From Acidovorax sp. A79 (GTDB lineage Bacteria; Pseudomonadota; Gammaproteobacteria; Burkholderiales; Burkholderiaceae_C), in contig NZ_AP028672.1 in NCBI RefSeq assembly GCF_041154505.1, forward strand, positions 5,558,501 through 5,622,500: a stretch of 64,000 bases of DNA. The letters are read 5' to 3'. Positions within the stretch are counted from its first letter, which is position 1. Each line of letters starts with the position of its first letter. A model generated the notes under the pieces. That model was not told where the DNA came from and searched no databases. It worked only from the letters and a program-made list of their open reading frames with translations. Of the stretch, positions 1-64,000 are shown piece by piece. Made by a program: the position numbers and the translations under genes.

Positions 1-775
1 CGACAACAAGGCGGGCGCCAGCGGCATGATCGCGGCGTCGGCCGTGGCCAAGGCTGCGGCGGAGGGCTACAGCGTGCTCATCACCACCAACACCACACAC
101 GCCGCCAACGAGCACCTGTACAAAAAGCTCTCGTACGACCCGGTGAAGGACTTCGCGCCCGTGACGGGCCTGGGCAAGGGCGGGCAGGTGCTGGTGGTCA
201 ACGCCAGCGCGCCGTACAAGAACGTGGGCGAGCTGCTGGCCTTTGCCAAGAAGAACCCCGGCAAGCTCAGCTTCGGCAGCGGCAGCTCATCGAGCCGCAT
301 GGCGGGCGAGATGCTCAAGCAACTGGCGGCGGTGGACATCCTGCACGTGCCCTACAAGAGCAATCCGCTGGCCATCACTGACCTGCTGGGCGGCCAGATC
401 GACCTGATGATCACCGACACCTCCACCGGCGTGCCGCAGGTCAAGGCGGGCAAGCTGCGGGCCCTGGGTTATTCCACCCAAAAGCGCAGCGCGCAACTGC
501 CCGACGTGCCCACGCTGGACGAAGCCGGCGTGAAGGGCTACGACATGGGCTACTGGTTTGCGGCATACGTGCCGGCCAACACGCCCGCACCGGTGGTGGC
601 GCGCCTCAACGAGCTGCTGACCGCCGCCACCAAGAGCGCCGCGGCCAAGAGCTTCTATGACAACGCCGGCTCCGAAGCCTGGACGACCACGCCGGATGAA
701 CTCGCCAAGTTCCAGGCCGCCGAAACCCAGAAGTGGGGCAAGGTGATCAAGGCCGCCGGTATCGAGGCCGAATAA
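1..775 (+). CDS. Bug/TctC-family tripartite tricarboxylate transporter receptor, 5'-truncated
   Basis: Periplasmic solute-binding protein of the Bug (TctC) family, expanded in Comamonadaceae and Bordetella. It binds small carboxylates for a TctAB-type transporter or acts as an orphan sensor. The reading frame is open from base 2, before the first ATG at 26, so the gene starts upstream of the window and the signal peptide is missing. Family marks are visible: DNKAGASG near the start, then VPYKSNPLAITDLLGGQID, and an ending with KWGKVIKAAGIEAE. About 258 residues of a usual ~325 are present. No TctA or TctB membrane gene follows, so it is probably an orphan receptor. The ligand cannot be told from sequence. 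Confidence 0.9.
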   Translation, partial: DNKAGASGMIAASAVAKAAAEGYSVLITTNTTHAANEHLYKKLSYDPVKDFAPVTGLGKGGQVLVVNASAPYKNVGELLAFAKKNPGKLSFGSGSSSSRMAGEMLKQLAAVDILHVPYKSNPLAITDLLGGQIDLMITDTSTGVPQVKAGKLRALGYSTQKRSAQLPDVPTLDEAGVKGYDMGYWFAAYVPANTPAPVVARLNELLTAATKSAAAKSFYDNAGSEAWTTTPDELAKFQAAETQKWGKVIKAAGIEAE

Positions 776-958
776 GCCACCGGCCCACCCACAGGCCCAC
801 CCACCGGGCCGTTTCATTCTTTTTTTGCTTCTCGCAGCCTGCCTTTGCCGGCAGGTCTGGGCGAAGCCTTGCCCGCGCGCGGCGCAACAGACGCTGCCGT
901 TTTGTTCCAGAGCCGTTCCAGCGGCCCGCACCACCATCCATCCAAGGAGACAGACACC

Positions 959-3348
959 ATGAAACCTTTTCGTGCATTCGGAAAACTCGCGCTCACGGCC
1001 GCCGCTGCAGCCGCCATCACGGCCTGCGGGGGTTCCAGCAACGATGCGCCCAAGGGCCCCGCGCTCAAGCTGGCCATCACCGCCACCGAGGCCTTTCCGG
1101 GCACCTATGGCGCCGTGGGCGAATACGAGCGCGTGACCGGCACCATCAGCGGCGAGGTAGACCCCAAGGACCCCAAGAACGCCGTCATCCAGGACCTGGC
1201 CCTGGCGCCTACCAACGCCAACGGCATGGTCGAGTACCAGGCCGACTTCGTCATGCTCAAGCCCAGGAACATGGATGGAACCTGTTCAGTGTCTTTTTGA
1301 AGTTGCACAAGTCTCTTTTCGGGATGGGATGCTAGGCGCGGCGTGCAGCCAATAGCTCGGCTATTGGCAAGCGCCGCAACGCCGCAGACCGCCCGAAAAG
1401 ACACTTGCCCGAAGGGTTGGAGTGAAATCGGGCGATTGGACGCCCCGGCTGCTTGCATGGGCATGAGCCCATGCGGCGCATCCGAAGCATCCACTCATCC
1501 CGATTGCACTCCAATGCAACCCCAAAAAGACACTGAACAGGTTCCTAGGCCAGCGGCGTGCTGCGCTACGACGCACCCAACCGGGGCAACATCCTCACGA
1601 TGCTCAACCCCACGGCCACGCCCAGCGACGCGGTGTACCTGGAGCGTGGCTACGTGATGCTGTATTCGGCCTGGCAGGGCGATGTGCCCAAAAGCACCGC
1701 CGCGCGCCTCACGGTGACGGTGCCCGTGGCCAAGAACAAGGACGGCAGCAGCATCACCGGCCCCTACCGTGCCGAGCTGGTGCCCACCGCTGCCAGCCCC
1801 GCGATGACGCTGCCCGGGGGCGTCTTCAACGGCACCATGATCCCGTACGAGCCCGCCAGCCTGGACAACACCCAGCCCGGCTACTCGCTCACCCGCCGCG
1901 CCAACGAGACCGATGCGCGCGTGTCCGTGCCCGCGAGCGACTGGAAGTTCGCCACCTGCGACACGGGCACCAACGCCTTCCCTGGCACGCCCAGCCCCAC
2001 CAGCGTGTGCCTGAAGGGCGGGTTCGACCCAGCCTATCTGTACGAGCTGGTCTATGTCGCCAAAGACCCGAAGGTGATGGGTGTGGGCCTGGCTGCGCTG
2101 CGCGACACGGTGAGCTTCTTCCGCAGCAAGGCGGCCGACTCGTCGGGCACCCCCAACCCGCTGGGCGGCCGCATCACACACACGCTGGGGCAGGGCACCT
2201 CGCAGTCGGGCAACGCGATGAAGACGTTCTTGCACCTGGGCTTCAATCAGGCGCTCGATGGCGGCAAGGTGTTCGACGGCCTGTTCGCCCACGTGGCTGC
2301 GCGCCAGACGCACATCAACACCCGCTTTGCCGTGCCCGGTGGCGGCGGCGGCTTGCGCACCGACCACACCGCCTTCGGCCAGACGGCACCGCGCGGGCTG
2401 GACAAGGACTACCAGGACGACATCAGCGGCCGCCAGGGCGGGGTGATGAAGCGCTGCGCGGCCACCAACACCTGTCCCAAGTTCTTCCTGGGCCTGTCGG
2501 GCACCGAGTTCTGGCAGCTGCAGGGCTCGCCCGTGCTGACCGACGCCAACGGCACCAAGGACCTGGTCCAGCCCGAGAACGCGCGCATTTACTACTACGC
2601 CAGCACCCAGCACGGCGGGGCAGGGGGCACGGCCAGCATTGCCTATGCACCCACGCGCGCCACGTACCCCACGGGCACGGTGGTGCAGTTCAACGACACC
2701 TTCCGTGCGCTGTTCCTCAACCTGGAAGACTGGGTGGTGCGCGGCACGCAGCCGCCCGCCAGCCAAGTGCCCAAGCTGGCCGACGGCACGCTGGTGCGGC
2801 CCGAAGTGCTGGCCTTCCCGGCCATGAAGGGATTGACCTGGGCGGTGGGCGGCGTGCAGACCGCCATTCCTGACTTCAGCTACCGGGGCGTGTACAACAA
2901 CTTCCCGCTGTTCGACTTCGGCCCGCAGTACATCCCGCAGGACGAATCGGGCATCGCCACCATCCTGCCCCCGCGCAACCTGGGCCGCGACTACGCCATC
3001 CTGGTGCCGCAGGTCGATGCGTCCACGGGCCTCACCCGCGCTGGTATCCGCAGCGTGGAAGCGCGTGCACCCTTGGGTACCAGCATCGAGTTCAACTACG
3101 TCGCCACGCCCGGCATCACCGACCTGGCCAACCTCACGGGCAGCTTCATTCCCTTTCACAAGACGCGGGCCGCGCGGCTGGCGGCGGGCGATGCGCGGCC
3201 GTCGCTGGAAGAGCTGTACGGCACACAAGACGGCTACGTGACGGCCGTGACCGAGGCCGCCAACACACTGGTCGCGCAGCGCCTGCTGCTGCAGCGCGAT
3301 GCGGACCTGCAGATTGCGCGTGCGAAGGCGGCTGCAGTGCTGCCGTGA
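959..3348 (+). pseudogene. Lipoprotein alpha/beta-hydrolase-domain protein, disrupted by a 269-bp inserted element
   Basis: ATG 959 follows an AAGGAGA ribosome site. The N-terminus is a lipoprotein signal ending in ITAC-GGSS. The frame runs to codon NMD at 1276, then enters an inserted element and stops at 1298-1300. The gene resumes after the element in another frame at about 1549 (ASGVLRYDAPNRGN) and continues to 3348. The C-terminal part fits the large alpha/beta-hydrolase-domain family found as secreted proteins in proteobacteria; the likely nucleophile is the second Ser of GTSQSG (codon 2206-2208). Removing 272 bp (the element plus 3 bp) restores one frame of about 706 codons. Apart from the insertion the gene looks undamaged, so the event may be recent. 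The 3' fragment could start at GTG 1558 but would lack a signal peptide. Confidence 0.85.
1277..1545. mobile_element. 269-bp MITE-like element with perfect 23-bp terminal inverted repeats
   Basis: The ends 1277-1299 and 1523-1545 are perfect reverse complements (outer bases GGAACCTGTTCAGTG). Inside are two further hairpins. The left arm pairs the CTTTTCGGG block near 1315 with CCCGAAAAG near 1392 and holds a nested palindrome GCCAATAGC/GCTATTGGC. The right arm pairs TTGGAGTGAAATCGGG near 1417 with CCCGATTGCACTCCAA near 1499 and holds GCATGGGC/GCCCATGC. No transposase frame is present, so it would be non-autonomous. No clean target-site duplication is visible (GAT on the left, TAG on the right). 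It sits in the coding region of a lipoprotein hydrolase gene. Confidence 0.85.
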
Positions 3349-3450
3349 GGTGATGAGGCCGGGGAGCGGGGGCGGGCGGTAGGTCTGGTGCTGCCATGCT
3401 GCTGGGCGATGGCCCCCTCTCCCCAGCCCCTCTCCCGCAAGAGCGAAGGG

Positions 3451-3471
3451 CGAGGGGCGAGGGGCGAGGGG
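3451..3471. repeat. Three tandem copies of heptamer CGAGGGG in a GC-rich inverted repeat
   Basis: CGAGGGG is repeated three times. Just upstream, 3413-3439 is rich in CCCCTCTCCC, so the region can form a GC-rich hairpin between two convergent genes. This type of intergenic repeat is common in high-GC betaproteobacteria. Nothing else was seen in 3349-3528. Confidence 0.5.
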
Positions 3472-3528
3472 CAAGAATGCCGCCGTGCGTTCGAGCTCCA
3501 CGCGAAAATCAAGCAAAAACAACCTGCA

Positions 3529-3569
3529 GCGCTTGATCCGTCAGCGTCAATAGCTATCAAAAAAGTAGC
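3529..3569 (+). repeat. Dispersed short repeat, copy a
   Basis: Carries the family blocks GCGCTTGAT, then TAGCTATCAAAA, then AGTAGC. It lies between the 3' ends of two convergent genes, eight bases from the TAG stop of the LysR gene. Related copies are at 14155, 23988, 27561, 38141, 42050 and 62825. Confidence 0.75.
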
Positions 3570-3576
3570 GTTTTAT

Positions 3577-4485
3577 CTAGCCGGCGCACTGCTGCCACGG
3601 CACACCTTCAAACCGCAGCACCAAAAAATCCAGCAGCGCCCGCACCGCGGGCGACAGGTGCCTGCGCGACGGGTACAGCGCATGGATCGTCATCACCGGC
3701 AAGCTCCACGCAGGCAGCACCGCCTGCAGCTCGCCGCGGTGCAGGTAGGGGTTGACCAGGTAGGTGGGCTGCAGCGCGATGCCGCCGCCCGCCAGCGCGG
3801 CGCGCATGAGCGTGGTGGCCTCGTTGGCGCTGAAGTGGCCTGAGACGCCCACGCGCTCCGTCTCTCCATCGCGGGTCAGCGTCCATACGCTCTTGCCAAA
3901 GTTGGCATAGCTCAGGCAGCGGTGCTGCGCCAGGTCGGCGGGCACCTGCGGTGTGCCATGCGCGGCCAGGTACGTGGGCGATGCCACCAGCACCGAATCG
4001 CAGCGCGCCAGGGGGCGACCGATGAGCAGCGGGTCGGGCTCGGCGCTGATGCGGATGGCCAGGTCGATGCGTTTTTCCACCAGGTTCAGCGAGCCCTCGC
4101 TCGCGTCCAGATCAATCTTGAGCAGCGGGTGCTGGGCCAGAAAATCCGCAATCGCCGCGCCCATCTGCGCGAACGCGAACGACACGCTGCAGGTGATGCG
4201 CAGCTGCCCGCGCAGCGCGCCCTCGGTGGTGGTGGCGGTTTCTTCCTCCAGGTCCTGCGACAGCGCCAGCATCTGCTGGCAACGGCGCAGGCAGTGCTCG
4301 CCGGCGTCGGTCAGCGTCACGCTGCGGGTGGTGCGCTGCAAGAGCCGCGCCTGCAGCCACTGCTCCATCTCGCCCACATAGCGCGTGACCATGGCGCGCG
4401 ACATCTCCAGCCGGTCGGCCGTGGCGCTGAAGCTGCCGCTGGTGGCCACTTCCACAAACACCCGCATGGCGGTCAGGCGGTCCAT
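3577..4485 (-). CDS. LysR-family transcriptional regulator
   Basis: 302 residues, normal LTTR length. The N-terminal winged helix-turn-helix reads MDRLTAMRVFVEVATSGSFSA with helix-turn-helix around residues 18-40 (TADRLEMSRAMVTRYVGEME). It is followed by the effector-binding domain (ITCSVSFAFAQM, LVEKRIDLAIRI). It resembles the CrgA-like subgroup typical of Burkholderiales. It is divergent from the MBL-fold gene at 4614 across 128 bp, so it probably controls that gene and itself. The effector is unknown. Confidence 0.92.
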   Translation of the reverse strand: MDRLTAMRVFVEVATSGSFSATADRLEMSRAMVTRYVGEMEQWLQARLLQRTTRSVTLTDAGEHCLRRCQQMLALSQDLEEETATTTEGALRGQLRITCSVSFAFAQMGAAIADFLAQHPLLKIDLDASEGSLNLVEKRIDLAIRISAEPDPLLIGRPLARCDSVLVASPTYLAAHGTPQVPADLAQHRCLSYANFGKSVWTLTRDGETERVGVSGHFSANEATTLMRAALAGGGIALQPTYLVNPYLHRGELQAVLPAWSLPVMTIHALYPSRRHLSPAVRALLDFLVLRFEGVPWQQCAG

Positions 4486-4548
4486 ATTTGCTCTATTGGT
4501 GCAACAAATATGCGCATTTTATGGGGTTTATTGGATCGATTGGCGCAA
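4485..4548. promoter_or_regulatory. Candidate LysR operator region between divergent genes
   Basis: The AT-rich gap holds ATTGGTGCAA at 4495-4504 and ATTGGCGCAA at 4539-4548, 44 bp apart (about four helical turns). TATTTG at 4485-4490 and CAAATA at 4505-4510 form an inverted pair. Spaced repeats between a LysR gene and a divergent target fit the usual two-site LTTR operator. This is inference from position and pattern. Confidence 0.4.
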
Positions 4549-4613
4549 ATAAACTTCGCTTCGACATCAACGCCAACCCCTCACAACCCCTTCAACACAC
4601 TGGAGAAACCGCC

Positions 4614-5480
4614 ATGTTCCGCACCACCCTCATCGCCGCCACCCTCGCCGTCGCCTTCACTGGCGCCCAGGCTGCCCAGCCTCTGCAGGTCAAGGTCTAC
4701 AACGCCGACGGCAACAGCTTCAACGTCAACTCCACCCTGGTCTATGGCGAGAAGGAAGCCATGGTCATCGACGCCGGCTTCACCCGCGCCGACGCGCTGC
4801 GCATTGCCGCCAACGTGCTCGACACCGGCAAGGAGCTGAAAACCATCTACGTGAGCCAGGCCGACCCCGACTACTACTTCGGCGTGGAAACGCTGAAGGA
4901 AATCTTCCCCAGGGCCGACGTGGTGACCACGCCCGCCGTGCTGGAGAAGATCAACGCCAAGCTGGCCACCAAGCTCTCGTTCTGGGGCCCCAAGATGGGC
5001 GCCAACGCACCGCGCACGCCCGTGCTGCCCAAGGCCCTTGCGGGCAACACGCTGAACGTGGACGGCCAGGCGGTCGAGATCCGTGGCACCACGGGCCTGC
5101 TGGCGCACCGCCCGTATGCGTGGATCCCGTCCATCAAGGCCGTCGTGGGCAACATCGCGGTGTCGGGCTCCAACACCCATGTGTGGACGGCCGATACGCA
5201 AACCGTGGCCGAGCGCAGCGCCTGGGTGGCCCAGCTCGACGAAATGGCCGCCCTGCAGCCCACCGTGGTCGTGCCCGGCCACATGCCCGCCGGTGGCACG
5301 CTCGATGCTGCCAACATCACCTACACCAAGGGCTACCTGCAGGCCTTCGAGAAGCATGCCGCGGCCACCAAGACCAGCGCCGAACTCATCGACGCGATGA
5401 AGAAGGCCTACCCCGCCGCGCCCATGGGCCTGTCGCTGGACATCGGCGCCAAGGTCAACAAGGGCGAGATGAAGTGGTAA
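4614..5480 (+). CDS. Secreted MBL-fold protein with degenerate metal-binding motif
   Basis: 288 residues from ATG 4614, preceded by GGAGAAACC. An Ala-rich signal peptide ends near AQAA (residues 18-21). The fold pattern is metallo-beta-lactamase-like: NSTLVYGEKEAMVIDAGF, then the position of the HxHxDH motif, and a late VVPGHMPAG. At residues 81-89 the motif reads SQADPDYYF: the three usual His are Gln82, Asp84 and Tyr87, while Asp86 is kept. It may bind metal differently or be non-hydrolytic. Divergent from the LysR gene at 3577-4485, which probably regulates it; the small TPR-like and DsbA-like genes follow closely. Confidence 0.82.
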   Translation: MFRTTLIAATLAVAFTGAQAAQPLQVKVYNADGNSFNVNSTLVYGEKEAMVIDAGFTRADALRIAANVLDTGKELKTIYVSQADPDYYFGVETLKEIFPRADVVTTPAVLEKINAKLATKLSFWGPKMGANAPRTPVLPKALAGNTLNVDGQAVEIRGTTGLLAHRPYAWIPSIKAVVGNIAVSGSNTHVWTADTQTVAERSAWVAQLDEMAALQPTVVVPGHMPAGGTLDAANITYTKGYLQAFEKHAAATKTSAELIDAMKKAYPAAPMGLSLDIGAKVNKGEMKW

Positions 5481-5555
5481 GCCACCCACCGGCTGGCCTG
5501 CAACCCTCTGAGGGGGCATGCAGGCAGCCACTGTTTGTTTGAAAGGAACCAGATC

Positions 5556-5831
5556 GTGACCTCGCACCCTCTCCAGCCCATCCTGCAGCACCTGCACGCC
5601 GGCCGCTGGAACGCGGCGCACGACCTGGTGCAGCACGACGGCTCGATGCTGGCGGCCTGGCTGCACGGCATCCTGCATCTGCAGGAAGGCGACCTAGAAG
5701 ACGCCGAGAACTGGTACGACCGGGCCGGCCGCCATTTCCGCAGCCGGGGCACGCTGGCTGAAGAGCTGGCGCTTTTCGAGGCCGCGCTTGCCACCTCCGC
5801 ACATCCCCCCACCCACCCTGAAAGCCCCTGA
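5556..5831 (+). CDS. Small tetratricopeptide-like protein
   Basis: 91 residues. GTG 5556 was chosen because GAAAGGAA lies about nine bases upstream; in-frame codons further upstream lack a site. The protein is helical. The segment WLHGILHLQEGDLEDAENWY followed by DRAGRHFRSRG resembles one TPR unit (W, LG, Y and A positions). It lies 75 bp after the MBL-fold gene and 3 bp before the DsbA-like gene, so the three are probably co-transcribed. No enzymatic role can be assigned. Confidence 0.72.
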   Translation: MTSHPLQPILQHLHAGRWNAAHDLVQHDGSMLAAWLHGILHLQEGDLEDAENWYDRAGRHFRSRGTLAEELALFEAALATSAHPPTHPESP

Positions 5832-5834
5832 TCC

Positions 5835-6491
5835 ATGTTCGCCATCTCCGTGACCTATCTGTTCGACCCCCTGTGCGGCTGGTGCTACGCCGCCGCTCCC
5901 GCGCTGAAACACCTGCAGGGCGTGGACGGCGTCCAGGTCTCGCTCGCGCCCACGGGCCTGTTTGCAGGCGCTGGCGCACGGCCCATGGACGCGGAATTCG
6001 CCGCCTATGCATGGAGCAACGACCAGCGCATCCAGCAGCTCACAGGGCAGCCTTTCACGCAGGCCTATCGCGACCACATTCTGGGCGCGGCGGATGGCCG
6101 CTTCGATTCGGGCCCCGCCACGCTGGCGCTGACCGCCGTGGCCCGGACCGCGCCCGGGCGCGAGCTGGAGGCACTGCACGCGCTGCAGCACGCCCGCTAC
6201 GTGGACGGCCGCGATACCGCCGAACCCGGGGTGCTGGCCGATGTGCTCACCGCCCTGGGCTTGAGCGACGCCGCCGCGCTCACACGGGGGCCCGATGCGG
6301 CGGCACTGCGCAAGCTGCTGGCCGAGCGCGTGGCCCAGGCCCAGTCCATGCTGCGCGCCGTGGGCGCGCGGGGTGTGCCGCAACTGGTGGTCGCGGGGCA
6401 GGGCGGTGCGCTGCGCCTGCTCGGTGGCGATGCGCTGCTGGGGCCGCGTGAGCGGCTGGTTGATCTGGTGCGGGCGGCTGCCGCAGCCTGA
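5835..6491 (+). CDS. DsbA-family thioredoxin-fold protein
   Basis: 218 residues. A thioredoxin fold starts at once: SVTYLFDPLCGWCYAAAP with the redox pair CGWC near residues 14-17, then a helical insertion, then the cis-Pro loop GARGVPQLVV. This is the cytosolic DsbA/FrnE-like group, since no signal peptide is present. It starts 3 bp after the small TPR-like gene. Substrates are unknown. The CGWC pair suggests a thiol-disulfide role instead of glutathione-dependent isomerase activity. Confidence 0.85.
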   Translation: MFAISVTYLFDPLCGWCYAAAPALKHLQGVDGVQVSLAPTGLFAGAGARPMDAEFAAYAWSNDQRIQQLTGQPFTQAYRDHILGAADGRFDSGPATLALTAVARTAPGRELEALHALQHARYVDGRDTAEPGVLADVLTALGLSDAAALTRGPDAAALRKLLAERVAQAQSMLRAVGARGVPQLVVAGQGGALRLLGGDALLGPRERLVDLVRAAAAA

Positions 6492-6545
6492 TGGCCGCCC
6501 CCCGCCTGATGCTGGCGGGCAGCCCCGTGCGCACGGCGCCCCGGT

Positions 6546-7694
6546 TTATTCCATCGACGGATCGATCAGCACCTTGGCGCCCGTGTTGCGCGCGCCGTAG
6601 AAGGCGATGGCATCGGCGCTGAGCGCACCCGCCAGCGACACCGTGCGCGCGTAGTGGCTGGCGAACGTGGTTTTCAGCTCGGCCGCCACGCGCGCGCGCA
6701 GCGCCTGGGCCGCCGCGTCACCGATTTTCTGCAGGAAGGGAAACAGCAGCCAGCCGCCCACGCCCCAGGCCATGCCAAAGGTGCGCTGGATCTCGGTGGG
6801 GCGCGTGTCCAGGTGGCCGTACAGGTACACCTGCTTGTGCACCGCCGAGCCATAGCGGCTGTACTCCTGCGCCTTGCGGTTGATGGCCGCTTCCATGCAC
6901 TGCAGGATCTGCCCGGCCAGCGTACCGCCGCCCGTGGCATCGAACGCGATGGTGGCGCCCGTGGCGGCCAAGGCATCCGTCAGGTCGGCCATGAAGGTGG
7001 GCGCACTGCTGTCGCACACATATTGCGCGCCCATGCCCTTGAGCATCTCTGCCTGCTCGGGCTTGCGCACGATGTTGACCAACCCGATGCCGTCCTTCTG
7101 GCAGATCCTGAGCAGCATCTGGCCCAGGTTGCTGGCCGCGGCGGTGTGCACCAGCGCGGTATGGCCTTCGCGCTTCATGGCCTCGACCATGCTCAGCGCG
7201 GTCAGCGGGTTGACGAAGCACGATGCGCCTTCGGCCGCCGTGGTGCCTTCGGGCAGCGGCAGGCACTGCGCCGCTGGCATGGCGCGGTACTGCGCGTACA
7301 TGGCGCCGCCGATCACCGCCACCGTGCGGCCCAGCAGCGCCTGCGCGGTGGGGGACGACCCTGCGGCCACCACCAGGCCAGCGCCTTCATTGCCCACCGG
7401 CATGCTCTGGCCGATGCGCGCGGCCATGCCGGGCATGGCGCGTTCGGGGATGCGGGCGGTCGCCACCGGCCGGTCAGGGCTGCCGGATACCTGGACGGTG
7501 GCCAGGTCGGCGGGACCGAGCAGCAGGCCGATGTCCGACGGGTTGATGGGCGTGGCCTGCACCTGGATCAGCACCTCGTCGGGCCCCGGCGTGGGCACGG
7601 GCGTGGGCTCCAGGCTGATCTGCAAGGTGCCGTCGGGCTGGACGAGCGAGCGCAGTTGCAGCGCGGTCGCGGGGATGGTGGCGGTGGTGGTCAT
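6546..7694 (-). CDS. Zinc-independent MDR-family quinone oxidoreductase-like protein
   Basis: 382 residues from ATG 7694; upstream in-frame extension to 7913 has no family similarity. Medium-chain dehydrogenase/reductase of the quinone oxidoreductase type: N-terminal GroES-like part (PGPDEVLIQVQATPINPSDIG), VGNEGAGLVVAAG, then the NAD(P) Rossmann part (HTAAASNLGQMLLRICQ). No catalytic zinc cysteines are seen. It would reduce a quinone or enone with NADPH. The gene is convergent with the dsbA-like gene and lies downstream of a LysR gene on the same strand, 178 bp apart. Confidence 0.88.
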   Translation of the reverse strand: MTTTATIPATALQLRSLVQPDGTLQISLEPTPVPTPGPDEVLIQVQATPINPSDIGLLLGPADLATVQVSGSPDRPVATARIPERAMPGMAARIGQSMPVGNEGAGLVVAAGSSPTAQALLGRTVAVIGGAMYAQYRAMPAAQCLPLPEGTTAAEGASCFVNPLTALSMVEAMKREGHTALVHTAAASNLGQMLLRICQKDGIGLVNIVRKPEQAEMLKGMGAQYVCDSSAPTFMADLTDALAATGATIAFDATGGGTLAGQILQCMEAAINRKAQEYSRYGSAVHKQVYLYGHLDTRPTEIQRTFGMAWGVGGWLLFPFLQKIGDAAAQALRARVAAELKTTFASHYARTVSLAGALSADAIAFYGARNTGAKVLIDPSME

Positions 7695-7872
7695 GGGTGG
7701 CTTTCGGTGGGAAGGAAGAAGGGCGCGCCCTTCTTCCAAGGGCGCGGCCCGGTGCCGAACATTAGAACTGGATTGCGCCGCAGCCACGGTCGCGCAAGTG
7801 CCTTGCGGCGGCAGGGTTGCTCTGGGTACCGCCGTGCAGTCCGGCACGCAGGCCGCGTCCCTCCACGCGCCG

Positions 7873-8739
7873 TCAACCCCCCAGCGTGCGCACCATCTGC
7901 TCGTACATCGCATCCACCGCCGGCGAGCGCAGCGACACCTTGCTGCGCAGCACCGCCACGTCCATCGAATCGAGCGGCGGAAGGTCGAACTCCGCCGGCA
8001 GGTCCTGCAGTATCTGCAGATGCGCGGGCACGCTGCAGCGCGTGAGCACCGCCACGGCCAGGCCGCTTTCCACCGCGGCCAGCTGCCCCGCCAGGCTGGA
8101 GCTGTGGTACACGATGCGGTGCGCCCGCCGCCGCGCGGCCAGGGCCTTCATCGTCGCCATGCGGGCCAGGCTGGCCGATTCATACACCGCAATCGGCAAG
8201 GGGTCGCGCCGCCACACTTCCAGCTGCGGCGAGCCCACCCACACCAGCGGCTCGTGGAACAAGAAGCGCCCGCGCTGGGGCTTGTCGCGCGAGACCAGGG
8301 CCAGGTCCAGCTCGCCCCGCCCCAGGCGCGGGATCAGCGAGGTGGACTGCTCGCACGTCAGCTCGATCTCCACCCCGTGGTAGCGGTGCGCAAAGCTGCG
8401 CAGCACCGGCGTGAGGTAGGCGCTGGCGTAGTCGTCCGGCACGCCCAGCCGCACCCGCCCGGCCAGCTGCGGGCCGAACAGCGCCGTGTGCGCCTCGGCC
8501 TGCAGGTCGAGCACGCGGCGCGCGTACGACAGCAGCTCGGCCCCGGTCGGCGTCACCTCCAGGTGGCGCGGCCCGCGCAGCAGCACCGGGCGGCCCAGCG
8601 CGGCCTCCAGCTTCTTGATCTGCATGCTGACCGCCGACTGCGACCGGTGCACCAGCGGCGCCGCGCCCGACAGCGAGCCCGCGTCCACCACGGCCACGAA
8701 GGCGCGCAGCCAGTCGATCTGGAAATCCGGGTGGTTCAT
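7873..8739 (-). CDS. LysR-family transcriptional regulator
   Basis: 288 residues. Start ATG 8739 (MNHPDFQIDWLRAFVAVVD). The helix-turn-helix lies around residues 20-45 (SLSGAAPLVHRSQSAVSMQI), followed by a LysR substrate domain (GRVRLGVPDDYASAYLTPVL). It is divergent from the EamA transporter at 8869, its probable target. Longer in-frame extension upstream overlaps the transporter and is rejected. Confidence 0.92.
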   Translation of the reverse strand: MNHPDFQIDWLRAFVAVVDAGSLSGAAPLVHRSQSAVSMQIKKLEAALGRPVLLRGPRHLEVTPTGAELLSYARRVLDLQAEAHTALFGPQLAGRVRLGVPDDYASAYLTPVLRSFAHRYHGVEIELTCEQSTSLIPRLGRGELDLALVSRDKPQRGRFLFHEPLVWVGSPQLEVWRRDPLPIAVYESASLARMATMKALAARRRAHRIVYHSSSLAGQLAAVESGLAVAVLTRCSVPAHLQILQDLPAEFDLPPLDSMDVAVLRSKVSLRSPAVDAMYEQMVRTLGG

Positions 8740-8795
8740 GGGGCGCGTCCTTGTGGGTGGGGCATGCAGCCAAGCCAGACCATGGCTTTGCGGTA

Positions 8796-8810
8796 ATTCG
8801 TTTATCGAAT
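8796..8810. promoter_or_regulatory. Candidate LysR box between LysR and EamA genes
   Basis: ATTCG-TTTAT-CGAAT is a perfect 5-5-5 palindrome that fits the LTTR T-N11-A rule. It lies 57 bp upstream of the regulator start and 59 bp upstream of the transporter start. A further TTCGAA occurs at 8819-8824. Confidence 0.5.
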
Positions 8811-8868
8811 GGTAGCTCTTCGAACTATGCGCTTTACACCAAAGCGGCAATCTTCGAGCATCGACCGC

Positions 8869-9828
8869 ATGAACCACAAAGCCAGCATCGCCGCGCCGTC
8901 CACTGTTGCCAACGCCCCCACGCCCGGCAACGCGCGCGAGCGGGACGGCCAGTGGCTGCTCATCGCCGGTGGCGTGCTGCTGGGCACCATCGGCGTGTTC
9001 GTGGAAGAGGCGGGCCAGCACCCGCTGGTCACCGTGTGGTTCCGCTGCGCGTTCGGCGCGCTGGCGCTGCTGGCCTGGTGCCTGGCCACGGGCCGGGGGC
9101 GTGAATTGCTGCTGAACGGCCGCGCGCGCTGGGTGGCCTGCGCCACGGGCGTGCTCATGGTGCTGAACTGGGCGCTGTTCTTCGCGGCCATCCCGCGCAC
9201 CTCCATCGCCGTGGCCACGGTGATCTTTCACATCCAGCCCATCTGGGTCATCGTGTTCGGCGCGCTGTTCCTGCGCGAAGCCGTCTCGCCCATGCAGTGG
9301 CTGGCCACCCTGGCCGCGCTGGGGGGCCTGGTGCTGACCACCGGCCTGCTGGACGGCACCGCAGCGGCTGCTGCGGCCAGCAGCAGTGGCGGCTACATGG
9401 CCGGGGTACTGATGTGCCTGGGCGGCTCGCTGTGCTACGCCGGCGTCACGCTGCTCGCCAACACGCAAAAGACCATCAGCCCCTTTGCGATGGCGCTGTG
9501 GCAGTGCCTGGTGGGCGCCGTGGCGCTGGCCTGGGCCCCCTTCGTGCTGGGCTGGCCGCAGCAGGGTGCAGCCTGGGGCTGGCTGCTGGGCCTGGGGGTG
9601 CTGCACACCGGCCTGGCCTACGTGGTGCTGTTTGCCGGCATGGCGCGCCTGGTGCTGGGGCGCATCGCGGTGCTGCAGTTCGTGTACCCGCTCACGGCGG
9701 TGCTGGTGGACTGGGCGGTGTATGGCCGCACGCTCAGTCCCGTGCAACTGGCGGGCGTGGGGCTGATGGCGGCGGCGCTGTGGACGATTCGGCGGCCGGG
9801 CCGGGCTGCTGTTGCCCAATCGGGCTGA
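8869..9828 (+). CDS. EamA/DMT-superfamily membrane transporter
   Basis: 319 residues with about ten hydrophobic segments in two EamA repeats (first from WLLIAGGVLLGTIGVF, second from GYMAGVLMCLGGSLCY). Family features include PRTSIAVATVIFHIQPIWV and a glycine-rich second half. Start ATG 8869 is preferred so that the LysR box stays upstream; ATG 8827 is possible. Probably exports a small metabolite under control of the divergent LysR regulator. The substrate is unknown. Confidence 0.85.
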   Translation: MNHKASIAAPSTVANAPTPGNARERDGQWLLIAGGVLLGTIGVFVEEAGQHPLVTVWFRCAFGALALLAWCLATGRGRELLLNGRARWVACATGVLMVLNWALFFAAIPRTSIAVATVIFHIQPIWVIVFGALFLREAVSPMQWLATLAALGGLVLTTGLLDGTAAAAAASSSGGYMAGVLMCLGGSLCYAGVTLLANTQKTISPFAMALWQCLVGAVALAWAPFVLGWPQQGAAWGWLLGLGVLHTGLAYVVLFAGMARLVLGRIAVLQFVYPLTAVLVDWAVYGRTLSPVQLAGVGLMAAALWTIRRPGRAAVAQSG

Positions 9829-9840
9829 TGGCCCGACAGC

Positions 9841-10407
9841 TCAGCGCAGCCGCTCTGCCATCCGCACAAACACCACCGACCGCTCGGCGCACTCCGCATC
9901 ACTGGGCGGCTGCCACAGGTCGCTGGCCAGCTCAAAGATGTGCGGGGGCACCACCATCGAGAACGTCTCTCCCTGATCGGCATTGCGCCGCAACACGCGT
10001 TCGCGCCGCACCTCGCGCGGTGCGTCGAGCACGTACACCACCATGGCGTCGGCCCACGGCCCCATGCGCGCATAAAAGGCGTCGCGCTGGTGCTGCTGGA
10101 TCAGGCCCGCCTCCAGCACCACATCGTTGCCCGCGGCCAGCACGGTTTCTGCGGTTTTCCAGATCTGCTCCAGGCAGCGCAGGGTGCGGGGCACGTACCA
10201 GGCCATCACATCGGCGGTATCGGGCCGGTCCGGCGAAAACAGCGTGGCCATCCAGTCGTCCAGGTTCAGCGGCACGGCGCGGTGCTGCTGCACCAATTGG
10301 CGGACGAAGGTGGACTTGCCCGCGCCCACCGGCCCAATGACCAGGTGAATGCGGGGGACGGTGCCTGCAACGGCTGCGGGAGCGGCGTGTGTCGAAGCGG
10401 TGTGCAT
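9841..10407 (-). CDS. P-loop ATPase/kinase (AAA_33-like)
   Basis: 188 residues from ATG 10407. Walker A is GPVGAGKST near residue 27. LNLDDWMATLF follows as in zeta-like and cytidylate-kinase-like small P-loop kinases, then a Walker B-like region DVVLEAG and an Arg-rich lid (REVRRERVLRRN). Such proteins phosphorylate small molecules; the substrate is not evident. It is a single gene convergent with the EamA gene, 12 bp from its stop. A terminator lies just upstream on the same strand. Confidence 0.8.
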   Translation of the reverse strand: MHTASTHAAPAAVAGTVPRIHLVIGPVGAGKSTFVRQLVQQHRAVPLNLDDWMATLFSPDRPDTADVMAWYVPRTLRCLEQIWKTAETVLAAGNDVVLEAGLIQQHQRDAFYARMGPWADAMVVYVLDAPREVRRERVLRRNADQGETFSMVVPPHIFELASDLWQPPSDAECAERSVVFVRMAERLR

Positions 10408-10476
10408 GATGAGAAAGGCTCCAGAAATGCAAAAAGCCCTCTCTGCAAGCAGGGAGAGCTTTCCATAGGGCGGACG

Positions 10477-10506
10477 AAAAAAAGCCCTCGACGGTGGTGG
10501 AGGGCT
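10477..10506 (-). terminator. Rho-independent terminator for the hydrolase operon
   Basis: On the minus strand AGCCCTC (10506-10500) pairs with GAGGGCT (10489-10483) and is followed by seven T. It lies 110 bp past the stop of the gene at 10618. A second, weaker A-flanked hairpin (AAAAAGCCCTC... at 10430-10462) follows, so termination may be in tandem. Confidence 0.8.
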
Positions 10507-10617
10507 TTGCGGTTCGCTCCGATTCCAAGGATCAGATGCGAGGTTGGCAGTGTAGGTGGCTGGCGCTCGCTGCGTCAACCCACGGGCCGTGTGGGCGCGA
10601 CGAATTCCAGCCTGCCG

Positions 10618-11604
10618 TCAGGGCGCTTTGGCTGCCCCGATGTGCCGCTGAAAGAACGCCAGCACCTGCGCATTGAAAACCTGGTGAAAGGCCACGCGGT
10701 CAAACCCCGCGCCATCGCGGCAGATGCCCGGCACTGCCTCGGCCAGCGCTGGCGAGCAGGGCGCCAGAAAGGCGAAGTGCCCCGCGTTGGCGGCCAGATG
10801 CCACTCGGGCGCGCTGGGCAGGCCCTGGCGCACGGTCTCCACGCTTTGCAGCGTGACGCCATCGCCGCCCAGTGCCGAGGCCCACAGCTGGACGGGGGTT
10901 TTGACTTGCCCCAGGCCTTTGGCATCGAACACGCTCAAGGGGTCGACGATGACTGCCGCCCGAATGCGCGGGTCCGGCGCGGGCGTGGCGGGGATTTCTT
11001 TGCGCCGGATCTCGCCGCACAAGGGGCGGGTGGATAGCGGCGAGCACAGGTCCTGCCGTGACGTCCAGTCCGGCACGGCGCCGATAGCCACCAGGCCCGT
11101 GTAGCCGCCGCGTGAAAAGCCGAAGAAACCGACCTTGCCCGCGTCCAGCTGCGCGCGCTGGGGCCACGCGCCCAGCATGTAGTCCGTCAGCCGCTTCATG
11201 TCCACGGGCCGCGTGGCAAAGGCCGACAGGTGGCCCTGGCGGCTCAGGTCCTGAAAATTGTCGCCCGGGTGGCTGATGGCGGCCACCACATAGCCCGCCT
11301 CGGCCAGCGTGGCCGCCGTGTCGTGGTGCCCCAGGGCCGAACCGCCCGCGCCGTGCGACATGACGATCAACGGCAGGCCTTGGCCGGTGAGGGGGCAGTC
11401 CCGCGTGCCTTGCAGCACCAGCGGCGACAGGTCGATGCGGCCCGGCGGCGCGCTGCAGGGCGACCACACGGCGCCGCGCAGCGCGGGCCCGTCCTTGTCT
11501 GCAGGCACCTCGACAAAGGCAAAGCCCGCACCCTGGGCCAGGGTGGTGGCGCCGCAGAGCGCTGCGGGCAAAAGAGAACGAAAGAGCCAGCGAAAACGGG
11601 TCAT
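10618..11604 (-). CDS. Secreted alpha/beta-hydrolase (dienelactone hydrolase / PAF-acetylhydrolase-like)
   Basis: 328 residues with a signal peptide (LLPAALCGATTLAQGAG). Hydrolase features: oxyanion-side VMSHGAGGS, nucleophile elbow GFSRGG (Ser near residue 170), and an acid/His late part ending ANAGHFAFLAPCS. HPGDNFQD is typical of this periplasmic group. The start ATGA overlaps the stop of the upstream AraC gene by 4 bp, so the two are translationally coupled. Ester substrate unknown. Confidence 0.86.
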   Translation of the reverse strand: MTRFRWLFRSLLPAALCGATTLAQGAGFAFVEVPADKDGPALRGAVWSPCSAPPGRIDLSPLVLQGTRDCPLTGQGLPLIVMSHGAGGSALGHHDTAATLAEAGYVVAAISHPGDNFQDLSRQGHLSAFATRPVDMKRLTDYMLGAWPQRAQLDAGKVGFFGFSRGGYTGLVAIGAVPDWTSRQDLCSPLSTRPLCGEIRRKEIPATPAPDPRIRAAVIVDPLSVFDAKGLGQVKTPVQLWASALGGDGVTLQSVETVRQGLPSAPEWHLAANAGHFAFLAPCSPALAEAVPGICRDGAGFDRVAFHQVFNAQVLAFFQRHIGAAKAP

Positions 11605-12479
11605 GGGGATGTGGTGGGGCGGATGGGAATCAGCAGGTCGGTGCGCAGGTCCGCCTGCGCGGCGTTGCGGGGGGAGTTGAGGTAGTGCTCCAGCGTGGGG
11701 CGGTCGTCCGGCTCATAGCCGCTGGCCGGGAGCCAGCGTGTGTGGATGGCCGCCAATGCCGCATTGATGCGCGTATAGGGGCCGGTGAGCGTGTGGCGTG
11801 CATACAGGCCTGCGGGGATGTCCAGCAGTTCCAGCCCGCCATCTGCCGGCGGCAGCGGCTCTGGCAGCACCACCGCCGCGTAGTAGCGAAACCCGCCGCC
11901 CTCCACGTCCTGCGGGTCACCGCAAGATGCGCCCAGCCGGTGGGCTGCGCGCTGGCCGCACTGCAGGTACAGCCGCCGCTGCGTGTGGGGGATGGTGGAT
12001 GGCGGCCCCTGGTGGCGCAATGCATGCAGGCGCTGCGCCGGGCGCTCAACGATCTGCACGGCCAGCGTTTGCTCGGCCTTTGCATGCGCGTTTGCATGCG
12101 CGTCTGCGGCGCCTGGATCAAGGATGAGGCGGTGCATATCCCGCTGGAATGCCCGTGGCGATTGCCCGGTGAACTGGCTGAACGCACGGGTGAAGGCCTG
12201 CGGGCTGTCGTAGCCCACCTCCATCGCCACCTGGGTGATGCTCTGCCCGCCTTGCTCCAGCAGCTGCGTGGCCAACGCCAGGCGCACGCGGCGCACCGTG
12301 GTGGCCACGGTTTCGCCCGCAATGCTGCTGTAGACGCGGTGGAAGTGGAAAGGGGAAAAGTGGGCAATGGCGGCCAGGTCTTCCAGCCGAAGCGCTGCCA
12401 GCGGGTGCGCCACGATGTGGGCGATCACGCGGGCCACGCGGTTGCGGTAATGCTGATCGGCACTCTGGTCCAGGCTCAT
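11601..12479 (-). CDS. AraC-family regulator with GyrI-like effector domain
   Basis: 292 residues. Two AraC helix-turn-helix units occupy residues 1-110 (RLEDLAAIAHFSPFHFHRVY and SITQVAMEVGYDSPQAFTRA). A GyrI-like small-molecule-binding domain follows (VQIVERPAQRLHALRHQGP to LEHYLNSP). This resembles Rob/SoxS-type regulators that sense lipophilic compounds. It is the first gene of a two-gene operon with the hydrolase at 10618, which suggests the hydrolase acts on or near the inducer. Confidence 0.9.
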   Translation of the reverse strand: MSLDQSADQHYRNRVARVIAHIVAHPLAALRLEDLAAIAHFSPFHFHRVYSSIAGETVATTVRRVRLALATQLLEQGGQSITQVAMEVGYDSPQAFTRAFSQFTGQSPRAFQRDMHRLILDPGAADAHANAHAKAEQTLAVQIVERPAQRLHALRHQGPPSTIPHTQRRLYLQCGQRAAHRLGASCGDPQDVEGGGFRYYAAVVLPEPLPPADGGLELLDIPAGLYARHTLTGPYTRINAALAAIHTRWLPASGYEPDDRPTLEHYLNSPRNAAQADLRTDLLIPIRPTTSP

Positions 12480-12567
12480 GGCCGCAGAGTGTGCCGCAGC
12501 TTGCGCGCCGTACTTAGCCGATCTTGCTACTTTGTGGCCTGGTGCCGCGGCAGCGCTGCGCTACTTG

Positions 12568-12679
12568 GAGCGGCTAACAAAAATCAGCGAAGCGGTTCTG
12601 GCTAGGCGCTGCGTCGCAGGCAGTACGAGCAGTACGACAAGACGCGGCAACAACGCCAGAAGAGTTTTGTTAGCTGCTC
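12568..12679. mobile_element. 112-bp inverted-repeat element (MITE-like)
   Basis: The ends GAGCGGCTAACAAAA (12568-12582) and TTTTGTTAGCTGCTC (12665-12679) are inverted repeats with one mismatch. The interior has a CAGTACGAGCAGTACGACAAG-type short direct repeat near 12620-12640. No coding capacity. Its right end touches the TAA stop (12680-12682) of the oxidoreductase gene, so it lies at that gene's exact 3' end. Confidence 0.7.
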
Positions 12680-13639
12680 TTATTGCCCAAACACCATCGC
12701 CTGGTGCGCCCCCACGCCCGCCAGCACGCCTTCGGCCGACGCCAGCGTGGCGTTGTGCCGCATCAGCGTGGCGTCGCCCGCCGCATACACGCCCGGCACT
12801 GTGGTCATCTTGTTCGCATCGGTGCGGATGCACGGGCCCATGGGGCCGTCGTCCATTGCGCAGCCCAGCTGCTCGGCCAGCGGGCTGGCGGGGCGCGTGG
12901 TGGCGGCCACGTACAGGGCGTCCAGCGGCAGCAGACGCGCGTCGCTGTCGCCATGGGCCTGCAGGCGCACGCCGTGCAATGCCCCGCCGTCGCCTTCCAG
13001 CGCCGCAATGCGCGCAGGCTCCACCGCAATGCCCAGCGCCAGCAGCCGCTCGCGCTCGGCGGGCTCCAGCGTGGTGTCGCCGTTCAGGAAGAGGGTGGTC
13101 GGGCCCCAGTCGGCGATCAGCTGCGCGTGCATGCCCGACTGCGGCGAGTGGTACAGAACGCCCAGGCGCTGGCCCGCAAACTCGTAGCCGTGGCAGTAGG
13201 GGCAGTGCAGCACGCTGGCGCCCCAGCGCTCGCGCAGGCCCACAATGTCGGGCAGGCCATCTTGAACGCCAAAGGCCAGCACCAGCTTGTGAGCCTCCAG
13301 GTGCGTGCCATCGTCCAGCACCACGGTAAAGCCGCTCTCCGGCGACCCCGCGCTTTGCTGCGCCGTCGCAGACACGGCCGTGCCCTGGCGCAGCGCCACC
13401 GTGGGGTAGGCCAGCAGCTTGCGCCGCGCCTGCTCGATCATCGCCAGCGGCGGCTCGCCGTCCTGCCCGAAGAAGCCGTGCGATGCCGCCGCAAACCGGT
13501 TGCGCGGCTGGCCCGCATCCACCACACACACGCGCCGCCGGGCCCGCGCCAGCTGCATCGCGGCCGACAGGCCGGCAAAGCTGCCGCCTATCACGATCAC
13601 CTCATACGCCTGGGTTGTTGTCATTGCTGCTGTCGCCAT
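12680..13639 (-). CDS. Thioredoxin-reductase-like FAD/NAD(P) oxidoreductase
   Basis: 319 residues from ATG 13639, which has AAGGAG seven bases upstream. FAD-binding GGSFAGLSAAMQLARA near residue 18, the redox pair in LHCPYCHGYEF near residue 145, and the C-terminal FAD motif GVYAAGDAT. This is the thioredoxin-reductase-like class II flavoprotein group often encoded beside Rrf2 or TetR regulators. The gene overlaps the upstream Rrf2 gene by 38 bp. Physiological electron acceptor unknown. Confidence 0.9.
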   Translation of the reverse strand: MATAAMTTTQAYEVIVIGGSFAGLSAAMQLARARRRVCVVDAGQPRNRFAAASHGFFGQDGEPPLAMIEQARRKLLAYPTVALRQGTAVSATAQQSAGSPESGFTVVLDDGTHLEAHKLVLAFGVQDGLPDIVGLRERWGASVLHCPYCHGYEFAGQRLGVLYHSPQSGMHAQLIADWGPTTLFLNGDTTLEPAERERLLALGIAVEPARIAALEGDGGALHGVRLQAHGDSDARLLPLDALYVAATTRPASPLAEQLGCAMDDGPMGPCIRTDANKMTTVPGVYAAGDATLMRHNATLASAEGVLAGVGAHQAMVFGQ

Positions 13640-14090
13640 GAGAAATCTCCTTGTGACCGTGGCACCCGGCCACCATGCTTTGATGAAACTCGGCCGACAG
13701 CTGCGCCAGCGTCACCTCGCCCAGGCGAGCCAGCAGCACCTCTTCGGCGGCCTGGTAAGCGTCGGTCAGCGCGCGGTTGACGGCCTGTTCGACGATGCAG
13801 CCCGGGCTCTCGACCCGGTTGCCCACCGCCAGCAGCGTGGGCGCGCCCAGCGCTTCGTGGATGTCGCGCAGAGTCACTTCGGACAGCGGGCACGACAGCA
13901 CCCACCCCCCGCCATGCCCCTTGGCCGACGAGACAAAACCCGCATACCGCAGCCCCGCCATCAGGCGGCGGACCACGACCGGATTGGTCTGCATGGCCTG
14001 CGCCAGCGACTCGGACGTGGCGGGGCCATCCATCTCTGCCATGTGCAGCAGCGCGTGGAGGACATTGGAAAGGCGGCTATCTCGTTTCAT
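13602..14090 (-). CDS. Rrf2-family transcriptional regulator
   Basis: 162 residues from ATG 14090. N-terminal winged helix: RLSNVLHALLHMAEMDGPATSESLAQAM, then NPVVVRRLMAGLRYAGFV and the wing GHGGGW. The three-cysteine iron-sulfur cluster spacing of IscR is absent (Cys in LSCPLSE, SPGCIVEQ and GCHGHK only), so a thiol or ligand switch is more likely than an Fe-S sensor. It overlaps the oxidoreductase gene it precedes and probably controls that operon. Confidence 0.9.
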   Translation of the reverse strand: MKRDSRLSNVLHALLHMAEMDGPATSESLAQAMQTNPVVVRRLMAGLRYAGFVSSAKGHGGGWVLSCPLSEVTLRDIHEALGAPTLLAVGNRVESPGCIVEQAVNRALTDAYQAAEEVLLARLGEVTLAQLSAEFHQSMVAGCHGHKEISHGDSSNDNNPGV

Positions 14091-14154
14091 GCAACATTCA
14101 AAGTTGCGTGATGTTAGCATGCGCCCAGAAGGAGCGCTGGCGGACTCACGGTTT

Positions 14155-14195
14155 GCTACTGAAGTGATAGCTGCTAGCGCTTGATAGCCAAGCGC
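14155..14195 (-). repeat. Dispersed short repeat, copy b
   Basis: On the minus strand: GCGCTTGGCTATCAAGCGC, AGCAGCTATCA, AGTAGC. Lies between the divergent Rrf2 and methyltransferase genes; the only copy here found in a divergent region. Confidence 0.75.
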
Positions 14196-14242
14196 AAGGT
14201 GCCGATTTGGCTTGATTTTTTGCCGTAGCCGCACACCCCCAT

Positions 14243-14266
14243 CCGTTCGGGTTGAGCCTGTCGAAA
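14243..14266 (+). repeat. Single arm of the CCGTTCGGG...CCTGTCGAA repeat
   Basis: Same sequence type as the two arms of the hairpin at 22780-22857 (CGTTCGGG, TGAGCCTGTCGAA). A widespread proteobacterial intergenic repeat. Here only one arm is present, upstream of the methyltransferase. Confidence 0.6.
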
Positions 14267-14343
14267 CCATGCGCCCGCCTTGCCAGCCCCTGGCTCACCC
14301 CACCGCAAAACGCCATACCCACCGCATCCACCGCACCCACACC

Positions 14344-15072
14344 ATGACCCATCCCACCACCACATCCCCCTTCACCGACCCCGCCGCCGTCGCCCGCTAC
14401 GCCGAAGGCCCGCGCCGCAACGTGCCCGGCTACGACAGCCTGCTGCCCATGGTCCGCATCCTGCTGGCCGAGCGCGTGTCCGCCGACGGCCGCGTGCTGG
14501 TGGTGGGCGCAGGCGGCGGGCTGGAGCTGGAAGACATGGCGCTGGCGCACACCGGCTGGCGCTTCGACGGCGTGGACCCGAGCCAGCCCATGCTGGACCT
14601 GGCGGCGCAGCGGCTGCAAGGCGCGGGCGTGTCGGGCGACCGCGTGGCGCTGCACCACGGCTATGTGCAGGGCGCACCGGTCGGGCCGTTCGATGGCGCG
14701 ACGTGTTTGCTGACTTTTCACTTTGTGCCGCGCGAGGAGCGTGCGGCCATGGTGGCCGAGATCCGGCGGCGGTTGAAGCCCGGGGCGCCGTTCGTCGCGG
14801 TGCACCTGAGCGTGGCCGATGGTGAAGGTGCTGGCGGCGACGGCGGGGCAGGGGAGCGCAACCTGTGGCTGTCGCGCTATGCGGCATTTCAGGTGGCGTC
14901 CGGCATGGCGCCGGAGATGGCCGAGCGGGGGCGGGCCAAGGTGGCGGCCGAGCTGGCCGTGCTGACGCCACAAGAGGACGAGGCGATCCTGCGCGAGGCG
15001 GGGTTCGGCGATGTGCGGATGTTTTACATGGGGTTTGCGTTCAGGGGTTGGGTGGCAACGGCCGCCGAGTGA
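14344..15072 (+). CDS. Class I SAM-dependent methyltransferase
   Basis: 242 residues from ATG 14344. SAM-binding motif I VLVVGAGGGLELEDMA near residue 57, motif II FDGVDPSQPMLDLA, motif post-II/III LTFHFVPREERAAMV and LKPGAPFVAVHLS. Resembles small-molecule methyltransferases of the Methyltransf_12/25 type. Upstream in-frame extension to 14212 overlaps intergenic repeats and is rejected. The substrate is unknown, and the gene stands alone. Confidence 0.87.
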   Translation: MTHPTTTSPFTDPAAVARYAEGPRRNVPGYDSLLPMVRILLAERVSADGRVLVVGAGGGLELEDMALAHTGWRFDGVDPSQPMLDLAAQRLQGAGVSGDRVALHHGYVQGAPVGPFDGATCLLTFHFVPREERAAMVAEIRRRLKPGAPFVAVHLSVADGEGAGGDGGAGERNLWLSRYAAFQVASGMAPEMAERGRAKVAAELAVLTPQEDEAILREAGFGDVRMFYMGFAFRGWVATAAE

Positions 15073-15195
15073 CTGCTGAACGGAAGGCGGTCCTTGATCC
15101 CGGATGAACCGCGCCTTGCTGATCTCCATGCGGGTTTGCTGCAGCACCGGGCCAGCAGCCCCCGTACCAGCCAGCCGGCGTGGCACAAGAGCCCC

Positions 15196-16134
15196 TCAAC
15201 GCACAGGCGCCAGCGCCCACCGGTCCTTCGACGCCTTCACCAGAAAATCAATCACCGCCTTCACCCTGGCCGCATTGCGCCGGCCCGGTGACGACACCGC
15301 GTACAGCGTGTGCACGGTGCGGGACGCAAAAGGCGCCAGCACCTCCACCAACCGGCCTTGCGCCACGTCGGCCGCCGCGAGCGGGCTGGACAGCATGCCG
15401 ACCCCCGCACCGCCCACCAGCGCGTGGTGCACCAGGGCCGAACTGCTGGCGGCCAGGCGCGAGCGCACGGTCACCTCCAGCGGCTTGCCCTGTGCGTTGC
15501 GAAAGGCCCAGGTCACCGCCGGCCCCTGCGCGGTGTGCGTGACGGTGTGGTGCTGCTGCAGCTCGCTAGGCTCGGCGGGCGTGCCGTGCTGTTCCAGATA
15601 TCCAGGGGCCGCGTACAGGCGCCGCTCGAACCGGCCCAGTTCGCGCGCCACCACCAGGTCGCTGTGGCCCACGGTGGTGCGCAGCGCCACGTCGATGCCC
15701 TCCGTCACCAGGTCGGCCACGCGGTCATCGGCCAGCAGCTCCACCCGCAGCGCGGGGTAGCGCGCCTGCAGGTCTGCCAGGTGGGGCAGCACCAGCGCCT
15801 CGCAGATCTCCTGGCTGGAGGCCAGGCGCAAGGTGCCCGCCACCCGGCTGCGCCGGTCGGACAGCGATGCCCCGATGTCCTCCAGCTGCGCCAGCAAGGC
15901 ACGCGCTTCCTGCGCCAGCTCTGCGCCCTCGGGCGTGGCCGACAGGCCGTGCGTGGACCGGCGCAGCAAGCGCACGCCGTAGCCGGCCTCCAGCCGGTCC
16001 ACACCGCGCGCGACCACCGACACCGCCACATCCATCTCGCGCGCCGCCGCAGAAAACGAGCGCAGGTCGAGCGACCGCACCAGCCACCGCAGGTCGGCCG
16101 GATCGGGGAGGAAGGAGCGAGGTTCTTTTTTCAT
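15196..16134 (-). CDS. LysR-family transcriptional regulator
   Basis: 312 residues from ATG 16134 (MKKEPRSFLPDPADLRWLVRSL). Helix-turn-helix SFSAAAREMDVAVSVVARGV, then LysR effector domain (GTLRLASSQEICEALVLPHL, LVTEGIDVALRTTVG). Divergent from the tautomerase-cupin operon across 117 bp, with a palindrome in the gap. Probable regulator of that operon. Confidence 0.92.
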   Translation of the reverse strand: MKKEPRSFLPDPADLRWLVRSLDLRSFSAAAREMDVAVSVVARGVDRLEAGYGVRLLRRSTHGLSATPEGAELAQEARALLAQLEDIGASLSDRRSRVAGTLRLASSQEICEALVLPHLADLQARYPALRVELLADDRVADLVTEGIDVALRTTVGHSDLVVARELGRFERRLYAAPGYLEQHGTPAEPSELQQHHTVTHTAQGPAVTWAFRNAQGKPLEVTVRSRLAASSSALVHHALVGGAGVGMLSSPLAAADVAQGRLVEVLAPFASRTVHTLYAVSSPGRRNAARVKAVIDFLVKASKDRWALAPVR

Positions 16135-16170
16135 CGAGCGCGCCTTTGCGTGCGGAGCAAAAGCCATTAT

Positions 16171-16193
16171 CGCCACGGGCGGTTTCCGTGGCG
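16171..16193. promoter_or_regulatory. Candidate operator, 8-bp perfect dyad between LysR and tautomerase genes
   Basis: CGCCACGG (16171-16178) and CCGTGGCG (16186-16193) are perfect inverted repeats with a 7-bp spacer, 37 bp upstream of the LysR start codon and 58 bp upstream of the tautomerase. Position and symmetry suggest the LysR binding site. Confidence 0.45.
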
Positions 16194-16251
16194 GGGCGCA
16201 ATTTCTACAGTGAAGGCTCCTTCAACCCAATGCATTCAACAGGAGCCCTCC

Positions 16252-16650
16252 ATGCCCATCCTCAACGTCAAAGTGTCTGCCCAACGCACGCCCGAGCTGT
16301 CTGCCCGCATCGCAGAAACCCTGCTGGACCTGACCACCCGCGTGCTCGGCAAGCGGCGCGACCTCACGGCCGTGGCCATCACCTTTGTCGACCCGGCGGA
16401 CTGGTACATCGCCGGCCGGTCGCTGGCCGACCTGAAACAGTCGAGCTTCTACTTCGACGTCAAGGTGGTGGACGAGACCAACACCAAGGCCGAAAAGGCG
16501 CGCTACATCGCCGAGGCGTTCGCAGCCTTCGAGGGCCTGCTGGGCGCGCTGCACCCCGAAAGCTATGTCTATGTGCAGGACGTGCGCGCCACCGCGTACG
16601 GCTTTGGCGGCCGCACGCAGGAATACCGCCACCAGCATCCCGAGCAATAA
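16252..16650 (+). CDS. Tautomerase-family protein (4-oxalocrotonate tautomerase-like)
   Basis: 132 residues from ATG 16252, with AGGAG at 16241. The mature N-terminus would be Pro (MPILNVKVSAQ), the catalytic base of tautomerases. The protein is double-length relative to the classic 62-residue subunit and keeps the beta-alpha-beta pattern (TPELSARIAETLLDLTTRVL, AVAITFVDPADWYIAG). Probably tautomerises a keto/enol intermediate. It forms an operon with the cupin 57 bp downstream, under the divergent LysR. Confidence 0.88.
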   Translation: MPILNVKVSAQRTPELSARIAETLLDLTTRVLGKRRDLTAVAITFVDPADWYIAGRSLADLKQSSFYFDVKVVDETNTKAEKARYIAEAFAAFEGLLGALHPESYVYVQDVRATAYGFGGRTQEYRHQHPEQ

Positions 16651-16707
16651 GCGATCAAGCAATCAATCAAGCAAGCCATCGACCAATAGCTACCCAGGAG
16701 CACCGAC

Positions 16708-17175
16708 ATGACGATGACGACAACGAACAACCACCTTGCCGATGTGATCGTGGCCCAGACGCTGGAGCGTGCGGGCCTGGCCGACTGGATTCCTGAAGGC
16801 GAAGGCAAGTGGTCCCTGCCCATTCAGTTCCTTCCTGACGATGCCGGCTGGGTGGAACTGATGCGCCTGTCACCCGGCACGCGGCTGGGCCTGCACCGGC
16901 ACACGGGCGAGGTGCACGCCCTGACGCTGGCGGGTGAGCGCCGCCTGAACGACGGCCGCGTAGTGCGGCTGGGCGACTACATCCACGAGCCCGCCGGCAA
17001 TGTGGACTGGTGGGAGGCGACGGGTACCGAAGAGCTGCTTGTGCATGTGGTGGTCAAGGGCAGCGTGGAGTACCTGGGGCCGCACCATGCGGTGCTGCAG
17101 CGGATTACCACGGCGGATCGGCGGGTGGACTACCAACGTTGGTGCGACGCGGTGGGCGTGTCGCGGCGCATCTGA
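16708..17175 (+). CDS. Cupin-domain dioxygenase-like protein
   Basis: 155 residues. A single cupin barrel with metal ligands in LGLHRHTGEVHALTLAG (His, His, Glu, His) and a second motif GDYIHEPAGNVDWW. Resembles the 2,4'-dihydroxyacetophenone dioxygenase cupin family that cleaves carbon-carbon bonds next to a carbonyl with Fe. Second gene of the tautomerase operon; together they suggest degradation of an aromatic or keto compound. Confidence 0.82.
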   Translation: MTMTTTNNHLADVIVAQTLERAGLADWIPEGEGKWSLPIQFLPDDAGWVELMRLSPGTRLGLHRHTGEVHALTLAGERRLNDGRVVRLGDYIHEPAGNVDWWEATGTEELLVHVVVKGSVEYLGPHHAVLQRITTADRRVDYQRWCDAVGVSRRI

Positions 17176-17257
17176 TCGTGGCAGAGGCGGTCAGGACGGG
17201 GCAGGGAGCACGACCGTTGGCTGTTCACTATTCATAACTCCAAGTAGTGTCTGACGC

Positions 17258-18697
17258 TCATCTCAATGCTACTGAACGAAATCTTTCTGTTAAGAACTGC
17301 TCATGCGGATTTGCAACGCCATCCTTAATTTTGTTAAGCATTGATACCAAATCATCATCAACGATTGGAATCATAATTCCTCTTCCATCGACGTATGTGT
17401 CGTTACACCTTGCTAATAGTAGATCCATGTTATCTACCGATCTACACAAAAGCAAGCCAAATTTACCTCGATTAATTGAAAACCGCCCGGATAATTGGTC
17501 TATTTCGGGGTTTGCAACGTCGCGTGAGTAATTTTTGCATTCTACAAATATGAACTGAGCGGGGGTTTGGTAATTTGTGTGTAGTCGATGAAAGAATCCT
17601 GTATTTGCAGAGTTGTCAAATGTTATATCGATTCGCTTTCGTCCATCATGGATCTCTCTCTCTACTATCGGAGAGGTGACGTGGGGATAGAAGAGAAATT
17701 CCAGAATGCCAACGGCAAGTCTGTGGTACTTTGATGCGCTCTCTCCACCTGGTTGGATATTTCCAAGTCTGGAAATCAAATACTGTGAAATGGAAATCGG
17801 ATCCGCGTCGTTAAGTTCTTCATTCGAAATTGCCGTGGCCGTATTTTTGATCCAATCCTTGAAATCTCGAAATACCTCGGGATGAGAGCTTGTGAAGGAT
17901 GCGAGAAAGTTTTTTGAGTATTCCGATTCTGGTAACTCTTTTAAAGACTTTTTTGTGACATATGGGGTTCCATCATTGCGATATTGGACAAGGCGCGAAT
18001 AGTTTCGCAAATTCTCATGTTGCAAGTATTCCAGCACGAAATGGTTATAGTATTTTTGAGGAGTGTATTTTTTTGAGTAGGAAACGATGCCTTTTGGGGT
18101 TAGCAATATTTTTCGCCCTTCTATAACGAGCATTGATTCGTGTTGATTAATCCAGTTATGTGTGGTACGATCCCAAAAAAATCCAGATTGAATGTTTTCA
18201 TTTAACGCGATACCCCATAATTTGCATTGCTCTTGTGTGTATTTGACAAGATGGCCGCGAATTATGTTTGTGGTCATGTCTGATACTTTGTCTTTATCAA
18301 TTCCGTCGATAAAAAGACGAAAATCTTCCAAATCCTCCACAATCCCGGTGGCTACAGCCTCACTTTGAGCAATGCTATTGAATAGCTTTTGGCTGTCGAT
18401 GGAGCCAATCGCATTGCCACGAGGTCTGCCTATAGACAGGCCTAAGCACGTTTCATTGGGCTCATGTAGATAGTCGAAAAGAGCCCTTGCCTGGTCTTCT
18501 TCGCCGTCTCGAATAAGATTAATAAAAGCTTGAAAAAAACTTCGAAGCGTGCGGGTCGCATTCACAGACCATGAGTCCGAGCGGCAGCCTAGAAAAAATG
18601 GATCCACAAAAAGTGGAAGATCAACGTCGGTGTCTATGTCAACAAAGTCCAACTCAAATTGAGTAGATTCCAGTTTGAATCTTTCGCTGATTTTCAT
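17258..18697 (-). CDS. Orphan AT-rich gene: protein with C-terminal PD-(D/E)XK nuclease signature
   Basis: 479 residues. ATG 18697 was chosen because CAGGAAG lies six bases upstream; a longer in-frame start at 18736 has no site. The gene is strikingly AT-rich beside its GC-rich neighbours and uses A/T-ending codons, a sign of transfer. The N-terminal segment (residues 16-37) is acidic then hydrophobic: LDFVDIDTDVDLPLFVDPFF. The middle has no recognised domain. Residues 346-401 read EREIHDGRKRIDITF, FVECKNYS, EIDQLSGRF: Asp357, Glu386-Cys-Lys388 and Gln401 fit a PD-(D/E)XK nuclease of the Mrr/restriction-endonuclease type. No methyltransferase or second subunit is next to it. A solitary defence nuclease is plausible but unproved. 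Confidence 0.8.
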   Translation of the reverse strand: MKISERFKLESTQFELDFVDIDTDVDLPLFVDPFFLGCRSDSWSVNATRTLRSFFQAFINLIRDGEEDQARALFDYLHEPNETCLGLSIGRPRGNAIGSIDSQKLFNSIAQSEAVATGIVEDLEDFRLFIDGIDKDKVSDMTTNIIRGHLVKYTQEQCKLWGIALNENIQSGFFWDRTTHNWINQHESMLVIEGRKILLTPKGIVSYSKKYTPQKYYNHFVLEYLQHENLRNYSRLVQYRNDGTPYVTKKSLKELPESEYSKNFLASFTSSHPEVFRDFKDWIKNTATAISNEELNDADPISISQYLISRLGNIQPGGESASKYHRLAVGILEFLFYPHVTSPIVEREIHDGRKRIDITFDNSANTGFFHRLHTNYQTPAQFIFVECKNYSRDVANPEIDQLSGRFSINRGKFGLLLCRSVDNMDLLLARCNDTYVDGRGIMIPIVDDDLVSMLNKIKDGVANPHEQFLTERFRSVALR

Positions 18698-18844
18698 TTT
18701 TCTTCCTGTTGTTGAGTATGGGAAGCTGCTGCTCACGGCGTGAATTGAGTACCAGGGCGTAACTACGATTTAAAGCGATCCCTCGTTTTTCGTCTAAGAA
18801 AAAATCTCATCTTCGGAACGGCAACTGCGCGCAGCCACCATATC

Positions 18845-18865
18845 TTTGAACTAAATTCGTTCAAA
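18845..18865. promoter_or_regulatory. Perfect 7-7-7 palindrome upstream of the ROK gene
   Basis: TTTGAAC-TAAATTC-GTTCAAA is a perfect inverted repeat in the gap between the AT-rich orphan gene and the ROK regulator. It may be the operator of the ROK protein for the sugar operon. On the minus strand TTGAAC and TATGGT (16-bp spacer) could be a promoter for the orphan gene. Both roles are inference. Confidence 0.45.
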
Positions 18866-18958
18866 GTTCAGTCTTGCCCGGCCAAAGTAGACCGCATAGC
18901 ATCCCTGTCAAGCACCCACCCCCATGAGGTGCTGCACCACAACGACAGGAGACAAGCC

Positions 18959-20206
18959 TTGCCATCCACCCGCTGGAGTCACTGCGGCGCCGAAGACCTG
19001 GGCGTCTTGCAGACCATCTTCTGGTCCGCAGGCGCGTCGCGCAATGCGCTCGCGCAGCGCCTGGCGTATTCCAAGAGCAAGGCCAACGCCATGGTCGCGG
19101 CGCTGCTGGACGAAGGCCTGCTCGACGAGGTGGGCCTGCAGGAATCCTCTGGCGGCCGGCGGGCCGAAACCCTGCGTTTGAGCGAAACCCTGGGCGTGGT
19201 GATTGGCGCCGACCTGGGCGCGACGAGCATGCAGGTAGCGATCATGCGGCCCGACATGACCGTGCTGGCGCGGCACCGTGAGCCCACCGATGTGCGCCAG
19301 GGGCCGGGCGTGATTCTGGCGCGGCTGCGCGGGCTGATGCGGGAGCTGATGGCGCGCTGCGGGCTGGCGGCGTCGCAGGTCATTGCCATCGGCATGGGCC
19401 TGCCGGGGCCGGTGGATTTTGAAAGCGGCCAACTCGTCAACCCGCCGCTGATGCCCGACTGGGACGGCTTTTCCATCCGCGACTACCTGCGCGAGGCGTT
19501 TGCCGCGCCGGTGTTTGTGGACAACGACGTGAACCTGATGGCGCTGGGTGAGCTGTGGCGGCTGCAACGCAATCTGCCCAACTTCCTCGTCATCAAGGTG
19601 GGCACGGGCATTGGCTGCGGCATTGTGTGCCACGGGCAGGTGTACCGGGGCGCCAACGGGTCGGCCGGTGACGTGGGCCACATCTGCGTGGACCAGAGCG
19701 GGCCGCGCTGCCACTGCGGCAACCAGGGCTGTGTGGAGGCGATGGCGGCAGCACCCGCCATGGCGCGCATGGCGATGGAGGCCGTGGAGCGTGGCGAGAG
19801 CGCGATGCTGGCCGAGCGCCTCCAGGCCACCGGCACGCTGACCACCGAGGACGTGGCCCAGGCCAGCCGTGCGGGCGATGTGGCGGCCAACGCAATCATC
19901 CAGCGGGCGGGCAGCCTGGTGGGGCAGATGCTGGCGTCCATCGTGAATTTCTTCAACCCGTCGCACGTGTTCATTGCAGGGCGGGTGACGGACATGGGGC
20001 CGCTGTTCCTCGCGTCGGTGCGGCAGAGCGTGTACCACCGGTCGCTGGCGCTCTCCACGCGGCACCTGGAGATTCAGTACGCGCCGCTGGCCGACGATGC
20101 GGGGGTGGTGGGCGCGGGTGTGCTGGCCATGCAGCAGAGCTTGGCGCTGTCGCCGCGTGCCTCTTCTTCTGCGACCAAAGCCAATGCCGTGGGGGCCACA
20201 CGATGA
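18959..20206 (+). CDS. ROK-family transcriptional regulator (NagC/XylR-like)
   Basis: 415 residues from TTG 18959, preferred because AGGAGA lies seven bases upstream; GTG 18929 is in frame without a site. N-terminal winged helix (ASRNALAQRLAYSKSKANAM), then a ROK sugar-kinase-like fold: GADLGATS, FVDNDVNLMALGE, GTGIGCGIV, and the zinc motif GDVGHICVDQSGPRCHCGNQ continuing CVEAM. ROK repressors release DNA on binding a sugar or sugar phosphate. First gene of the ABC transporter operon; its TGA overlaps the ATG of the ATPase gene. Confidence 0.9.
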   Translation: MPSTRWSHCGAEDLGVLQTIFWSAGASRNALAQRLAYSKSKANAMVAALLDEGLLDEVGLQESSGGRRAETLRLSETLGVVIGADLGATSMQVAIMRPDMTVLARHREPTDVRQGPGVILARLRGLMRELMARCGLAASQVIAIGMGLPGPVDFESGQLVNPPLMPDWDGFSIRDYLREAFAAPVFVDNDVNLMALGELWRLQRNLPNFLVIKVGTGIGCGIVCHGQVYRGANGSAGDVGHICVDQSGPRCHCGNQGCVEAMAAAPAMARMAMEAVERGESAMLAERLQATGTLTTEDVAQASRAGDVAANAIIQRAGSLVGQMLASIVNFFNPSHVFIAGRVTDMGPLFLASVRQSVYHRSLALSTRHLEIQYAPLADDAGVVGAGVLAMQQSLALSPRASSSATKANAVGATR

Positions 20207-21693
20207 GCGTCGCTGTCGAGTTTCGCAATGTGACCAAGGAGTTCGGCCCGGTGCGCGTGCTGCACGGCGTGGGCTTTGCGCTGCAGCCGGGGCGTGTGTA
20301 CGGCCTGCTGGGCGAGAACGGCGCGGGCAAGTCCACGTTGATGAAGATTCTGGCGGGGTACGAGAGTCCGACCACCGGCGAGGTGGTGGTGGATGGCGCG
20401 GTGCGTGCCCCGGGCGGCGGATCGCGCGCGGCCGAGGCGCAGGGCATCGTGCTCATCCACCAGGAGTTCAACCTGGCGGACGACCTGACGATTGCGCAGA
20501 ACATCTTTCTGGGCCATGAGATCAAGAAGGGCCCTTTCCTGGATGACAAGGCGATGCGCGAGAAGACGCGCGCTGCACTGGCACAGGTGGGTTTGCCGCT
20601 CGACCCTGACACGCGGGTGAAGAAGCTCATCGTGGCCGAGAAGCAGCTGGTGGAGATTGCCCGCGCGCTGGCCCGCAATGCGCGCCTGCTCATCATGGAC
20701 GAGCCCACCGCCACGCTGACCCCGGGCGAGACGGAGCGCCTGTTTGCGCTGATGGCGGGGCTCAAGGCGGCGGGCGTGACCATCATCTACATATCGCACA
20801 AGCTCGACGAAGTGGAACGCACCACCGACGAGGTGGTGGTGATGCGCGACGGCCTGCTGGTGGCGCGCGAGGCCACGGCCAGCGTGACGCGGCGGCAGAT
20901 GGCCAACCTGATGGTGGGCCGCGAGCTGGCGGATCTGTTCCCGCCCAAGCTGCCTGCGCCTGCGGGTGGAGAGCCCGCCATTCAGGTGCGCGGCCTCTCG
21001 GTGCCGGGCTGGGCCGAGGAGGTGAGCTTTGACGTGCGGCGCGGCGAGATTCTGGGCTTTGCCGGGCTGGTGGGCGCTGGCCGCACCGAGCTGTTCGAGG
21101 GCCTGCTAGGCCTGCGCCCGCGCTCGGCCGGCACGGTGGAGCTGGCCGGCAAGCCGGTGAATTTGAAAAGCCCGCGCGATGCGGCGCGCCACGGCCTCAC
21201 GTACCTGAGCGAAGACCGCAAGGGCAAGGGCCTGCACGTGCACTTCAGCCTGCGGCCCAACCTGACGCTGATGGCGCTGGAGCGCTATGCCAAGCCCTGG
21301 CTCGACCCGGCGGCCGAGCAGGCTGCGCTGCGCGATGCGGTGCAGGAGTTCGGCATCCGCACCGGGTCGCTGGAGGTGCGCGCGTCGTCGCTGTCGGGCG
21401 GCAACCAGCAAAAGCTGGCGCTGGCCAAGGTGCTGCACCCCGGCCCCAGCGTGGTGGTGCTGGACGAGCCCACGCGCGGCGTGGACGTGGGCGCCAAGCG
21501 CGAGATCTATCACCTGGTGCAGCGCCTGGCCGAGCAGGGGCTGGCGGTGGTGGTGATTTCTTCCGAACTGATGGAGCTGATCGGCCTGTGCCACCGCGTG
21601 GCGGTGATGCGCGCCGGGCGGCTGCAGACCACGCTCCAAGAGCCTAATTTGACCGAAGAGGAGTTGATCGCACATGCCACAGGTACCCGCTGA
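20203..21693 (+). CDS. Sugar ABC transporter ATP-binding protein (two-domain, CUT2/RbsA type)
   Basis: 496 residues, typical RbsA/XylG length. Domain 1: Walker [10 protein letters not shown] near residue 37 and Walker [12 protein letters not shown]. Domain 2: a degenerate Walker [11 protein letters not shown] and signature [15 protein letters not shown] with [16 protein letters not shown], as usual for CUT2 ATPases. It energises import through the permease at 21674. Overlaps ROK by 4 bp and the permease by 20 bp. Confidence 0.95.
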
Positions 21694-22720
21694 AAACGCA
21701 TCCACCGCAGCGGCTGCCGCAGCAACCGCTGTACCTGGTGCAGGCCGCCACGGCGGCGCCACGGCCTGGTGGGGCAAGCTGCACGGGCTGGGCCCGGTCA
21801 TCGGGCTGGTGCTGCTGTGCATTGCCGGCACGCTGCTCAACAGCAACTTCGCCACCTACGACAACGTGATGAACGTCCTCACGCGCACGGCCTTCATCGG
21901 CATCATCGCGGTGGGGATGTGCTTTGTGATCATCTCTGGCGGCATCGATTTGTCGGTGGGGTCGATGGCGGCGCTGATCGCAGGCTCGGTCATCTTGTTC
22001 ATGAACGCGATGGCGCCCGTGCTGGGCTCGCCCATGGCGGCCGTGGTGGTGGGCATGCTGCTGGCCGTGGTGCTGGGCGCGGTGTTTGGGCTGGTGCACG
22101 GCCTGCTCATCACCAAGGGGCGCATCGAGCCCTTCATCGTGACGCTGGGCACGCTGGGCATCTTCCGCGCGTACCTCACGTATTTCTCGAACGGCGGCGC
22201 CATCACGCTCGAGAACGACCTGTCGGACATCTACAGCCCGGTGTATTACGCCAACCTGCTGGGTGTGCCGATCCCGGTGTGGATCTTCCTGCTGGTCGCT
22301 GTCATCGGCGGCGTGATCCTGAACCGCACGGCCTATGGCCGCTATGTGCAGGCCATCGGCTCCAACGAGCAGGTGGCGCAGTACGCGGCGGTGGACGTGC
22401 ACAAGATCAAGATTCTGACCTACATGCTGCTCGGCGTGTGCGTGGGTATTGCCACGCTGCTGTACGTGCCACGGCTCGGTTCTGCATCGCCCACCACGGG
22501 GCTGCTGTGGGAGCTGGAGGCGATTGCCGCCGTCATCGTGGGCGGCACGGTGCTCAAGGGCGGGGCGGGCAGCATCACCGGCACGGTGGTGGGGGCGATC
22601 CTGCTGTCGGTGATCAGCAATATCTTGAACCTGACCAGCATCATCAGCGTGTACCTGAATGCGGCGGTGCAGGGCTTCGTGATCATTGCCGTCGCATTCA
22701 TGCAGCGCGGCAAGAGGTGA
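21674..22720 (+). CDS. Sugar ABC transporter permease (CUT2/RbsC type)
   Basis: 348 residues with about ten hydrophobic segments. Family marks: [40 protein letters not shown], and [19 protein letters not shown] near the C-terminus. Probably a homodimeric channel. Overlaps the ATPase gene by 20 bp. A 254-bp gap with a strong hairpin separates it from the binding-protein gene. Confidence 0.94.
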
Positions 22721-22779
22721 TGGCTGTGTCGCGACTTCATTCCTTTCACTCACCCCGCAAGGCACTCCCAACCCCCCAA

Positions 22780-22857
22780 CCGTTCGGGCTGAGCCTGTCG
22801 AAGCCTGAGCACTCGCGCCCTGTGTTGGCAGCCCTTCGACAAGCTCAGGGCGAACGG
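22780..22857. repeat. Long intergenic hairpin inside the sugar ABC operon
   Basis: The arm 22780-22803 (CCGTTCGGGCTGAGCC...) pairs with 22834-22857 (...GCTCAGGGCGAACGG) with a few mismatches over 24 bp; loop 30 bases. It lies between the permease and binding-protein genes, a position where such hairpins often stabilise or partly terminate mRNA to set unequal expression. No T tract follows. Confidence 0.65.
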
Positions 22858-22974
22858 CCACGGGCGCAGGCCAAAGGTGCCCTCAACGGTTTTTGATTTC
22901 GTCAGTGTTCCCCAGTCGGCCAGGCTTTCATGGCCATTTTTCAGCAAAGCAATAGCAACAGGAGACAACGCATC

Positions 22975-23961
22975 ATGAATAGCAAGACAACTTCTTCCTT
23001 CACCCGCCGCCTGGCCCTCTCGGCCGTGGGTGCCGCCGCCGCGCTGGCGTTGGCAGGCCCGGCGATAGCCCAGGCCAACAAGACGGTGGTGGGCGTGGCC
23101 ATTCCGTCGGCCACGCACGGCTTCACCGGTGGCATCGTGTACTGGGCCAACCAGGCCAAGAAGGACCTGGAGAAGGCCCACCCCGGCCTGCAGGTGATCG
23201 TGAAGACCGCAGGCGGCGCGCCCGAACAGGCCAACCAGTTGCAGGATCTGGTCACGGTGAACAAGATCAACGCCCTGGTCATCTTCCCGTTCGAATCGGC
23301 GGCGCTGACCAAGCCCGTGGCCCAGGTCAAGGCCAAGGGTGTGTACGTCACGGTGGTGGATCGCGGCCTGACGGACACCAGCGCACAGGACGCGTATGTG
23401 GCCGGTGACAACACGGCGTTTGGCAAGATTCCGGCCGAGTACATCGCCAAGGCGCTGAACGGCAAGGGCAACGTGGTGGCCATGCGCGGCATTGCGACCA
23501 CGCTGGACAACGAGCGCATGGACGCGTTCAACGCGGTGCTGAAGAACCACCCCGACATCAAGCTGCTGGACGCCAAGTACGCCAACTGGAACCGTGACGA
23601 TGCCTTCAAGGTGATGCAGGACTACCTGACCCGCTTTCCGCAGATCGACGCGGTGTGGGCGGCCGACGACGACATGGCCGTGGGCGTGCTCAAGGCCATC
23701 GAGCAGGCCAAGCGCAAGGACATCAAGCTGGTGTTCGGCGGCGCGGGTGCCAAGGGCATGATCAAGACGCTGGCCGACGGCAGCAACCCGCTGATCCAGG
23801 CCAATGTGTCGTACAGCCCCAAGTTCATTTACGACTCGATCAAGCTCACGGCCGAGGCGCGCATCAAGGGCGAGAAGCTGCCTGCGACGACGATCATTCC
23901 GTCGGTGCTCATCACCAAGGAAAACGCGAAGAGCTTCTACTTCCCAGACTCGCCATTCTGA
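22975..23961 (+). CDS. Sugar ABC transporter periplasmic binding protein (RbsB-like)
   Basis: 328 residues from ATG 22975 with GGAGAC at 22961. Signal peptide [23 protein letters not shown]. Periplasmic binding protein fold of the ribose/galactose type: [67 protein letters not shown]. It captures the substrate for the permease and ATPase upstream. Ligand not predictable; the downstream isomerase and dehydrogenase suggest an uncommon sugar or polyol. Confidence 0.94.
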
Positions 23962-23987
23962 TGGTGTTTTTGAGTCAAATAGGCCTC

Positions 23988-24030
23988 TAGCGCTTATCCA
24001 TCAAGCGCAAGCAGCTATCGAAAATATAGC
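23988..24030 (+). repeat. Dispersed short repeat, copy c (most complete)
   Basis: TAGCGCTTATCCATCAAGCGC is followed by AAGCAGCTATC and AAAATATAGC. A flank GAGTCAAATAGGCCTC at 23972-23987 may belong to it. Starts 26 bp after the binding-protein stop. Confidence 0.8.
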
Positions 24031-24076
24031 TGCTTGCCGCTTCGCACCTGCAACCCCACGCCCCTTGGGAGCCGCC

Positions 24077-25087
24077 ATGCCAAGACCCGTCACCCTCTTC
24101 ACCGGCCAATGGGCCGACCTGCCGCTGGCAGAACTCGCGCCGCTGGCACGCAGCATGGGCTACGACGGCCTGGAGCTGGCCTGCTGGGGCGACCATTTCA
24201 ACGTGCAGGAGGCGCTGTCGTCGCCCCAGTACGTCAAGGACAAACACGCACTGCTGGCCCAGCACGGCCTGCAGTGTTTTGCCATCGGCAACCACCTGGT
24301 GGGCCAGGCCGTGTGCGACTTGATCGACGAGCGCCACCAGTCCATCCTGCCGCCGCATGTGTGGGGCGACGGCGAGCCCGAGGGCGTGCGCCAGCGCGCC
24401 GCCGCCGAGCTGGCCGACACGGCGCGTGCTGCCGCCAGGTTTGGTGTGAAGACGGTCACGGGCTTCACGGGCTCGTCGGTGTGGCATTCGATCTACGCGT
24501 TTCCGCCCACCACGCAGGCGTATTGGGACAAGGGGTTTGCCGATTTCGCCCAGCGCTTCGGCCCCATCCTCGATGTGTTCGAACAGCACGACATCAACTT
24601 CGCGCTGGAGGTGCACCCCACCGAGATCGCGTTCGACATCGCCTCGGCAGAGCGCGCGATCGCGGCGGTCAACCAGCACCGGCGCTTCGGCTTCAACTAC
24701 GACCCGAGCCATCTGGCCTACCAGGGCGTGGACTATGTGAAGTTCATCCGCCAGTTTGCAGGCCGCATCTACAACGCCCACATGAAGGACGTGTGGTGGG
24801 GCAAGGGCGACGGCACGGTGGGCACCTTCGGCGGGCACACCAGCTTTGGCGATGCCCGGCGCCACTGGGACTTTCGCAGCGTGGGGCGCGGGATGATCGA
24901 TTTCGAATCCATCATCGTCGCGCTCAACGACATCGGCTACCAGGGCCCGCTCTCGGTCGAGTGGGAAGACAGCCGCATGGACCGCGTGCACGGCGCCACC
25001 GAGAGCGCGGCGTTCTGCAAGCGGCTCGACTTCAAGCCCGCGGCGGGCGCATTCGATGCCGTCTTTGCACGGGACAAGCAGGCCTAG
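24077..25087 (+). CDS. Sugar phosphate isomerase/epimerase (AP-endonuclease-2-like TIM barrel)
   Basis: 336 residues from ATG 24077, following GGGAGCC. TIM barrel of the xylose-isomerase-like family: [58 protein letters not shown] and [11 protein letters not shown], which hold the Glu, Asp, His and Glu metal ligands. It probably isomerises or epimerises the imported sugar or its oxidised form. Located between the binding-protein and Gfo/Idh/MocA genes in the same direction. Confidence 0.9.
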
Positions 25088-25136
25088 CCGCGCTCCTCAA
25101 ACCGACAACAACACACAGCGAGCAAAGGCTTTTCGT

Positions 25137-26303
25137 ATGTCCAGTGAAAGAAAGCTCCGCTGCGCCATGGTGGGCGGTGGCCACGGCGCCTTCATCGGTG
25201 CGGTGCACCGCAAGGCCATGGCGCTCGACAGCCAGTTCGAGCTGGTGGCGGGCGCGCTGTCGTCATCGCCCGAGCGGGCCCGCGCATCCGGCGCCGAGCT
25301 GGGCCTGGCGGACGACCGCAACCACGGCACCTGGCAAGACCTGCTGGCCGACGAACTGCGCCGCAGCCCGGGCGACCGCATCGACCTGGTGAGCATCGTC
25401 ACCCCCAACCATGTGCACCACCCGGTGGCCCTGGCCTTTGTGCAGGCGGGCTTTCATGTGGTGTGCGACAAGCCGCTGGTGCACACCAGCGCGCAGGCCG
25501 ATGAGCTGGTGGCGGCGGTGAAGAAGGCCGGCACCGTGTTCGGCGTGACCTACAACTACACCGGCTACCCCATGGTGCGCGAGGCGCGCCACCTGGTGCA
25601 GAGCGGCGCCCTGGGCACGCTGCGCAAGGTCACCGTGGAATACAACCAGGGCTGGCTGGCCACGGCGGTGGAGCAGGGCAGCGGCAACAAGCAGGCCGAC
25701 TGGCGGCTGGACCCCGCGCGCAGCGGCGCCGTGGGCACCATGGGCGACATCGGATCGCACGCCGAGAACCTGGCCGCCACCGTCACCGGCCAGCGGCCGG
25801 AGGCGCTGTGCGCCGACCTCACCACCTTCGGCGCCGGCCGCCGGCTGGACGACGATGCACAGCTGCTGCTGCGCTATGCGGGCGGCGCACGCGGCGTGAT
25901 CGTCGCGTCGCAGGTGGCGGCGGGGCTGGAGAACGATGTGCGCCTGCAGGTGTCCGGCACGCTGGGCACGCTGGTGTGGCGGCAGGAGGACCCCAACCAC
26001 CTGGTGCATTCGCCGGTGGACGGGCCACGCCGCATCCTCACGCGCGGCTCGCCCTGGCTGAGCGAATCGGCCCTGCGCGCGGGGCGCATTCCGGCCGGGC
26101 ACCCGGAGGCTTTCATCGAAGCGTTTGCCAACGTCTACCTGGGCGTGGCGGCGGACATCCGCGCCCGGGTTGCGGGCAGAACCGCCAGCGCGCTGGAGGC
26201 CGACTACCCGCGCGTGGAAGACGGGGCCGAGGGCGTGCGCTTCATCGAGAAGGTGGTGGAGTCCGCCGCGAGCGAGCGCAAGTGGACGGCGCTGGCTGGG
26301 TAG
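25137..26303 (+). CDS. Gfo/Idh/MocA-family NAD(P)-dependent oxidoreductase
   Basis: 388 residues from ATG 25137. Rossmann start [17 protein letters not shown], then [17 protein letters not shown] and the family EKP-like catalytic motif as CDKPLVH near residue 118. The C-terminal domain includes [17 protein letters not shown] with the likely catalytic His. Oxidises a sugar or inositol-type substrate. Next to the isomerase gene, consistent with oxidation followed by isomerisation as in inositol or glucoside pathways. Confidence 0.92.
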
Positions 26304-26352
26304 GCGGGCGGGCAGGCCGGTGGAGGGGGATGGCACAGGGCAGAATCACCCG

Positions 26353-26922
26353 ATGACCTCCGAGAAAGACAAGATGATCTCCGGCGCGCCGTACATGGCC
26401 GCCGACCCGCAGCTGGTCGCCGACCGCCTGCGCGCCCGCCAGTTGTGCCACGCCATCCACCACGCGCCTGCGGCGGATGCTGCCGCGCTGCAAGCCCTGC
26501 AGGCGCAGCTGCTGCCGGGCCAGCCCGGCAGCGTGCAGATCACGCCACCGTTTCATTGCGACTACGGCTACAACATTTTTCTGGGTGAAGGCGTGTACTT
26601 CAACTTCAACTGCGTGGTGCTCGACGGCGCGCCGGTGCGCATCGGGGCCCGCACGCTGTGCGCGCCGGGCGTGCAGATCTACACCGCCTCGCACCCCTTG
26701 TCGCCCGAAGAGCGCGCGACCGGCGTCGAGCTGTGCCTGCCCGTGACCATCGGCGAGGACGTGTGGATTGGCGGCGGCGCCATCATCTGCCCCGGCGTGA
26801 CGATTGGCGATGGTGCGGTGATCGGCGCGGGCAGCGTGGTCACCCGCGACGTGCCGGCGCGGGTGCTGGCGGCGGGCAACCCGTGCCGGGTGGTGCGGCC
26901 GCTCGACCCGCTGGTGGCCTGA
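26353..26922 (+). CDS. Maltose/galactoside O-acetyltransferase-family protein
   Basis: 189 residues. N-terminal Mac domain (MISGAPYMAADPQLVADRLRARQ), then a left-handed beta-helix of hexapeptides (IFLGEGVYFNFNCVVLDGAPVRIGARTL) with the catalytic His in YTASHPLS. Uses acetyl-CoA to acetylate a sugar hydroxyl. Last gene of the sugar cluster, 49 bp after the oxidoreductase; might detoxify non-metabolised sugar. Confidence 0.92.
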   Translation: MTSEKDKMISGAPYMAADPQLVADRLRARQLCHAIHHAPAADAAALQALQAQLLPGQPGSVQITPPFHCDYGYNIFLGEGVYFNFNCVVLDGAPVRIGARTLCAPGVQIYTASHPLSPEERATGVELCLPVTIGEDVWIGGGAIICPGVTIGDGAVIGAGSVVTRDVPARVLAAGNPCRVVRPLDPLVA

Positions 26923-26961
26923 GGCGACCCGGCGAACCCGTGCGGTCGCCCGCACGGCGGC

Positions 26962-27318
26962 TTACTGGGCGTTGGCCAGCTGGAACCGCTGGTCGAAGTT
27001 CATCTTGCCCAGCACGCGCAGCGCGGCGGTGCGCGTGGCGGCATCGACCTTGCTGATGTCCAGGCTGTAGCGCCTGGCGGTGGACACCACGTCCACGCAC
27101 TTGTGCCCCCATTGCACGGCCACCAGCAGGGTGGCGCGCTGGCCCGCCTCCACGCCGCCCACGGAGACGCCGCGCTGTTCGGGCCGCAGCATGAATTCCA
27201 GGTGGGGCGTGCGCGTGAGCGTGAGGCGGCTGGCTCCCACGGGGCCCAGCGCGAACGAGACGACCCAGTCGTCTTCATCTTCCACGGTCAGGAACGGGAC
27301 ATGCTGGGGTGCTGCCAT
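26962..27318 (-). CDS. Conserved hypothetical protein
   Basis: 118 residues from ATG 27318 (MAAPQHVPFLTVEDEDDWVV). Mostly beta-rich, without signal peptide or membrane segment. The middle part has LTLTRTPHLEFMLRPEQRGVSVGG and a Cys in KCVDVVSTARRY. No family is recognised. It is convergent with the acetyltransferase and stands alone, with codon use like its neighbours. Confidence 0.7.
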   Translation of the reverse strand: MAAPQHVPFLTVEDEDDWVVSFALGPVGASRLTLTRTPHLEFMLRPEQRGVSVGGVEAGQRATLLVAVQWGHKCVDVVSTARRYSLDISKVDAATRTAALRVLGKMNFDQRFQLANAQ

Positions 27319-27560
27319 GGTGGGCGTCGGGTGGGGTGGAAAAGGCCTCGCGGGGCCAGGCTGGTAGCGCTGCCCCGGCTGCGGACGGCCGCCAGTATGC
27401 CGTTGCAAGAGCTGTGCCGAGGGCGGGAGAACCCGAGGTTGGGCCTTTCCAACGCGGCGGCGGCATGTCAGTTTGCTGCAAGCAAGGGCATGCGCCGCAG
27501 GGCGGGTGCCCTGGAGGCCAGGGAACCCGGTGAAAAGGGGTATTTTGGTAAAACTGGCTC

Positions 27561-27604
27561 CAAGCGATTGATGTGTAAGCGCTGGCAGCTACTGTTTTGA
27601 TAGC
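27561..27604 (+). repeat. Dispersed short repeat, copy g, encoding a stop codon
   Basis: CAAGCGATTG, AAGCGCTGGCAGCTACTG and TTTTGATAGC match the family. Read on the minus strand, GCTATCAAAACAGTAG gives the last residues (LSKQ) and the TAG stop of the MocR gene. Confidence 0.75.
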
Positions 27605-29058
27605 TTCGTGGGAGCGGACGGCTCTCGTGCCATCGCCGAGGCCAGGGCGCCCACGGTGGCCAGGGCGGCTTCAAAGCGGCTTTGCGCGGGGTGCCCGTAG
27701 TTGATGCGCACACAGTTCGCAAAGCGCCGGTCCGCCGAAAAGATCTGTCCTGGTGCCAGGCTGATGCCCTGCTGCAGTGCCTGGCGGTGCAGTTGCAGGG
27801 CATCGACCCGCGGGGGCAGCTCCACCCACAGGAAGTACCCGCCCTCGGGCTGCGCGACACGCGTACCCGGTGGGAAATGCCGGGCCACCGCCGCCAGCGC
27901 CGTCGCCTGCTGCTGCGCCAGGCTGCGGCGCAGCTGGCGCAGGTGCCGGTCGTAGCCGCCCTGGGCCAGGTACTCGGACAACGCCTGCTGCGACGGCGTG
28001 GCGGCCGAGAGCGTGGTCATGAGCTTGAGGCGCTGCACCGCCGTGGCAAAGCGGCCCGCCGCCACCCAGCCCACACGGTAGCCGGGTGCCAGGCTTTTGC
28101 TGAACGAGCTGCAGTGCATCACCAGGCCTTCGCCGTCAAAGGCCTTGGCCGGGGGCGGGCGGTGGGGGGCGAAGTGCAGTTCGCCATACACGTCGTCCTC
28201 GATCAGCGGGATCTGGTGGCGCGCGAGCAGGGCCACGAGTTCGCGCTTCTTGTCCTCGGGCATCAGGCTGCCCAGCGGGTTCTGGAAGCTGGGCATCAGC
28301 CAGCAGGCCTTGACGGGCTGGTGCGGGGGCTGGCGCGCCAGGGCTTCGGCCAGCGCGGTCAGGTCGATGCCGTCGCGCGGGTGGGTGGCCACCTCCAGCG
28401 CCTGCAGGTTCAGCCGCTCCAGCGCCTGCAGCGCGGCGTAGAAGGTGGGCGATTCGACCACCACGACGTCGCCGGGGCGGGTGACGGCCTCCAGGCAGAG
28501 GTTGAGCGCCTCCATCGCGCCGTTGGTGATGATGATCTCCTGCGCGTCCACGGCCATGCCGTGCAGGCCGTAGCGCAGCGCGATCTGCTGGCGCAGGCGC
28601 TCGTCGCCGGGCGGCAGGCTTTGCACGATGCTCCAGGGGTCGAGCTTGCGCATGCCGCTGCCCAGGCAGCGCGCCAGGCGCTCCAGCGGAAACAGCTCCA
28701 GCCCCGGGAAGGCCGAGCCCAGGGGCACCAGGTCGCGGTCGCGCGCCAGGCCCAGCACCTCGAACACCAGGTCGCTGATGGCCACGCCGGTGGAGGTGTG
28801 CGCCGGCTGCGAGGGCAGGGGCTCGGCGGGCCGGGACTCGGCGGCCGGCAGCCGGGCGCTCACGTAGTAGCCCGAGCGCGGGCGCGCATGGATCAGGCCC
28901 TGGGCCTCCAGCAGGTAGTACGCCTCGAACACGGTGGACGGGCTGATGCCGCGCGTGCGGCTGGCCTCGCGCACCGAGGGCACGCGGTCGCCCGGGCGCA
29001 GCGCGCCGCTGTGGATGAGCTGGGCAATGGCGTCGGCGTGGCGTTCGTAGCGTTTCAT
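27589..29058 (-). CDS. MocR/PdxR-type GntR regulator with aminotransferase domain
   Basis: 489 residues. GntR winged helix at residues 1-70 (YERHADAIAQLIHSGALRPGDRVPSVREAS), then a fold-type I PLP aminotransferase domain: ITNGAMEALNLCLEAVT, LIEDDVYGELHF and the PLP lysine in SSFSKSLAPGYRVGW. MocR proteins sense PLP or amino compounds. The C-terminal LSKQ and stop come from a dispersed repeat. Divergent from the cytochrome genes at 29211, which may be regulated by it. Confidence 0.92.
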   Translation of the reverse strand: MKRYERHADAIAQLIHSGALRPGDRVPSVREASRTRGISPSTVFEAYYLLEAQGLIHARPRSGYYVSARLPAAESRPAEPLPSQPAHTSTGVAISDLVFEVLGLARDRDLVPLGSAFPGLELFPLERLARCLGSGMRKLDPWSIVQSLPPGDERLRQQIALRYGLHGMAVDAQEIIITNGAMEALNLCLEAVTRPGDVVVVESPTFYAALQALERLNLQALEVATHPRDGIDLTALAEALARQPPHQPVKACWLMPSFQNPLGSLMPEDKKRELVALLARHQIPLIEDDVYGELHFAPHRPPPAKAFDGEGLVMHCSSFSKSLAPGYRVGWVAAGRFATAVQRLKLMTTLSAATPSQQALSEYLAQGGYDRHLRQLRRSLAQQQATALAAVARHFPPGTRVAQPEGGYFLWVELPPRVDALQLHRQALQQGISLAPGQIFSADRRFANCVRINYGHPAQSRFEAALATVGALASAMAREPSAPTKLSKQ

Positions 29059-29082
29059 GGGGGGCTGGGGTTGATCCAGGGC

Positions 29083-29120
29083 AAACTGATCTGTATTTTT
29101 AACTAGAAACTGAATCTGTA
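29083..29120. promoter_or_regulatory. Candidate MocR operator: direct repeats upstream of the regulator
   Basis: AAACTGATCTGTA (29083-29095) and AAACTGAATCTGTA (29107-29120) are direct repeats that differ by one inserted base, about 24 bp apart. MocR-type regulators often bind direct repeats in their own divergent promoter region. Function inferred from position. Confidence 0.5.
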
Positions 29121-29210
29121 CTGTTTTTGGGGCGGGGCGTAGAGTGGCGGCATGTGCTGGTGTCCGTTGCGATGTGTGCGGGCCGGCCGCTTCCCTACTG
29201 ATAAAACCCC

Positions 29211-30005
29211 ATGATCGATTGCCTGCGCAGCCTGCTGCGTCCTGTTTCCCGCCTGGCCGGCGCTTCTGCCGCGATGGCGCTGGCGTGGAGCGCTGGCGCC
29301 TGGGCCCAGCCCGTGCCTAGCCCTGCGGCGGCCCCGTCCGCCACGGTGTCCGCCTCGTCGATGTCCTCGCGCGTGCTGGCCTGCACGGCCTGCCACGGCA
29401 AGGAAGGCCGCGCCACGCCCGACGGCTACTTTCCGCGCATCGCCGGCAAGCCGGCCGGCTACCTGGCCAACCAGCTGCTCAACTTCCGCGACGGGCGGCG
29501 CAGCTATCCGCAGATGACCTACCTCATCGAGCACCTGACGGACGACTACCTGCGTGAAATGGCCGAGCACTTTGCCGCGCAGGACCTGCCGTACCCGCCG
29601 CCGCCCGCACCCCAGGCGCCGGCCGCCGCGCTGGAGCAGGGGCGCCAGCTGGTGCAGCAGGGCGATGCCGCGCGCCGCATTCCGGCCTGCGTGTCGTGCC
29701 ACGGCAGCGCCATGGCGGGCGTGGCGCCGTCCATCCCGGGCCTGCTGGGCCTGCCGCGCGACTACCTCAACAGCCAGCTGGGCGCCTGGAAGACCGGCCA
29801 GCGCCGCGCGCATGCGCCCGACTGCATGGCCGACATCGCCCGCCAGCTCACGCCCGACGACGTGAGCGCCGTGTCCGCCTGGCTGGCCGCCCAGCCCGTG
29901 GCAGGGGGCGGCAAACCCGCCCGCACGCTGCCCGCCCCCATGCCCGCCCGCTGCGGCGGCGTGGCCGAGGTGCCCGTGGCGGCCGCTTCCGGCGCGGCGC
30001 GCTGA
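29211..30005 (+). CDS. Periplasmic di-haem cytochrome c (c4-like)
   Basis: 264 residues. Signal peptide ends near AWAQ (residue 33). Two haem sites: CTACH at residues 58-62 and CVSCH near residue 162. The first domain has the c4-like stretch YFPRIAGKPAGYLANQLLNF, and the second repeats IPGLLGLPRDYLNSQLGAWK. Carries electrons in the periplasm. It lies 14 bp before the next cytochrome gene, so they are co-expressed. Confidence 0.92.
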   Translation: MIDCLRSLLRPVSRLAGASAAMALAWSAGAWAQPVPSPAAAPSATVSASSMSSRVLACTACHGKEGRATPDGYFPRIAGKPAGYLANQLLNFRDGRRSYPQMTYLIEHLTDDYLREMAEHFAAQDLPYPPPPAPQAPAAALEQGRQLVQQGDAARRIPACVSCHGSAMAGVAPSIPGLLGLPRDYLNSQLGAWKTGQRRAHAPDCMADIARQLTPDDVSAVSAWLAAQPVAGGGKPARTLPAPMPARCGGVAEVPVAAASGAAR

Positions 30006-30019
30006 GAGGGATGTCATCC

Positions 30020-31300
30020 ATGAAACGCATCCTCTTGACGATTTCTTCCGTGCTGGCCGCCCTGGGCATCACGGCCGCCGCACTGGTCACCCTGAACCTG
30101 CGCGGCGAAGAGCCGCTGCCCGGCGCCGAGACGCTGCAGGGCACGCCCGCGCTGGTGGCGCGCGGCGAGTACCTGGCCCGTGTCGGCAACTGCATGGCCT
30201 GCCACACCACCCAGGGCGGCGCGCCGTTCGCGGGCGGGCGCGGCATCGAGACGCCGTTCGGCGTGGTGCACAGCTCCAACCTCACGCCCGACAAGGCGCA
30301 GGGCATCGGCAGCTGGACCTCGGCCGAGTTCTGGCGCGCCATGCACCATGGCCGCAGCAAGGACGGGCGCCTGCTGTACCCCGCCTTCCCGTACCCCAAC
30401 TACACCCAGGTCACGCGCGAGGATTCCGATGCCATCTTTGCCTATCTGCAAAGCGTGCCCGCCGCCGCCGAAGCCAACCGGGCGCATGCGCTGCGTTTCC
30501 CGTACAACACGCAGGCGGCGCTGGGCGTGTGGCGCGCGCTGTTTTTCACCCCGGGCACACCCCGGCCCGAGCCCGCACAGACGGCCGAGTACAACCGGGG
30601 CGCCTACCTGGTCAACGGCCTGGGCCATTGCACCGCCTGCCACACGCCACGCAACGCGCTGGGCGCCACCACGGATGCCAAGGCCTTCACCGGCGGGCTG
30701 ATTCCCGTGCAGAACTGGTATGCCCCCGCGCTCAACGCGGCGGCCGAGGCGGGCGTCAAGGAATGGCCCGCCGAGGACGTGGTGGCCTTGCTCCAAACCG
30801 GGGTGGCCCCGCACGGCTCGGTGCTGGGCCCCATGGCCGAGGTGGTGTTCCGCAGCACGCAGTACCTGACCGACGCCGACGCGCGCGCCATGGCGGTGTA
30901 CCTGCAGGCCTTGCCGCAGCAGGGCGGCCCCGCGCCCGCAACGCCGCCCGCGCCGCCCTCCGCGGCCATGTCCCGGGGCGCGAAGGTGTATGAGCAGCAG
31001 TGCGCTCAATGCCATGGCGACGCGGGGCAGGGCGAGCCTGGGGCGTTCCCCGCTCTGGCCGGCAACCGCGCGGTCACGCTGGCCGATCCCACCAACCTGG
31101 TGCGCGTGGTGCTGCAGGGCGGCTACCTGCCCGCCACTGCCGGCAACCCGCGTCCGCACGGCATGCCCCCGTTCCAGCAGACCCTGTCGGACGAGGAAGT
31201 GGCGGCGGTCGCCACCTTCGTGCGCAGCAGCTGGGGCAACCAGGCGCCCGGTGTGGGTACCATCGAGGTCTACCGCGCCCGCGAGCGGCGCGGCATGTAG
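30020..31300 (+). CDS. Tri-haem cytochrome c, alcohol/gluconate dehydrogenase cytochrome-subunit type
   Basis: 426 residues from ATG 30020, nine bases after AGGG; ATG 30011 in frame is too close to that site. N-terminal membrane anchor or signal (ILLTISSVLAALGITAAAL). Three haem sites: CMACH near residue 57, CTACH near 203 and CAQCH near 329. This matches cytochrome subunits of membrane dehydrogenases (AdhB/gluconate dehydrogenase type). No dehydrogenase subunit is encoded nearby, so the electron donor is elsewhere or unknown. Confidence 0.92.
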   Translation: MKRILLTISSVLAALGITAAALVTLNLRGEEPLPGAETLQGTPALVARGEYLARVGNCMACHTTQGGAPFAGGRGIETPFGVVHSSNLTPDKAQGIGSWTSAEFWRAMHHGRSKDGRLLYPAFPYPNYTQVTREDSDAIFAYLQSVPAAAEANRAHALRFPYNTQAALGVWRALFFTPGTPRPEPAQTAEYNRGAYLVNGLGHCTACHTPRNALGATTDAKAFTGGLIPVQNWYAPALNAAAEAGVKEWPAEDVVALLQTGVAPHGSVLGPMAEVVFRSTQYLTDADARAMAVYLQALPQQGGPAPATPPAPPSAAMSRGAKVYEQQCAQCHGDAGQGEPGAFPALAGNRAVTLADPTNLVRVVLQGGYLPATAGNPRPHGMPPFQQTLSDEEVAAVATFVRSSWGNQAPGVGTIEVYRARERRGM

Positions 31301-31378
31301 ACCCAGACCCGGCTCCGGGAGGGCCTCTGCGTACGGCCGCAGGGGTTCCCCGGCCGGAATGACCCAGGAGTTACGCTG

Positions 31379-31789
31379 ATGGAAAGTCCGGCCGTGTTGC
31401 CCGATCCCGCCTCAGGGGCGCCCCCGCAGGCCGCCGCTGGCGGCTGGTGGGCTGTATGCCTGTGCGCGGGCTGGTGCGGCACCTGCCGCGACTACCGCCC
31501 CCTGTTCGACGAACTGGCCCGGGCGAACCCCGGGGTGCGGTTCGAATGGGTGGACATCGAGGACGAGTCCGAGATCGCGGGGGACCTGGATGTGGAGACT
31601 TTTCCCACACTGCTGATCGGCCGCGGCACCAGCGCGCTTTTTCTGGGGCCGCTGCTGCCGCAGGCGCCAGTGCTGGCCCGGTTGCTGGGCAGCCTGCAGG
31701 CGGGCGCGCGCAATGCGTCGGCGGCCGGTGGCGAGGCGCAGGGCGTGTTCGAGCGCGTGCGCGCGGCGCGCGGCGCCCAGGACGACTAG
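31379..31789 (+). CDS. Thioredoxin-family protein
   Basis: 136 residues from ATG 31379, with AGGAG eight bases upstream. Active site WCGTC at residues 32-36, then VRFEWVDIEDESEIAGDLDVETFPTLLI with the cis-Pro. No signal peptide, so cytosolic. The N-terminal 22 residues are Pro/Ala-rich and not part of the fold. It lies 78 bp after the cytochrome genes and may be read with them. Confidence 0.88.
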   Translation: MESPAVLPDPASGAPPQAAAGGWWAVCLCAGWCGTCRDYRPLFDELARANPGVRFEWVDIEDESEIAGDLDVETFPTLLIGRGTSALFLGPLLPQAPVLARLLGSLQAGARNASAAGGEAQGVFERVRAARGAQDD

Positions 31790-31935
31790 GACGACGAGGA
31801 CAAATCGGCTGGGCGGGCGGGGCGCAGCAGCGCACCTTTCTGCCGGAAGCGCCGCTGGCCGCGCAGGCGCCGGATTTTTGTGCCGGCGGGGCCCCTGCCG
31901 GCGGGTTCAGAAGGCAGTTTGACCACAGTCCATCT

Positions 31936-31964
31936 TTGCAAATCAAGGCGTTACACGCTACAAT
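31936..31964 (+). promoter_or_regulatory. Strong sigma70 promoter of the rimP-nusA-infB operon
   Basis: TTGCAA (31936-31941), 17-bp spacer, TACAAT (31959-31964). Transcription would start near 31971, immediately before the hairpin at 31975-32016. Confidence 0.8.
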
Positions 31965-31974
31965 ATGAATCTCA

Positions 31975-32016
31975 CGACCAAACGGGCGGGTACCAACCGC
32001 CCGTTTTTTTTGGTCG
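31975..32016 (+). terminator. Promoter-proximal terminator/attenuator in the rimP-nusA leader
   Basis: CGGGCGG (31983-31989) pairs with CCGCCCG (31997-32003), followed by eight T. The outer arms CGACCAAA and TTTGGTCG extend the stem. It begins only a few bases after the predicted start site and 172 bp before rimP, so most transcripts would stop at about 40 nt unless read through. The NusA gene downstream makes feedback attenuation plausible. Confidence 0.8.
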
Positions 32017-32079
32017 AATGCTTTTGGAGCTCGAAGCTGTCGGGGAAGGTCTCCGGGGGTTATCGGGTTTTTTGTTTTG

Positions 32080-32158
32080 GACTTACGCAAACAAGGGCGC
32101 ACAGGAAGTGCTCCCACCATGGGGTCGGCGACTCGCCGGATCCCGATTTGCGTCAGTC
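32080..32158. repeat. 12-bp inverted repeat enclosing 55 bp in the rimP leader
   Basis: GACTTACGCAAA (32080-32091) and TTTGCGTCAGTC (32147-32158) pair with one mismatch. Could form a large leader stem-loop or be a small mobile remnant. The 398-base stretch 31790-32187 holds only this, the promoter and the terminator; no gene was seen. Confidence 0.5.
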
Positions 32159-32187
32159 GTGTTGTTTTCCGGGATTGAACTGAACAC

Positions 32188-32781
32188 GTGGCATTACAGC
32201 AAGTCGTTGAACAAATTGTGACGGGCCTGGGATATGACCTGGTGGAGATCGAACGCTCTGCCGGTGGTCTGCTGCGCATCACCATTGACTTGCCCTGGGT
32301 GCAGCCGCCCGCCGACGCGCCGGTCCCGGCGCTGGATCAGTTTGTCACCGTCGAAGACTGCGAAAAGGTCACGCGCCAGCTGCAATTTGCGCTGGAGGTC
32401 GATGGCGTCGAGTACAAGCGCCTGGAAGTGTCTTCCCCCGGTATCGACCGCCCCTTGCGCCACGAACAGGACTTCGTGCGCTTCGAGGGCTCGGTCATCG
32501 ACATCACCCTGAAGGCGCCCATCGGCGCCGCAGCGGCGGGGCAGGTCAATGCCACCCGCAAGAAATTTCGCGGCACGCTGGAGCGGGCCGAGGCTGGAGG
32601 CTGGCAGATCGTCTGGAGCGACGAGCCACCGGTCAAGCCGGGCCAGAAGGTGAGCAAGAAACGCGTTCCGGCGCCGCTGCAGGCGCTGGGTTTTACCCTG
32701 GATGAGGTGCGGGACGTCCGTCTGGCGCCCATCGTGGATTTCAAGGGGCGTGGAGGCAAGGCCGGGCCGGCGTCCGCCTGA
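32188..32781 (+). CDS. rimP: Ribosome maturation factor RimP
   Basis: 197 residues from GTG 32188 (MALQQVVEQIVTGLGYDLVE). Needed for 30S subunit maturation. Family marks: LLRITIDLP, TVEDCEKVTRQLQFALEVDG, and LEVSSPGIDRPLRHEQDFVRFEG. Longer than the usual ~150 owing to a Pro-rich insert after residue 35 and an extended C-terminal half. First gene of the rimP-nusA-infB-rbfA-truB unit. Confidence 0.96.
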   Translation: MALQQVVEQIVTGLGYDLVEIERSAGGLLRITIDLPWVQPPADAPVPALDQFVTVEDCEKVTRQLQFALEVDGVEYKRLEVSSPGIDRPLRHEQDFVRFEGSVIDITLKAPIGAAAAGQVNATRKKFRGTLERAEAGGWQIVWSDEPPVKPGQKVSKKRVPAPLQALGFTLDEVRDVRLAPIVDFKGRGGKAGPASA

Positions 32782-32858
32782 GTGGCTGAATGGATTGGGG
32801 TGGGTGGCCGCAGCGCGCGGACCCTGCCCTCGGGTGATTGAAACAGGAGAGTCGTCGC

Positions 32859-34343
32859 ATGAATCGCGAATTGTTGATGTTGGTTGAGGCCATTTCGCGC
32901 GAAAAGAACGTTGAGCGTGATGTGGTCTTGGGCGCCGTGGAGTCGGCCTTGGCCCAGGCTACCAAGAAGCTGTACCAGGGCGAGGTGGACATTCGCGTGT
33001 CCGTCGATCGCGACAGCGGCAACTATGAGACTTTCCGCCGCTGGCTGGTCGTGCCCGATGACGCGGGCCTGCAGAATCCCGAAGCCGAAGAGCTGCTGAT
33101 GGATGCGAAGGACCGCATTCCCGACATCGAAGTCGGTGAGTACATCGAAGAGGGTGTCGAGTCCGTGCCGATCGGCCGCATCGGCGCCATGGCCGCCAAG
33201 CAGGTCATCCTGCAGAAGATCCGTGACGCCGAGCGCGAAATGCTGCTCAACGACTTCATGTCGCGCGGCGAGCGCATCTTCACCGGCACCGTCAAGCGCA
33301 TGGACAAGGGCGACATCATTGTCGAGTCCGGCCGTGTGGAAGGCCGCCTGCGCCGCAGCGAGATGATCCCCAAGGAAAACCTGCGCAGCGGCGACCGCGT
33401 GCGGGCCATGATCATGGAAGTGGACCTGACCCTGCGTGGCGCGCCCATCATCCTGTCGCGCTCGGCCCCCGAGTTCATGATCGAGCTCTTCCGCCAGGAA
33501 GTGCCCGAGATCGAGCAGGGCCTGCTGGAGATCAAGTCCTGCGCCCGCGACCCCGGCTCGCGTGCCAAGATCGCCGTGCTGTCGCACGACAAGCGCGTGG
33601 ACCCCATCGGTACCTGCGTCGGCGTGCGCGGCACCCGTGTGAACGCGGTGACCAACGAACTCGCCGGCGAGCGCGTGGACATCGTGCTGTGGTCCGAAGA
33701 CCCCGCCCAGTTCGTGATCGGTGCGCTGGCGCCCGCCAACGTGTCCTCCATCGTGGTCGATGAGGAAAAGCACGCCATGGACGTGGTGGTGGACGAGGAA
33801 AACCTCGCCATCGCCATCGGCCGCGGCGGCCAGAACGTGCGCCTGGCGTCCGATCTGACCGGCTGGAAGATCAACATCATGGACGCCGCCGAAAGCGCGC
33901 AGAAGCAGGCCAACGAGACCGACACGGCCCGCAAGCTGTTCATGGAAAAGCTGGATGTGGACGAGGAAATCGCCGACATCCTGATCTCCGAAGGCTTCAA
34001 CAGCCTCGAAGAAGTGGCCTATGTGCCGCTGCAGGAAATGCTGGAGATCGAAAGCTTCGACGAAGACACCGTCAACGAGCTGCGCGCCCGCGCCAAGGAT
34101 GCGCTGCTCACGATGGAAATCGCCCGCGAGGAAAGCGTGGAAGAGGTCTCCCAGGACCTGCGCGACCTCGAAGGCCTCACCCCCGAGCTGATTGCCAAGT
34201 TGGCTGAAGGCGGTGTGCATACACGTGACGACCTGGCCGATCTGGCCATTGATGAACTGACCGACCTGACCGGACAGTCTGAAGAAGAAGCCAAAGCCTT
34301 GATCATGAAGGCGCGCGAACACTGGTTCGCGGGGCAAGAGTAA
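32859..34343 (+). CDS. nusA: Transcription termination/antitermination factor NusA
   Basis: 494 residues from ATG 32859, with AGGAGA eight bases upstream. N-terminal RNA-polymerase-binding domain ([20 protein letters not shown]), S1 domain ([20 protein letters not shown]), two KH domains ([39 protein letters not shown]), and two C-terminal acidic repeats. Binds RNA polymerase and modulates pausing and termination. It may act on its own leader terminator at 31975. Confidence 0.98.
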
Positions 34344-34367
34344 AGGTCAGGGAGGCACGAACCACAT

Positions 34368-37235
34368 ATGTCCAGTAATACTGTCGCCGAGTTTGCAACC
34401 GAACTCAAAAAATCGCCTGAAACCCTGCTCGACCAGCTCAAGGCTGCCGGCGTGGGCAAGGCTGCCCCCTCCGACGCGTTGACCGAGTCGGACAAGCAAA
34501 AGCTGCTTGCCTATCTGCAGGCCAGCCATGGCACGGCTTCGGCCGACCGCAAGAAGATCACGCTGGTGAAGAAGTCCACCAGCGAGATCAAGCAGGCCGA
34601 TGCCACGGGCAAGGCCCGCACGATCCAGGTGGAAGTGCGCAAGAAGCGCACGTTCATCCAGCGCGATGAAGGTGCCGAGGCGTCTGCAGAAGCCCATGCG
34701 CCCGTGGCGGCGCAGGAGGCTGCTGTTTCCAGCGAGGATCTCGAGCTGTCCCGCCGCGAGGAAGAAGCGCGCCGCCAGGCCGAGCTGATCCGCCGCCAGG
34801 AGGCGGAGCTGGCCGAGAAGCGCGCTGAACGCGAAGCCCGTGAAAAGCGCGAACGCGAAGCCGAGGAGCGTGCTGCCGCCTACGCTGCGCAGGAAGCCGA
34901 AAAGAAGGCCCAGGCCTCTGCCGTCAAGCAGGAAGCGACCCGCGAGCAGGCCGCTGAAACCGCTGCGCGCAGCGCCGCCCAGGCCGAAGCGCGCGAAAAG
35001 GCTGCTGCCGAGTCCAAGGCCCGCTCCGACGAGGAAGCCGCGCGTGCGGCCGATCTGGATGCCCGCCGCCGCAAGGCCGAAGCCGAGGCCGCGGCCATTC
35101 GCTCCATGATGGCCACGCCCAAGAAGGCGGTCATGGTGGCCAAGAAGCCCGAGGAACCCAAGCCCGTGGCCAAGCCCGCCGCGGTGGGCGATGCCAAGAA
35201 GGGCACGCTGCACAAGCCGGCCGTGGGCACGGGTGTGGCGCGTGCGGGGGCTCCGGCCGCCGCCGGCGCAGGCGCGCCCGGCGCCGGCAAGGAAGTGAAG
35301 TCGGCCAAGCTGTCCTCCAGCTGGGCCAATGACACCGCCAAGAAGAAGGAAATCAAGACCCGTGGCGACAGCAGCGGCGGTGTCGGCCGCAACAACTGGC
35401 GTGGTGGCCCGCGTGGCCGCCGTGGTGACAACCGCGACCATCGCGACGACCACCAGCAGTCCGCACCGGTCGAGGCGCGCATCATTGAAGTGCATGTGCC
35501 CGAGACCATCACGGTGGCAGAGCTGGCCCACAAGATGTCGATCAAGGCGTCCGAAGTGATCAAGGCGCTGATGAAGATGGGCCAGATGGTCACCATCAAC
35601 CAGCCGCTGGACCAGGACACCGCCATGATCGTGGTGGAAGAGCTGGGCCACAAGGCGGTGGTGGCGGCGCTGGACGATCCGGAAGCCTTCACCGACGACG
35701 ATTCGACGCAGCAGAACGCAGAGTTGTTGCCGCGCGCCCCGGTCGTGACCGTCATGGGCCACGTCGACCACGGCAAGACCTCGCTGCTGGACTACATCCG
35801 CCGCGCCAAGGTCGCTGCGGGCGAAGCCGGCGGCATCACGCAGCACATTGGTGCCTACCACGTGGAAACACCGCGCGGCATGGTGTCGTTCCTCGACACC
35901 CCGGGTCACGAGGCCTTCACGGCCATGCGTGCCCGCGGTGCCCAGGCCACGGACATCGTGATCCTGGTGGTGGCGGCCGATGACGGCGTCATGCCCCAGA
36001 CCAAGGAAGCCATCAAGCACGCCAAGGCGGCGGGTGTTCCTATCGTGGTGGCCATCACCAAGGCCGACAAGCCCGATGCCAACCCAGACCGCGTCAAGCA
36101 GGAGCTGGTGGTCGAAGAGGTGGTGCCGGAAGAATACGGTGGCGATTCGCCGTTCGTGCCCGTGTCCTCCAAGACCGGCATGGGCATCGACACGCTGCTC
36201 GAGCAGGTGCTGCTGCAGGCCGAAGTGCTGGAACTCAAGGCACCGGTCGACTCGCTGGCCAAGGGCCTCGTGATCGAAGCGCAGCTCGACAAGGGCCGCG
36301 GCCCCGTGGCGACCGTGCTGGTGCAGTCCGGTACCCTCAAGGTGGGCGACATCGTGCTGGCAGGCCAGACCTATGGCCGCGTGCGCGCCATGCTGGACGA
36401 AAACGGCAAGGTGGCCAAGACGGCGGGTCCGTCGATCCCGGTGGAAATCCAGGGCCTGACGGAAGTGCCGCAGGCCGGCGACGAATTCATGGTGCTCACG
36501 GACGAACGCCGTGCCCGCGAAATCGCCACCTACCGTGCCGGCAAGTTCCGCAACACCAAGCTGGCCAAGCAGCAGGCTGCGAAGCTGGAGAACATGTTCG
36601 CCGACATGACGGCAGGCGAAGTGAAGATGCTGCCCATCATCGTCAAGGCCGATGTGCAGGGTTCGCAGGAAGCGCTGGCGCAGTCGCTGCTCAAGCTGTC
36701 GACCGACGAAGTCAAGGTGCAACTGGTGTACGCCGCCGTGGGCGCCATCAGCGAGTCGGACATCAACCTGGCGATCGCCTCCAAGGCCATCGTGATCGGC
36801 TTCAACGTGCGGGCCGATGCCGGTGCGCGCAAGCTGGCCGAGGGCAATGGCGTCGATCTGCACTACTACAGCATCATTTACGACGCTGTGGACGAGCTGC
36901 GCGTGGCCATGTCCGGCATGCTGGCCCCCGAGCAGCGCGAGGAGATCATCGGCACGGCCGAGATCCGCACGGTGTTCGTGGCCACCAAGATCGGCACGAT
37001 TGCCGGTTCGTACATCACCTCGGGCATGGTCCATCGCAACGCACGCTTCCGCCTGCTGCGCGACAACGTGGTGGTCTACACGGGCGAAGTCGATTCGATC
37101 AAGCGCCTCAAGGACGATGTCAAGGATGTCAAGGAAGGCTTCGAGTGCGGTATCAAGCTCAAGAACTACAACGACATCAAGGAAGGCGATCAACTCGAAT
37201 TCTTTGACATCAAGGAAATCGCGCGGACGCTGTAA
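34368..37235 (+). CDS. infB: Translation initiation factor IF-2
   Basis: 955 residues. N-terminal IF2N domain ([20 protein letters not shown]), a long charged coiled region (residues ~125-260, rich in E, A, R, K), a Gly/Arg patch, a second IF2N, then the GTPase domain: [25 protein letters not shown] and the G4 position reading TKAD at residues 564-567 in place of the usual NKxD. C-terminal fMet-tRNA-binding domains follow. It places initiator tRNA on the 30S subunit. Confidence 0.98.
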
Positions 37236-37253
37236 GGCATCGGTGACGACGAC

Positions 37254-37625
37254 ATGGCTGCGAAGAAATCTTCCACCCCCAACCGAGCCTTCAAGGTCGC
37301 CGACCAGATCCAGCGCGATCTGACGGAGCTGATCGCGCGCGAGTTGAAAGACCCGCGCGTGGGCATGGTGACGCTGCAGGGCGTGGAGGTGACTCCGGAC
37401 TACGCCCATGCCAAGGTGTTCTTCAGCCTGCTGACGGGCGACCCTGTGGAGACACAGGCGGCGCTCAACCAGGCTGCGGGTTTCCTGCGCAACGGCTTGT
37501 TCAAGCGCCTGCACATCCACACGGTGCCCACGCTGCACTTCGTGTTCGACCGCACCTCCGAGCGGGCGGCCGACATGAATGCCTTGATTGCCAAGGCTGT
37601 CTCTTCCCGCGCCAAAGAGGATTAG
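37254..37625 (+). CDS. rbfA: Ribosome-binding factor A
   Basis: 123 residues. KH-like single domain with [22 protein letters not shown] and [16 protein letters not shown]-terminal [18 protein letters not shown]. Helps 16S rRNA processing and cold adaptation by binding the 30S subunit. Located 18 bp after infB and 2 bp before truB. Confidence 0.97.
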
Positions 37626-37627
37626 CC

Positions 37628-38632
37628 ATGCAGCCAGCGCCACGCACCAGGGTGCAGCGGCGCCCTGTGCATGGGGTGTTGCTGCTCGACAAACCGCTCG
37701 GCCTTTCGAGCAACGACGCCTTGCAAAAGGCGAAATGGCTCCTGCGCGCCGAAAAGGCGGGCCATACCGGCACGCTCGACCCGTTGGCCACCGGCGTGCT
37801 GCCCCTGTGTTTTGGCGCGGCCACCAAGTTCAGCCAGCTGCAGCTCGACGCGCCCAAGACCTATGAGGCCCTGGCGCTGCTGGGAGCGACGACGACGACC
37901 GGCGATGCCGAGGGCGATGTGGTGCAGCGCTGCGATGTCGACCCCGCCCAGCTCACCCCTGAGCGTCTGGCGGCGGTGCAGCAGCAGTTCACCGGCCCCA
38001 TCCGCCAGGTGCCGCCCATGCACAGCGCGCTCAAGAAGGATGGCAAGGCGCTGTATGAATACGCCCGTGCGGGCATCACCGTGGAGCGCGAGGCGCGCGA
38101 TGTGGTCATTCACGCACTGAAATTGACGCTGGTCCAGACCGATCAAGCGCAAAGCGCTATCAAAATAGTAGTGACCTGCAGCAAAGGCACCTACATCCGT
38201 ACCCTGGGGGAAGACATTGGCGCCGCCCTGGGCTGCGGGGCGCACCTGACCTTTCTGCGCCGCATCGATACCGGCGGGATCGGCGTGGAGCGCTGCGTCA
38301 CGCTGGCACAGCTGGAAGCCATGCCCGAGGCCGAACGGCTGGCCAGCCTGGAAGCTCCCGAGTCGCTGCTGGCGCAACACGTGCATGTCACGCTGGACGG
38401 TGAGAATGCAGCCCGATTCCTGTCGGGCGTGCGTCGCCGTGGCAACTGGCCCGATGCCAGTGCCGTGGCGGTGTTTGGCGAGAATCCCCTGGCGCTGCTG
38501 GGGGTGGGCCACATCGTGGGCGGGGAGCTGGTGCCGGACAGGCTCCTGAGTCCGCTGGAAATTCAACAAATTTTGGAAAGCACGCCGCATTCCGCGTCCA
38601 TGGCGCACAGCGGCATATTGGAAAAACTATGA
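37628..38632 (+). CDS. truB: tRNA pseudouridine-55 synthase TruB
   Basis: 334 residues. Makes pseudouridine 55 in the tRNA T-loop. [19 protein letters not shown] contains the catalytic Asp; later [15 protein letters not shown] and [15 protein letters not shown]. Between these, residues ~172-181 ([10 protein letters not shown]) are encoded by copy d of the dispersed repeat, read in frame. The stop overlaps the typA start by 4 bp (ATGA), so the two are coupled. Confidence 0.97.
38141..38170 (+). repeat. Dispersed short repeat, copy d, in frame inside truB
   Basis: GATCAAGCGCAAAGCGCTAT followed by CAAAATAGTA matches the family core. It is translated as part of TruB at a loop before the CSKGTYIRT motif, without breaking the frame. 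Confidence 0.7.
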
Positions 38633-40452
38633 CTAAACAAATCCGCAATATCGCCATCATTGCCCACGTTGACCATGGCAAAACCACCATGGTCGACCAG
38701 CTGCTGCGCCAGTCCGGCACCTTCGCCGACCACGAAAAGGTCGTCGATACCGTGATGGACAACAACGCCATCGAAAAAGAGCGCGGCATCACCATCCTGG
38801 CCAAGAACTGCGCCGTGAGCTGGAAGGGCACGCACATCAACATCGTGGACACCCCCGGCCACGCGGACTTCGGCGGCGAAGTGGAACGCGCCCTGTCCAT
38901 GGTGGACAGCGTGGTGCTGCTGATCGACGCGCAAGAGGGCCCCATGCCCCAGACGCGTTTCGTGACCAAGAAGGCCCTGGCCCTGGGCCTGCGCCCCATT
39001 CTGGTCGTGAACAAGGTGGACAAGCCGGGTGCCAACCCCGACAAGGTCGTTAACGCAGCGTTCGACCTGTTTGACAAGCTTGGCGCCACCGACGAGCAGC
39101 TCGACTTCCCCGTGGTGTACGCCTCGGGCATCAACGGCTGGTCGTCGCTCGAAGAAGGCGCGCCCGGTGAGCAGTGGGGCCCCGACATGTCGGCCCTGTT
39201 CGACACCATCCTCAGCCACGTGCCCCCGAACACGGGCGACCCGGCTGCCCCGCTGCAACTGCAGATCTCGGCGCTGGACTTCTCCAGCTTCGTGGGCCGC
39301 ATCGGCGTGGGCCGCATCAGCCAAGGCACCTTGAAGCCCATGATGGACGTGGTCGTCATGGAAGGCCCCGACGGCAAGGCCGTCAAGGGCCGTGTGAACC
39401 AGGTGCTGACCTTCCAGGGCCTGGACCGCATGCAGACGCCCATGGCCGGCCCCGGCGACATCGTGCTGATCAACGGCATTGAAGACATCGGCATCGGCGT
39501 GACCGTGACCGACCCCGCCAATCCCGCACCGCTGCCCATGCTGAAGGTGGACGAGCCCACGCTGACCATGAATTTCTGCGTGAACACCAGCCCGCTGGCC
39601 GGCCGCGAAGGCAAGTTCGTGACCAGCCGCCAGATCTGGGACCGCCTGCAAAAGGAACTACAGCACAACGTGGCCCTGCGCGTGAGCGAGACCGACGAGG
39701 AAGGCATCTTCGAAGTGATGGGCCGGGGCGAACTGCACCTGACCATCCTCTTGGAAAACATGCGCCGTGAAGGCTACGAGCTCGCCGTGTCCAAGCCGCG
39801 CGTGGTGTTCAAGGAAATCAACGGCGAGAAGTGCGAGCCCATTGAGCTGGTGACGGCTGACATCGAAGAAGGACACCAGGGCGGCGTGATGCAGGCCCTG
39901 GGTGAGCGCAAGGGCGAGCTGGTGAACATGGAGCCGGACGGCCGTGGCCGCGTGCGCCTGGAGTACCGCATTCCGGCGCGTGGCCTGATCGGCTTCACGA
40001 ACGAATTCCTGAACCTGACGCGCGGCTCCGGCCTCATCAGCAACATCTTCGACAGCTATGAGCCGCACAAGGGCGACATCGGCGGCCGCAAGAACGGCGT
40101 GCTGATCTCGATGGACGACGGCGAGATCTTCACCTACGCCCTGGGCAAGCTGGACGACCGTGGCCGCATGTTCGTGAAGGCGAACGACCCCGTGTACGAA
40201 GGCATGATCGTCGGCATCCACAGCCGCGACAACGACCTGGTGGTGAACGCCACGCGCACCAAGCAGCTGACCAACTTCCGCGTGAGCGGCAAGGAAGACG
40301 CGATCAAGATCACGCCCCCGATCGACCTCACGCTGGAATACGGCGTGGAATTCATCGAGGACGACGAACTGGTCGAGATCACGCCCAAGTCCGTGCGCCT
40401 GCGCAAGCGCCACCTGACCGAGAACGAGCGCAAGCGCGCTTCCCGGTCCTGA
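38629..40452 (+). CDS. typA: Ribosome-associated GTPase TypA/BipA
   Basis: 607 residues. GTPase domain with [45 protein letters not shown] and [11 protein letters not shown]-like domains III and V, and the C-terminal BipA domain ending [19 protein letters not shown]. Binds ribosomes under stress and aids 50S assembly. Coupled to truB by ATGA; followed by a strong terminator. Confidence 0.98.
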
Positions 40453-40473
40453 TAGGCTGAGCTTCCCCGGAAG

Positions 40474-40501
40474 GGCCACTGCTGCGCAGTGGCCTTTTTT
40501 C
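40474..40501 (+). terminator. Rho-independent terminator after typA
   Basis: GGCCACTGC (40474-40482) and GCAGTGGCC (40486-40494) form a perfect 9-bp stem with a 3-base loop, followed by TTTTTT. It ends the rimP-to-typA unit 22 bp past the stop. Confidence 0.92.
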
Positions 40502-40520
40502 CGTCTGCAACCCGAACCCC

Positions 40521-41396
40521 ATGTTGAAACTCACACATTCCCGCGCGGTGGTGCTGATGGTGGCGGTGACCCTGATGTGGTCCATCGCTGGCGTGGTCAC
40601 GCGCCACCTGGAACATGCGGCGAGCTTTGAGGTGACCTTCTGGCGCAGCTTTTTCACGCTGCTGTCCCTGCTGGTCATCCTGCCGGCGCTGCAGGGCAGG
40701 GCGGTGTTTGCCTCCATGCGCCATGGTGGCCATGCGCTGTGGATCTCTGGCGTGTGCTGGAGCGTGATGTTCACGGCGTTCATGGTGGCCCTGGTGCTCA
40801 TGCCGGTGGCCAATGTGCTGGTCACGATGGCCGTGGGGCCGCTGCTCACCGCGCTGTTCGCACGGGTGTTCATCGGCCACCACATCGCCCCGCGCACATG
40901 GGCTGCGATTGCCGTGGCGGGGCTGGGCATTGCGTGGATGTATGGTTCGCAGATGGCGGGCCTGCCCTTGGCGGGTACGCTGGTGGCGCTGTGCGTGCCC
41001 GTGGCGGCAGCCATTAACTGGACGGTGGTGCAACACTCGCAGCGCCACGGCCACGCGGTGGACCTGGTGCCCGCGGTGCTTGTCGGCGCGGTGATCTCGG
41101 TGGTGGCCACGCTGCCGCTGGCGCTGCCTTTTCAGGCGTCGGCCCATGACCTGGCCCTGCTGGCGCTGCTGGGCGTGGTGCAATTGGCCATTCCTTGTGT
41201 GCTGGCCGTGCGCTGTGGGCGTGTGCTCAAGGCGCCCGAGATGGCGCTGCTCGGTTTGCTCGAAGTGATCTTTGGCATCTTGCTGGCATGGCTGGGCGCG
41301 GGCGAAAAGCCCGGCACGGCAGTGCTGACGGGGGGCGCACTGGTGATCGGTGCGCTGGTTTTCAATGAACTGTTGGGTTGGAAGGAACAAAAATGA
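40521..41396 (+). CDS. EamA/DMT-superfamily membrane transporter
   Basis: 291 residues with ten hydrophobic segments in two EamA repeats (VVLMVAVTLMWSIAGVVTRH; LAGTLVALCVPVAAAINWTV). Typical FWRSFFTLLSLLVILPAL after the first helices. Exports an unknown metabolite. The stop overlaps the start of the HibCH-like gene (ATGA at 41393-41396), so it is coupled to an acyl-CoA enzyme, perhaps sharing a pathway. Confidence 0.88.
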   Translation: MLKLTHSRAVVLMVAVTLMWSIAGVVTRHLEHAASFEVTFWRSFFTLLSLLVILPALQGRAVFASMRHGGHALWISGVCWSVMFTAFMVALVLMPVANVLVTMAVGPLLTALFARVFIGHHIAPRTWAAIAVAGLGIAWMYGSQMAGLPLAGTLVALCVPVAAAINWTVVQHSQRHGHAVDLVPAVLVGAVISVVATLPLALPFQASAHDLALLALLGVVQLAIPCVLAVRCGRVLKAPEMALLGLLEVIFGILLAWLGAGEKPGTAVLTGGALVIGALVFNELLGWKEQK

Positions 41397-42487
41397 CGGA
41401 GACGGTAGTGTCTGAAGTGTTGAGCGAAGTGCGTGGCCAGGTTGGCTTCATTACCCTGAACCGCCCGCGTGCGCTCAACGCGTTGTCGCTGGGCATGGTG
41501 CGTGACCTGATGGGCATCCTGCTGGCCTGGCAGAACGATGCGCGGGTGCTGGCGGTGGCGATTCGCGGCAGCAACAAGGAGGGCCCGTTCGGTGCCTTCT
41601 GCGCGGGCGGCGACATCCGCTTCCTGCACCAGGCGGGCAGCCAGGGTAACCCCCTGCTGGAAGACTTCTTCACCGAGGAATACGCGCTCAACCACCTGAT
41701 CCACAACTACGGCAAGCCCTACATCGCGTTCATGGACGGCATCGTGATGGGCGGCGGCATGGGCATCAGCCAGGGGGCAGCGCTGCGGGTGGTGACCGAG
41801 CGCACCAAGATGGCGATGCCCGAGACGGCCATCGGCCTGTTCCCTGACGTGGGCGGCGGCTACTTCCTCTCGCGCTGCCCCGGCCGCGTGGGCGAGTGGC
41901 TGGCCCTCACGGGCGACACCATCGGCGCGGGTGATGCCATCGAAAACCAGTTGGCGGATGGCTGCCTGCCCTCGGACCAGCAATCCGCCGTGTGGGAGGC
42001 GCTGGGGGCCGGGGGTTTTGCGGATGGCCCTGCAGTCCGTGACTACGTTGCTTCCAAATTCATAGCTGTCAGCGCACACCAGTCAAGCGCTAGAACCCAG
42101 ATTGACCAATATTTCTCGTTGCCCAGCGTGGGCGAGATCGTCGCTGCGCTCGAGGCGGCCGACACCGACTGGGCGCGTGCCACGGCGGCCACGCTGCGCA
42201 AGCGCTCGCCGCTGATGCTGCACGTGGTGCTCGAGCAGATCCGGCGTGCGCGCGGCATGGGCCTGGCCGACGACCTGCGCATGGAGCGCGACATGGTGCG
42301 CCACTGCTTCTTCCTGCGCCCTGGCCAGAGCGAGACGGTGGAGGGCATCCGCGCCCTGGCCGTGGACAAGGACCATGCGCCGAAGTGGAACCCTGGCCGC
42401 ATCGAGGACGTGGCGCCCGCGATGGTGGCACCGTTCTTCGCCAGCCCCTGGCCCGCGCACGCGCACCCGCTGGCGGCCCTGGGCTGA
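41393..42487 (+). CDS. Enoyl-CoA hydratase/isomerase family, 3-hydroxyisobutyryl-CoA hydrolase-like
   Basis: 364 residues from ATG 41393, with GAAGGA upstream. Crotonase fold: GFITLNRPRALNALSLGMVRDL, the oxyanion loop AFCAGGDIRFLH, FMDGIVMGGGMGIS, and MPETAIGLFPDVGGGYFLSR with the catalytic Glu and Asp of HibCH. Length and C-terminal half match HibCH rather than short crotonases. Residues ~221-233 (FIAVSAHQSSAR) are encoded by copy e of the dispersed repeat. May act in valine catabolism. Confidence 0.88.
   Translation: MTETVVSEVLSEVRGQVGFITLNRPRALNALSLGMVRDLMGILLAWQNDARVLAVAIRGSNKEGPFGAFCAGGDIRFLHQAGSQGNPLLEDFFTEEYALNHLIHNYGKPYIAFMDGIVMGGGMGISQGAALRVVTERTKMAMPETAIGLFPDVGGGYFLSRCPGRVGEWLALTGDTIGAGDAIENQLADGCLPSDQQSAVWEALGAGGFADGPAVRDYVASKFIAVSAHQSSARTQIDQYFSLPSVGEIVAALEAADTDWARATAATLRKRSPLMLHVVLEQIRRARGMGLADDLRMERDMVRHCFFLRPGQSETVEGIRALAVDKDHAPKWNPGRIEDVAPAMVAPFFASPWPAHAHPLAALG
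42050..42093 (-). repeat. Dispersed short repeat, copy e, in frame inside the HibCH-like gene
   Basis: On the minus strand: CTAGCGCTTGACTGG, GCGCTGACAGCTATGAATTT, GGAAGC. Degenerate relative to copies b and c. Translated in the plus frame without a stop, in the linker after the crotonase core. Confidence 0.65.
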
Positions 42488-42531
42488 CCTGGATTGAACT
42501 GACCTGAACTGAACCCAGGCCGGTGCGAACG

Positions 42532-42588
42532 CTAGTGTCCCGAGTTGGAAGTTACTTTATGAACCGAATTTCTAACTCGGGACACTAG
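42532..42588. repeat. 57-bp hairpin element with perfect 15-bp arms
   Basis: CTAGTGTCCCGAGTT (42532-42546) and AACTCGGGACACTAG (42574-42588) are perfect inverted repeats; the match continues inward with mismatches. It lies between convergent genes. Its right arm contains the TAG stop (42585-42587) of the anti-sigma gene. Could act as a bidirectional terminator, or be a solo transposon-end remnant. Confidence 0.75.
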
Positions 42589-43517
42589 AGCTGCAGCTGC
42601 CGGTATACCGCCGTGGCCAGCGCGAGCAATTCCGCGCGCGATAGCTGTCCGCTGAGCGCGTAGCCAAAGCTTCCCTCGGTCCAGTAGAAACCGGGCACGG
42701 GGCCTTCCTGCGTGAACTGGAAGGCCGCTGCCGCCGTGGCCGTGGTGGCGGGCGGGTTGTCGTGCGGCGGTGGCGCACCGTGGCGAGAAAGCGCCGTGGT
42801 GGCCGTGGGGGCGAGTGCGCCCAGGTACAGCGTGATGCGCTGGCCCGCAGCATTCTGGTACATGAACTGCGCACGCGCCCCGGTGTCGCCCGGCAGCAGG
42901 CGGCCTCCCACCAGCTCATAGCCTTGCGGGGCGAGCACGGGCACCTTCAGCGGCTTGCCCAGCCGCTTGGAGAGCCACTGCACCAGATGCTCCTGCTGCG
43001 ACGCGGTGACTTCCACCGGATGGCGGACCTCCGGCTGGTAGACCGCATGGGCCACGGCGGCCTGCTGGGCAAAGCGCTGCGCCGGCGCCGTGGCCAGCAG
43101 CGCTGCCGCATCGCCCGCCAGAGGCTGGTGGCCCGCGGCCGGGCCGCCTGCCCACTGGCCACGCCCCGCCCACCCCAGCGCGAAGGCCAGCAGCACCGAC
43201 GCGGCCAGGCCGCCCCAGCGCCACCACTGTGCCTGCCGTTCCTGGTGTCCCGCGGCGCGCAACGCAGCGGCCAGCAACGCATCGGGCACGGCGGCATGGA
43301 GCAGATCCTGGTGCAGTGCCTGCAGCTGATCGCGCCCCTGTTGCCAATGGGCGATGGCATCGCGCGCGGCCTCGTTGCCTTCCAGTTGCTGGCGCAAGGC
43401 TGCGGCCTGCGCGGCCGGGAGGCGGCCGTCCGCCAGGGCGTGCCAGGCGGGATCGTCTTCGGGGAGGGGCGGGGCGTGGGAGCGCGGTTCCATGGCAGTG
43501 TCGCGGGTCGTCGTCAT
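42585..43517 (-). CDS. Anti-sigma factor (zinc-free, single membrane span)
   Basis: 310 residues from ATG 43517, overlapping the sigma gene stop by 4 bp. Cytoplasmic N-terminal part (PAWHALADGRLPAAQAAALRQQ, a sigma-binding helix pattern), one membrane span near residues 105-122 (GGLAASVLLAFALGWAG), then a periplasmic domain with LVGGRLLPGDTGARAQFMYQ. The HxxxCxxC zinc motif of ZAS factors is absent. It likely holds the partner ECF sigma factor at the membrane. The stop codon lies in an inverted-repeat element. Confidence 0.85.
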   Translation of the reverse strand: MTTTRDTAMEPRSHAPPLPEDDPAWHALADGRLPAAQAAALRQQLEGNEAARDAIAHWQQGRDQLQALHQDLLHAAVPDALLAAALRAAGHQERQAQWWRWGGLAASVLLAFALGWAGRGQWAGGPAAGHQPLAGDAAALLATAPAQRFAQQAAVAHAVYQPEVRHPVEVTASQQEHLVQWLSKRLGKPLKVPVLAPQGYELVGGRLLPGDTGARAQFMYQNAAGQRITLYLGALAPTATTALSRHGAPPPHDNPPATTATAAAAFQFTQEGPVPGFYWTEGSFGYALSGQLSRAELLALATAVYRQLQL

Positions 43518-44068
43518 TTCAGGCGGCGCAGCGCCGGGGGCTGGGACTGGGTCTGTGGGGCGGCTGCCGCCGTGGCTGGTGAGGGGGATGGCGCAGGCAC
43601 CGATGTGCGCTCCATCAGTACCCGCAGCCGGGCGCGGGCGCGCGACAGCCGTGACATCACCGTGCCCACGGGGACGGCCAGGATGCGGGCCGTGTCCTCG
43701 TAGCTCATGTCCTCCATGGCCACCAGCAGCAGCACGGCCCGCTGGTCCGCGGGCAGGCGCTGCAGGCAGCGTTCCAGGTCCAGCGCGTCGTCCGAGGGCA
43801 CCGGCGCGCCGGGCAACTGGTCGCGGACGTCCTCGATGTCCAGCGGCGCCAGCGCTGGCATCGCGCGGCGCTGGTTGAGATAGAGGTTGTGCATGAGCGT
43901 GAAAAGCCATGCGCGCAGGTCGCTGCCGGTGCGCCACAGCAGCCATTTGCTGCAGGCGCGCTCCAGCGTGTCCTGCACGAGGTCGTCGGCCGCCCAGGCA
44001 TCACCTGTCAGCACCCGGGCATAGCGGCGCAGGCCTGGCAACTGCTCGACAACCTGAGTGCGGTTCAT
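43514..44068 (-). CDS. ECF-family RNA polymerase sigma factor
   Basis: 184 residues. Sigma region 2 (YARVLTGDAWAADDLVQDTLERA, LRAWLFTLMHNLYLNQRR) and region 4 (LQRLPADQRAVLLLVAMEDMSYEDTARILAVPVGTVMSRLSRAR). The last 35 residues are Ala/Pro/Ser-rich and outside the conserved domains. Translationally coupled to the anti-sigma gene. The lipoprotein gene lies 27 bp upstream in the same direction. Confidence 0.95.
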   Translation of the reverse strand: MNRTQVVEQLPGLRRYARVLTGDAWAADDLVQDTLERACSKWLLWRTGSDLRAWLFTLMHNLYLNQRRAMPALAPLDIEDVRDQLPGAPVPSDDALDLERCLQRLPADQRAVLLLVAMEDMSYEDTARILAVPVGTVMSRLSRARARLRVLMERTSVPAPSPSPATAAAAPQTQSQPPALRRLK

Positions 44069-44095
44069 GGCGCGGTGGGATGGGCGCGCTCGCCC

Positions 44096-44470
44096 TCAGG
44101 GGCGGGCAGTGCGCCAGACCTGGTTCACGCCGTCGCCGGTCCTGTCGCCGGGTTTGGTGTCCTTGACCCAGTAGTACAGCGGCTTGCCCTTGTAGGCCAG
44201 CTGGGTCTTGCCGTCATCACGGGTCACGATGCTGTAGTCGCCGCCCGGCGCCGGGCTGGCCATGAGCGGGGGCCAGTTGGTGGCGCAGGGCCCGTTGCAG
44301 ACTGATTTGCCGCTGCCTGCCGCGTCGCGGTCAAAGGTGTAGAGCGTCATGCCGCCCGCGCCGACGAGCACGCCGTCCACGGTTTTCACGGGCGAGTCGG
44401 CCATGGAGGCGCAGCCCGCCATACCGGCAACGGCGATGAATGCTGCCGCCATCGAGACAAATTTCTTCAT
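44096..44470 (-). CDS. Small lipoprotein of the 'secreted repeat' (COG4315-like) family
   Basis: 124 residues from ATG 44470 with GGAGAAACC upstream. Lipobox AVAGMAGC ends at about Cys 19. Two repeats of the family follow: LVGAGGMTLYTFDRDAAG...CNGPCATNWPPL and TQLAYKGKPLYYWVKDTKPGD. Function unknown; often beside ECF sigma/anti-sigma pairs. First gene of that putative operon here. Confidence 0.88.
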   Translation of the reverse strand: MKKFVSMAAAFIAVAGMAGCASMADSPVKTVDGVLVGAGGMTLYTFDRDAAGSGKSVCNGPCATNWPPLMASPAPGGDYSIVTRDDGKTQLAYKGKPLYYWVKDTKPGDRTGDGVNQVWRTARP

Positions 44471-44616
44471 GGGTTTCTCCAGAGTGGGTGCAGGCGGCGC
44501 GAATGCGGCCTTGCACCGGGACAAACACATGGGCACCGTGGTTTATTCCACGCCGCCGCAAAAAAACCGGCCGGGCTGGCATCGATGTGGCGCTTCCCGG
44601 CCCGATGGCGCGCAGG

Positions 44617-45090
44617 CTAGCGGTTTCTGCTCTTCATGGCGCGCTCGACCTCGCGCTTGCCTTCGCGGTCCTTGATGGTATCGCGCTTGTCGTGCTCGGC
44701 CTTGCCCTTGGCCAGGGCGATCTCGCATTTCACGAAGCCGTTCTTCCAGTGCAGGTTCAATGGCACCAGCGTGTAGCCCTTTTGCTCGACCTTGCCGATC
44801 AGGCGCTTGATGTCGTCCTTCTTGAGCAGCAGTTTCTTGGTGCGCGCGGATTCGGGGTTGACGTGGGTCGAGGCCGTCTTGAGCGGATTGATCAGGCAAC
44901 CGAGCAGGTACAGCTCTCCATCACGTATCAGCACATAGCCGTCGGTCAATTGCACCTTGCCCTCGCGCAGCGCCTTGACCTCCCAGCCGTGCAACACCAT
45001 GCCCGCCTCGTGGCGCTCCTCGAAGAAATAGTTGAAGGCCGCTTTTTTGTTGTCGGCAATGCGGGACGTAGGATCTGGTTTTTTGGCCAT
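44617..45090 (-). CDS. smpB: SsrA-binding protein SmpB
   Basis: 157 residues from ATG 45090. Binds tmRNA for rescue of stalled ribosomes. Marks: [56 protein letters not shown], and the basic C-terminal tail DRREGK-like ([18 protein letters not shown]). Divergent from ratA-rnfH, an arrangement conserved in betaproteobacteria. The tmRNA gene itself was not seen in this window. Confidence 0.97.
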
Positions 45091-45386
45091 GGGGTGAGAG
45101 CGTGTTTGCACTTTTACGTGCCCGCGAAAACCGGAGAAAGGCCCGGCAGATGGGCGCAGGACGCGCCGAAGTATCGATACTGCAAGCGGACTGCGACAAC
45201 GTGGCCGGGCCTTTCCCCGGCTTTCCCGAAAGGTTGGACCCGGACGCAGGTACTTGAGGCTCAGGACACGCTTTAAAAGATGCGGCGCAAACCGGGAGAT
45301 AAAAGGCCTCCCTACAATTGTCGTCGTCTCGCACCCGCGATTCTAATTTCCTCTGGCTTGCGCGCACCGGTGCAGGCGCCGTCTGC

Positions 45387-45827
45387 ATGAAAACCGTCCA
45401 CAAGTCCGTCCTCATCTGGTATAGCCCCGAAGAAATGTTTGCCCTGGTCACCGGGGTGGAGCACTACCCCCAGTTCCTGCCATGGTGCGACCATGCCGCC
45501 GTGCTCGAGCAGACCGCAGAGGGCATGACCGCCGAGGTAGGCATTTCATTTGGCGGCATCCGCCAGACCTTCGTGACGCACAACACCCATGAGGCAGGCC
45601 GGCGCGTGCGGATGCGGCTGGTCAAGGGGCCTTTCTCGCAGCTCGACGGCGACTGGCTTTTTCACCCCGTGGGCGATGGCAGCCAGCGGGCCTGCCGCGT
45701 GGAGTTGAGCCTGAATTACGGTTTTGACAACGCGGCCCTGGCGGCGCTGGTAGGCCCTGTGTTCGACCGCATCGCGGGCAGCATGGTCGATGCCTTCGTG
45801 AAGCGCGCGGAACAGGTGTATGGCTGA
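45387..45827 (+). CDS. RatA/Coq10-family START-domain protein
   Basis: 146 residues from ATG 45387. Polyketide-cyclase-like START fold: MKTVHKSVLIWYSPEEMFALV, EHYPQFLPWC, RLVKGPFSQLDGDW and the long C-terminal helix. Known homologues either affect ribosome association (RatA) or bind ubiquinone (Coq10). Overlaps rnfH by 8 bp. A TACAAT -10-like box at 45313 could serve as promoter. Confidence 0.92.
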   Translation: MKTVHKSVLIWYSPEEMFALVTGVEHYPQFLPWCDHAAVLEQTAEGMTAEVGISFGGIRQTFVTHNTHEAGRRVRMRLVKGPFSQLDGDWLFHPVGDGSQRACRVELSLNYGFDNAALAALVGPVFDRIAGSMVDAFVKRAEQVYG

Positions 45828-46191
45828 GGAGCCGGCTGGTGCGGACATCGCAACCCCGCGCGCACCCGCTCTGATGCGGATCACCGTGCTGGTCTCGCTG
45901 GCGCCCCGGCAGGTCAGCGAATGCACTGTGCAATTGCACCCTGGAAGCACGCTCGCCGATGCCCTGCAAGCCGCCGGGCAGATGGCTGCGCGGCGCGAGG
46001 GCATGGCGTGCGGCATCTGGGGCCGTGCCATGCCCGAGACGACGCTGCTCAAGGACGGGGACCGCGTGGAGTTGTACCGGGAGCTCAAGGTGGACCCCAA
46101 GGTGGCACGCCGCGAGCGGTTTGCCCGGCAGGGCGCGCGTTCCACGGGCCTCTTCGCGCGGCAGCGGCCGGGCGGCAAGTCAGGCTACTGA
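45820..46191 (+). CDS. rnfH: RnfH-family ubiquitin-like protein
   Basis: 123 residues. Beta-grasp fold with MRITVLVSLAPRQVSECTVQL, GSTLADALQAAG, and GIWGRAMPETTLLKDGDRVELYREL followed by DPKVARRERF, which is the family's hallmark. The first 18 residues precede the fold; ATG at 45874 is an alternative start. Pairs with ratA. Confidence 0.92.
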   Translation: MAEEPAGADIATPRAPALMRITVLVSLAPRQVSECTVQLHPGSTLADALQAAGQMAARREGMACGIWGRAMPETTLLKDGDRVELYRELKVDPKVARRERFARQGARSTGLFARQRPGGKSGY

Positions 46192-46210
46192 TCGGGATAC
46201 CAATTGAAAC

Positions 46211-46237
46211 AAAAACGGCGCCTCAGGCGCCGTTTTT
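46211..46237. terminator. Bidirectional terminator between rnfH and the DUF4124 gene
   Basis: AACGGCGCC and GGCGCCGTT form a palindrome with flanking AAAA and TTTTTTT, so it can stop transcription of both convergent genes. Confidence 0.92.
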
Positions 46238-46254
46238 TTGCCACGGATGACCGC

Positions 46255-46788
46255 TCAGCGTTTGCAGTCGGAGGCGATGATCGTGTCGATGCGCTTGACC
46301 TCTGCATTGCGCTGGGCCTCGTCCAGGAAGACGCGCTCGCCCTGTGCATTGCTCTGCCTGATCGGCGCGCCGGTCTCGAAAGTGGCCTTGGCCGCGCGCG
46401 CACGGGTGCAGTTTTCTGCCTTGGCCTTGGCGATCCTGTCGTCTTCGGCTTTCTTCTTGGCGGCTTCGGCGGCCTCTGCCTCAGCCTTGCGCTTTTCCAG
46501 CTCCTTGTCCTTGCCGGCGGCGCTGGCGGGAGCGCGGGGGGATGCGGCCGCAGGCGCAGCAGCCGAGGCGGGGGCATCGGCCGCTTCCGGCGCACTGGCG
46601 GCTGCCGCAGGCACGCGTGCAGCCGCGTAGCTTGGCTGCTTGAGGATGCTCTTTTCCGGGATGTCCTGTGGCGGCGGGCGGTCGCTGAAGACCTTGCGGC
46701 CGTCCTTGTCGATCCACTGCCATTGGGCAGCGGCACCCAGGGCCCAGGTGCAGGCAACGGCCAGCAAAACAAGCTTGTGCAATTTCAT
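46255..46788 (-). CDS. DUF4124-domain periplasmic protein
   Basis: 177 residues from ATG 46788. Signal peptide LHKLVLLAVACTWALGAAAQ, then the DUF4124 start WQWIDKDGRKVFSDRPPP. An Ala/Pro-rich linker and a charged helix ([20 protein letters not shown]) follow. C-terminal Cys pair (ENCTRA, SDCKR) may form a disulfide. Common in betaproteobacteria, function unknown; convergent with rnfH, divergent from guaB. Confidence 0.9.
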   Translation of the reverse strand: MKLHKLVLLAVACTWALGAAAQWQWIDKDGRKVFSDRPPPQDIPEKSILKQPSYAAARVPAAAASAPEAADAPASAAAPAAASPRAPASAAGKDKELEKRKAEAEAAEAAKKKAEDDRIAKAKAENCTRARAAKATFETGAPIRQSNAQGERVFLDEAQRNAEVKRIDTIIASDCKR

Positions 46789-46802
46789 GCAGGCAAGTTT
46801 AG

Positions 46803-48374
<1,572 letters not shown>

Positions 48375-48389
48375 GCACCGCCGATCCAA

Positions 48390-48456
48390 TCTGGCCTGAT
48401 TGAAAATATCTGGTCAGAATGATATAGTCTGGTCTGAATTCACCATTCAGGCCAGA
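48390..48456 (+). promoter_or_regulatory. Promoter and four-site operator array of the vapBC-type module
   Basis: Promoter TTGAAA (48400-48405), 17-bp spacer, TATAGT (48423-48428). Four related decamers TCTGGCCTGA (48390), TCTGGTCAGA (48409), TCTGGTCTGA (48428) and TCAGGCCAGA (48447) start exactly 19 bp apart, alternate as near-palindromes, and cover both promoter boxes. Fits autorepression by an antitoxin-toxin complex. It also ends guaB's 3' region. Confidence 0.75.
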
Positions 48457-48482
48457 CTTTTCTTTTTGGGGTCCGCGCATCC

Positions 48483-48743
48483 ATGCAGTCCGTCGGCATC
48501 TACGAAGCCAAGAGCAGGTTCTCCGCCCTGATCGAGCTGGTCGAGCAGGGCGAGGAAGTGCGCATCACCCGCCACGGCAAAGAGGTTGTGCGCCTGCTGC
48601 CCGTGCGCCGCCGCCCCGTCATCACCGACGAGCAGATCGCTCGCGAGCTGGGCCAGATGGATGCTTTGCACGCCAGCATCCGGCCCGCAGGCGAAGTGGC
48701 CACTCCCGACACCTTGCGCCGCAAGGGCAGGGCTGCAGCATGA
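48483..48743 (+). CDS. Antitoxin of the Phd/YefM (VapB-like) family
   Basis: 86 residues. N-terminal Phd/YefM DNA-binding fold: VGIYEAKSRFSALIELVEQG followed by EEVRITRHGKEVVRLLP. The C-terminal part (ITDEQIARELGQMDALHASI) would wrap the toxin. It probably represses its own promoter through the decamer array upstream. Stop overlaps the toxin start by 4 bp. Confidence 0.92.
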   Translation: MQSVGIYEAKSRFSALIELVEQGEEVRITRHGKEVVRLLPVRRRPVITDEQIARELGQMDALHASIRPAGEVATPDTLRRKGRAAA

Positions 48744-49174
48744 CTGCCTTCGTCCTCGACGCCTCCGTCACCGCCGCCTGGCTGCTGCCCGATGCGGCCA
48801 GCGAGCACACGCGCCGCCTCTACACCCTGATCCGCCGCGACGAGGTCGAGCCCCAGGCCCCCAACCTCTGGCAGTGGGAGTGCAGCAACCTCATCTCCAG
48901 CGGCGTTCACAGCGGCCGCATCCCGCCCGCATCGATCGAAGGCCTGTGGGGCGTGCTCGAAGCCATTCGCCACCGTGTGGAGCTGCACGAACTGGCCCCC
49001 GCCCAGCACAAGGCCGTGCTCGACGTTGCGCTCGATACCGGCCTGCCCACGTTCGACGCCGCCTACCTGTGGCTGGCCCGCTCCCTGCGCCTGCCCCTGG
49101 CCACCTTCGATGCGGCGCAGGCAGCCGCCGCCCAGCGCAGCGGTGTACCACTTCTCGACCTCTCCAGCCTTTGA
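48740..49174 (+). CDS. VapC-family PIN-domain toxin ribonuclease
   Basis: 144 residues. PIN-domain acidic residues: Asp8 in [13 protein letters not shown], Glu48 in WQWECSNLI, Asp105 in [12 protein letters not shown] and Asp123 in LATFDAAQ. Such toxins cut RNA (often tRNA or rRNA) with Mg2+. Coupled to the antitoxin by ATGA. All key acids are present, so it is probably active. The module interrupts the guaB-guaA pair. Confidence 0.93.
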
Positions 49175-49217
49175 CCAGGCGCCCCGTTTCTTGTCATCCC
49201 CTCGACCACCCACCGCC

Positions 49218-50837
49218 ATGCAACACCAGAAAATCCTCATCCTCGATTTCGGCTCGCAAGTCACCCAGCTCATCGCGCGCCGCGTGCGCGAAGCCAACGT
49301 GTACTGCGAAGTGCACCCCTGCGATGTGACGGACGAGTGGGTGCGTGACTACGCGAAGGACGGCTCGCTCAAGGGCATCATCCTCTCCGGCAGCCACGCC
49401 AGCGTGACCGAGGACACCACCGACCGCGCTCCCCAGGCCGTGTTCGAATTGGGTCTGCCCGTGCTGGGCATCTGCTACGGCATGCAAACGATGGCGCAGC
49501 AACTCGGTGGCAAGGTCGAAACCGGCCACAAGCGCGAGTTCGGCTTTGCCGCCGTGCGCGCCCGCGGCCACACCGCGCTGCTCAAGGACATCGCCGACTT
49601 CACCACCCCCGAAGGCCACGGCATGCTCAACGTCTGGATGAGCCACGGCGACAAGGTCACCGAGCTGCCCCCGGGCTTCAAGCTCATGGCCAGCACCGAC
49701 AGCTGCCCCATCGCCGGCATGGCCGACGAAGACCGCCGCTTCTACGCCGTGCAGTTCCACCCCGAAGTCACGCACACCGTGCAGGGCAGGGCGCTGCTGG
49801 AGCGCTTCGTGCTCGGCATCTGCGGCACCAACCCCGACTGGGTCATGCGCGACCACATCGCCGAGGCCGTGGAGCAGATCCGCCAGCAGGTGGGTGATGA
49901 AGAAGTCATCCTGGGCCTCTCCGGCGGTGTGGATTCGTCCGTGGCCGCGGCTCTCATCCACCGCGCCATCGGCGACCAGCTCACCTGCGTGTTCGTCGAC
50001 CACGGCCTGCTGCGCCTGAACGAAGGCGACATGGTCATGGACATGTTCGTCGGCAAGCTGCACGCCAAGGTGATCCGCGTGGATGCCAGCGACCTGTTCC
50101 TGGGCAAGCTGGCCGGCGTGAGCGAACCCGAAGCCAAGCGCAAGATCATCGGCGGCCTGTTCGTCGACGTGTTCAAGGCCGAAGCCGCGAAACTGAAGGC
50201 TGGCGATGGAGGCCACAAAGGCGCCACCTTCCTGGCCCAGGGCACCATCTACCCCGACGTGATTGAATCCGGCGGCGCCAAGAGCAAGAAGGCCGTCACC
50301 ATCAAGAGCCACCACAATGTGGGCGGCCTGCCCGAGCAGCTGGGCCTGAAGCTTTTGGAGCCCCTGCGCGATTTGTTCAAGGACGAAGTGCGCGAACTCG
50401 GCGTGGCCCTGGGCCTGCCGCCCGAAATGGTCTACCGCCACCCCTTCCCCGGCCCCGGCCTGGGCGTGCGCATTTTGGGCGAGGTGAAAAAAGAGTACGC
50501 CGACCTGCTGCGCCGCGCCGACGCCATCTTCATAGAAGAGCTGCGCAACTTCACCGACGAAGCCACCGGCAAGACCTGGTACGACCTCACCAGCCAGGCC
50601 TTCACCGTCTTCCTGCCAGTGAAGAGCGTGGGCGTGATGGGCGATGGCCGCACCTACGACTACGTGGTCGCCCTGCGCGCCGTGCAGACCAGCGACTTCA
50701 TGACCGCCGACTGGGCCGAACTGCCGTACGCCCTGCTCAAGAAGGTGTCGGGGCGCATCATTAACGAGGTGCGCGGCATCAACCGCGTGACCTACGACGT
50801 GTCGAGCAAGCCGCCGGCGACGATCGAGTGGGAGTGA
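49218..50837 (+). CDS. guaA: GMP synthase (glutamine-hydrolysing)
   Basis: 539 residues from ATG 49218. Converts XMP to GMP with ATP and glutamine. N-terminal class I glutamine amidotransferase with GICYGMQ (Cys86) and FHPEVTHT; then the ATP-pyrophosphatase P-loop [11 protein letters not shown] and the C-terminal dimerisation domain ending KPPATIEWE. It stands 43 bp after the toxin gene, so it may be partly co-transcribed with the toxin-antitoxin promoter. Confidence 0.98.
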
Positions 50838-50866
50838 ACTGGCGTCCTTCGGACCATCGCCAGTTC
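50836..50866 (+). terminator. Weak hairpin terminator after guaA
   Basis: GAACTGGCG (50836-50844) and CGCCAGTTC (50858-50866) are perfect inverted repeats that begin within the stop codon; only TTCTT follows, so termination may be partial. Confidence 0.45.
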
Positions 50867-50994
50867 TTCTGGGAGGCATTCTGGTGTGCGGTCCGTCCGC
50901 ATCCAGGATGCCTGCCGCATGCGCAGACTGGGGTCCACCGGAGTGCGTAGCCTCTTTCCATCACCGGGAGGGGCTTTCACGCACGATCCCCGCC

Positions 50995-51438
50995 ATGAGT
51001 ACTTTTTCCAGTGCCTTTCACGCCGCAGTGATCCGCATGGCCCGCAAGGAGCTCAAACCCGAACTGCAGGGCATGCGCAAGGCAGTCACCAGCCACCGGT
51101 CCGGGATCGCGGTGCTCAAGCGCGAGGTCAAAGCGCTGGCGTCTCAGCTCAAGGCCACCCGGCGGTATGTCCCCAAAGCGGCGGAGCGGGAGGCTGCGTC
51201 TGCAGAGCGCGTATCCGCGAAGCGGCACGGCGAATTCCAGCCCGATGTGCTCCGCCAGATGCGCACGGCGCTGGGCATCACGCAGGCGCAACTGGCCATC
51301 TTGCTGGGCGTTTCTTCGCTGTCGGTCTACAAATGGGAGACGCGCGGCGTCACCCCGCGTGCGGCGCAATTGGCTTGGATTGACGAGGTGCGCGAGATGG
51401 GGCCGCGCAAGGCGCTGGCAGCGCTCGCACTGGATTGA
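50995..51438 (+). CDS. XRE-type helix-turn-helix regulator
   Basis: 147 residues from ATG 50995. N-terminal coiled-coil-like region (LKREVKALASQLKATRRY), then a C-terminal helix-turn-helix (MRTALGITQAQLAILLGVSSLSVYKWE). The inverted order (helix-turn-helix at the C-terminal side) is unlike typical Xre proteins. Homologues are often stand-alone. Target unknown. Confidence 0.8.
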   Translation: MSTFSSAFHAAVIRMARKELKPELQGMRKAVTSHRSGIAVLKREVKALASQLKATRRYVPKAAEREAASAERVSAKRHGEFQPDVLRQMRTALGITQAQLAILLGVSSLSVYKWETRGVTPRAAQLAWIDEVREMGPRKALAALALD

Positions 51439-51721
51439 AGGCGCTCTGCGCCGTCTGGATGCGAACGGTCAAAGCCCATCATCCGCAGGCGCCCGGGCAG
51501 AGGTTGAAAGCCTGGGCTTGCGTCGTTCTCTCTGGCTGCCGATCGGGAGGTTTTTCGCGCGGTGCCGCCGGGGAATGCCCAATGACCCTCCCGCCAACTG
51601 CCTGCGCGGCGCACCGGCCGGGCCGTCCGCATCTATCATCGGCACACTGCATGCCCCCTTTTTTTCGCAGAAGCTGTACCGGCACCCGGCCAACGGGCTG
51701 GCCGGTGCGTCCCTGAAGTCG

Positions 51722-51946
51722 ATGTACAAATTCCTCTCCATGCAGCCCCAAAAGCAAACCTCCACCAACCGCTGCAGCTTTTGCGGCGCAACCAGCTACC
51801 GGCGCGTCGTCGCGCGGGATGCTGCCGGAGCAATGCGCTACGCGGAGAGGTTGGTGTGCACTGGCTGCACCCGCGAGTTCCCCAGCGTGAAGGTCTGGCG
51901 CGAAGGCCTTCCCGACGGCTCCACGGCCCCTGCGCCAGCCCCGTGA
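51722..51946 (+). CDS. Small zinc-ribbon protein
   Basis: 74 residues from ATG 51722 (ATG 51740 is an alternative). Two CxxC pairs, CSFCGATSYRR and LVCTGCTREF, form a probable zinc ribbon 26 residues apart. Ends with a Pro/Ala tail. No site is clear upstream. The gap 51439-51721 before it holds nothing else that was recognised. Function unknown. Confidence 0.55.
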   Translation: MYKFLSMQPQKQTSTNRCSFCGATSYRRVVARDAAGAMRYAERLVCTGCTREFPSVKVWREGLPDGSTAPAPAP

Positions 51947-52330
51947 GGGGGCGCTTCCGTCTCCCAGCTCTTTGACGAGCAGCAGCAGTGCCGAACCCCT
52001 TGGCGCGTGATGAGACCTGCGGCGTCCCTCGGCATCCCACCCAAACGTTGTGCAACCAGAGCGGACCCTCGACGACGATCTGTTGAACATTGTGGAAGGT
52101 GCCACCTGTCGCCCACGTTGATGTGGCGAAGAAGGCGTTGACGGCAACCCTGCGGGAGCACGCACGGCAAAAAATCCCGAGGGTGGTGCCGCAACTGCGT
52201 GAGAAGAGTCGCCAGCCAAGCCTGCGCAAGGAGATCCCGTTTCGACCCGACATCCTCGGCGCGGTGCCGCTAGACTTTCTGCATGGCGCGCTTGCCCGCC
52301 AGTCTTCCCGAAATTGAATGGGCACCAAGA
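51947..52330. other. 384-bp stretch without a convincing gene
   Basis: Both strands have short open frames (for example 52090-52317 plus, 51838-52194 minus) without recognisable family features. A run rich in Arg/Lys codons on the plus strand (REHARQKIPRVVPQLREKSR) might be a decayed gene, but no family could be named. No terminator or tRNA was seen. Confidence 0.4.
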
Positions 52331-53095
52331 ATGAACGCTGAAAAAGTTGCCGTGGTCACGGGCGCCGGTTCCGGTATTGGCAAGGCTGTTGCACTCGCCC
52401 TGGCGGGCAACGGCTATTGCGTCGTGCTGGCAGGGCGCCGCGCCGCACTCCTGGAAGAAGTGGCTGCGCAGGCCCAGGCAAGCTTTGGCGCGGGAGCCCG
52501 CATGCTGTGTGTGCCCACCGATGTGTGCGACCCCGCCGCCGTGGAAAGCCTCTTTGCACAGGCCGTCGCCCGCTTCGGGCGCGTGGACTTGCTGTTCAAC
52601 AATGCGGGACGTGGCAATCCACCCGGCTCCTTCTTGGACTGGACACCGCAGCAGTGGCGCGACGTGGTGGATGTGAACCTGAACGGCATGTTTTATTGCC
52701 TGCAGCAGGCCTTTCGGACCATGCGCGATCAGACCCCGCAGGGCGGGCGCATCATCAACAATGGCTCGATTTCTGCACACGCGCCCCGGCCCAACTCGGC
52801 CGCCTACACCGCGACAAAACATGCCGTGATGGGTCTGACGAAAACTGCGGCACTTGACGGGCGCGCATACAACGTCGCGGTAGGCCAGATCGACATTGGC
52901 AATGCCATGACGGACTTGGCGTCGCGCATGGCCAAGGGGGTGCCGCAGGCCAATGGGGAAATCGCCATCGAACCCTTGATGGATGCCGACATCGTGGCGC
53001 AGTCGGTGCTGTACATGGCCAGCCTGCCTCTGGAGGCGAACGTGCTGTTTCACACGGTCATGGCCACCAGGATGCCGTTTGTCGGGCGAGGGTGA
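52331..53095 (+). CDS. Short-chain dehydrogenase/reductase
   Basis: 254 residues from ATG 52331. Cofactor motif TGAGSGIG near residue 12, NNAGRG, and the catalytic triad Ser (GSISAH), Tyr (YTATK) and Lys. An Arg pair in LAGRRAAL suggests NADP preference. The C-terminal part is slightly divergent ([13 protein letters not shown]). Substrate unknown; no operon partner. Confidence 0.9.
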
Positions 53096-53211
53096 GATCC
53101 ATTCAGGGCGATGCCTGCGGACGTGCAATGCATGGCTCTGGCGGGGGCAACCGTTGCTACACCTGCTGCTGAAGTGGAGCGTTCACCCCCACGGCGTGTT
53201 CCGCCCCTGAT

Positions 53212-53901
53212 TCAGGAACGCTGCGAATCCAGTGGCTCGTGGCTCTTTGCCACTTCCTGCGCCATGGCATGGCTTTCAATTAGCAGCTGGTAGGGCGGGA
53301 ACACGGCGCTGTAGGCCTCGGCCCATTGCAGCGCATCCTCGCGGTTCCAGGTCTTTTGCACCTCAGAACACACGGCGGCCGTGTCCATCGGCACCACCCC
53401 GGCCTGCACGATGCGCGCCAGCGTGATCTCCTGGGCCATCTTCGAGTAGGTGCCCGAGGCATCGATGACGGCGAACACCTGGTAGCCCTCATGCACCGCC
53501 GCGATGCTCGGAAAGGCCATGCACACGCTGGTGATGGTGCCGGCGATGATGAGCTGCCTGCGCCCCGTGGCCTTCACGGCGGCGACGAACTCGGGGTTGT
53601 CCCAGGCGTTGATCTCGCCCTTGCGCGCCACATACTGCGCGTGCGGGGCGTATTTGTGGATTTCGGGGATCAGCGGGCCGTTCGGACCCTGTGGCACCGA
53701 GGCCGTGGTGATGACCGGCATCTTGGCCAGCGTCGCCACCTTGGCCAGCGTCGTCGCGTTGCTGCGTACCTCGGTGAATGGCATGTCCTTGATGGTCTGG
53801 AACAGGCCGCTCTGGTGGTCGATCAGGAGCATCGCCGCGTTGTCAGGGTCGATGATCGGCCGTGCGCCGCTGAAGTTGGCGATGGTGTTGGGGGTGTTCA
53901 T
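53212..53901 (-). CDS. Isochorismatase-family hydrolase
   Basis: 229 residues from ATG 53901; AGGAG lies six bases upstream, whereas the in-frame ATG at 53907 touches that site. Cysteine hydrolase fold: AMLLIDHQSGLF with the catalytic Asp, the Lys in ARKGEINAW, and the nucleophile Cys in TSVCMAFPSIAAV. Resembles YcaC-type hydrolases. Lies 140 bp after the pirin gene on the same strand, probably one operon. Confidence 0.92.
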   Translation of the reverse strand: MNTPNTIANFSGARPIIDPDNAAMLLIDHQSGLFQTIKDMPFTEVRSNATTLAKVATLAKMPVITTASVPQGPNGPLIPEIHKYAPHAQYVARKGEINAWDNPEFVAAVKATGRRQLIIAGTITSVCMAFPSIAAVHEGYQVFAVIDASGTYSKMAQEITLARIVQAGVVPMDTAAVCSEVQKTWNREDALQWAEAYSAVFPPYQLLIESHAMAQEVAKSHEPLDSQRS

Positions 53902-54041
53902 GGTCATCTCCTGGAGTTTGCAAATTGCCCGGGATGGGCGGATGGGACGCAGCCGTGCCCCTCCGGCCAGCAAGTCCGGAAAGCCAACACCGCGCCGAAG
54001 GGAAAAGAGGGGAGGCCTTCCTTCTGGAAAGCCTCGTGTGC

Positions 54042-54908
54042 TCAGGCCGTCATCAGGCCGAAGCGGCCGCTGTTGAAGTCGGCCATGGCCTGGCGGATCT
54101 CGGCCTCGCTGTTCATCACGAACGGGCCATGGCCCACCACGGGCTCGTCGATCGGCTCGCCCGACAGCCACAGCACGGTCGCATCGCTGTGGGCCTCGAT
54201 CTCCACGCCGCTGCCGGCGCGCTCGAGGTGCACCAACTGGCCTTCGCGTGCGACCGCACTGCCGTTGACCAGCACCGTGCCGTGCAGCACGACCAGTGCC
54301 AGCGTATGGCCGTCCTTCGCGTCGAAGCGGCCCACGCTGCCCTGGCCGATGCGGATGTCCCACACGTTCATCGCCGTGAAGGTGCGCGCCGGGCCGCGAT
54401 GCCCGTCGAACTCGCCGGCAATCACCCGCACCCGGCCCGCGCCCTCGGGCAGGTCCACGGTTGGAATCTGCGCATCCACCAGGGTCTGGTAGCCCGGCGC
54501 GGCCATCTTGTCCTTCGCGGGCAGGTTGACCCAGAGCTGCACCATCTCGATGGTGCCCCCGCGTTCGGTGAAGGCGCGCGAGTGGAATTCCTCGTGCAGG
54601 ATGCCGCCGCCGGCGGTCATCCACTGCACGTCACCAGGGCCGATCAGGCCGCCCGCACCGGTGGAGTCCTTGTGCTCCAGTTCACCCTGGTAGACGATGG
54701 TCACGGTCTCGAAGCCTCGGTGCGGATGCTGGCCGACGCCGCGAGGGCGCACGGCCGGCCCGAAGGGCGTCGGCGCCGCGTGATCGAGCAGCAGGAACGG
54801 GCTCAGGTGCTGGCCCAGGCCGTCATAGCCAAACAGCGAGCGGACAGGGAAACCATCGCCCACCCAATGTGGACGGGGAGCGCTGTAGACACCGAGAACT
54901 TTCTTCAT
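54042..54908 (-). CDS. Pirin-family bicupin protein
   Basis: 288 residues from ATG 54908; AGGAG six bases upstream decides this over the in-frame ATG 54914. The pirin signature is HPHRGFETVTIVYQGELEHKDS with the His and Glu metal ligands; later VQWMTAGGGILHEEFH. Pirins bind Fe and some have quercetinase activity or regulatory roles. Divergent from the LysR gene at 55039. Confidence 0.93.
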   Translation of the reverse strand: MKKVLGVYSAPRPHWVGDGFPVRSLFGYDGLGQHLSPFLLLDHAAPTPFGPAVRPRGVGQHPHRGFETVTIVYQGELEHKDSTGAGGLIGPGDVQWMTAGGGILHEEFHSRAFTERGGTIEMVQLWVNLPAKDKMAAPGYQTLVDAQIPTVDLPEGAGRVRVIAGEFDGHRGPARTFTAMNVWDIRIGQGSVGRFDAKDGHTLALVVLHGTVLVNGSAVAREGQLVHLERAGSGVEIEAHSDATVLWLSGEPIDEPVVGHGPFVMNSEAEIRQAMADFNSGRFGLMTA

Positions 54909-54986
54909 TTGCATCTCCTTGCGTCGCCAGAAAAAGGTCTTGGCCGATGGATAGAGAATATGGTTTGAACGATGATCCCGGTAGTT

Positions 54987-54999
54987 GGCAATATTTGCC
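54987..54999. promoter_or_regulatory. Candidate LysR operator upstream of the pirin gene
   Basis: GGCAA-TAT-TTGCC is an inverted repeat in the 130-bp gap between the divergent pirin and LysR genes. Position suggests control of both. Confidence 0.4.
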
Positions 55000-55038
55000 G
55001 TCAGAGTTCTATTTAAGGAACGATAAGGCCTGTCCCTG

Positions 55039-55941
55039 ATGAAAGACCTGAACGATCTTTACTACTACGTGCAGGTGGTGGACCACGGCGGCTTCGCGCC
55101 GGCCGGTCGCGCGCTGGGCATGCCCAAGTCCAAGCTGAGCCGGCGCATCGCGCTGCTGGAGGAGCGCCTGGGGACGCGCCTGATCCAGCGGTCCACCCGG
55201 CGTTTTGCCGTCACCGAGACCGGCCAGACCTACTATGGCCATTGCAAGGCGATGCTGGTGGAGGCCGAGGCCGCCGACGAAGCCATTGCGCTGGCGCATG
55301 CCGAACCACGGGGCATCGTGCGCATGACCTGCCCGGTGGCGCTGCTCGATGCGCGCATCGCCGACATGGTGGCGGCTTTCATGGTGGCGCATCCGCGCGT
55401 GGAGATCCATCTGGAGGAAACCAATCGGCGCGTGGACGTGGTGGGCGAGGGGATCGACGTGGCCATCCGCGTGCGTCCACCGCCGATCGAGGACAGCGAC
55501 CTTGTGATGCGCGTGCTTGCGGAGCGCGGGCAATGCCTGGTGGCGTGTCCGCGCCTGCTGTCCAATGGCATACCAAAAACACCCGCCGACCTGGCGGGCC
55601 TGCCGAGCATGGACCTGGGCCTGCCGCAGCACGAGCATGTGTGGAACCTTGTCGGCCCCGAGGATGCCCGGGCGGCCATTCGCCACCGGCCGCGCCTGAT
55701 CACACGCGGGATGCTGGCGCTGCGGGCCGCCGCCATCGCAGGCGTGGGCGTGGTGCAGCTGCCCTCCATGATGGTGCGCGAGCAGATCGAGCACGGCCTG
55801 CTGGTCCACGTGATCCGCGGCTGGGCGCCGCGCCGCGAGATCATCCACGCGGTGTTCGCCTCGCGGCGCGGGCTGCTGCCGGCGGTGCGGGCGCTGGTGG
55901 ATTTCCTGGCGGACCGGTTTCAGGCGCTGGACGAGGACTGA
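55039..55941 (+). CDS. LysR-family transcriptional regulator
   Basis: 300 residues. Helix-turn-helix GGFAPAGRALGMPKSKLSRR near residue 17, then the LysR effector domain (GIVRMTCPVALLDARIADMV). CrgA-like subgroup. In this subgroup and gene order, LysR beside pirin and isochorismatase-like genes often responds to electrophiles or quinones. Divergent from those genes. Confidence 0.93.
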   Translation: MKDLNDLYYYVQVVDHGGFAPAGRALGMPKSKLSRRIALLEERLGTRLIQRSTRRFAVTETGQTYYGHCKAMLVEAEAADEAIALAHAEPRGIVRMTCPVALLDARIADMVAAFMVAHPRVEIHLEETNRRVDVVGEGIDVAIRVRPPPIEDSDLVMRVLAERGQCLVACPRLLSNGIPKTPADLAGLPSMDLGLPQHEHVWNLVGPEDARAAIRHRPRLITRGMLALRAAAIAGVGVVQLPSMMVREQIEHGLLVHVIRGWAPRREIIHAVFASRRGLLPAVRALVDFLADRFQALDED

Positions 55942-56115
55942 GCTGCCAGGGGCAGTGCTGGAAGGGCAAGCCGCCGCATTGCCGCGCAGCCGGTCACCGT
56001 CAACGGGATGAAGAACTCATGCACCGCGCGTTCGCGGTACGCCCATGGGCAACGCCGGAGCAGACAGAGTCTGGTGCGCGCCCCGAGGCCGCGGGGTGGG
56101 CTGCCAATCCGTCGG

Positions 56116-57030
56116 TCACCGCGTCCCCGCCAGGCCGGAAGCCAGCGCCTTGGCGTTGTGCGCGAAGAGCTTGAGGTAGGTGTCGGCCTCGGTGCCGGGC
56201 ACCGAGAGCGCGTCCGAGTACAGCCTGCCGCCCAGCACCGCGCCGCCTTCCTTCGCGATGCGCTCCACCAGGCGCGGATCGGTGATGTTCTCGACGAACA
56301 CCGCGCGCACGTCCTGCCGGCGGATCTGGTCGATCAGCTTCGCCACGTCGGCGGCCGAAGCCTCGCCGTCGGTGCTCACGCCCTGCGGCGACAGGAAATC
56401 GACGCCATAGGCCGCACCGAAGTAGCCGAAGGCATCGTGCGAGGTGATCACCCGGCGCTTGGGGCGCGGCACGGCCGCGAGCTGCGCACGCACCTCGCGG
56501 TCGAGCGCCCGGATCTGCTCGGTGTAGCGCGCCGCGCGCTGGATGAAGACGCCTGCTTGCGCAGGCCGCGCGCTGCTGAGCGCGTCGCGCACGTTCGCAA
56601 CGTAGCGCTCAGCGTTCGCGAGGTCCTGCCAGGCGTGCGGGTCGCTGCCGTGGCCCGGCTTGCCCCCGTGGCCGTGCCCATCCTTGCGCAGCTTCACGCC
56701 CTGGCTCGCAGTGACCACCTTGCCGCGATAGCCCGATGCCTGCACCAGGCGATCGATCCAGCCTTCGAACCCCAGGCCGTTGACCACGACCAGGTCGGCG
56801 CGGGCCAGGTGGCGGGCGTCCGCCGGGCTGGGCTGGAACACGTGCGCATCGGCATCGGGGCCGACCAGGGCGACGATGTCGACGGCATCGCCGCCCACCT
56901 CGCGAACGATGTCCGCCAGGATGGAAAAGCTGGCAACGACCCGTAGTGGCCGTTCGGACTGAGCCAACGCGGGAGAGGCAGCCAGTGCCAGCAGCAGCGC
57001 CGCGACGGAAGATCGGCGGGAGAGGGTCAT
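56116..57030 (-). CDS. Metal ABC transporter substrate-binding protein (zinc/manganese type)
   Basis: 304 residues. Signal peptide ALLLALAASPALAQ. Cluster A-I fold with likely metal ligands His63 (DADAHVFQPSP), His132 (SDPHAWQD), His198 (ITSHDAFGYFG) and an Asp near the C-terminus (LYSDALSVPG). A His-rich loop (residues 118-128, GHGHGGKPGHG) favours zinc, though Mn or Fe is possible. Last gene of a five-gene overlapping operon. Confidence 0.93.
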   Translation of the reverse strand: MTLSRRSSVAALLLALAASPALAQSERPLRVVASFSILADIVREVGGDAVDIVALVGPDADAHVFQPSPADARHLARADLVVVNGLGFEGWIDRLVQASGYRGKVVTASQGVKLRKDGHGHGGKPGHGSDPHAWQDLANAERYVANVRDALSSARPAQAGVFIQRAARYTEQIRALDREVRAQLAAVPRPKRRVITSHDAFGYFGAAYGVDFLSPQGVSTDGEASAADVAKLIDQIRRQDVRAVFVENITDPRLVERIAKEGGAVLGGRLYSDALSVPGTEADTYLKLFAHNAKALASGLAGTR

Positions 57031-57031
57031 T

Positions 57032-57904
57032 TCAGGCCTTGCGGTGTGGACGGCGCCGGTGGCGCCAGAGAAGGCCGTCGCGGGGGCCCGCGGCGACGGA
57101 GAGCAGATAGGCGATGCCCGCGACCAGCACGATGGCCGGGCCCGACGGCCACTGCGCGTGGTACGACAGCAGCAGACCGATGAAACCCGAGAGCGCCGCG
57201 ATGACGGCCGCCACCAGCGCCAGGCTCCAGACTTCCGCCGCCCAGAAGCGCGCCGCCGTGGCGGGCAGCATCATCAGGCCGACGGCCATCAGGGTGCCCA
57301 GGGCCTGGAAGCCCGCCACGAGGTTCGCCACGGTCAGCACCAGGAAGACGGCGTGCACCAGCGTGCCGCGGCCGCCGACATTGCGAAGAAATCCAGGGTC
57401 CAGGCACTCCACCACCAGCGGCCGATAGATCACGGCCAGGACGGCCAGCGTCACGCTGGCGACGCTGGCGATGAGCAGCAGCGCCGCATCGTCCACGGCC
57501 AGGATGGTGCCGAACAGCAGGTGCATCAGATCGACGCTGCTGCCATGTGTGGAGACCATCAGCACGCCGAGCGCGAGGGCGATCAAATAGAAAGCCGCGA
57601 AACTCGCGTCCTCGCGCTGCGACGTGGCCCGCGTCACGAAGCCCGCCGCGAGCGCGACCACGAGCGCCGCGAAGAAGCCGCCCAGGCTCATGGCCGGCAG
57701 CGAGAAGCCGGCGATCAGAAACCCCAGCGCGGCCCCCGGCAGCAGCGCGTGGCCCATGGCATCGCCCACCAGGCTCATGCGCCGCAGCACCAGCAGCGTG
57801 CCCATCGGCGCGCTGCCGAGGCTCAGGGCCAGTGTCGCGACCAGCGCGCGGCGCATGAAGCCGTACTCGGAGAACGGCTGGAGGAGCAGGGATGCCAGCG
57901 TCAT
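57032..57904 (-). CDS. Metal ABC transporter permease (ZnuB/MntB type)
   Basis: 290 residues from ATG 57904, overlapping the ATPase stop by 4 bp. Eight or nine membrane spans; family motif LVLRRMSLVGDAMGHALLPG and GTLMAVGLMMLPATAARF. Forms the channel for the binding protein at 56116. The stop is one base from the next start. Confidence 0.94.
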   Translation of the reverse strand: MTLASLLLQPFSEYGFMRRALVATLALSLGSAPMGTLLVLRRMSLVGDAMGHALLPGAALGFLIAGFSLPAMSLGGFFAALVVALAAGFVTRATSQREDASFAAFYLIALALGVLMVSTHGSSVDLMHLLFGTILAVDDAALLLIASVASVTLAVLAVIYRPLVVECLDPGFLRNVGGRGTLVHAVFLVLTVANLVAGFQALGTLMAVGLMMLPATAARFWAAEVWSLALVAAVIAALSGFIGLLLSYHAQWPSGPAIVLVAGIAYLLSVAAGPRDGLLWRHRRRPHRKA

Positions 57905-58647
57905 GCGGCTTCCTTGCACAGTGCGGCACGGTCGTCCCAGGCCTCGGCCATCTGCCGGGCGCGGAACAGGTGCTCGGCGTGCAATACCTCTGCGGTCGGC
58001 CCCCAGGCCACGCAGCGCCGCGCCATCAACAGCGTGCGGTCGAAATGCCCGCGTACCTGCTCCAGATCGTGCAGCACCGCGATGACGGTGCGCGACTCGG
58101 CGTGCCAGCGGGCCACCACGGCGAGCAGGTCGGCGGTGGTGCGCGCATCGATGGCGTTGAAGGGCTCATCGAGCAGGATCACTGGCGCATCCTGCAGCAG
58201 CACGCGCGCGAACAGCACGCGCTGGAATTGGCCCGCAGACAGCTCGGCGATCCCGCGGCGTTCGAAGCCCGCCAGGCCAACCGCATCGAGCGCGTGGTGC
58301 ACGGCCTCGCGCTGCGGCGCGTCGAGCCCGCGCAGGCTTCCGACGCGCGACCAGTGGCCTAGCGCGACCAGATCGAACACGCGGATCGGAAAGCTGCGGT
58401 CGATCTCGGCCTGCTGCGGCAGCCAGGCGATGCGGCCGGCGGCGCGCTGCACCTCCCCTTCGACCGGCGAGACGCGGCCCATGATGGCCGCCAGCAAGGT
58501 GGTCTTGCCCGCGCCGTTCGGCCCGACGATGGCGGTGAGCGAACCCGGTGCGAAGTCACCCGACACGTGGTGCACGGCCGGGTGGCCGCGGTAGGCCACG
58601 GTCAGGTTGCGCAGGCGGATCGCCGCGTGTTGGGGGAGGGCTGTCAT
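57901..58647 (-). CDS. Metal ABC transporter ATP-binding protein
   Basis: 248 residues from ATG 58647. Walker A GPNGAGKTT near residue 42, Q-loop LPQQAEID, signature LSAGQFQRVLFAR and Walker B VILLDEPFNAID. Its ATG shares one base with the stop of the upstream 35-codon gene (TGATG), so they are coupled. Confidence 0.95.
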   Translation of the reverse strand: MTALPQHAAIRLRNLTVAYRGHPAVHHVSGDFAPGSLTAIVGPNGAGKTTLLAAIMGRVSPVEGEVQRAAGRIAWLPQQAEIDRSFPIRVFDLVALGHWSRVGSLRGLDAPQREAVHHALDAVGLAGFERRGIAELSAGQFQRVLFARVLLQDAPVILLDEPFNAIDARTTADLLAVVARWHAESRTVIAVLHDLEQVRGHFDRTLLMARRCVAWGPTAEVLHAEHLFRARQMAEAWDDRAALCKEAA

Positions 58648-58754
58648 CAGGAGATGGCCCAGGCCACGGCGAGCCACAGCAGCGCGATCAGCGCCAGCGC
58701 ACCCACGACCCGTTTCCAGGCGCCGGCCATCAGCAGGCTTGCGACACCCCTCAT
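58647..58754 (-). CDS. 35-residue single-span membrane micro-protein
   Basis: ATG 58754 to TGA 58647. The peptide MRGVASLLMAGAWKRVVGAL continues ALIALLWLAVAWAIS: a short basic head and one hydrophobic helix. Its start overlaps the stop of the 58-codon gene (ATGA) and its stop overlaps the ATPase start (TGATG), which argues that it is translated. It could be an accessory subunit of the metal transporter. No family recognised. Confidence 0.6.
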   Translation of the reverse strand: MRGVASLLMAGAWKRVVGALALIALLWLAVAWAIS

Positions 58755-58927
58755 GCGCCCGCCGCTTCGGCCGCGCAGTCGGCGCTGCGCCCCTGCAAAA
58801 CCATACCGTGGCGCTGCGCCGCCAGGCCTTGCGTCACCATGCCGCCCATGGAGATCCGGCAGGCACGAATTGGGTGCATGCGCTTCCAGGCCTTGCGATG
58901 AAAGTAGGGATGGTGGCGGTGTTCCAT
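58751..58927 (-). CDS. 58-residue His-rich micro-protein, first gene of the metal operon
   Basis: ATG 58927 to TGA 58751. The N-terminus MEHRHHPYFHRKAWKRMHP has five His in 19 residues, with two Cys later (RACRIS, ADCAAE). It lacks a signal peptide and a membrane span. The stop overlaps the next start (ATGA). It lies just downstream of a strong dyad and a promoter-like element. A metal-binding or regulatory peptide is plausible, but it may also be only a leader that couples translation. Confidence 0.5.
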   Translation of the reverse strand: MEHRHHPYFHRKAWKRMHPIRACRISMGGMVTQGLAAQRHGMVLQGRSADCAAEAAGA

Positions 58928-58936
58928 GGGTTCATA

Positions 58937-58966
58937 TTATTGCAAATGAATTATCAATTGCAATAA
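58937..58966 (-). promoter_or_regulatory. Dyad operator overlapping the promoter of the metal operon (Zur/Fur-like)
   Basis: TTATTGCAA (58937-58945) and TTGCAATAA (58958-58966) are perfect 9-bp inverted repeats around an AT-rich 12-bp centre that itself holds TGAATTATCA. On the minus strand TTGCAA and AATAAT with 16-bp spacing look like -35 and -10 boxes inside the dyad. An AT-rich dyad over the promoter of a metal transporter fits a Zur- or Fur-type box. Confidence 0.6.
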
Positions 58967-59088
58967 GAGGGTATGGAACGCTGGATACAGGGTGCTCGCC
59001 TGGGCGGGCGGGGCGTACTGGAATCACGGGCCGATCCAGGCCACGCAGGCGTGCCGATGGAGGCGCCCGCGCGGGCGTCCAGCCCGCG

Positions 59089-59262
59089 CTACTGGCCGGG
59101 AATCTCCGGCTCGGGATACGCGGGCTTCACCTCGCAGGGCTTCTCTGGCACCGAGGCGGGGACGGGGCGGCTTTCCGGCTCGGACTCGCTCGGCACAGGA
59201 TTCGGCCTCTCCGGAGTTTCGGGCTCGTGCGTCTGGGGTTTTGCGGGGATGGGATTGATCAT
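59089..59262 (-). CDS. 57-residue Pro/Glu-rich hypothetical protein
   Basis: ATG 59262 with AAGGGG nine bases upstream (MINPIPAKPQTHEPETPERP). More than a third of residues are Pro or Glu, so it is probably disordered. No signal or membrane span. Family unknown; could be lineage-specific. Confidence 0.5.
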   Translation of the reverse strand: MINPIPAKPQTHEPETPERPNPVPSESEPESRPVPASVPEKPCEVKPAYPEPEIPGQ

Positions 59263-59381
59263 GGCAGCCCCTTGGGTACGTTGAAAAATCATCCAGTGGG
59301 TCGCTTTGGCTGGCGGGCGGCAGTGCGGCGACGCGGCTGCACACCGGGTGACCAGGGCAGAAGCTTCCTCGCAGCGGGATT

Positions 59382-59660
59382 TCACTGCCCGCCGGTCTTG
59401 CCTCCAGGATTTTGGGGGCCCGCGCCACGGTGGGACTTCGTCCAATCGTAGGGCGAGCCATCTGGTAGCCGCCGATCTGCCACCGTATTCACACCGGCAT
59501 GCCCCACGCTCTCCGCCAGCTCGCTCGAGATGCACACATGGCGCTTTCCTTCCTTGCGTTTGATCTCGCACAGAGCCAGCGCGGCCTGGAGTTTTCCGGA
59601 GTCAAAAATCTCCATCCCAGGCACCCCGGGCTGTTCCTGCCAGTAGACGACGATACTCAT
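59382..59660 (-). CDS. Conserved small hypothetical protein
   Basis: 92 residues (MSIVVYWQEQPGVPGMEIFD). A compact beta-alpha-beta pattern: MSIVVYW, KLQAALALCEIKRKEG, RHVCISSELAESVG. The last 20 residues are Gly/Pro-rich. No family named; the pattern is found as short cytosolic proteins in Comamonadaceae. 119 bp upstream of the Pro/Glu-rich gene on the same strand. Confidence 0.65.
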   Translation of the reverse strand: MSIVVYWQEQPGVPGMEIFDSGKLQAALALCEIKRKEGKRHVCISSELAESVGHAGVNTVADRRLPDGSPYDWTKSHRGAGPQNPGGKTGGQ

Positions 59661-59954
59661 GGTGGCTCGGCTTCCTATTTCTGTCCGGTGGTGCTCAGGC
59701 TATCTTCCCATGCGGGCCCGGGTGTTGCCATGGGTTCCCGGTGCGATGTAGGAGAAAAGCGTTTGGAATGCGCCCAGCCGCTGGCCAGAATTGGCGCTGC
59801 ACCGATGCGCCGGGGCGCGGCGGCTCCCGGCCGGTTTCACGAACTTTTCCCCCAGAATGCGACCTGGTTTTCCGTCACCACATGCAGGGCGTGGCGGGGA
59901 TGATTTTCGCGGGTGGAACGACGGCTTGGATGCTCTCTTCGAGGACTTAAAACA

Positions 59955-60956
59955 ATGATCTGGCTTGATGCAGCGAGGGTGGTGGCGATCATGGCGGTGG
60001 TGATCCTGCACGTGGCCGGCAGTGTGGTGACCCTGAGCGCGTTCGGTTCGTCGGCCTGGTGGCAGGGCAATCTCTACGATGCACTCGTTCGCTGGTGCGT
60101 GCCGGTTTTCGTGATGGTCAGCGGCGCGCTGCTGCTGGATCCGCGCAAGACAGAAGGTGTGGCCGATTTCTACCGCAAGCGCGCCGCGAGGGTCCTGCTG
60201 CCGATTGCCTTCTGGAGCGTGGTCTACATCCTCTGGAACCACCGCGGCGCCCTGGCGCAGCTGCGTGCGATGGACGTGGTCCACAGCATAGCCCGGGGGT
60301 GGCCCCACTACCACCTGTGGTTCCTGTACATGATCATGTGCCTGTACCTTTTCGTGCCCTTCCTGAGAACGCTGGTCGTGCACACAAGGCGGCGCGATCT
60401 CTGGTGGCTGGTGGTCTTGATGTTTGTGCTGTCGGGCGTGAACGAGTGGCACCGGACCTTCACGGGCGGTGGGGCGGGCCTTTTCATCAACTGGTTTTTG
60501 CCGTACCTGCCGTACTTCCTCTGCGGCTACCTGATCCAGACCAGTGACAGGGCGGTGCCCCTGTCCGTCTCGCTGGGGGTTTTCGGGGCCGCGGTGGGGG
60601 GGGCCGCAGTGGGCTGCTACTGGCTGGCCAAACTGCAGGGCCTGGAACGCGGGTTGTACTTCTATGGATACCTGAGTGTTTTCGTCATCCCCATGTCGGT
60701 CAGCGCGATGCTGGTGCTCAGGCAATGGAAGCCCGCGGGCCTGTGGGCGCGAGGTATTCAGCGGGTTTCCGGGCTGACGCTGGGTGTCTATCTGGTGCAT
60801 CCCATCTTGCTGGAGTCCTTGCGGGCGCACGTGCTGAAACCCGAAGACTATGCACCCCTGCTGTCAGTGCCGTTCGTGGCGGCCCTGGTGTTCGGGGGCT
60901 CGCTGGTGGTCGCGCTCATCTTCCATCGCGCGCCCTTCCTGAACCGGCTCATATAG
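59955..60956 (+). CDS. Membrane acyltransferase (Acyltransferase_3 family)
   Basis: 333 residues from ATG 59955 (MIWLDAARVVAIMAVVILHV). About ten membrane spans. Active-site His in VVILHVAGS, an Arg-rich YRKRAARVLLPIAFW and the late LTLGVYLVHPILLE motif. Transfers acyl groups to surface polysaccharides or other extracytoplasmic molecules (WecH/OatA-like). Stands alone; the 294 bp before it hold nothing recognised. Confidence 0.9.
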   Translation: MIWLDAARVVAIMAVVILHVAGSVVTLSAFGSSAWWQGNLYDALVRWCVPVFVMVSGALLLDPRKTEGVADFYRKRAARVLLPIAFWSVVYILWNHRGALAQLRAMDVVHSIARGWPHYHLWFLYMIMCLYLFVPFLRTLVVHTRRRDLWWLVVLMFVLSGVNEWHRTFTGGGAGLFINWFLPYLPYFLCGYLIQTSDRAVPLSVSLGVFGAAVGGAAVGCYWLAKLQGLERGLYFYGYLSVFVIPMSVSAMLVLRQWKPAGLWARGIQRVSGLTLGVYLVHPILLESLRAHVLKPEDYAPLLSVPFVAALVFGGSLVVALIFHRAPFLNRLI

Positions 60957-60997
60957 GCGCCAGTGCCAGCGCCTGCACTGGCGGTGGGCTGCCGGGG

Positions 60998-61885
60998 CTA
61001 CGCCTTGGCTTCGCCAGTGATCGGGTCGTAGGCGATCCCGTCGTAGTTGATGATGCTGTTGGTGGCGGAGTCGTAGGTGGTCAATCGGTACGTGTCGGCG
61101 CCCTTGCCATCCAGGCCGACGTATGCCGACCGGGCAAAAACCACGCGGTTGTTCTGCGCCACGATCCCGTCCGGGGTCCACTTGTTGCTCATGAGCCATT
61201 CCGAGGGGTTGACGCCTTCGGGCGGCTTCACTTCTCCGCTCATGCGCATTTTTGCGAGGGTCGGGTCCATGTTGAACCCTTCGGCTGCCAGCAGCTGGTC
61301 GGGGTTCTTCTTGAAAAAGGTGGCCGTCGCGTCGGGCATCTCAGACAGATCGCTCTTGACGAGCGTGGAGCCGTCCGTGGGAAATTTTGACAGCTTGCCA
61401 CTGCGAATGGATTCGTAGTCGGCCGCGAATTCGGGGTGGTTCTTGAAGAACATGTAGCGGCCGACAGCCTCGCTGTCGCCGCCCCCGAGCGACATCGCGA
61501 TCATCCGCACATAGTCCGGCACCTCGTAGTCGTCGGCGAAGGTGTCGCCCAGGCCGTCTTCCCACTCGCGGAATTCCTCCAGGTTGCTGAAGGGGGCCTT
61601 GGCCGAGGCCTGTGTGGTGGCCCCGGAGTCCTTGTTGTACAGGGCGGCGGTTGATTGATAGGCCTGGGTCTCCGACACGGTGGTGGGTGTCGCCGCCGTA
61701 CCCGCCGTCTTGCCCTGGGAGCCTTCCGCGGACAGTTCTTCCAGCGTGGTCTTCAACTCTTTCAGGAAGGTGAGGGGATCGGCGTCCGCATGCTTTTGGG
61801 CTGTGCGTTCGGCCGCCTTGGCCGCCAGGGTGCTGGAGACGCCCAGGGACGTCAGCATGTTGGTGGCTTGTGAAATATCGAACAT
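60998..61885 (-). CDS. Hypothetical protein, soluble, 295 residues
   Basis: ATG 61885 with AAGGAG eight bases upstream. N-terminus MFDISQATNMLTSLGVSSTL is amphipathic without a classical signal peptide. A Thr/Ala-rich linker (residues ~65-110) precedes a domain with EWEDGLGDTFADDYEVPDYV and SDLSEMPDATATFFKKNPDQ, ending SIINYDGIAYDPITGEAKA. No family recognised. The N-terminal Ser/Thr content and stand-alone position are seen in secreted effectors, but this is weak. Confidence 0.7.
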   Translation of the reverse strand: MFDISQATNMLTSLGVSSTLAAKAAERTAQKHADADPLTFLKELKTTLEELSAEGSQGKTAGTAATPTTVSETQAYQSTAALYNKDSGATTQASAKAPFSNLEEFREWEDGLGDTFADDYEVPDYVRMIAMSLGGGDSEAVGRYMFFKNHPEFAADYESIRSGKLSKFPTDGSTLVKSDLSEMPDATATFFKKNPDQLLAAEGFNMDPTLAKMRMSGEVKPPEGVNPSEWLMSNKWTPDGIVAQNNRVVFARSAYVGLDGKGADTYRLTTYDSATNSIINYDGIAYDPITGEAKA

Positions 61886-62120
61886 CTTGCGACTCCTTCG
61901 GTGGGGCGGGCGATCCATGGCGTGGCACGGGGCCGGCGAGGGTTCTTTGGGCCTTGCTCCGATGGTCTCCCAGTTCGTCCTTGGCAATCCTCCGGTAAGA
62001 GGCGTAAAAACTGTACTTTTTGGCCAGTGGGCTGCGGTGGGCGAGTCCGTACCGGTGCCACCCTTGTCCGCAAGGATCGGCGTGCCGTGGGGACGCCACC
62101 TTTTTTCAGGAGCCAACGGG

Positions 62121-62831
62121 ATGTCTGACGGCCTGCGGTGGCTGCCGGGGATGGAGAACCTGCCCTTGTCTCCAGCCGCGCGGCGCCATGACCACCACCT
62201 CTTTTTCGCCGTGCTGGCGGATGGCGCCGTGGCCGCCCGCGCTGTCCGGCTGTGAGACCAGGAGACGGCCGCCCGCCAGGTGGAGGAGGGCCACAGGGTG
62301 CGCACCGAGCGGTTGCATGTGACGCTGGCCTCGCTCGGATGGGATGCCGAGTTCAGCCCGCGCAAGGTCTGGTGGGCGTGTGCGGCCGCCGCGCAAGTTT
62401 GCGCACCGGCGTTTTCGCTGCGGCTGGACCGCTGCCTGAGCTTTCAGGGGCGCCAGTCCAGGCGGCCCCTGGTCCTGTGCGGCAGCGAAACCGGCGTGGC
62501 GGGCATGGTGGCGCTGCACCAGGCGCTGCGCCAATCCCTGCGGGCGTGCGTGCCAGGCCCTGCGCCAGCGCGCGCCGAGCCATCGTTCACGCCGCACATG
62601 ACGCTGCTCTACGGCCCTTCTGCCGTGGAGGAACACGGCGTGGAGCCTCTTGACTGGAGGGTGGATGCCTTCCAGCTGCTCTACAACCGCCGCGGCTCGC
62701 CCGGGCCCTACCAGGTGCTGGGGCGATGGGGCCTGGGCCAGCCGGCCTTTTTTCAGGCGGAGCAGGGCCGGCAGCCCGCGCCGGCCGGCGAAGATCCGCC
62801 GCCGCGGGGCGGTTCAAATCAAATGCTATAA
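62121..62831 (+). pseudogene. thpR: RNA 2',3'-cyclic phosphodiesterase (2'-5' RNA ligase) gene with in-frame TGA
   Basis: ATG 62121 has AGGAG eight bases upstream. The frame reads the family start HHLFFAVLADGAVAARAVRL, then TGA at 62253-62255 (codon 45), then DQETAARQVEE, RLHVTLASLGWD and HMTLLYG in the same frame. Both HxT motifs of the 2H phosphodiesterases are intact downstream. Without the stop the product is 236 residues, slightly long. A GTG at 62280 would give a truncated protein without the first strand. The TAA stop lies in a dispersed repeat (copy f). Sequencing error is the main alternative. Confidence 0.75.
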
Positions 62832-62865
62832 AAAAAAGTAGCTGACAGCGCTTGAAGGATAAGCC
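62825..62865 (-). repeat. Dispersed short repeat, copy f, encoding the stop of the RNA ligase gene
   Basis: On the minus strand: GGCTTATCCTTCAAGCGCTG, TCAGCTAC, a run of T, ATAGC. In the plus strand GCTATAA supplies the TAA stop (62829-62831). Lies between the convergent RNA ligase and putA genes. Confidence 0.72.
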
Positions 62866-62906
62866 GTGGGGGCAGTTTTTATTCAGATCCTGCGGGCACG
62901 GCCACC

Positions 62907-64000
62907 TCAGCCAATCGTCATCAGGCTCGCGTTGCCGCCCGCGGCAGCGGTGTTCACGCTCAGTGCGCGCTCGATCAGCAGGCGCTCCAGCGGCACGTCG
63001 GTGGCGCCCGGGGGCAATGCGGTCACGCCCACGATGGGGCCGGGACGGCGGGCCAGCGCCTCGCACACTGCGTGCAGCGAAGCCGCATCGCCATGGTGCA
63101 GCACGGCGGACAGTTCGATGCGGCCGTCGTCCAGCACCTGATCCGCCACCGCGATGCTGGCCTGGACGGCCGGGGCAAGCTGTGCACGCAAGCCCGCCTG
63201 GGTGGAAGGCCACAGGGCCTTGCCGCCCGAGGCCAGCACGGCCGCGGTCTGCGTGAGCAGGTCGCCTTCGGCCTGGGCCAGGCACAGCACGCGGGGCCGG
63301 GGGGCCAGGGTGTAGACGTTGCGCTCACCCGTGGGGCCGGGCAGGGTGCGCGCCGTGCCGCTCTGGGTGGCGGAGGCGAACGCACGGCAGGTGTCCTCCA
63401 GCGCGGGGCGGCCCTGCGTGTGTGCCCACTGCTCCAGTGCGTGCAGGGGCGCCAGCCAGGGTTCGCGCGCTGCCACGTCGGGTGGCGCCGTGCGGTCCAC
63501 CGCGGCGAAGGTGCGTGCCAGCGCATCGGCCGGGCGCCGCGACACCAGGCGCAGCAGGTACAGCGGCCCGCCCGCCTTCGGGCCCGTGCCCGACAGGCCC
63601 TCGCCACCAAACGGCTGCACGCCCACCACGGCGCCCACCATGTTGCGGTTCACGTAGACGTTGCCCGCATGGGCGCGGCTCACCACGCGGGCGATGGTTT
63701 CGTCGATGCGGGTGTGCACGCCCTGCGTGAGGCCGTAGCCGGTGGCGTTGATCTGGTCGAGCAGCTGGTCCAGGTCGTTGCGGGCATAGCGCACCAGGTG
63801 CAGCACGGGCCCAAAGACCTCGCGCTGCAGCTCCTGGATGCCGTGGAGTTCAATCAGCGTGGGCGGCACGAAGGTGCCCTGGGCGGTTTCATCGGCGCTG
63901 CAGCGGCACTGCTGGAACACGCGATGGCCCCTGGCCTTGAGCGCATCGATGTGCGCGGTGATGCCTGCCTGGGCCTCGGCGTCGATGACCGGGCCCACGT
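62907..64000 (-). CDS. putA: PutA, C-terminal part (proline/delta-1-pyrroline-5-carboxylate dehydrogenase), truncated by window end
   Basis: 364 residues are in the window and the frame is open at 64000, so the gene continues on the minus strand beyond it. Aldehyde dehydrogenase end: GPVIDAEAQAGITAHI, FGPVLHLVRY, NATGYGLTQGVHTRIDETIA and VNRNMVGAVVGVQPFGGEG continuing LSGTGPKAGG, then the long PutA C-terminal domain ending with MTIG. PutA oxidises proline to glutamate and in many species represses its own gene. Only the C-terminal part can be judged here. Confidence 0.95.
   Translation of the reverse strand, partial: VGPVIDAEAQAGITAHIDALKARGHRVFQQCRCSADETAQGTFVPPTLIELHGIQELQREVFGPVLHLVRYARNDLDQLLDQINATGYGLTQGVHTRIDETIARVVSRAHAGNVYVNRNMVGAVVGVQPFGGEGLSGTGPKAGGPLYLLRLVSRRPADALARTFAAVDRTAPPDVAAREPWLAPLHALEQWAHTQGRPALEDTCRAFASATQSGTARTLPGPTGERNVYTLAPRPRVLCLAQAEGDLLTQTAAVLASGGKALWPSTQAGLRAQLAPAVQASIAVADQVLDDGRIELSAVLHHGDAASLHAVCEALARRPGPIVGVTALPPGATDVPLERLLIERALSVNTAAAGGNASLMTIG

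Follow-up and report, generated by a model that had tools for sequence, protein, structure and literature searches.

A solitary PDC-M36A-type gene in a variable cargo slot of Acidovorax sp. A79 encodes a putative one-gene defence nuclease

Shedu, a single-protein system, belongs to the described systems closest to the locus considered here; according to a review, its N-terminal clamp senses DNA ends, upon which the PD-(D/E)XK domain cuts (PMC12904381). On the genomic side, the nearest counterpart is the core defence hotspot cDHS1 of Pseudomonas aeruginosa, which ranges in size from 1 to 224 kb (median, 26 kb) (PMC10250203). The PADLOC catalogue lists the candidate system PDC-M36, consisting of PDC-M36A and a second protein, PDC-M36B, and the open-access literature yielded no published function either for PDC-M36 or for the newly numbered Pfam domain PF28123. 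Here we describe a PDC-M36A-type gene for a two-domain protein of 479 amino acids, found in a stretch of 64,000 nucleotides of Acidovorax sp. A79 (hereafter the window).

The gene occupies positions 17258..18697 of the minus strand with an ATG at 18697, and this start is preferred over an alternative in-frame GTG at 18736, which would add 13 amino acids, because homologues begin at MKIS/VKIS-like sequences. Its GC content is 0.413 (GC3 0.40) against 0.666 for the window, and scanning of the window in 500-bp bins gave values below 0.55 only for bins starting at 17001-18501, i.e., at the gene and its borders, as anticipated in a preliminary description of this DNA, which had noted a base composition far from that of the neighbours; the gene is of foreign composition and appears to be recently acquired. 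It is present as a single copy in its own genome, as found by genome search, and is transcribed from the strand opposite to both its left and right neighbours. The only further open reading frame (ORF) of at least 90 aa in the slot encodes 94 aa antisense within the nuclease gene, so that the reading as a toxin-antitoxin pair was dropped, and the scan for promoters and terminators returned nothing above shuffled sequence. Compared with the copies of Xenophilus and Aeromonas, the gene has a dN/dS ratio of about 0.04 (0.090/2.08 and 0.118/3.43, dS being near saturation), and dS was not computable for two further, more distant copies; where dS could be estimated, the values indicate purifying selection on the gene.

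The C-terminal domain (residues ~298-479; 17261..17806, minus strand) is the predicted PD-(D/E)XK nuclease. VIA-align of the predicted structure revealed a restriction-nuclease fold, nearer to BspD6I/FokI than to Shedu, and the C-terminal domain of the model has the fold of FokI-type cleavage domains. D357 (codon 17627..17629), E386 and K388 (codons E386-C387-K388 at 17534..17542; both on the minus strand), and Q401 are located as numbered in the preliminary description and are invariant in 71 of 71 aligned sequences, in line with the nuclease assignment proposed there; the mutated nuclease motif that, in homologues of non-defence contexts, would have spoken against the proposal made there was not found in this alignment. 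A strict letter pattern for this motif was matched by 109 of 120 listed relatives; of the 11 others, eight belong to the 71-sequence alignment, in which D357, E386, and K388 are invariant, implying that the pattern is too narrow at least for those eight. When solved structures were searched by sequence, neither the protein nor the 71-sequence profile nor the profile of the N-domain found more than chance-level matches.

The N-terminal domain (residues 1-290; 17828..18697, minus strand), proposed here as a sensor or gate, corresponds to PF28123, the Pfam domain of the homologues, including those consisting of this part only. It is carried by the best 120 of 3819 homologues detected at E ≤ 1e-3 among 7998 candidates scored in the protein search, and the Pfam search of the window protein itself did not report it. 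The conspicuous LPLFVDPFF segment corresponds to residues 27-35. In 44 compared N-domains, 21-86% identical to that of the window protein, D26, E79, E124, D136, S139, D140, and K262 are invariant and D32 is kept in 43, while a strict letter pattern for the domain matched 115 of the 120 listed relatives. Since VIA-align of the whole model was taken up by the nuclease domain, the N-domain was folded and compared separately; its model (pLDDT 89.4) gave neither a match in the PDB nor any known enzyme fold. Earlier called unrecognised, the N-terminal part indeed matches no family of known function and no solved structure, nor did Pfam and structure searches reveal the match to a housekeeping enzyme that would have spoken against the defence proposal. 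A putative sensing role of this domain is suggested by its position, its lone occurrence, and analogy, and its invariant acidic residues may just as well mark it as an enzyme.

Both halves of the protein appear, by sequence, to be modules, the N-domain occurring alone or with other nucleases and the nuclease occurring with cytosine-5 methylases. N-only proteins make up 38 of 40 members in one set of relatives, and other homologues bear different nuclease types at their C-terminal end. One N-domain-only gene (L033) is found on an Acinetobacter schindleri plasmid together with a macrolide-resistance gene, adjoining HTH/ImmA-like genes. As to the nuclease cartridge, 20 fusions with cytosine-5 methylases are present among the best 120 listed relatives of a protein with a swapped front, and the methylase part is whole in 17 of them (P0184-P0188, P0204, P0206, P0212, P0217, P0229-P0231, P0238, P0246, P0248, P0260, and P0268), P0189, P0202, and P0220 being short or late-starting. 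All 17 whole methylase parts keep the SAM-binding GxGG motif, while PCQ, the motif with the catalytic cysteine, is kept in four and lost in 13, four of the latter being near-identical. In many fusions the partner of the cartridge is thus a methylase look-alike, probably unable to methylate, and such look-alikes may possibly serve as pseudo-methylase sensors.

The family is far from new, contrary to what had been supposed: the window protein matches the PADLOC candidate PDC-M36A over both halves (PDLC04597, E 7.5e-43; PDLC04598, E 1.7e-21), homologues bear PF28123, and relatives number in the thousands. The present analysis adds the argument from the slot, the modularity in both directions, and the result on the N-domain fold, none of which was found in print, a weak test of novelty. 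The presence of the family is patchy, with 19 of 398 genomes of the phylum carrying it, own genome counted, and 5 of 119 related genomes, again own included, the other four lying outside the genus. In a tree of 24 copies, the window protein is placed (support 100/99) beside those of Xenophilus azovorans (Comamonadaceae) and Aeromonas lusitana (Aeromonadaceae), the latter two being closer to each other (97/95), and such similarity of copies from beta- and gammaproteobacteria is consistent with transfer between classes. Two family copies, L030 and L031, are shortened to 60 and 57 codons before the stop, as would be expected if such genes are gained and lost. The window protein found no match in 50,697 phage records, 3 of 41 matching plasmid records are full-length (coverage of at least 80%), and four family loci lie in viral contigs, the full-length PHROG being phrog_27295. 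A partner gene for PDC-M36A was sought and not found: PDC-M36B matched neither in own genome nor in 27 homologue genomes, its model being silent in control genomes as well, and no gene common to homologue neighbourhoods was noticed.

Comparison with congeners places the gene in a cargo slot of ~1.7 kb (17164..18843), delimited by breaks of homology and holding a single gene here. On the left it is flanked by a cupin-like gene (16708..17175, plus strand), with a tautomerase-like gene also among the left neighbours; on the right lies a gene for a ROK-type regulator (18929..20206, plus strand) accompanied by ABC sugar-transporter-like genes, these names coming from reading of translations. Besides own genome, 25 congener genomes contain a long match to the regulator gene (G003, with short fragments only, was omitted); its surroundings were taken from all 25 (L053-L077), and both flanks were recognised in 17. 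Set aside were L053, L063, and L070, where the left flank was not found, L072, which meets a contig end, and L068, L069, L075, and L076, in which the match on the left stops at window 9.8 kb and the filler has a GC content of 0.66-0.69. The borders are sharp: in congeners that share the cupin gene, homology breaks off at 17159-17168, and in all 17 it resumes at 18841-18861. An inverted repeat TTTGAAC...GTTCAAA (18844-18868) stands exactly at the right border before the regulator gene, of which it is possibly the operator, and congener homology begins inside this repeat.

The left end of homology coincides with the end of the cupin gene in four of the 17 congeners (17159-17163; L056, L058, L065, and L066) and with the end of a methyltransferase-like gene in nine (15055-15056), lying at 14734-15047 in the remaining four (L059, L062, L073, and L077). 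In L057, L060, and L073, the cupin gene match ends at 17163-17168 and a second, fragmentary copy of the methyltransferase gene follows the cupin gene next to the cargo, as if the end of the methyltransferase-like gene were a preferred place of crossover (window 15030-17175). The filler of the 17 slots measures 1.1-4.4 kb, mostly comprises one to three genes, and has a GC content of 0.42-0.61, at or below 0.55 in 16 of them. Reading of the ORF starts revealed no integrase or transposase in these 17 slots; a transposase-like ORF was seen in L053, one of the loci set aside. Cargo exchange may proceed by homologous recombination through the flanks. The gene, described earlier as alone between two metabolic operons, is solitary indeed, and at the same time it is the occupant of a slot that holds other genes in relatives.

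PADLOC, applied to 22 ORFs in the fillers of the 17 slots (smaller ORFs and those entering the flanks being left out), gave a specific match at E ≤ 1e-5 in seven slots, a raw count uncorrected for the background of low-GC DNA. Named defence systems occupy four slots, namely, a reverse transcriptase (RT) UG17 with SLATT (L060), RT UG5-nitrilase (L061), AriAB as a fusion (L066), and two SpbK/ThsB-like TIR genes (L057), which lends substance to the defence setting suggested before; three slots hold PADLOC candidates only, these being the NTPases PDC-S49 (L071) and PDC-S59 (L058) as well as PDC-M34B (L056), where Pfam reports a Swt1-type HEPN domain. Nothing specific was found in the other ten, including two with generic models only (cold-shock in L054 and SEC-C in L073) and eight without any PADLOC match at E ≤ 1e-5 (L055, L059, L062, L064, L065, L067, L074, and L077). 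In five of these eight, the scanned ORFs had no Pfam match above the cut-off, L067 being outside the Pfam scan, and L062 carries three dCTP-deaminase-like genes by Pfam, a class associated with phage defence. The cargos of L055 (10894-11685), L059 (1845-2693), L064 (10667-11809), L065 (1351-2682), L074 (10464-11895), and L077 (4048-5265) are candidates for one- or two-gene defences. BLASTP at 1e-4 found no cargo common to two slots or to a slot and the window, cross-slot matches involving only ORFs that enter the flanks. Since the same-species genome G119 (L073) has a different cargo at this place, the cargo turns over within a species.

The surroundings of homologues, to which the preliminary description had also pointed, were assessed by a bulk scan of 23 loci with up to two ORFs of at least 90 aa per side, 91 ORFs altogether. 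These matched 179 PADLOC families at 1e-5 versus seven for 54 ordinary window ORFs, a contrast rather than a rate, as the neighbour counts are inflated by related models. Among 25 listed of the 179 families are PglZ, RT UG5-nitrilase, type II methylases, a type II nuclease, PDC-S05, PDC-S22, PDC-S41, AbiO, Nhi, and PDC-S02; matches to mad2, mad3, and mad8 were discounted as generic, ordinary window genes matching them too. Pfam revealed a BsuBI/PstI-type nuclease, Mrr_cat, and a DarT1-associated antitoxin at the neighbours, along with integrases, resolvases, a relaxase, and plain metabolic genes.

No methylase was found beside the gene, in line with the preliminary description: PADLOC matched no methylase model among the 54 other window ORFs (at least 120 aa, chosen by codon GC), none is fused to the 479-aa protein, and the methyltransferase-like gene at 14212-15072 resembles, by its translation, the small-molecule type. 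The cognate methylase of a type II restriction-modification system was thus found neither fused nor adjacent. A nuclease without a methylase would have to be kept off host DNA by control.

The two-domain anatomy, the invariant site, the spread across classes, purifying selection, and a slot shared with known defence systems underlie our view that the gene probably encodes a self-contained one-gene defence nuclease directed against phages or other incoming DNA. We infer that the PF28123 domain would keep the FokI/Shedu-like nuclease silent in the healthy cell and release it upon a sign of invasion, be it a structure or modification of DNA or a molecule made by the phage, with DNA as the presumed substrate and protection as the presumed outcome; held silent until then, the nuclease would need no methylase to spare the host. 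The two halves would represent a recognition module and a cutting cartridge recombined by evolution with other partners. Counting against the defence reading are the 10 of 17 slots without a specific match (two with generic ones), the candidate status of three of the seven specific matches, the lack of any match in the phage records, and the few full-length plasmid copies (3/41).

Type IV, or modification-dependent, restriction, with the N-domain binding modified phage bases and the C-domain cutting beside them, is held to be rather unlikely: Mrr_cat stays below its curated cut-off (E 0.17, 12.4 vs 21 bits), and comparison of the N-domain with solved structures gave no modified-base reader, although the lack of a match proves nothing. 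A somewhat lower probability is given to the N-domain being an enzyme, for example, acting on nucleotides or nucleic acid, with the nuclease as one of several partners and the lone plasmid N-domains acting by themselves; the conservation of D26, E79, E124, D136, and D140, with D32 in 43 of 44, across so wide a range of identity speaks for it, as do the predominance of N-only proteins and the other nuclease ends, but the N-domain model resembles no known enzyme fold, and acidic residues may also be conserved for binding a metal or a partner. The gene might, improbably, belong to a mobile element and serve conflicts between plasmids or prophages, not host defence proper; the presence of N-only relatives on small plasmids, the integrase, resolvase, and relaxase domains encoded next to homologues, the four loci in viral contigs, and the full-length phrog_27295 would agree with this, against which stand the absence of any mobile gene noticed in ORF reading beside the window copy and the phage-defence systems among the other slot occupants.

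With the defence nuclease retained as the preferred reading, a bolder extension may be proposed, tentatively and with the balance leaning against it: PF28123 could be a new, possibly enzymatic, invasion-sensing fold acting as a gate for interchangeable nucleases, while in other proteins the FokI-like cartridge would be gated by catalytically dead cytosine methylases that keep the SAM-binding motif, and both together could form a class of methylase-free or pseudo-methylase sensors joined to a restriction cartridge, in which the host is spared by sensing and not by DNA marking. If the N-domain gates the nuclease, this would be another means of distinguishing self from foreign DNA without methylation. 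Only one gene is involved, its structure model is confident, its active site is invariant, and the genomic argument for defence is clear, which makes the proposal testable at once, and the slot, with 8 of 17 cargos lacking a PADLOC match at E ≤ 1e-5, may be a compact place for more one-gene defences.

Compared with known systems, the slot resembles the core defence hotspots of P. aeruginosa in having variable defence cargo between fixed core genes, while cDHS1 spans 1-224 kb (PMC10250203) and the slot only 1.1-4.4 kb with mostly one to three genes. FokI and BspD6I share the nuclease fold, but the window protein has no sequence-level match to solved structures, no identified FokI-type recognition domain, and no adjacent methylase. 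With Shedu (SduA) it has in common the plan of a single protein with a PD-(D/E)XK nuclease domain, and by analogy the plans look alike; however, it matches no SduA or DUF4263 model, DUF4263 being the Shedu domain, in Pfam or PADLOC searched to E 10 (most matches above 0.1 being filtered), its nuclease fold is nearer to BspD6I/FokI, and its N-domain is of a different family. By sequence models the protein would thus be a member of neither Shedu nor Mrr, and the best reading is that of a self-contained sensor-nuclease which would work in the manner of Shedu or of type IV enzymes while falling short of both by sequence.
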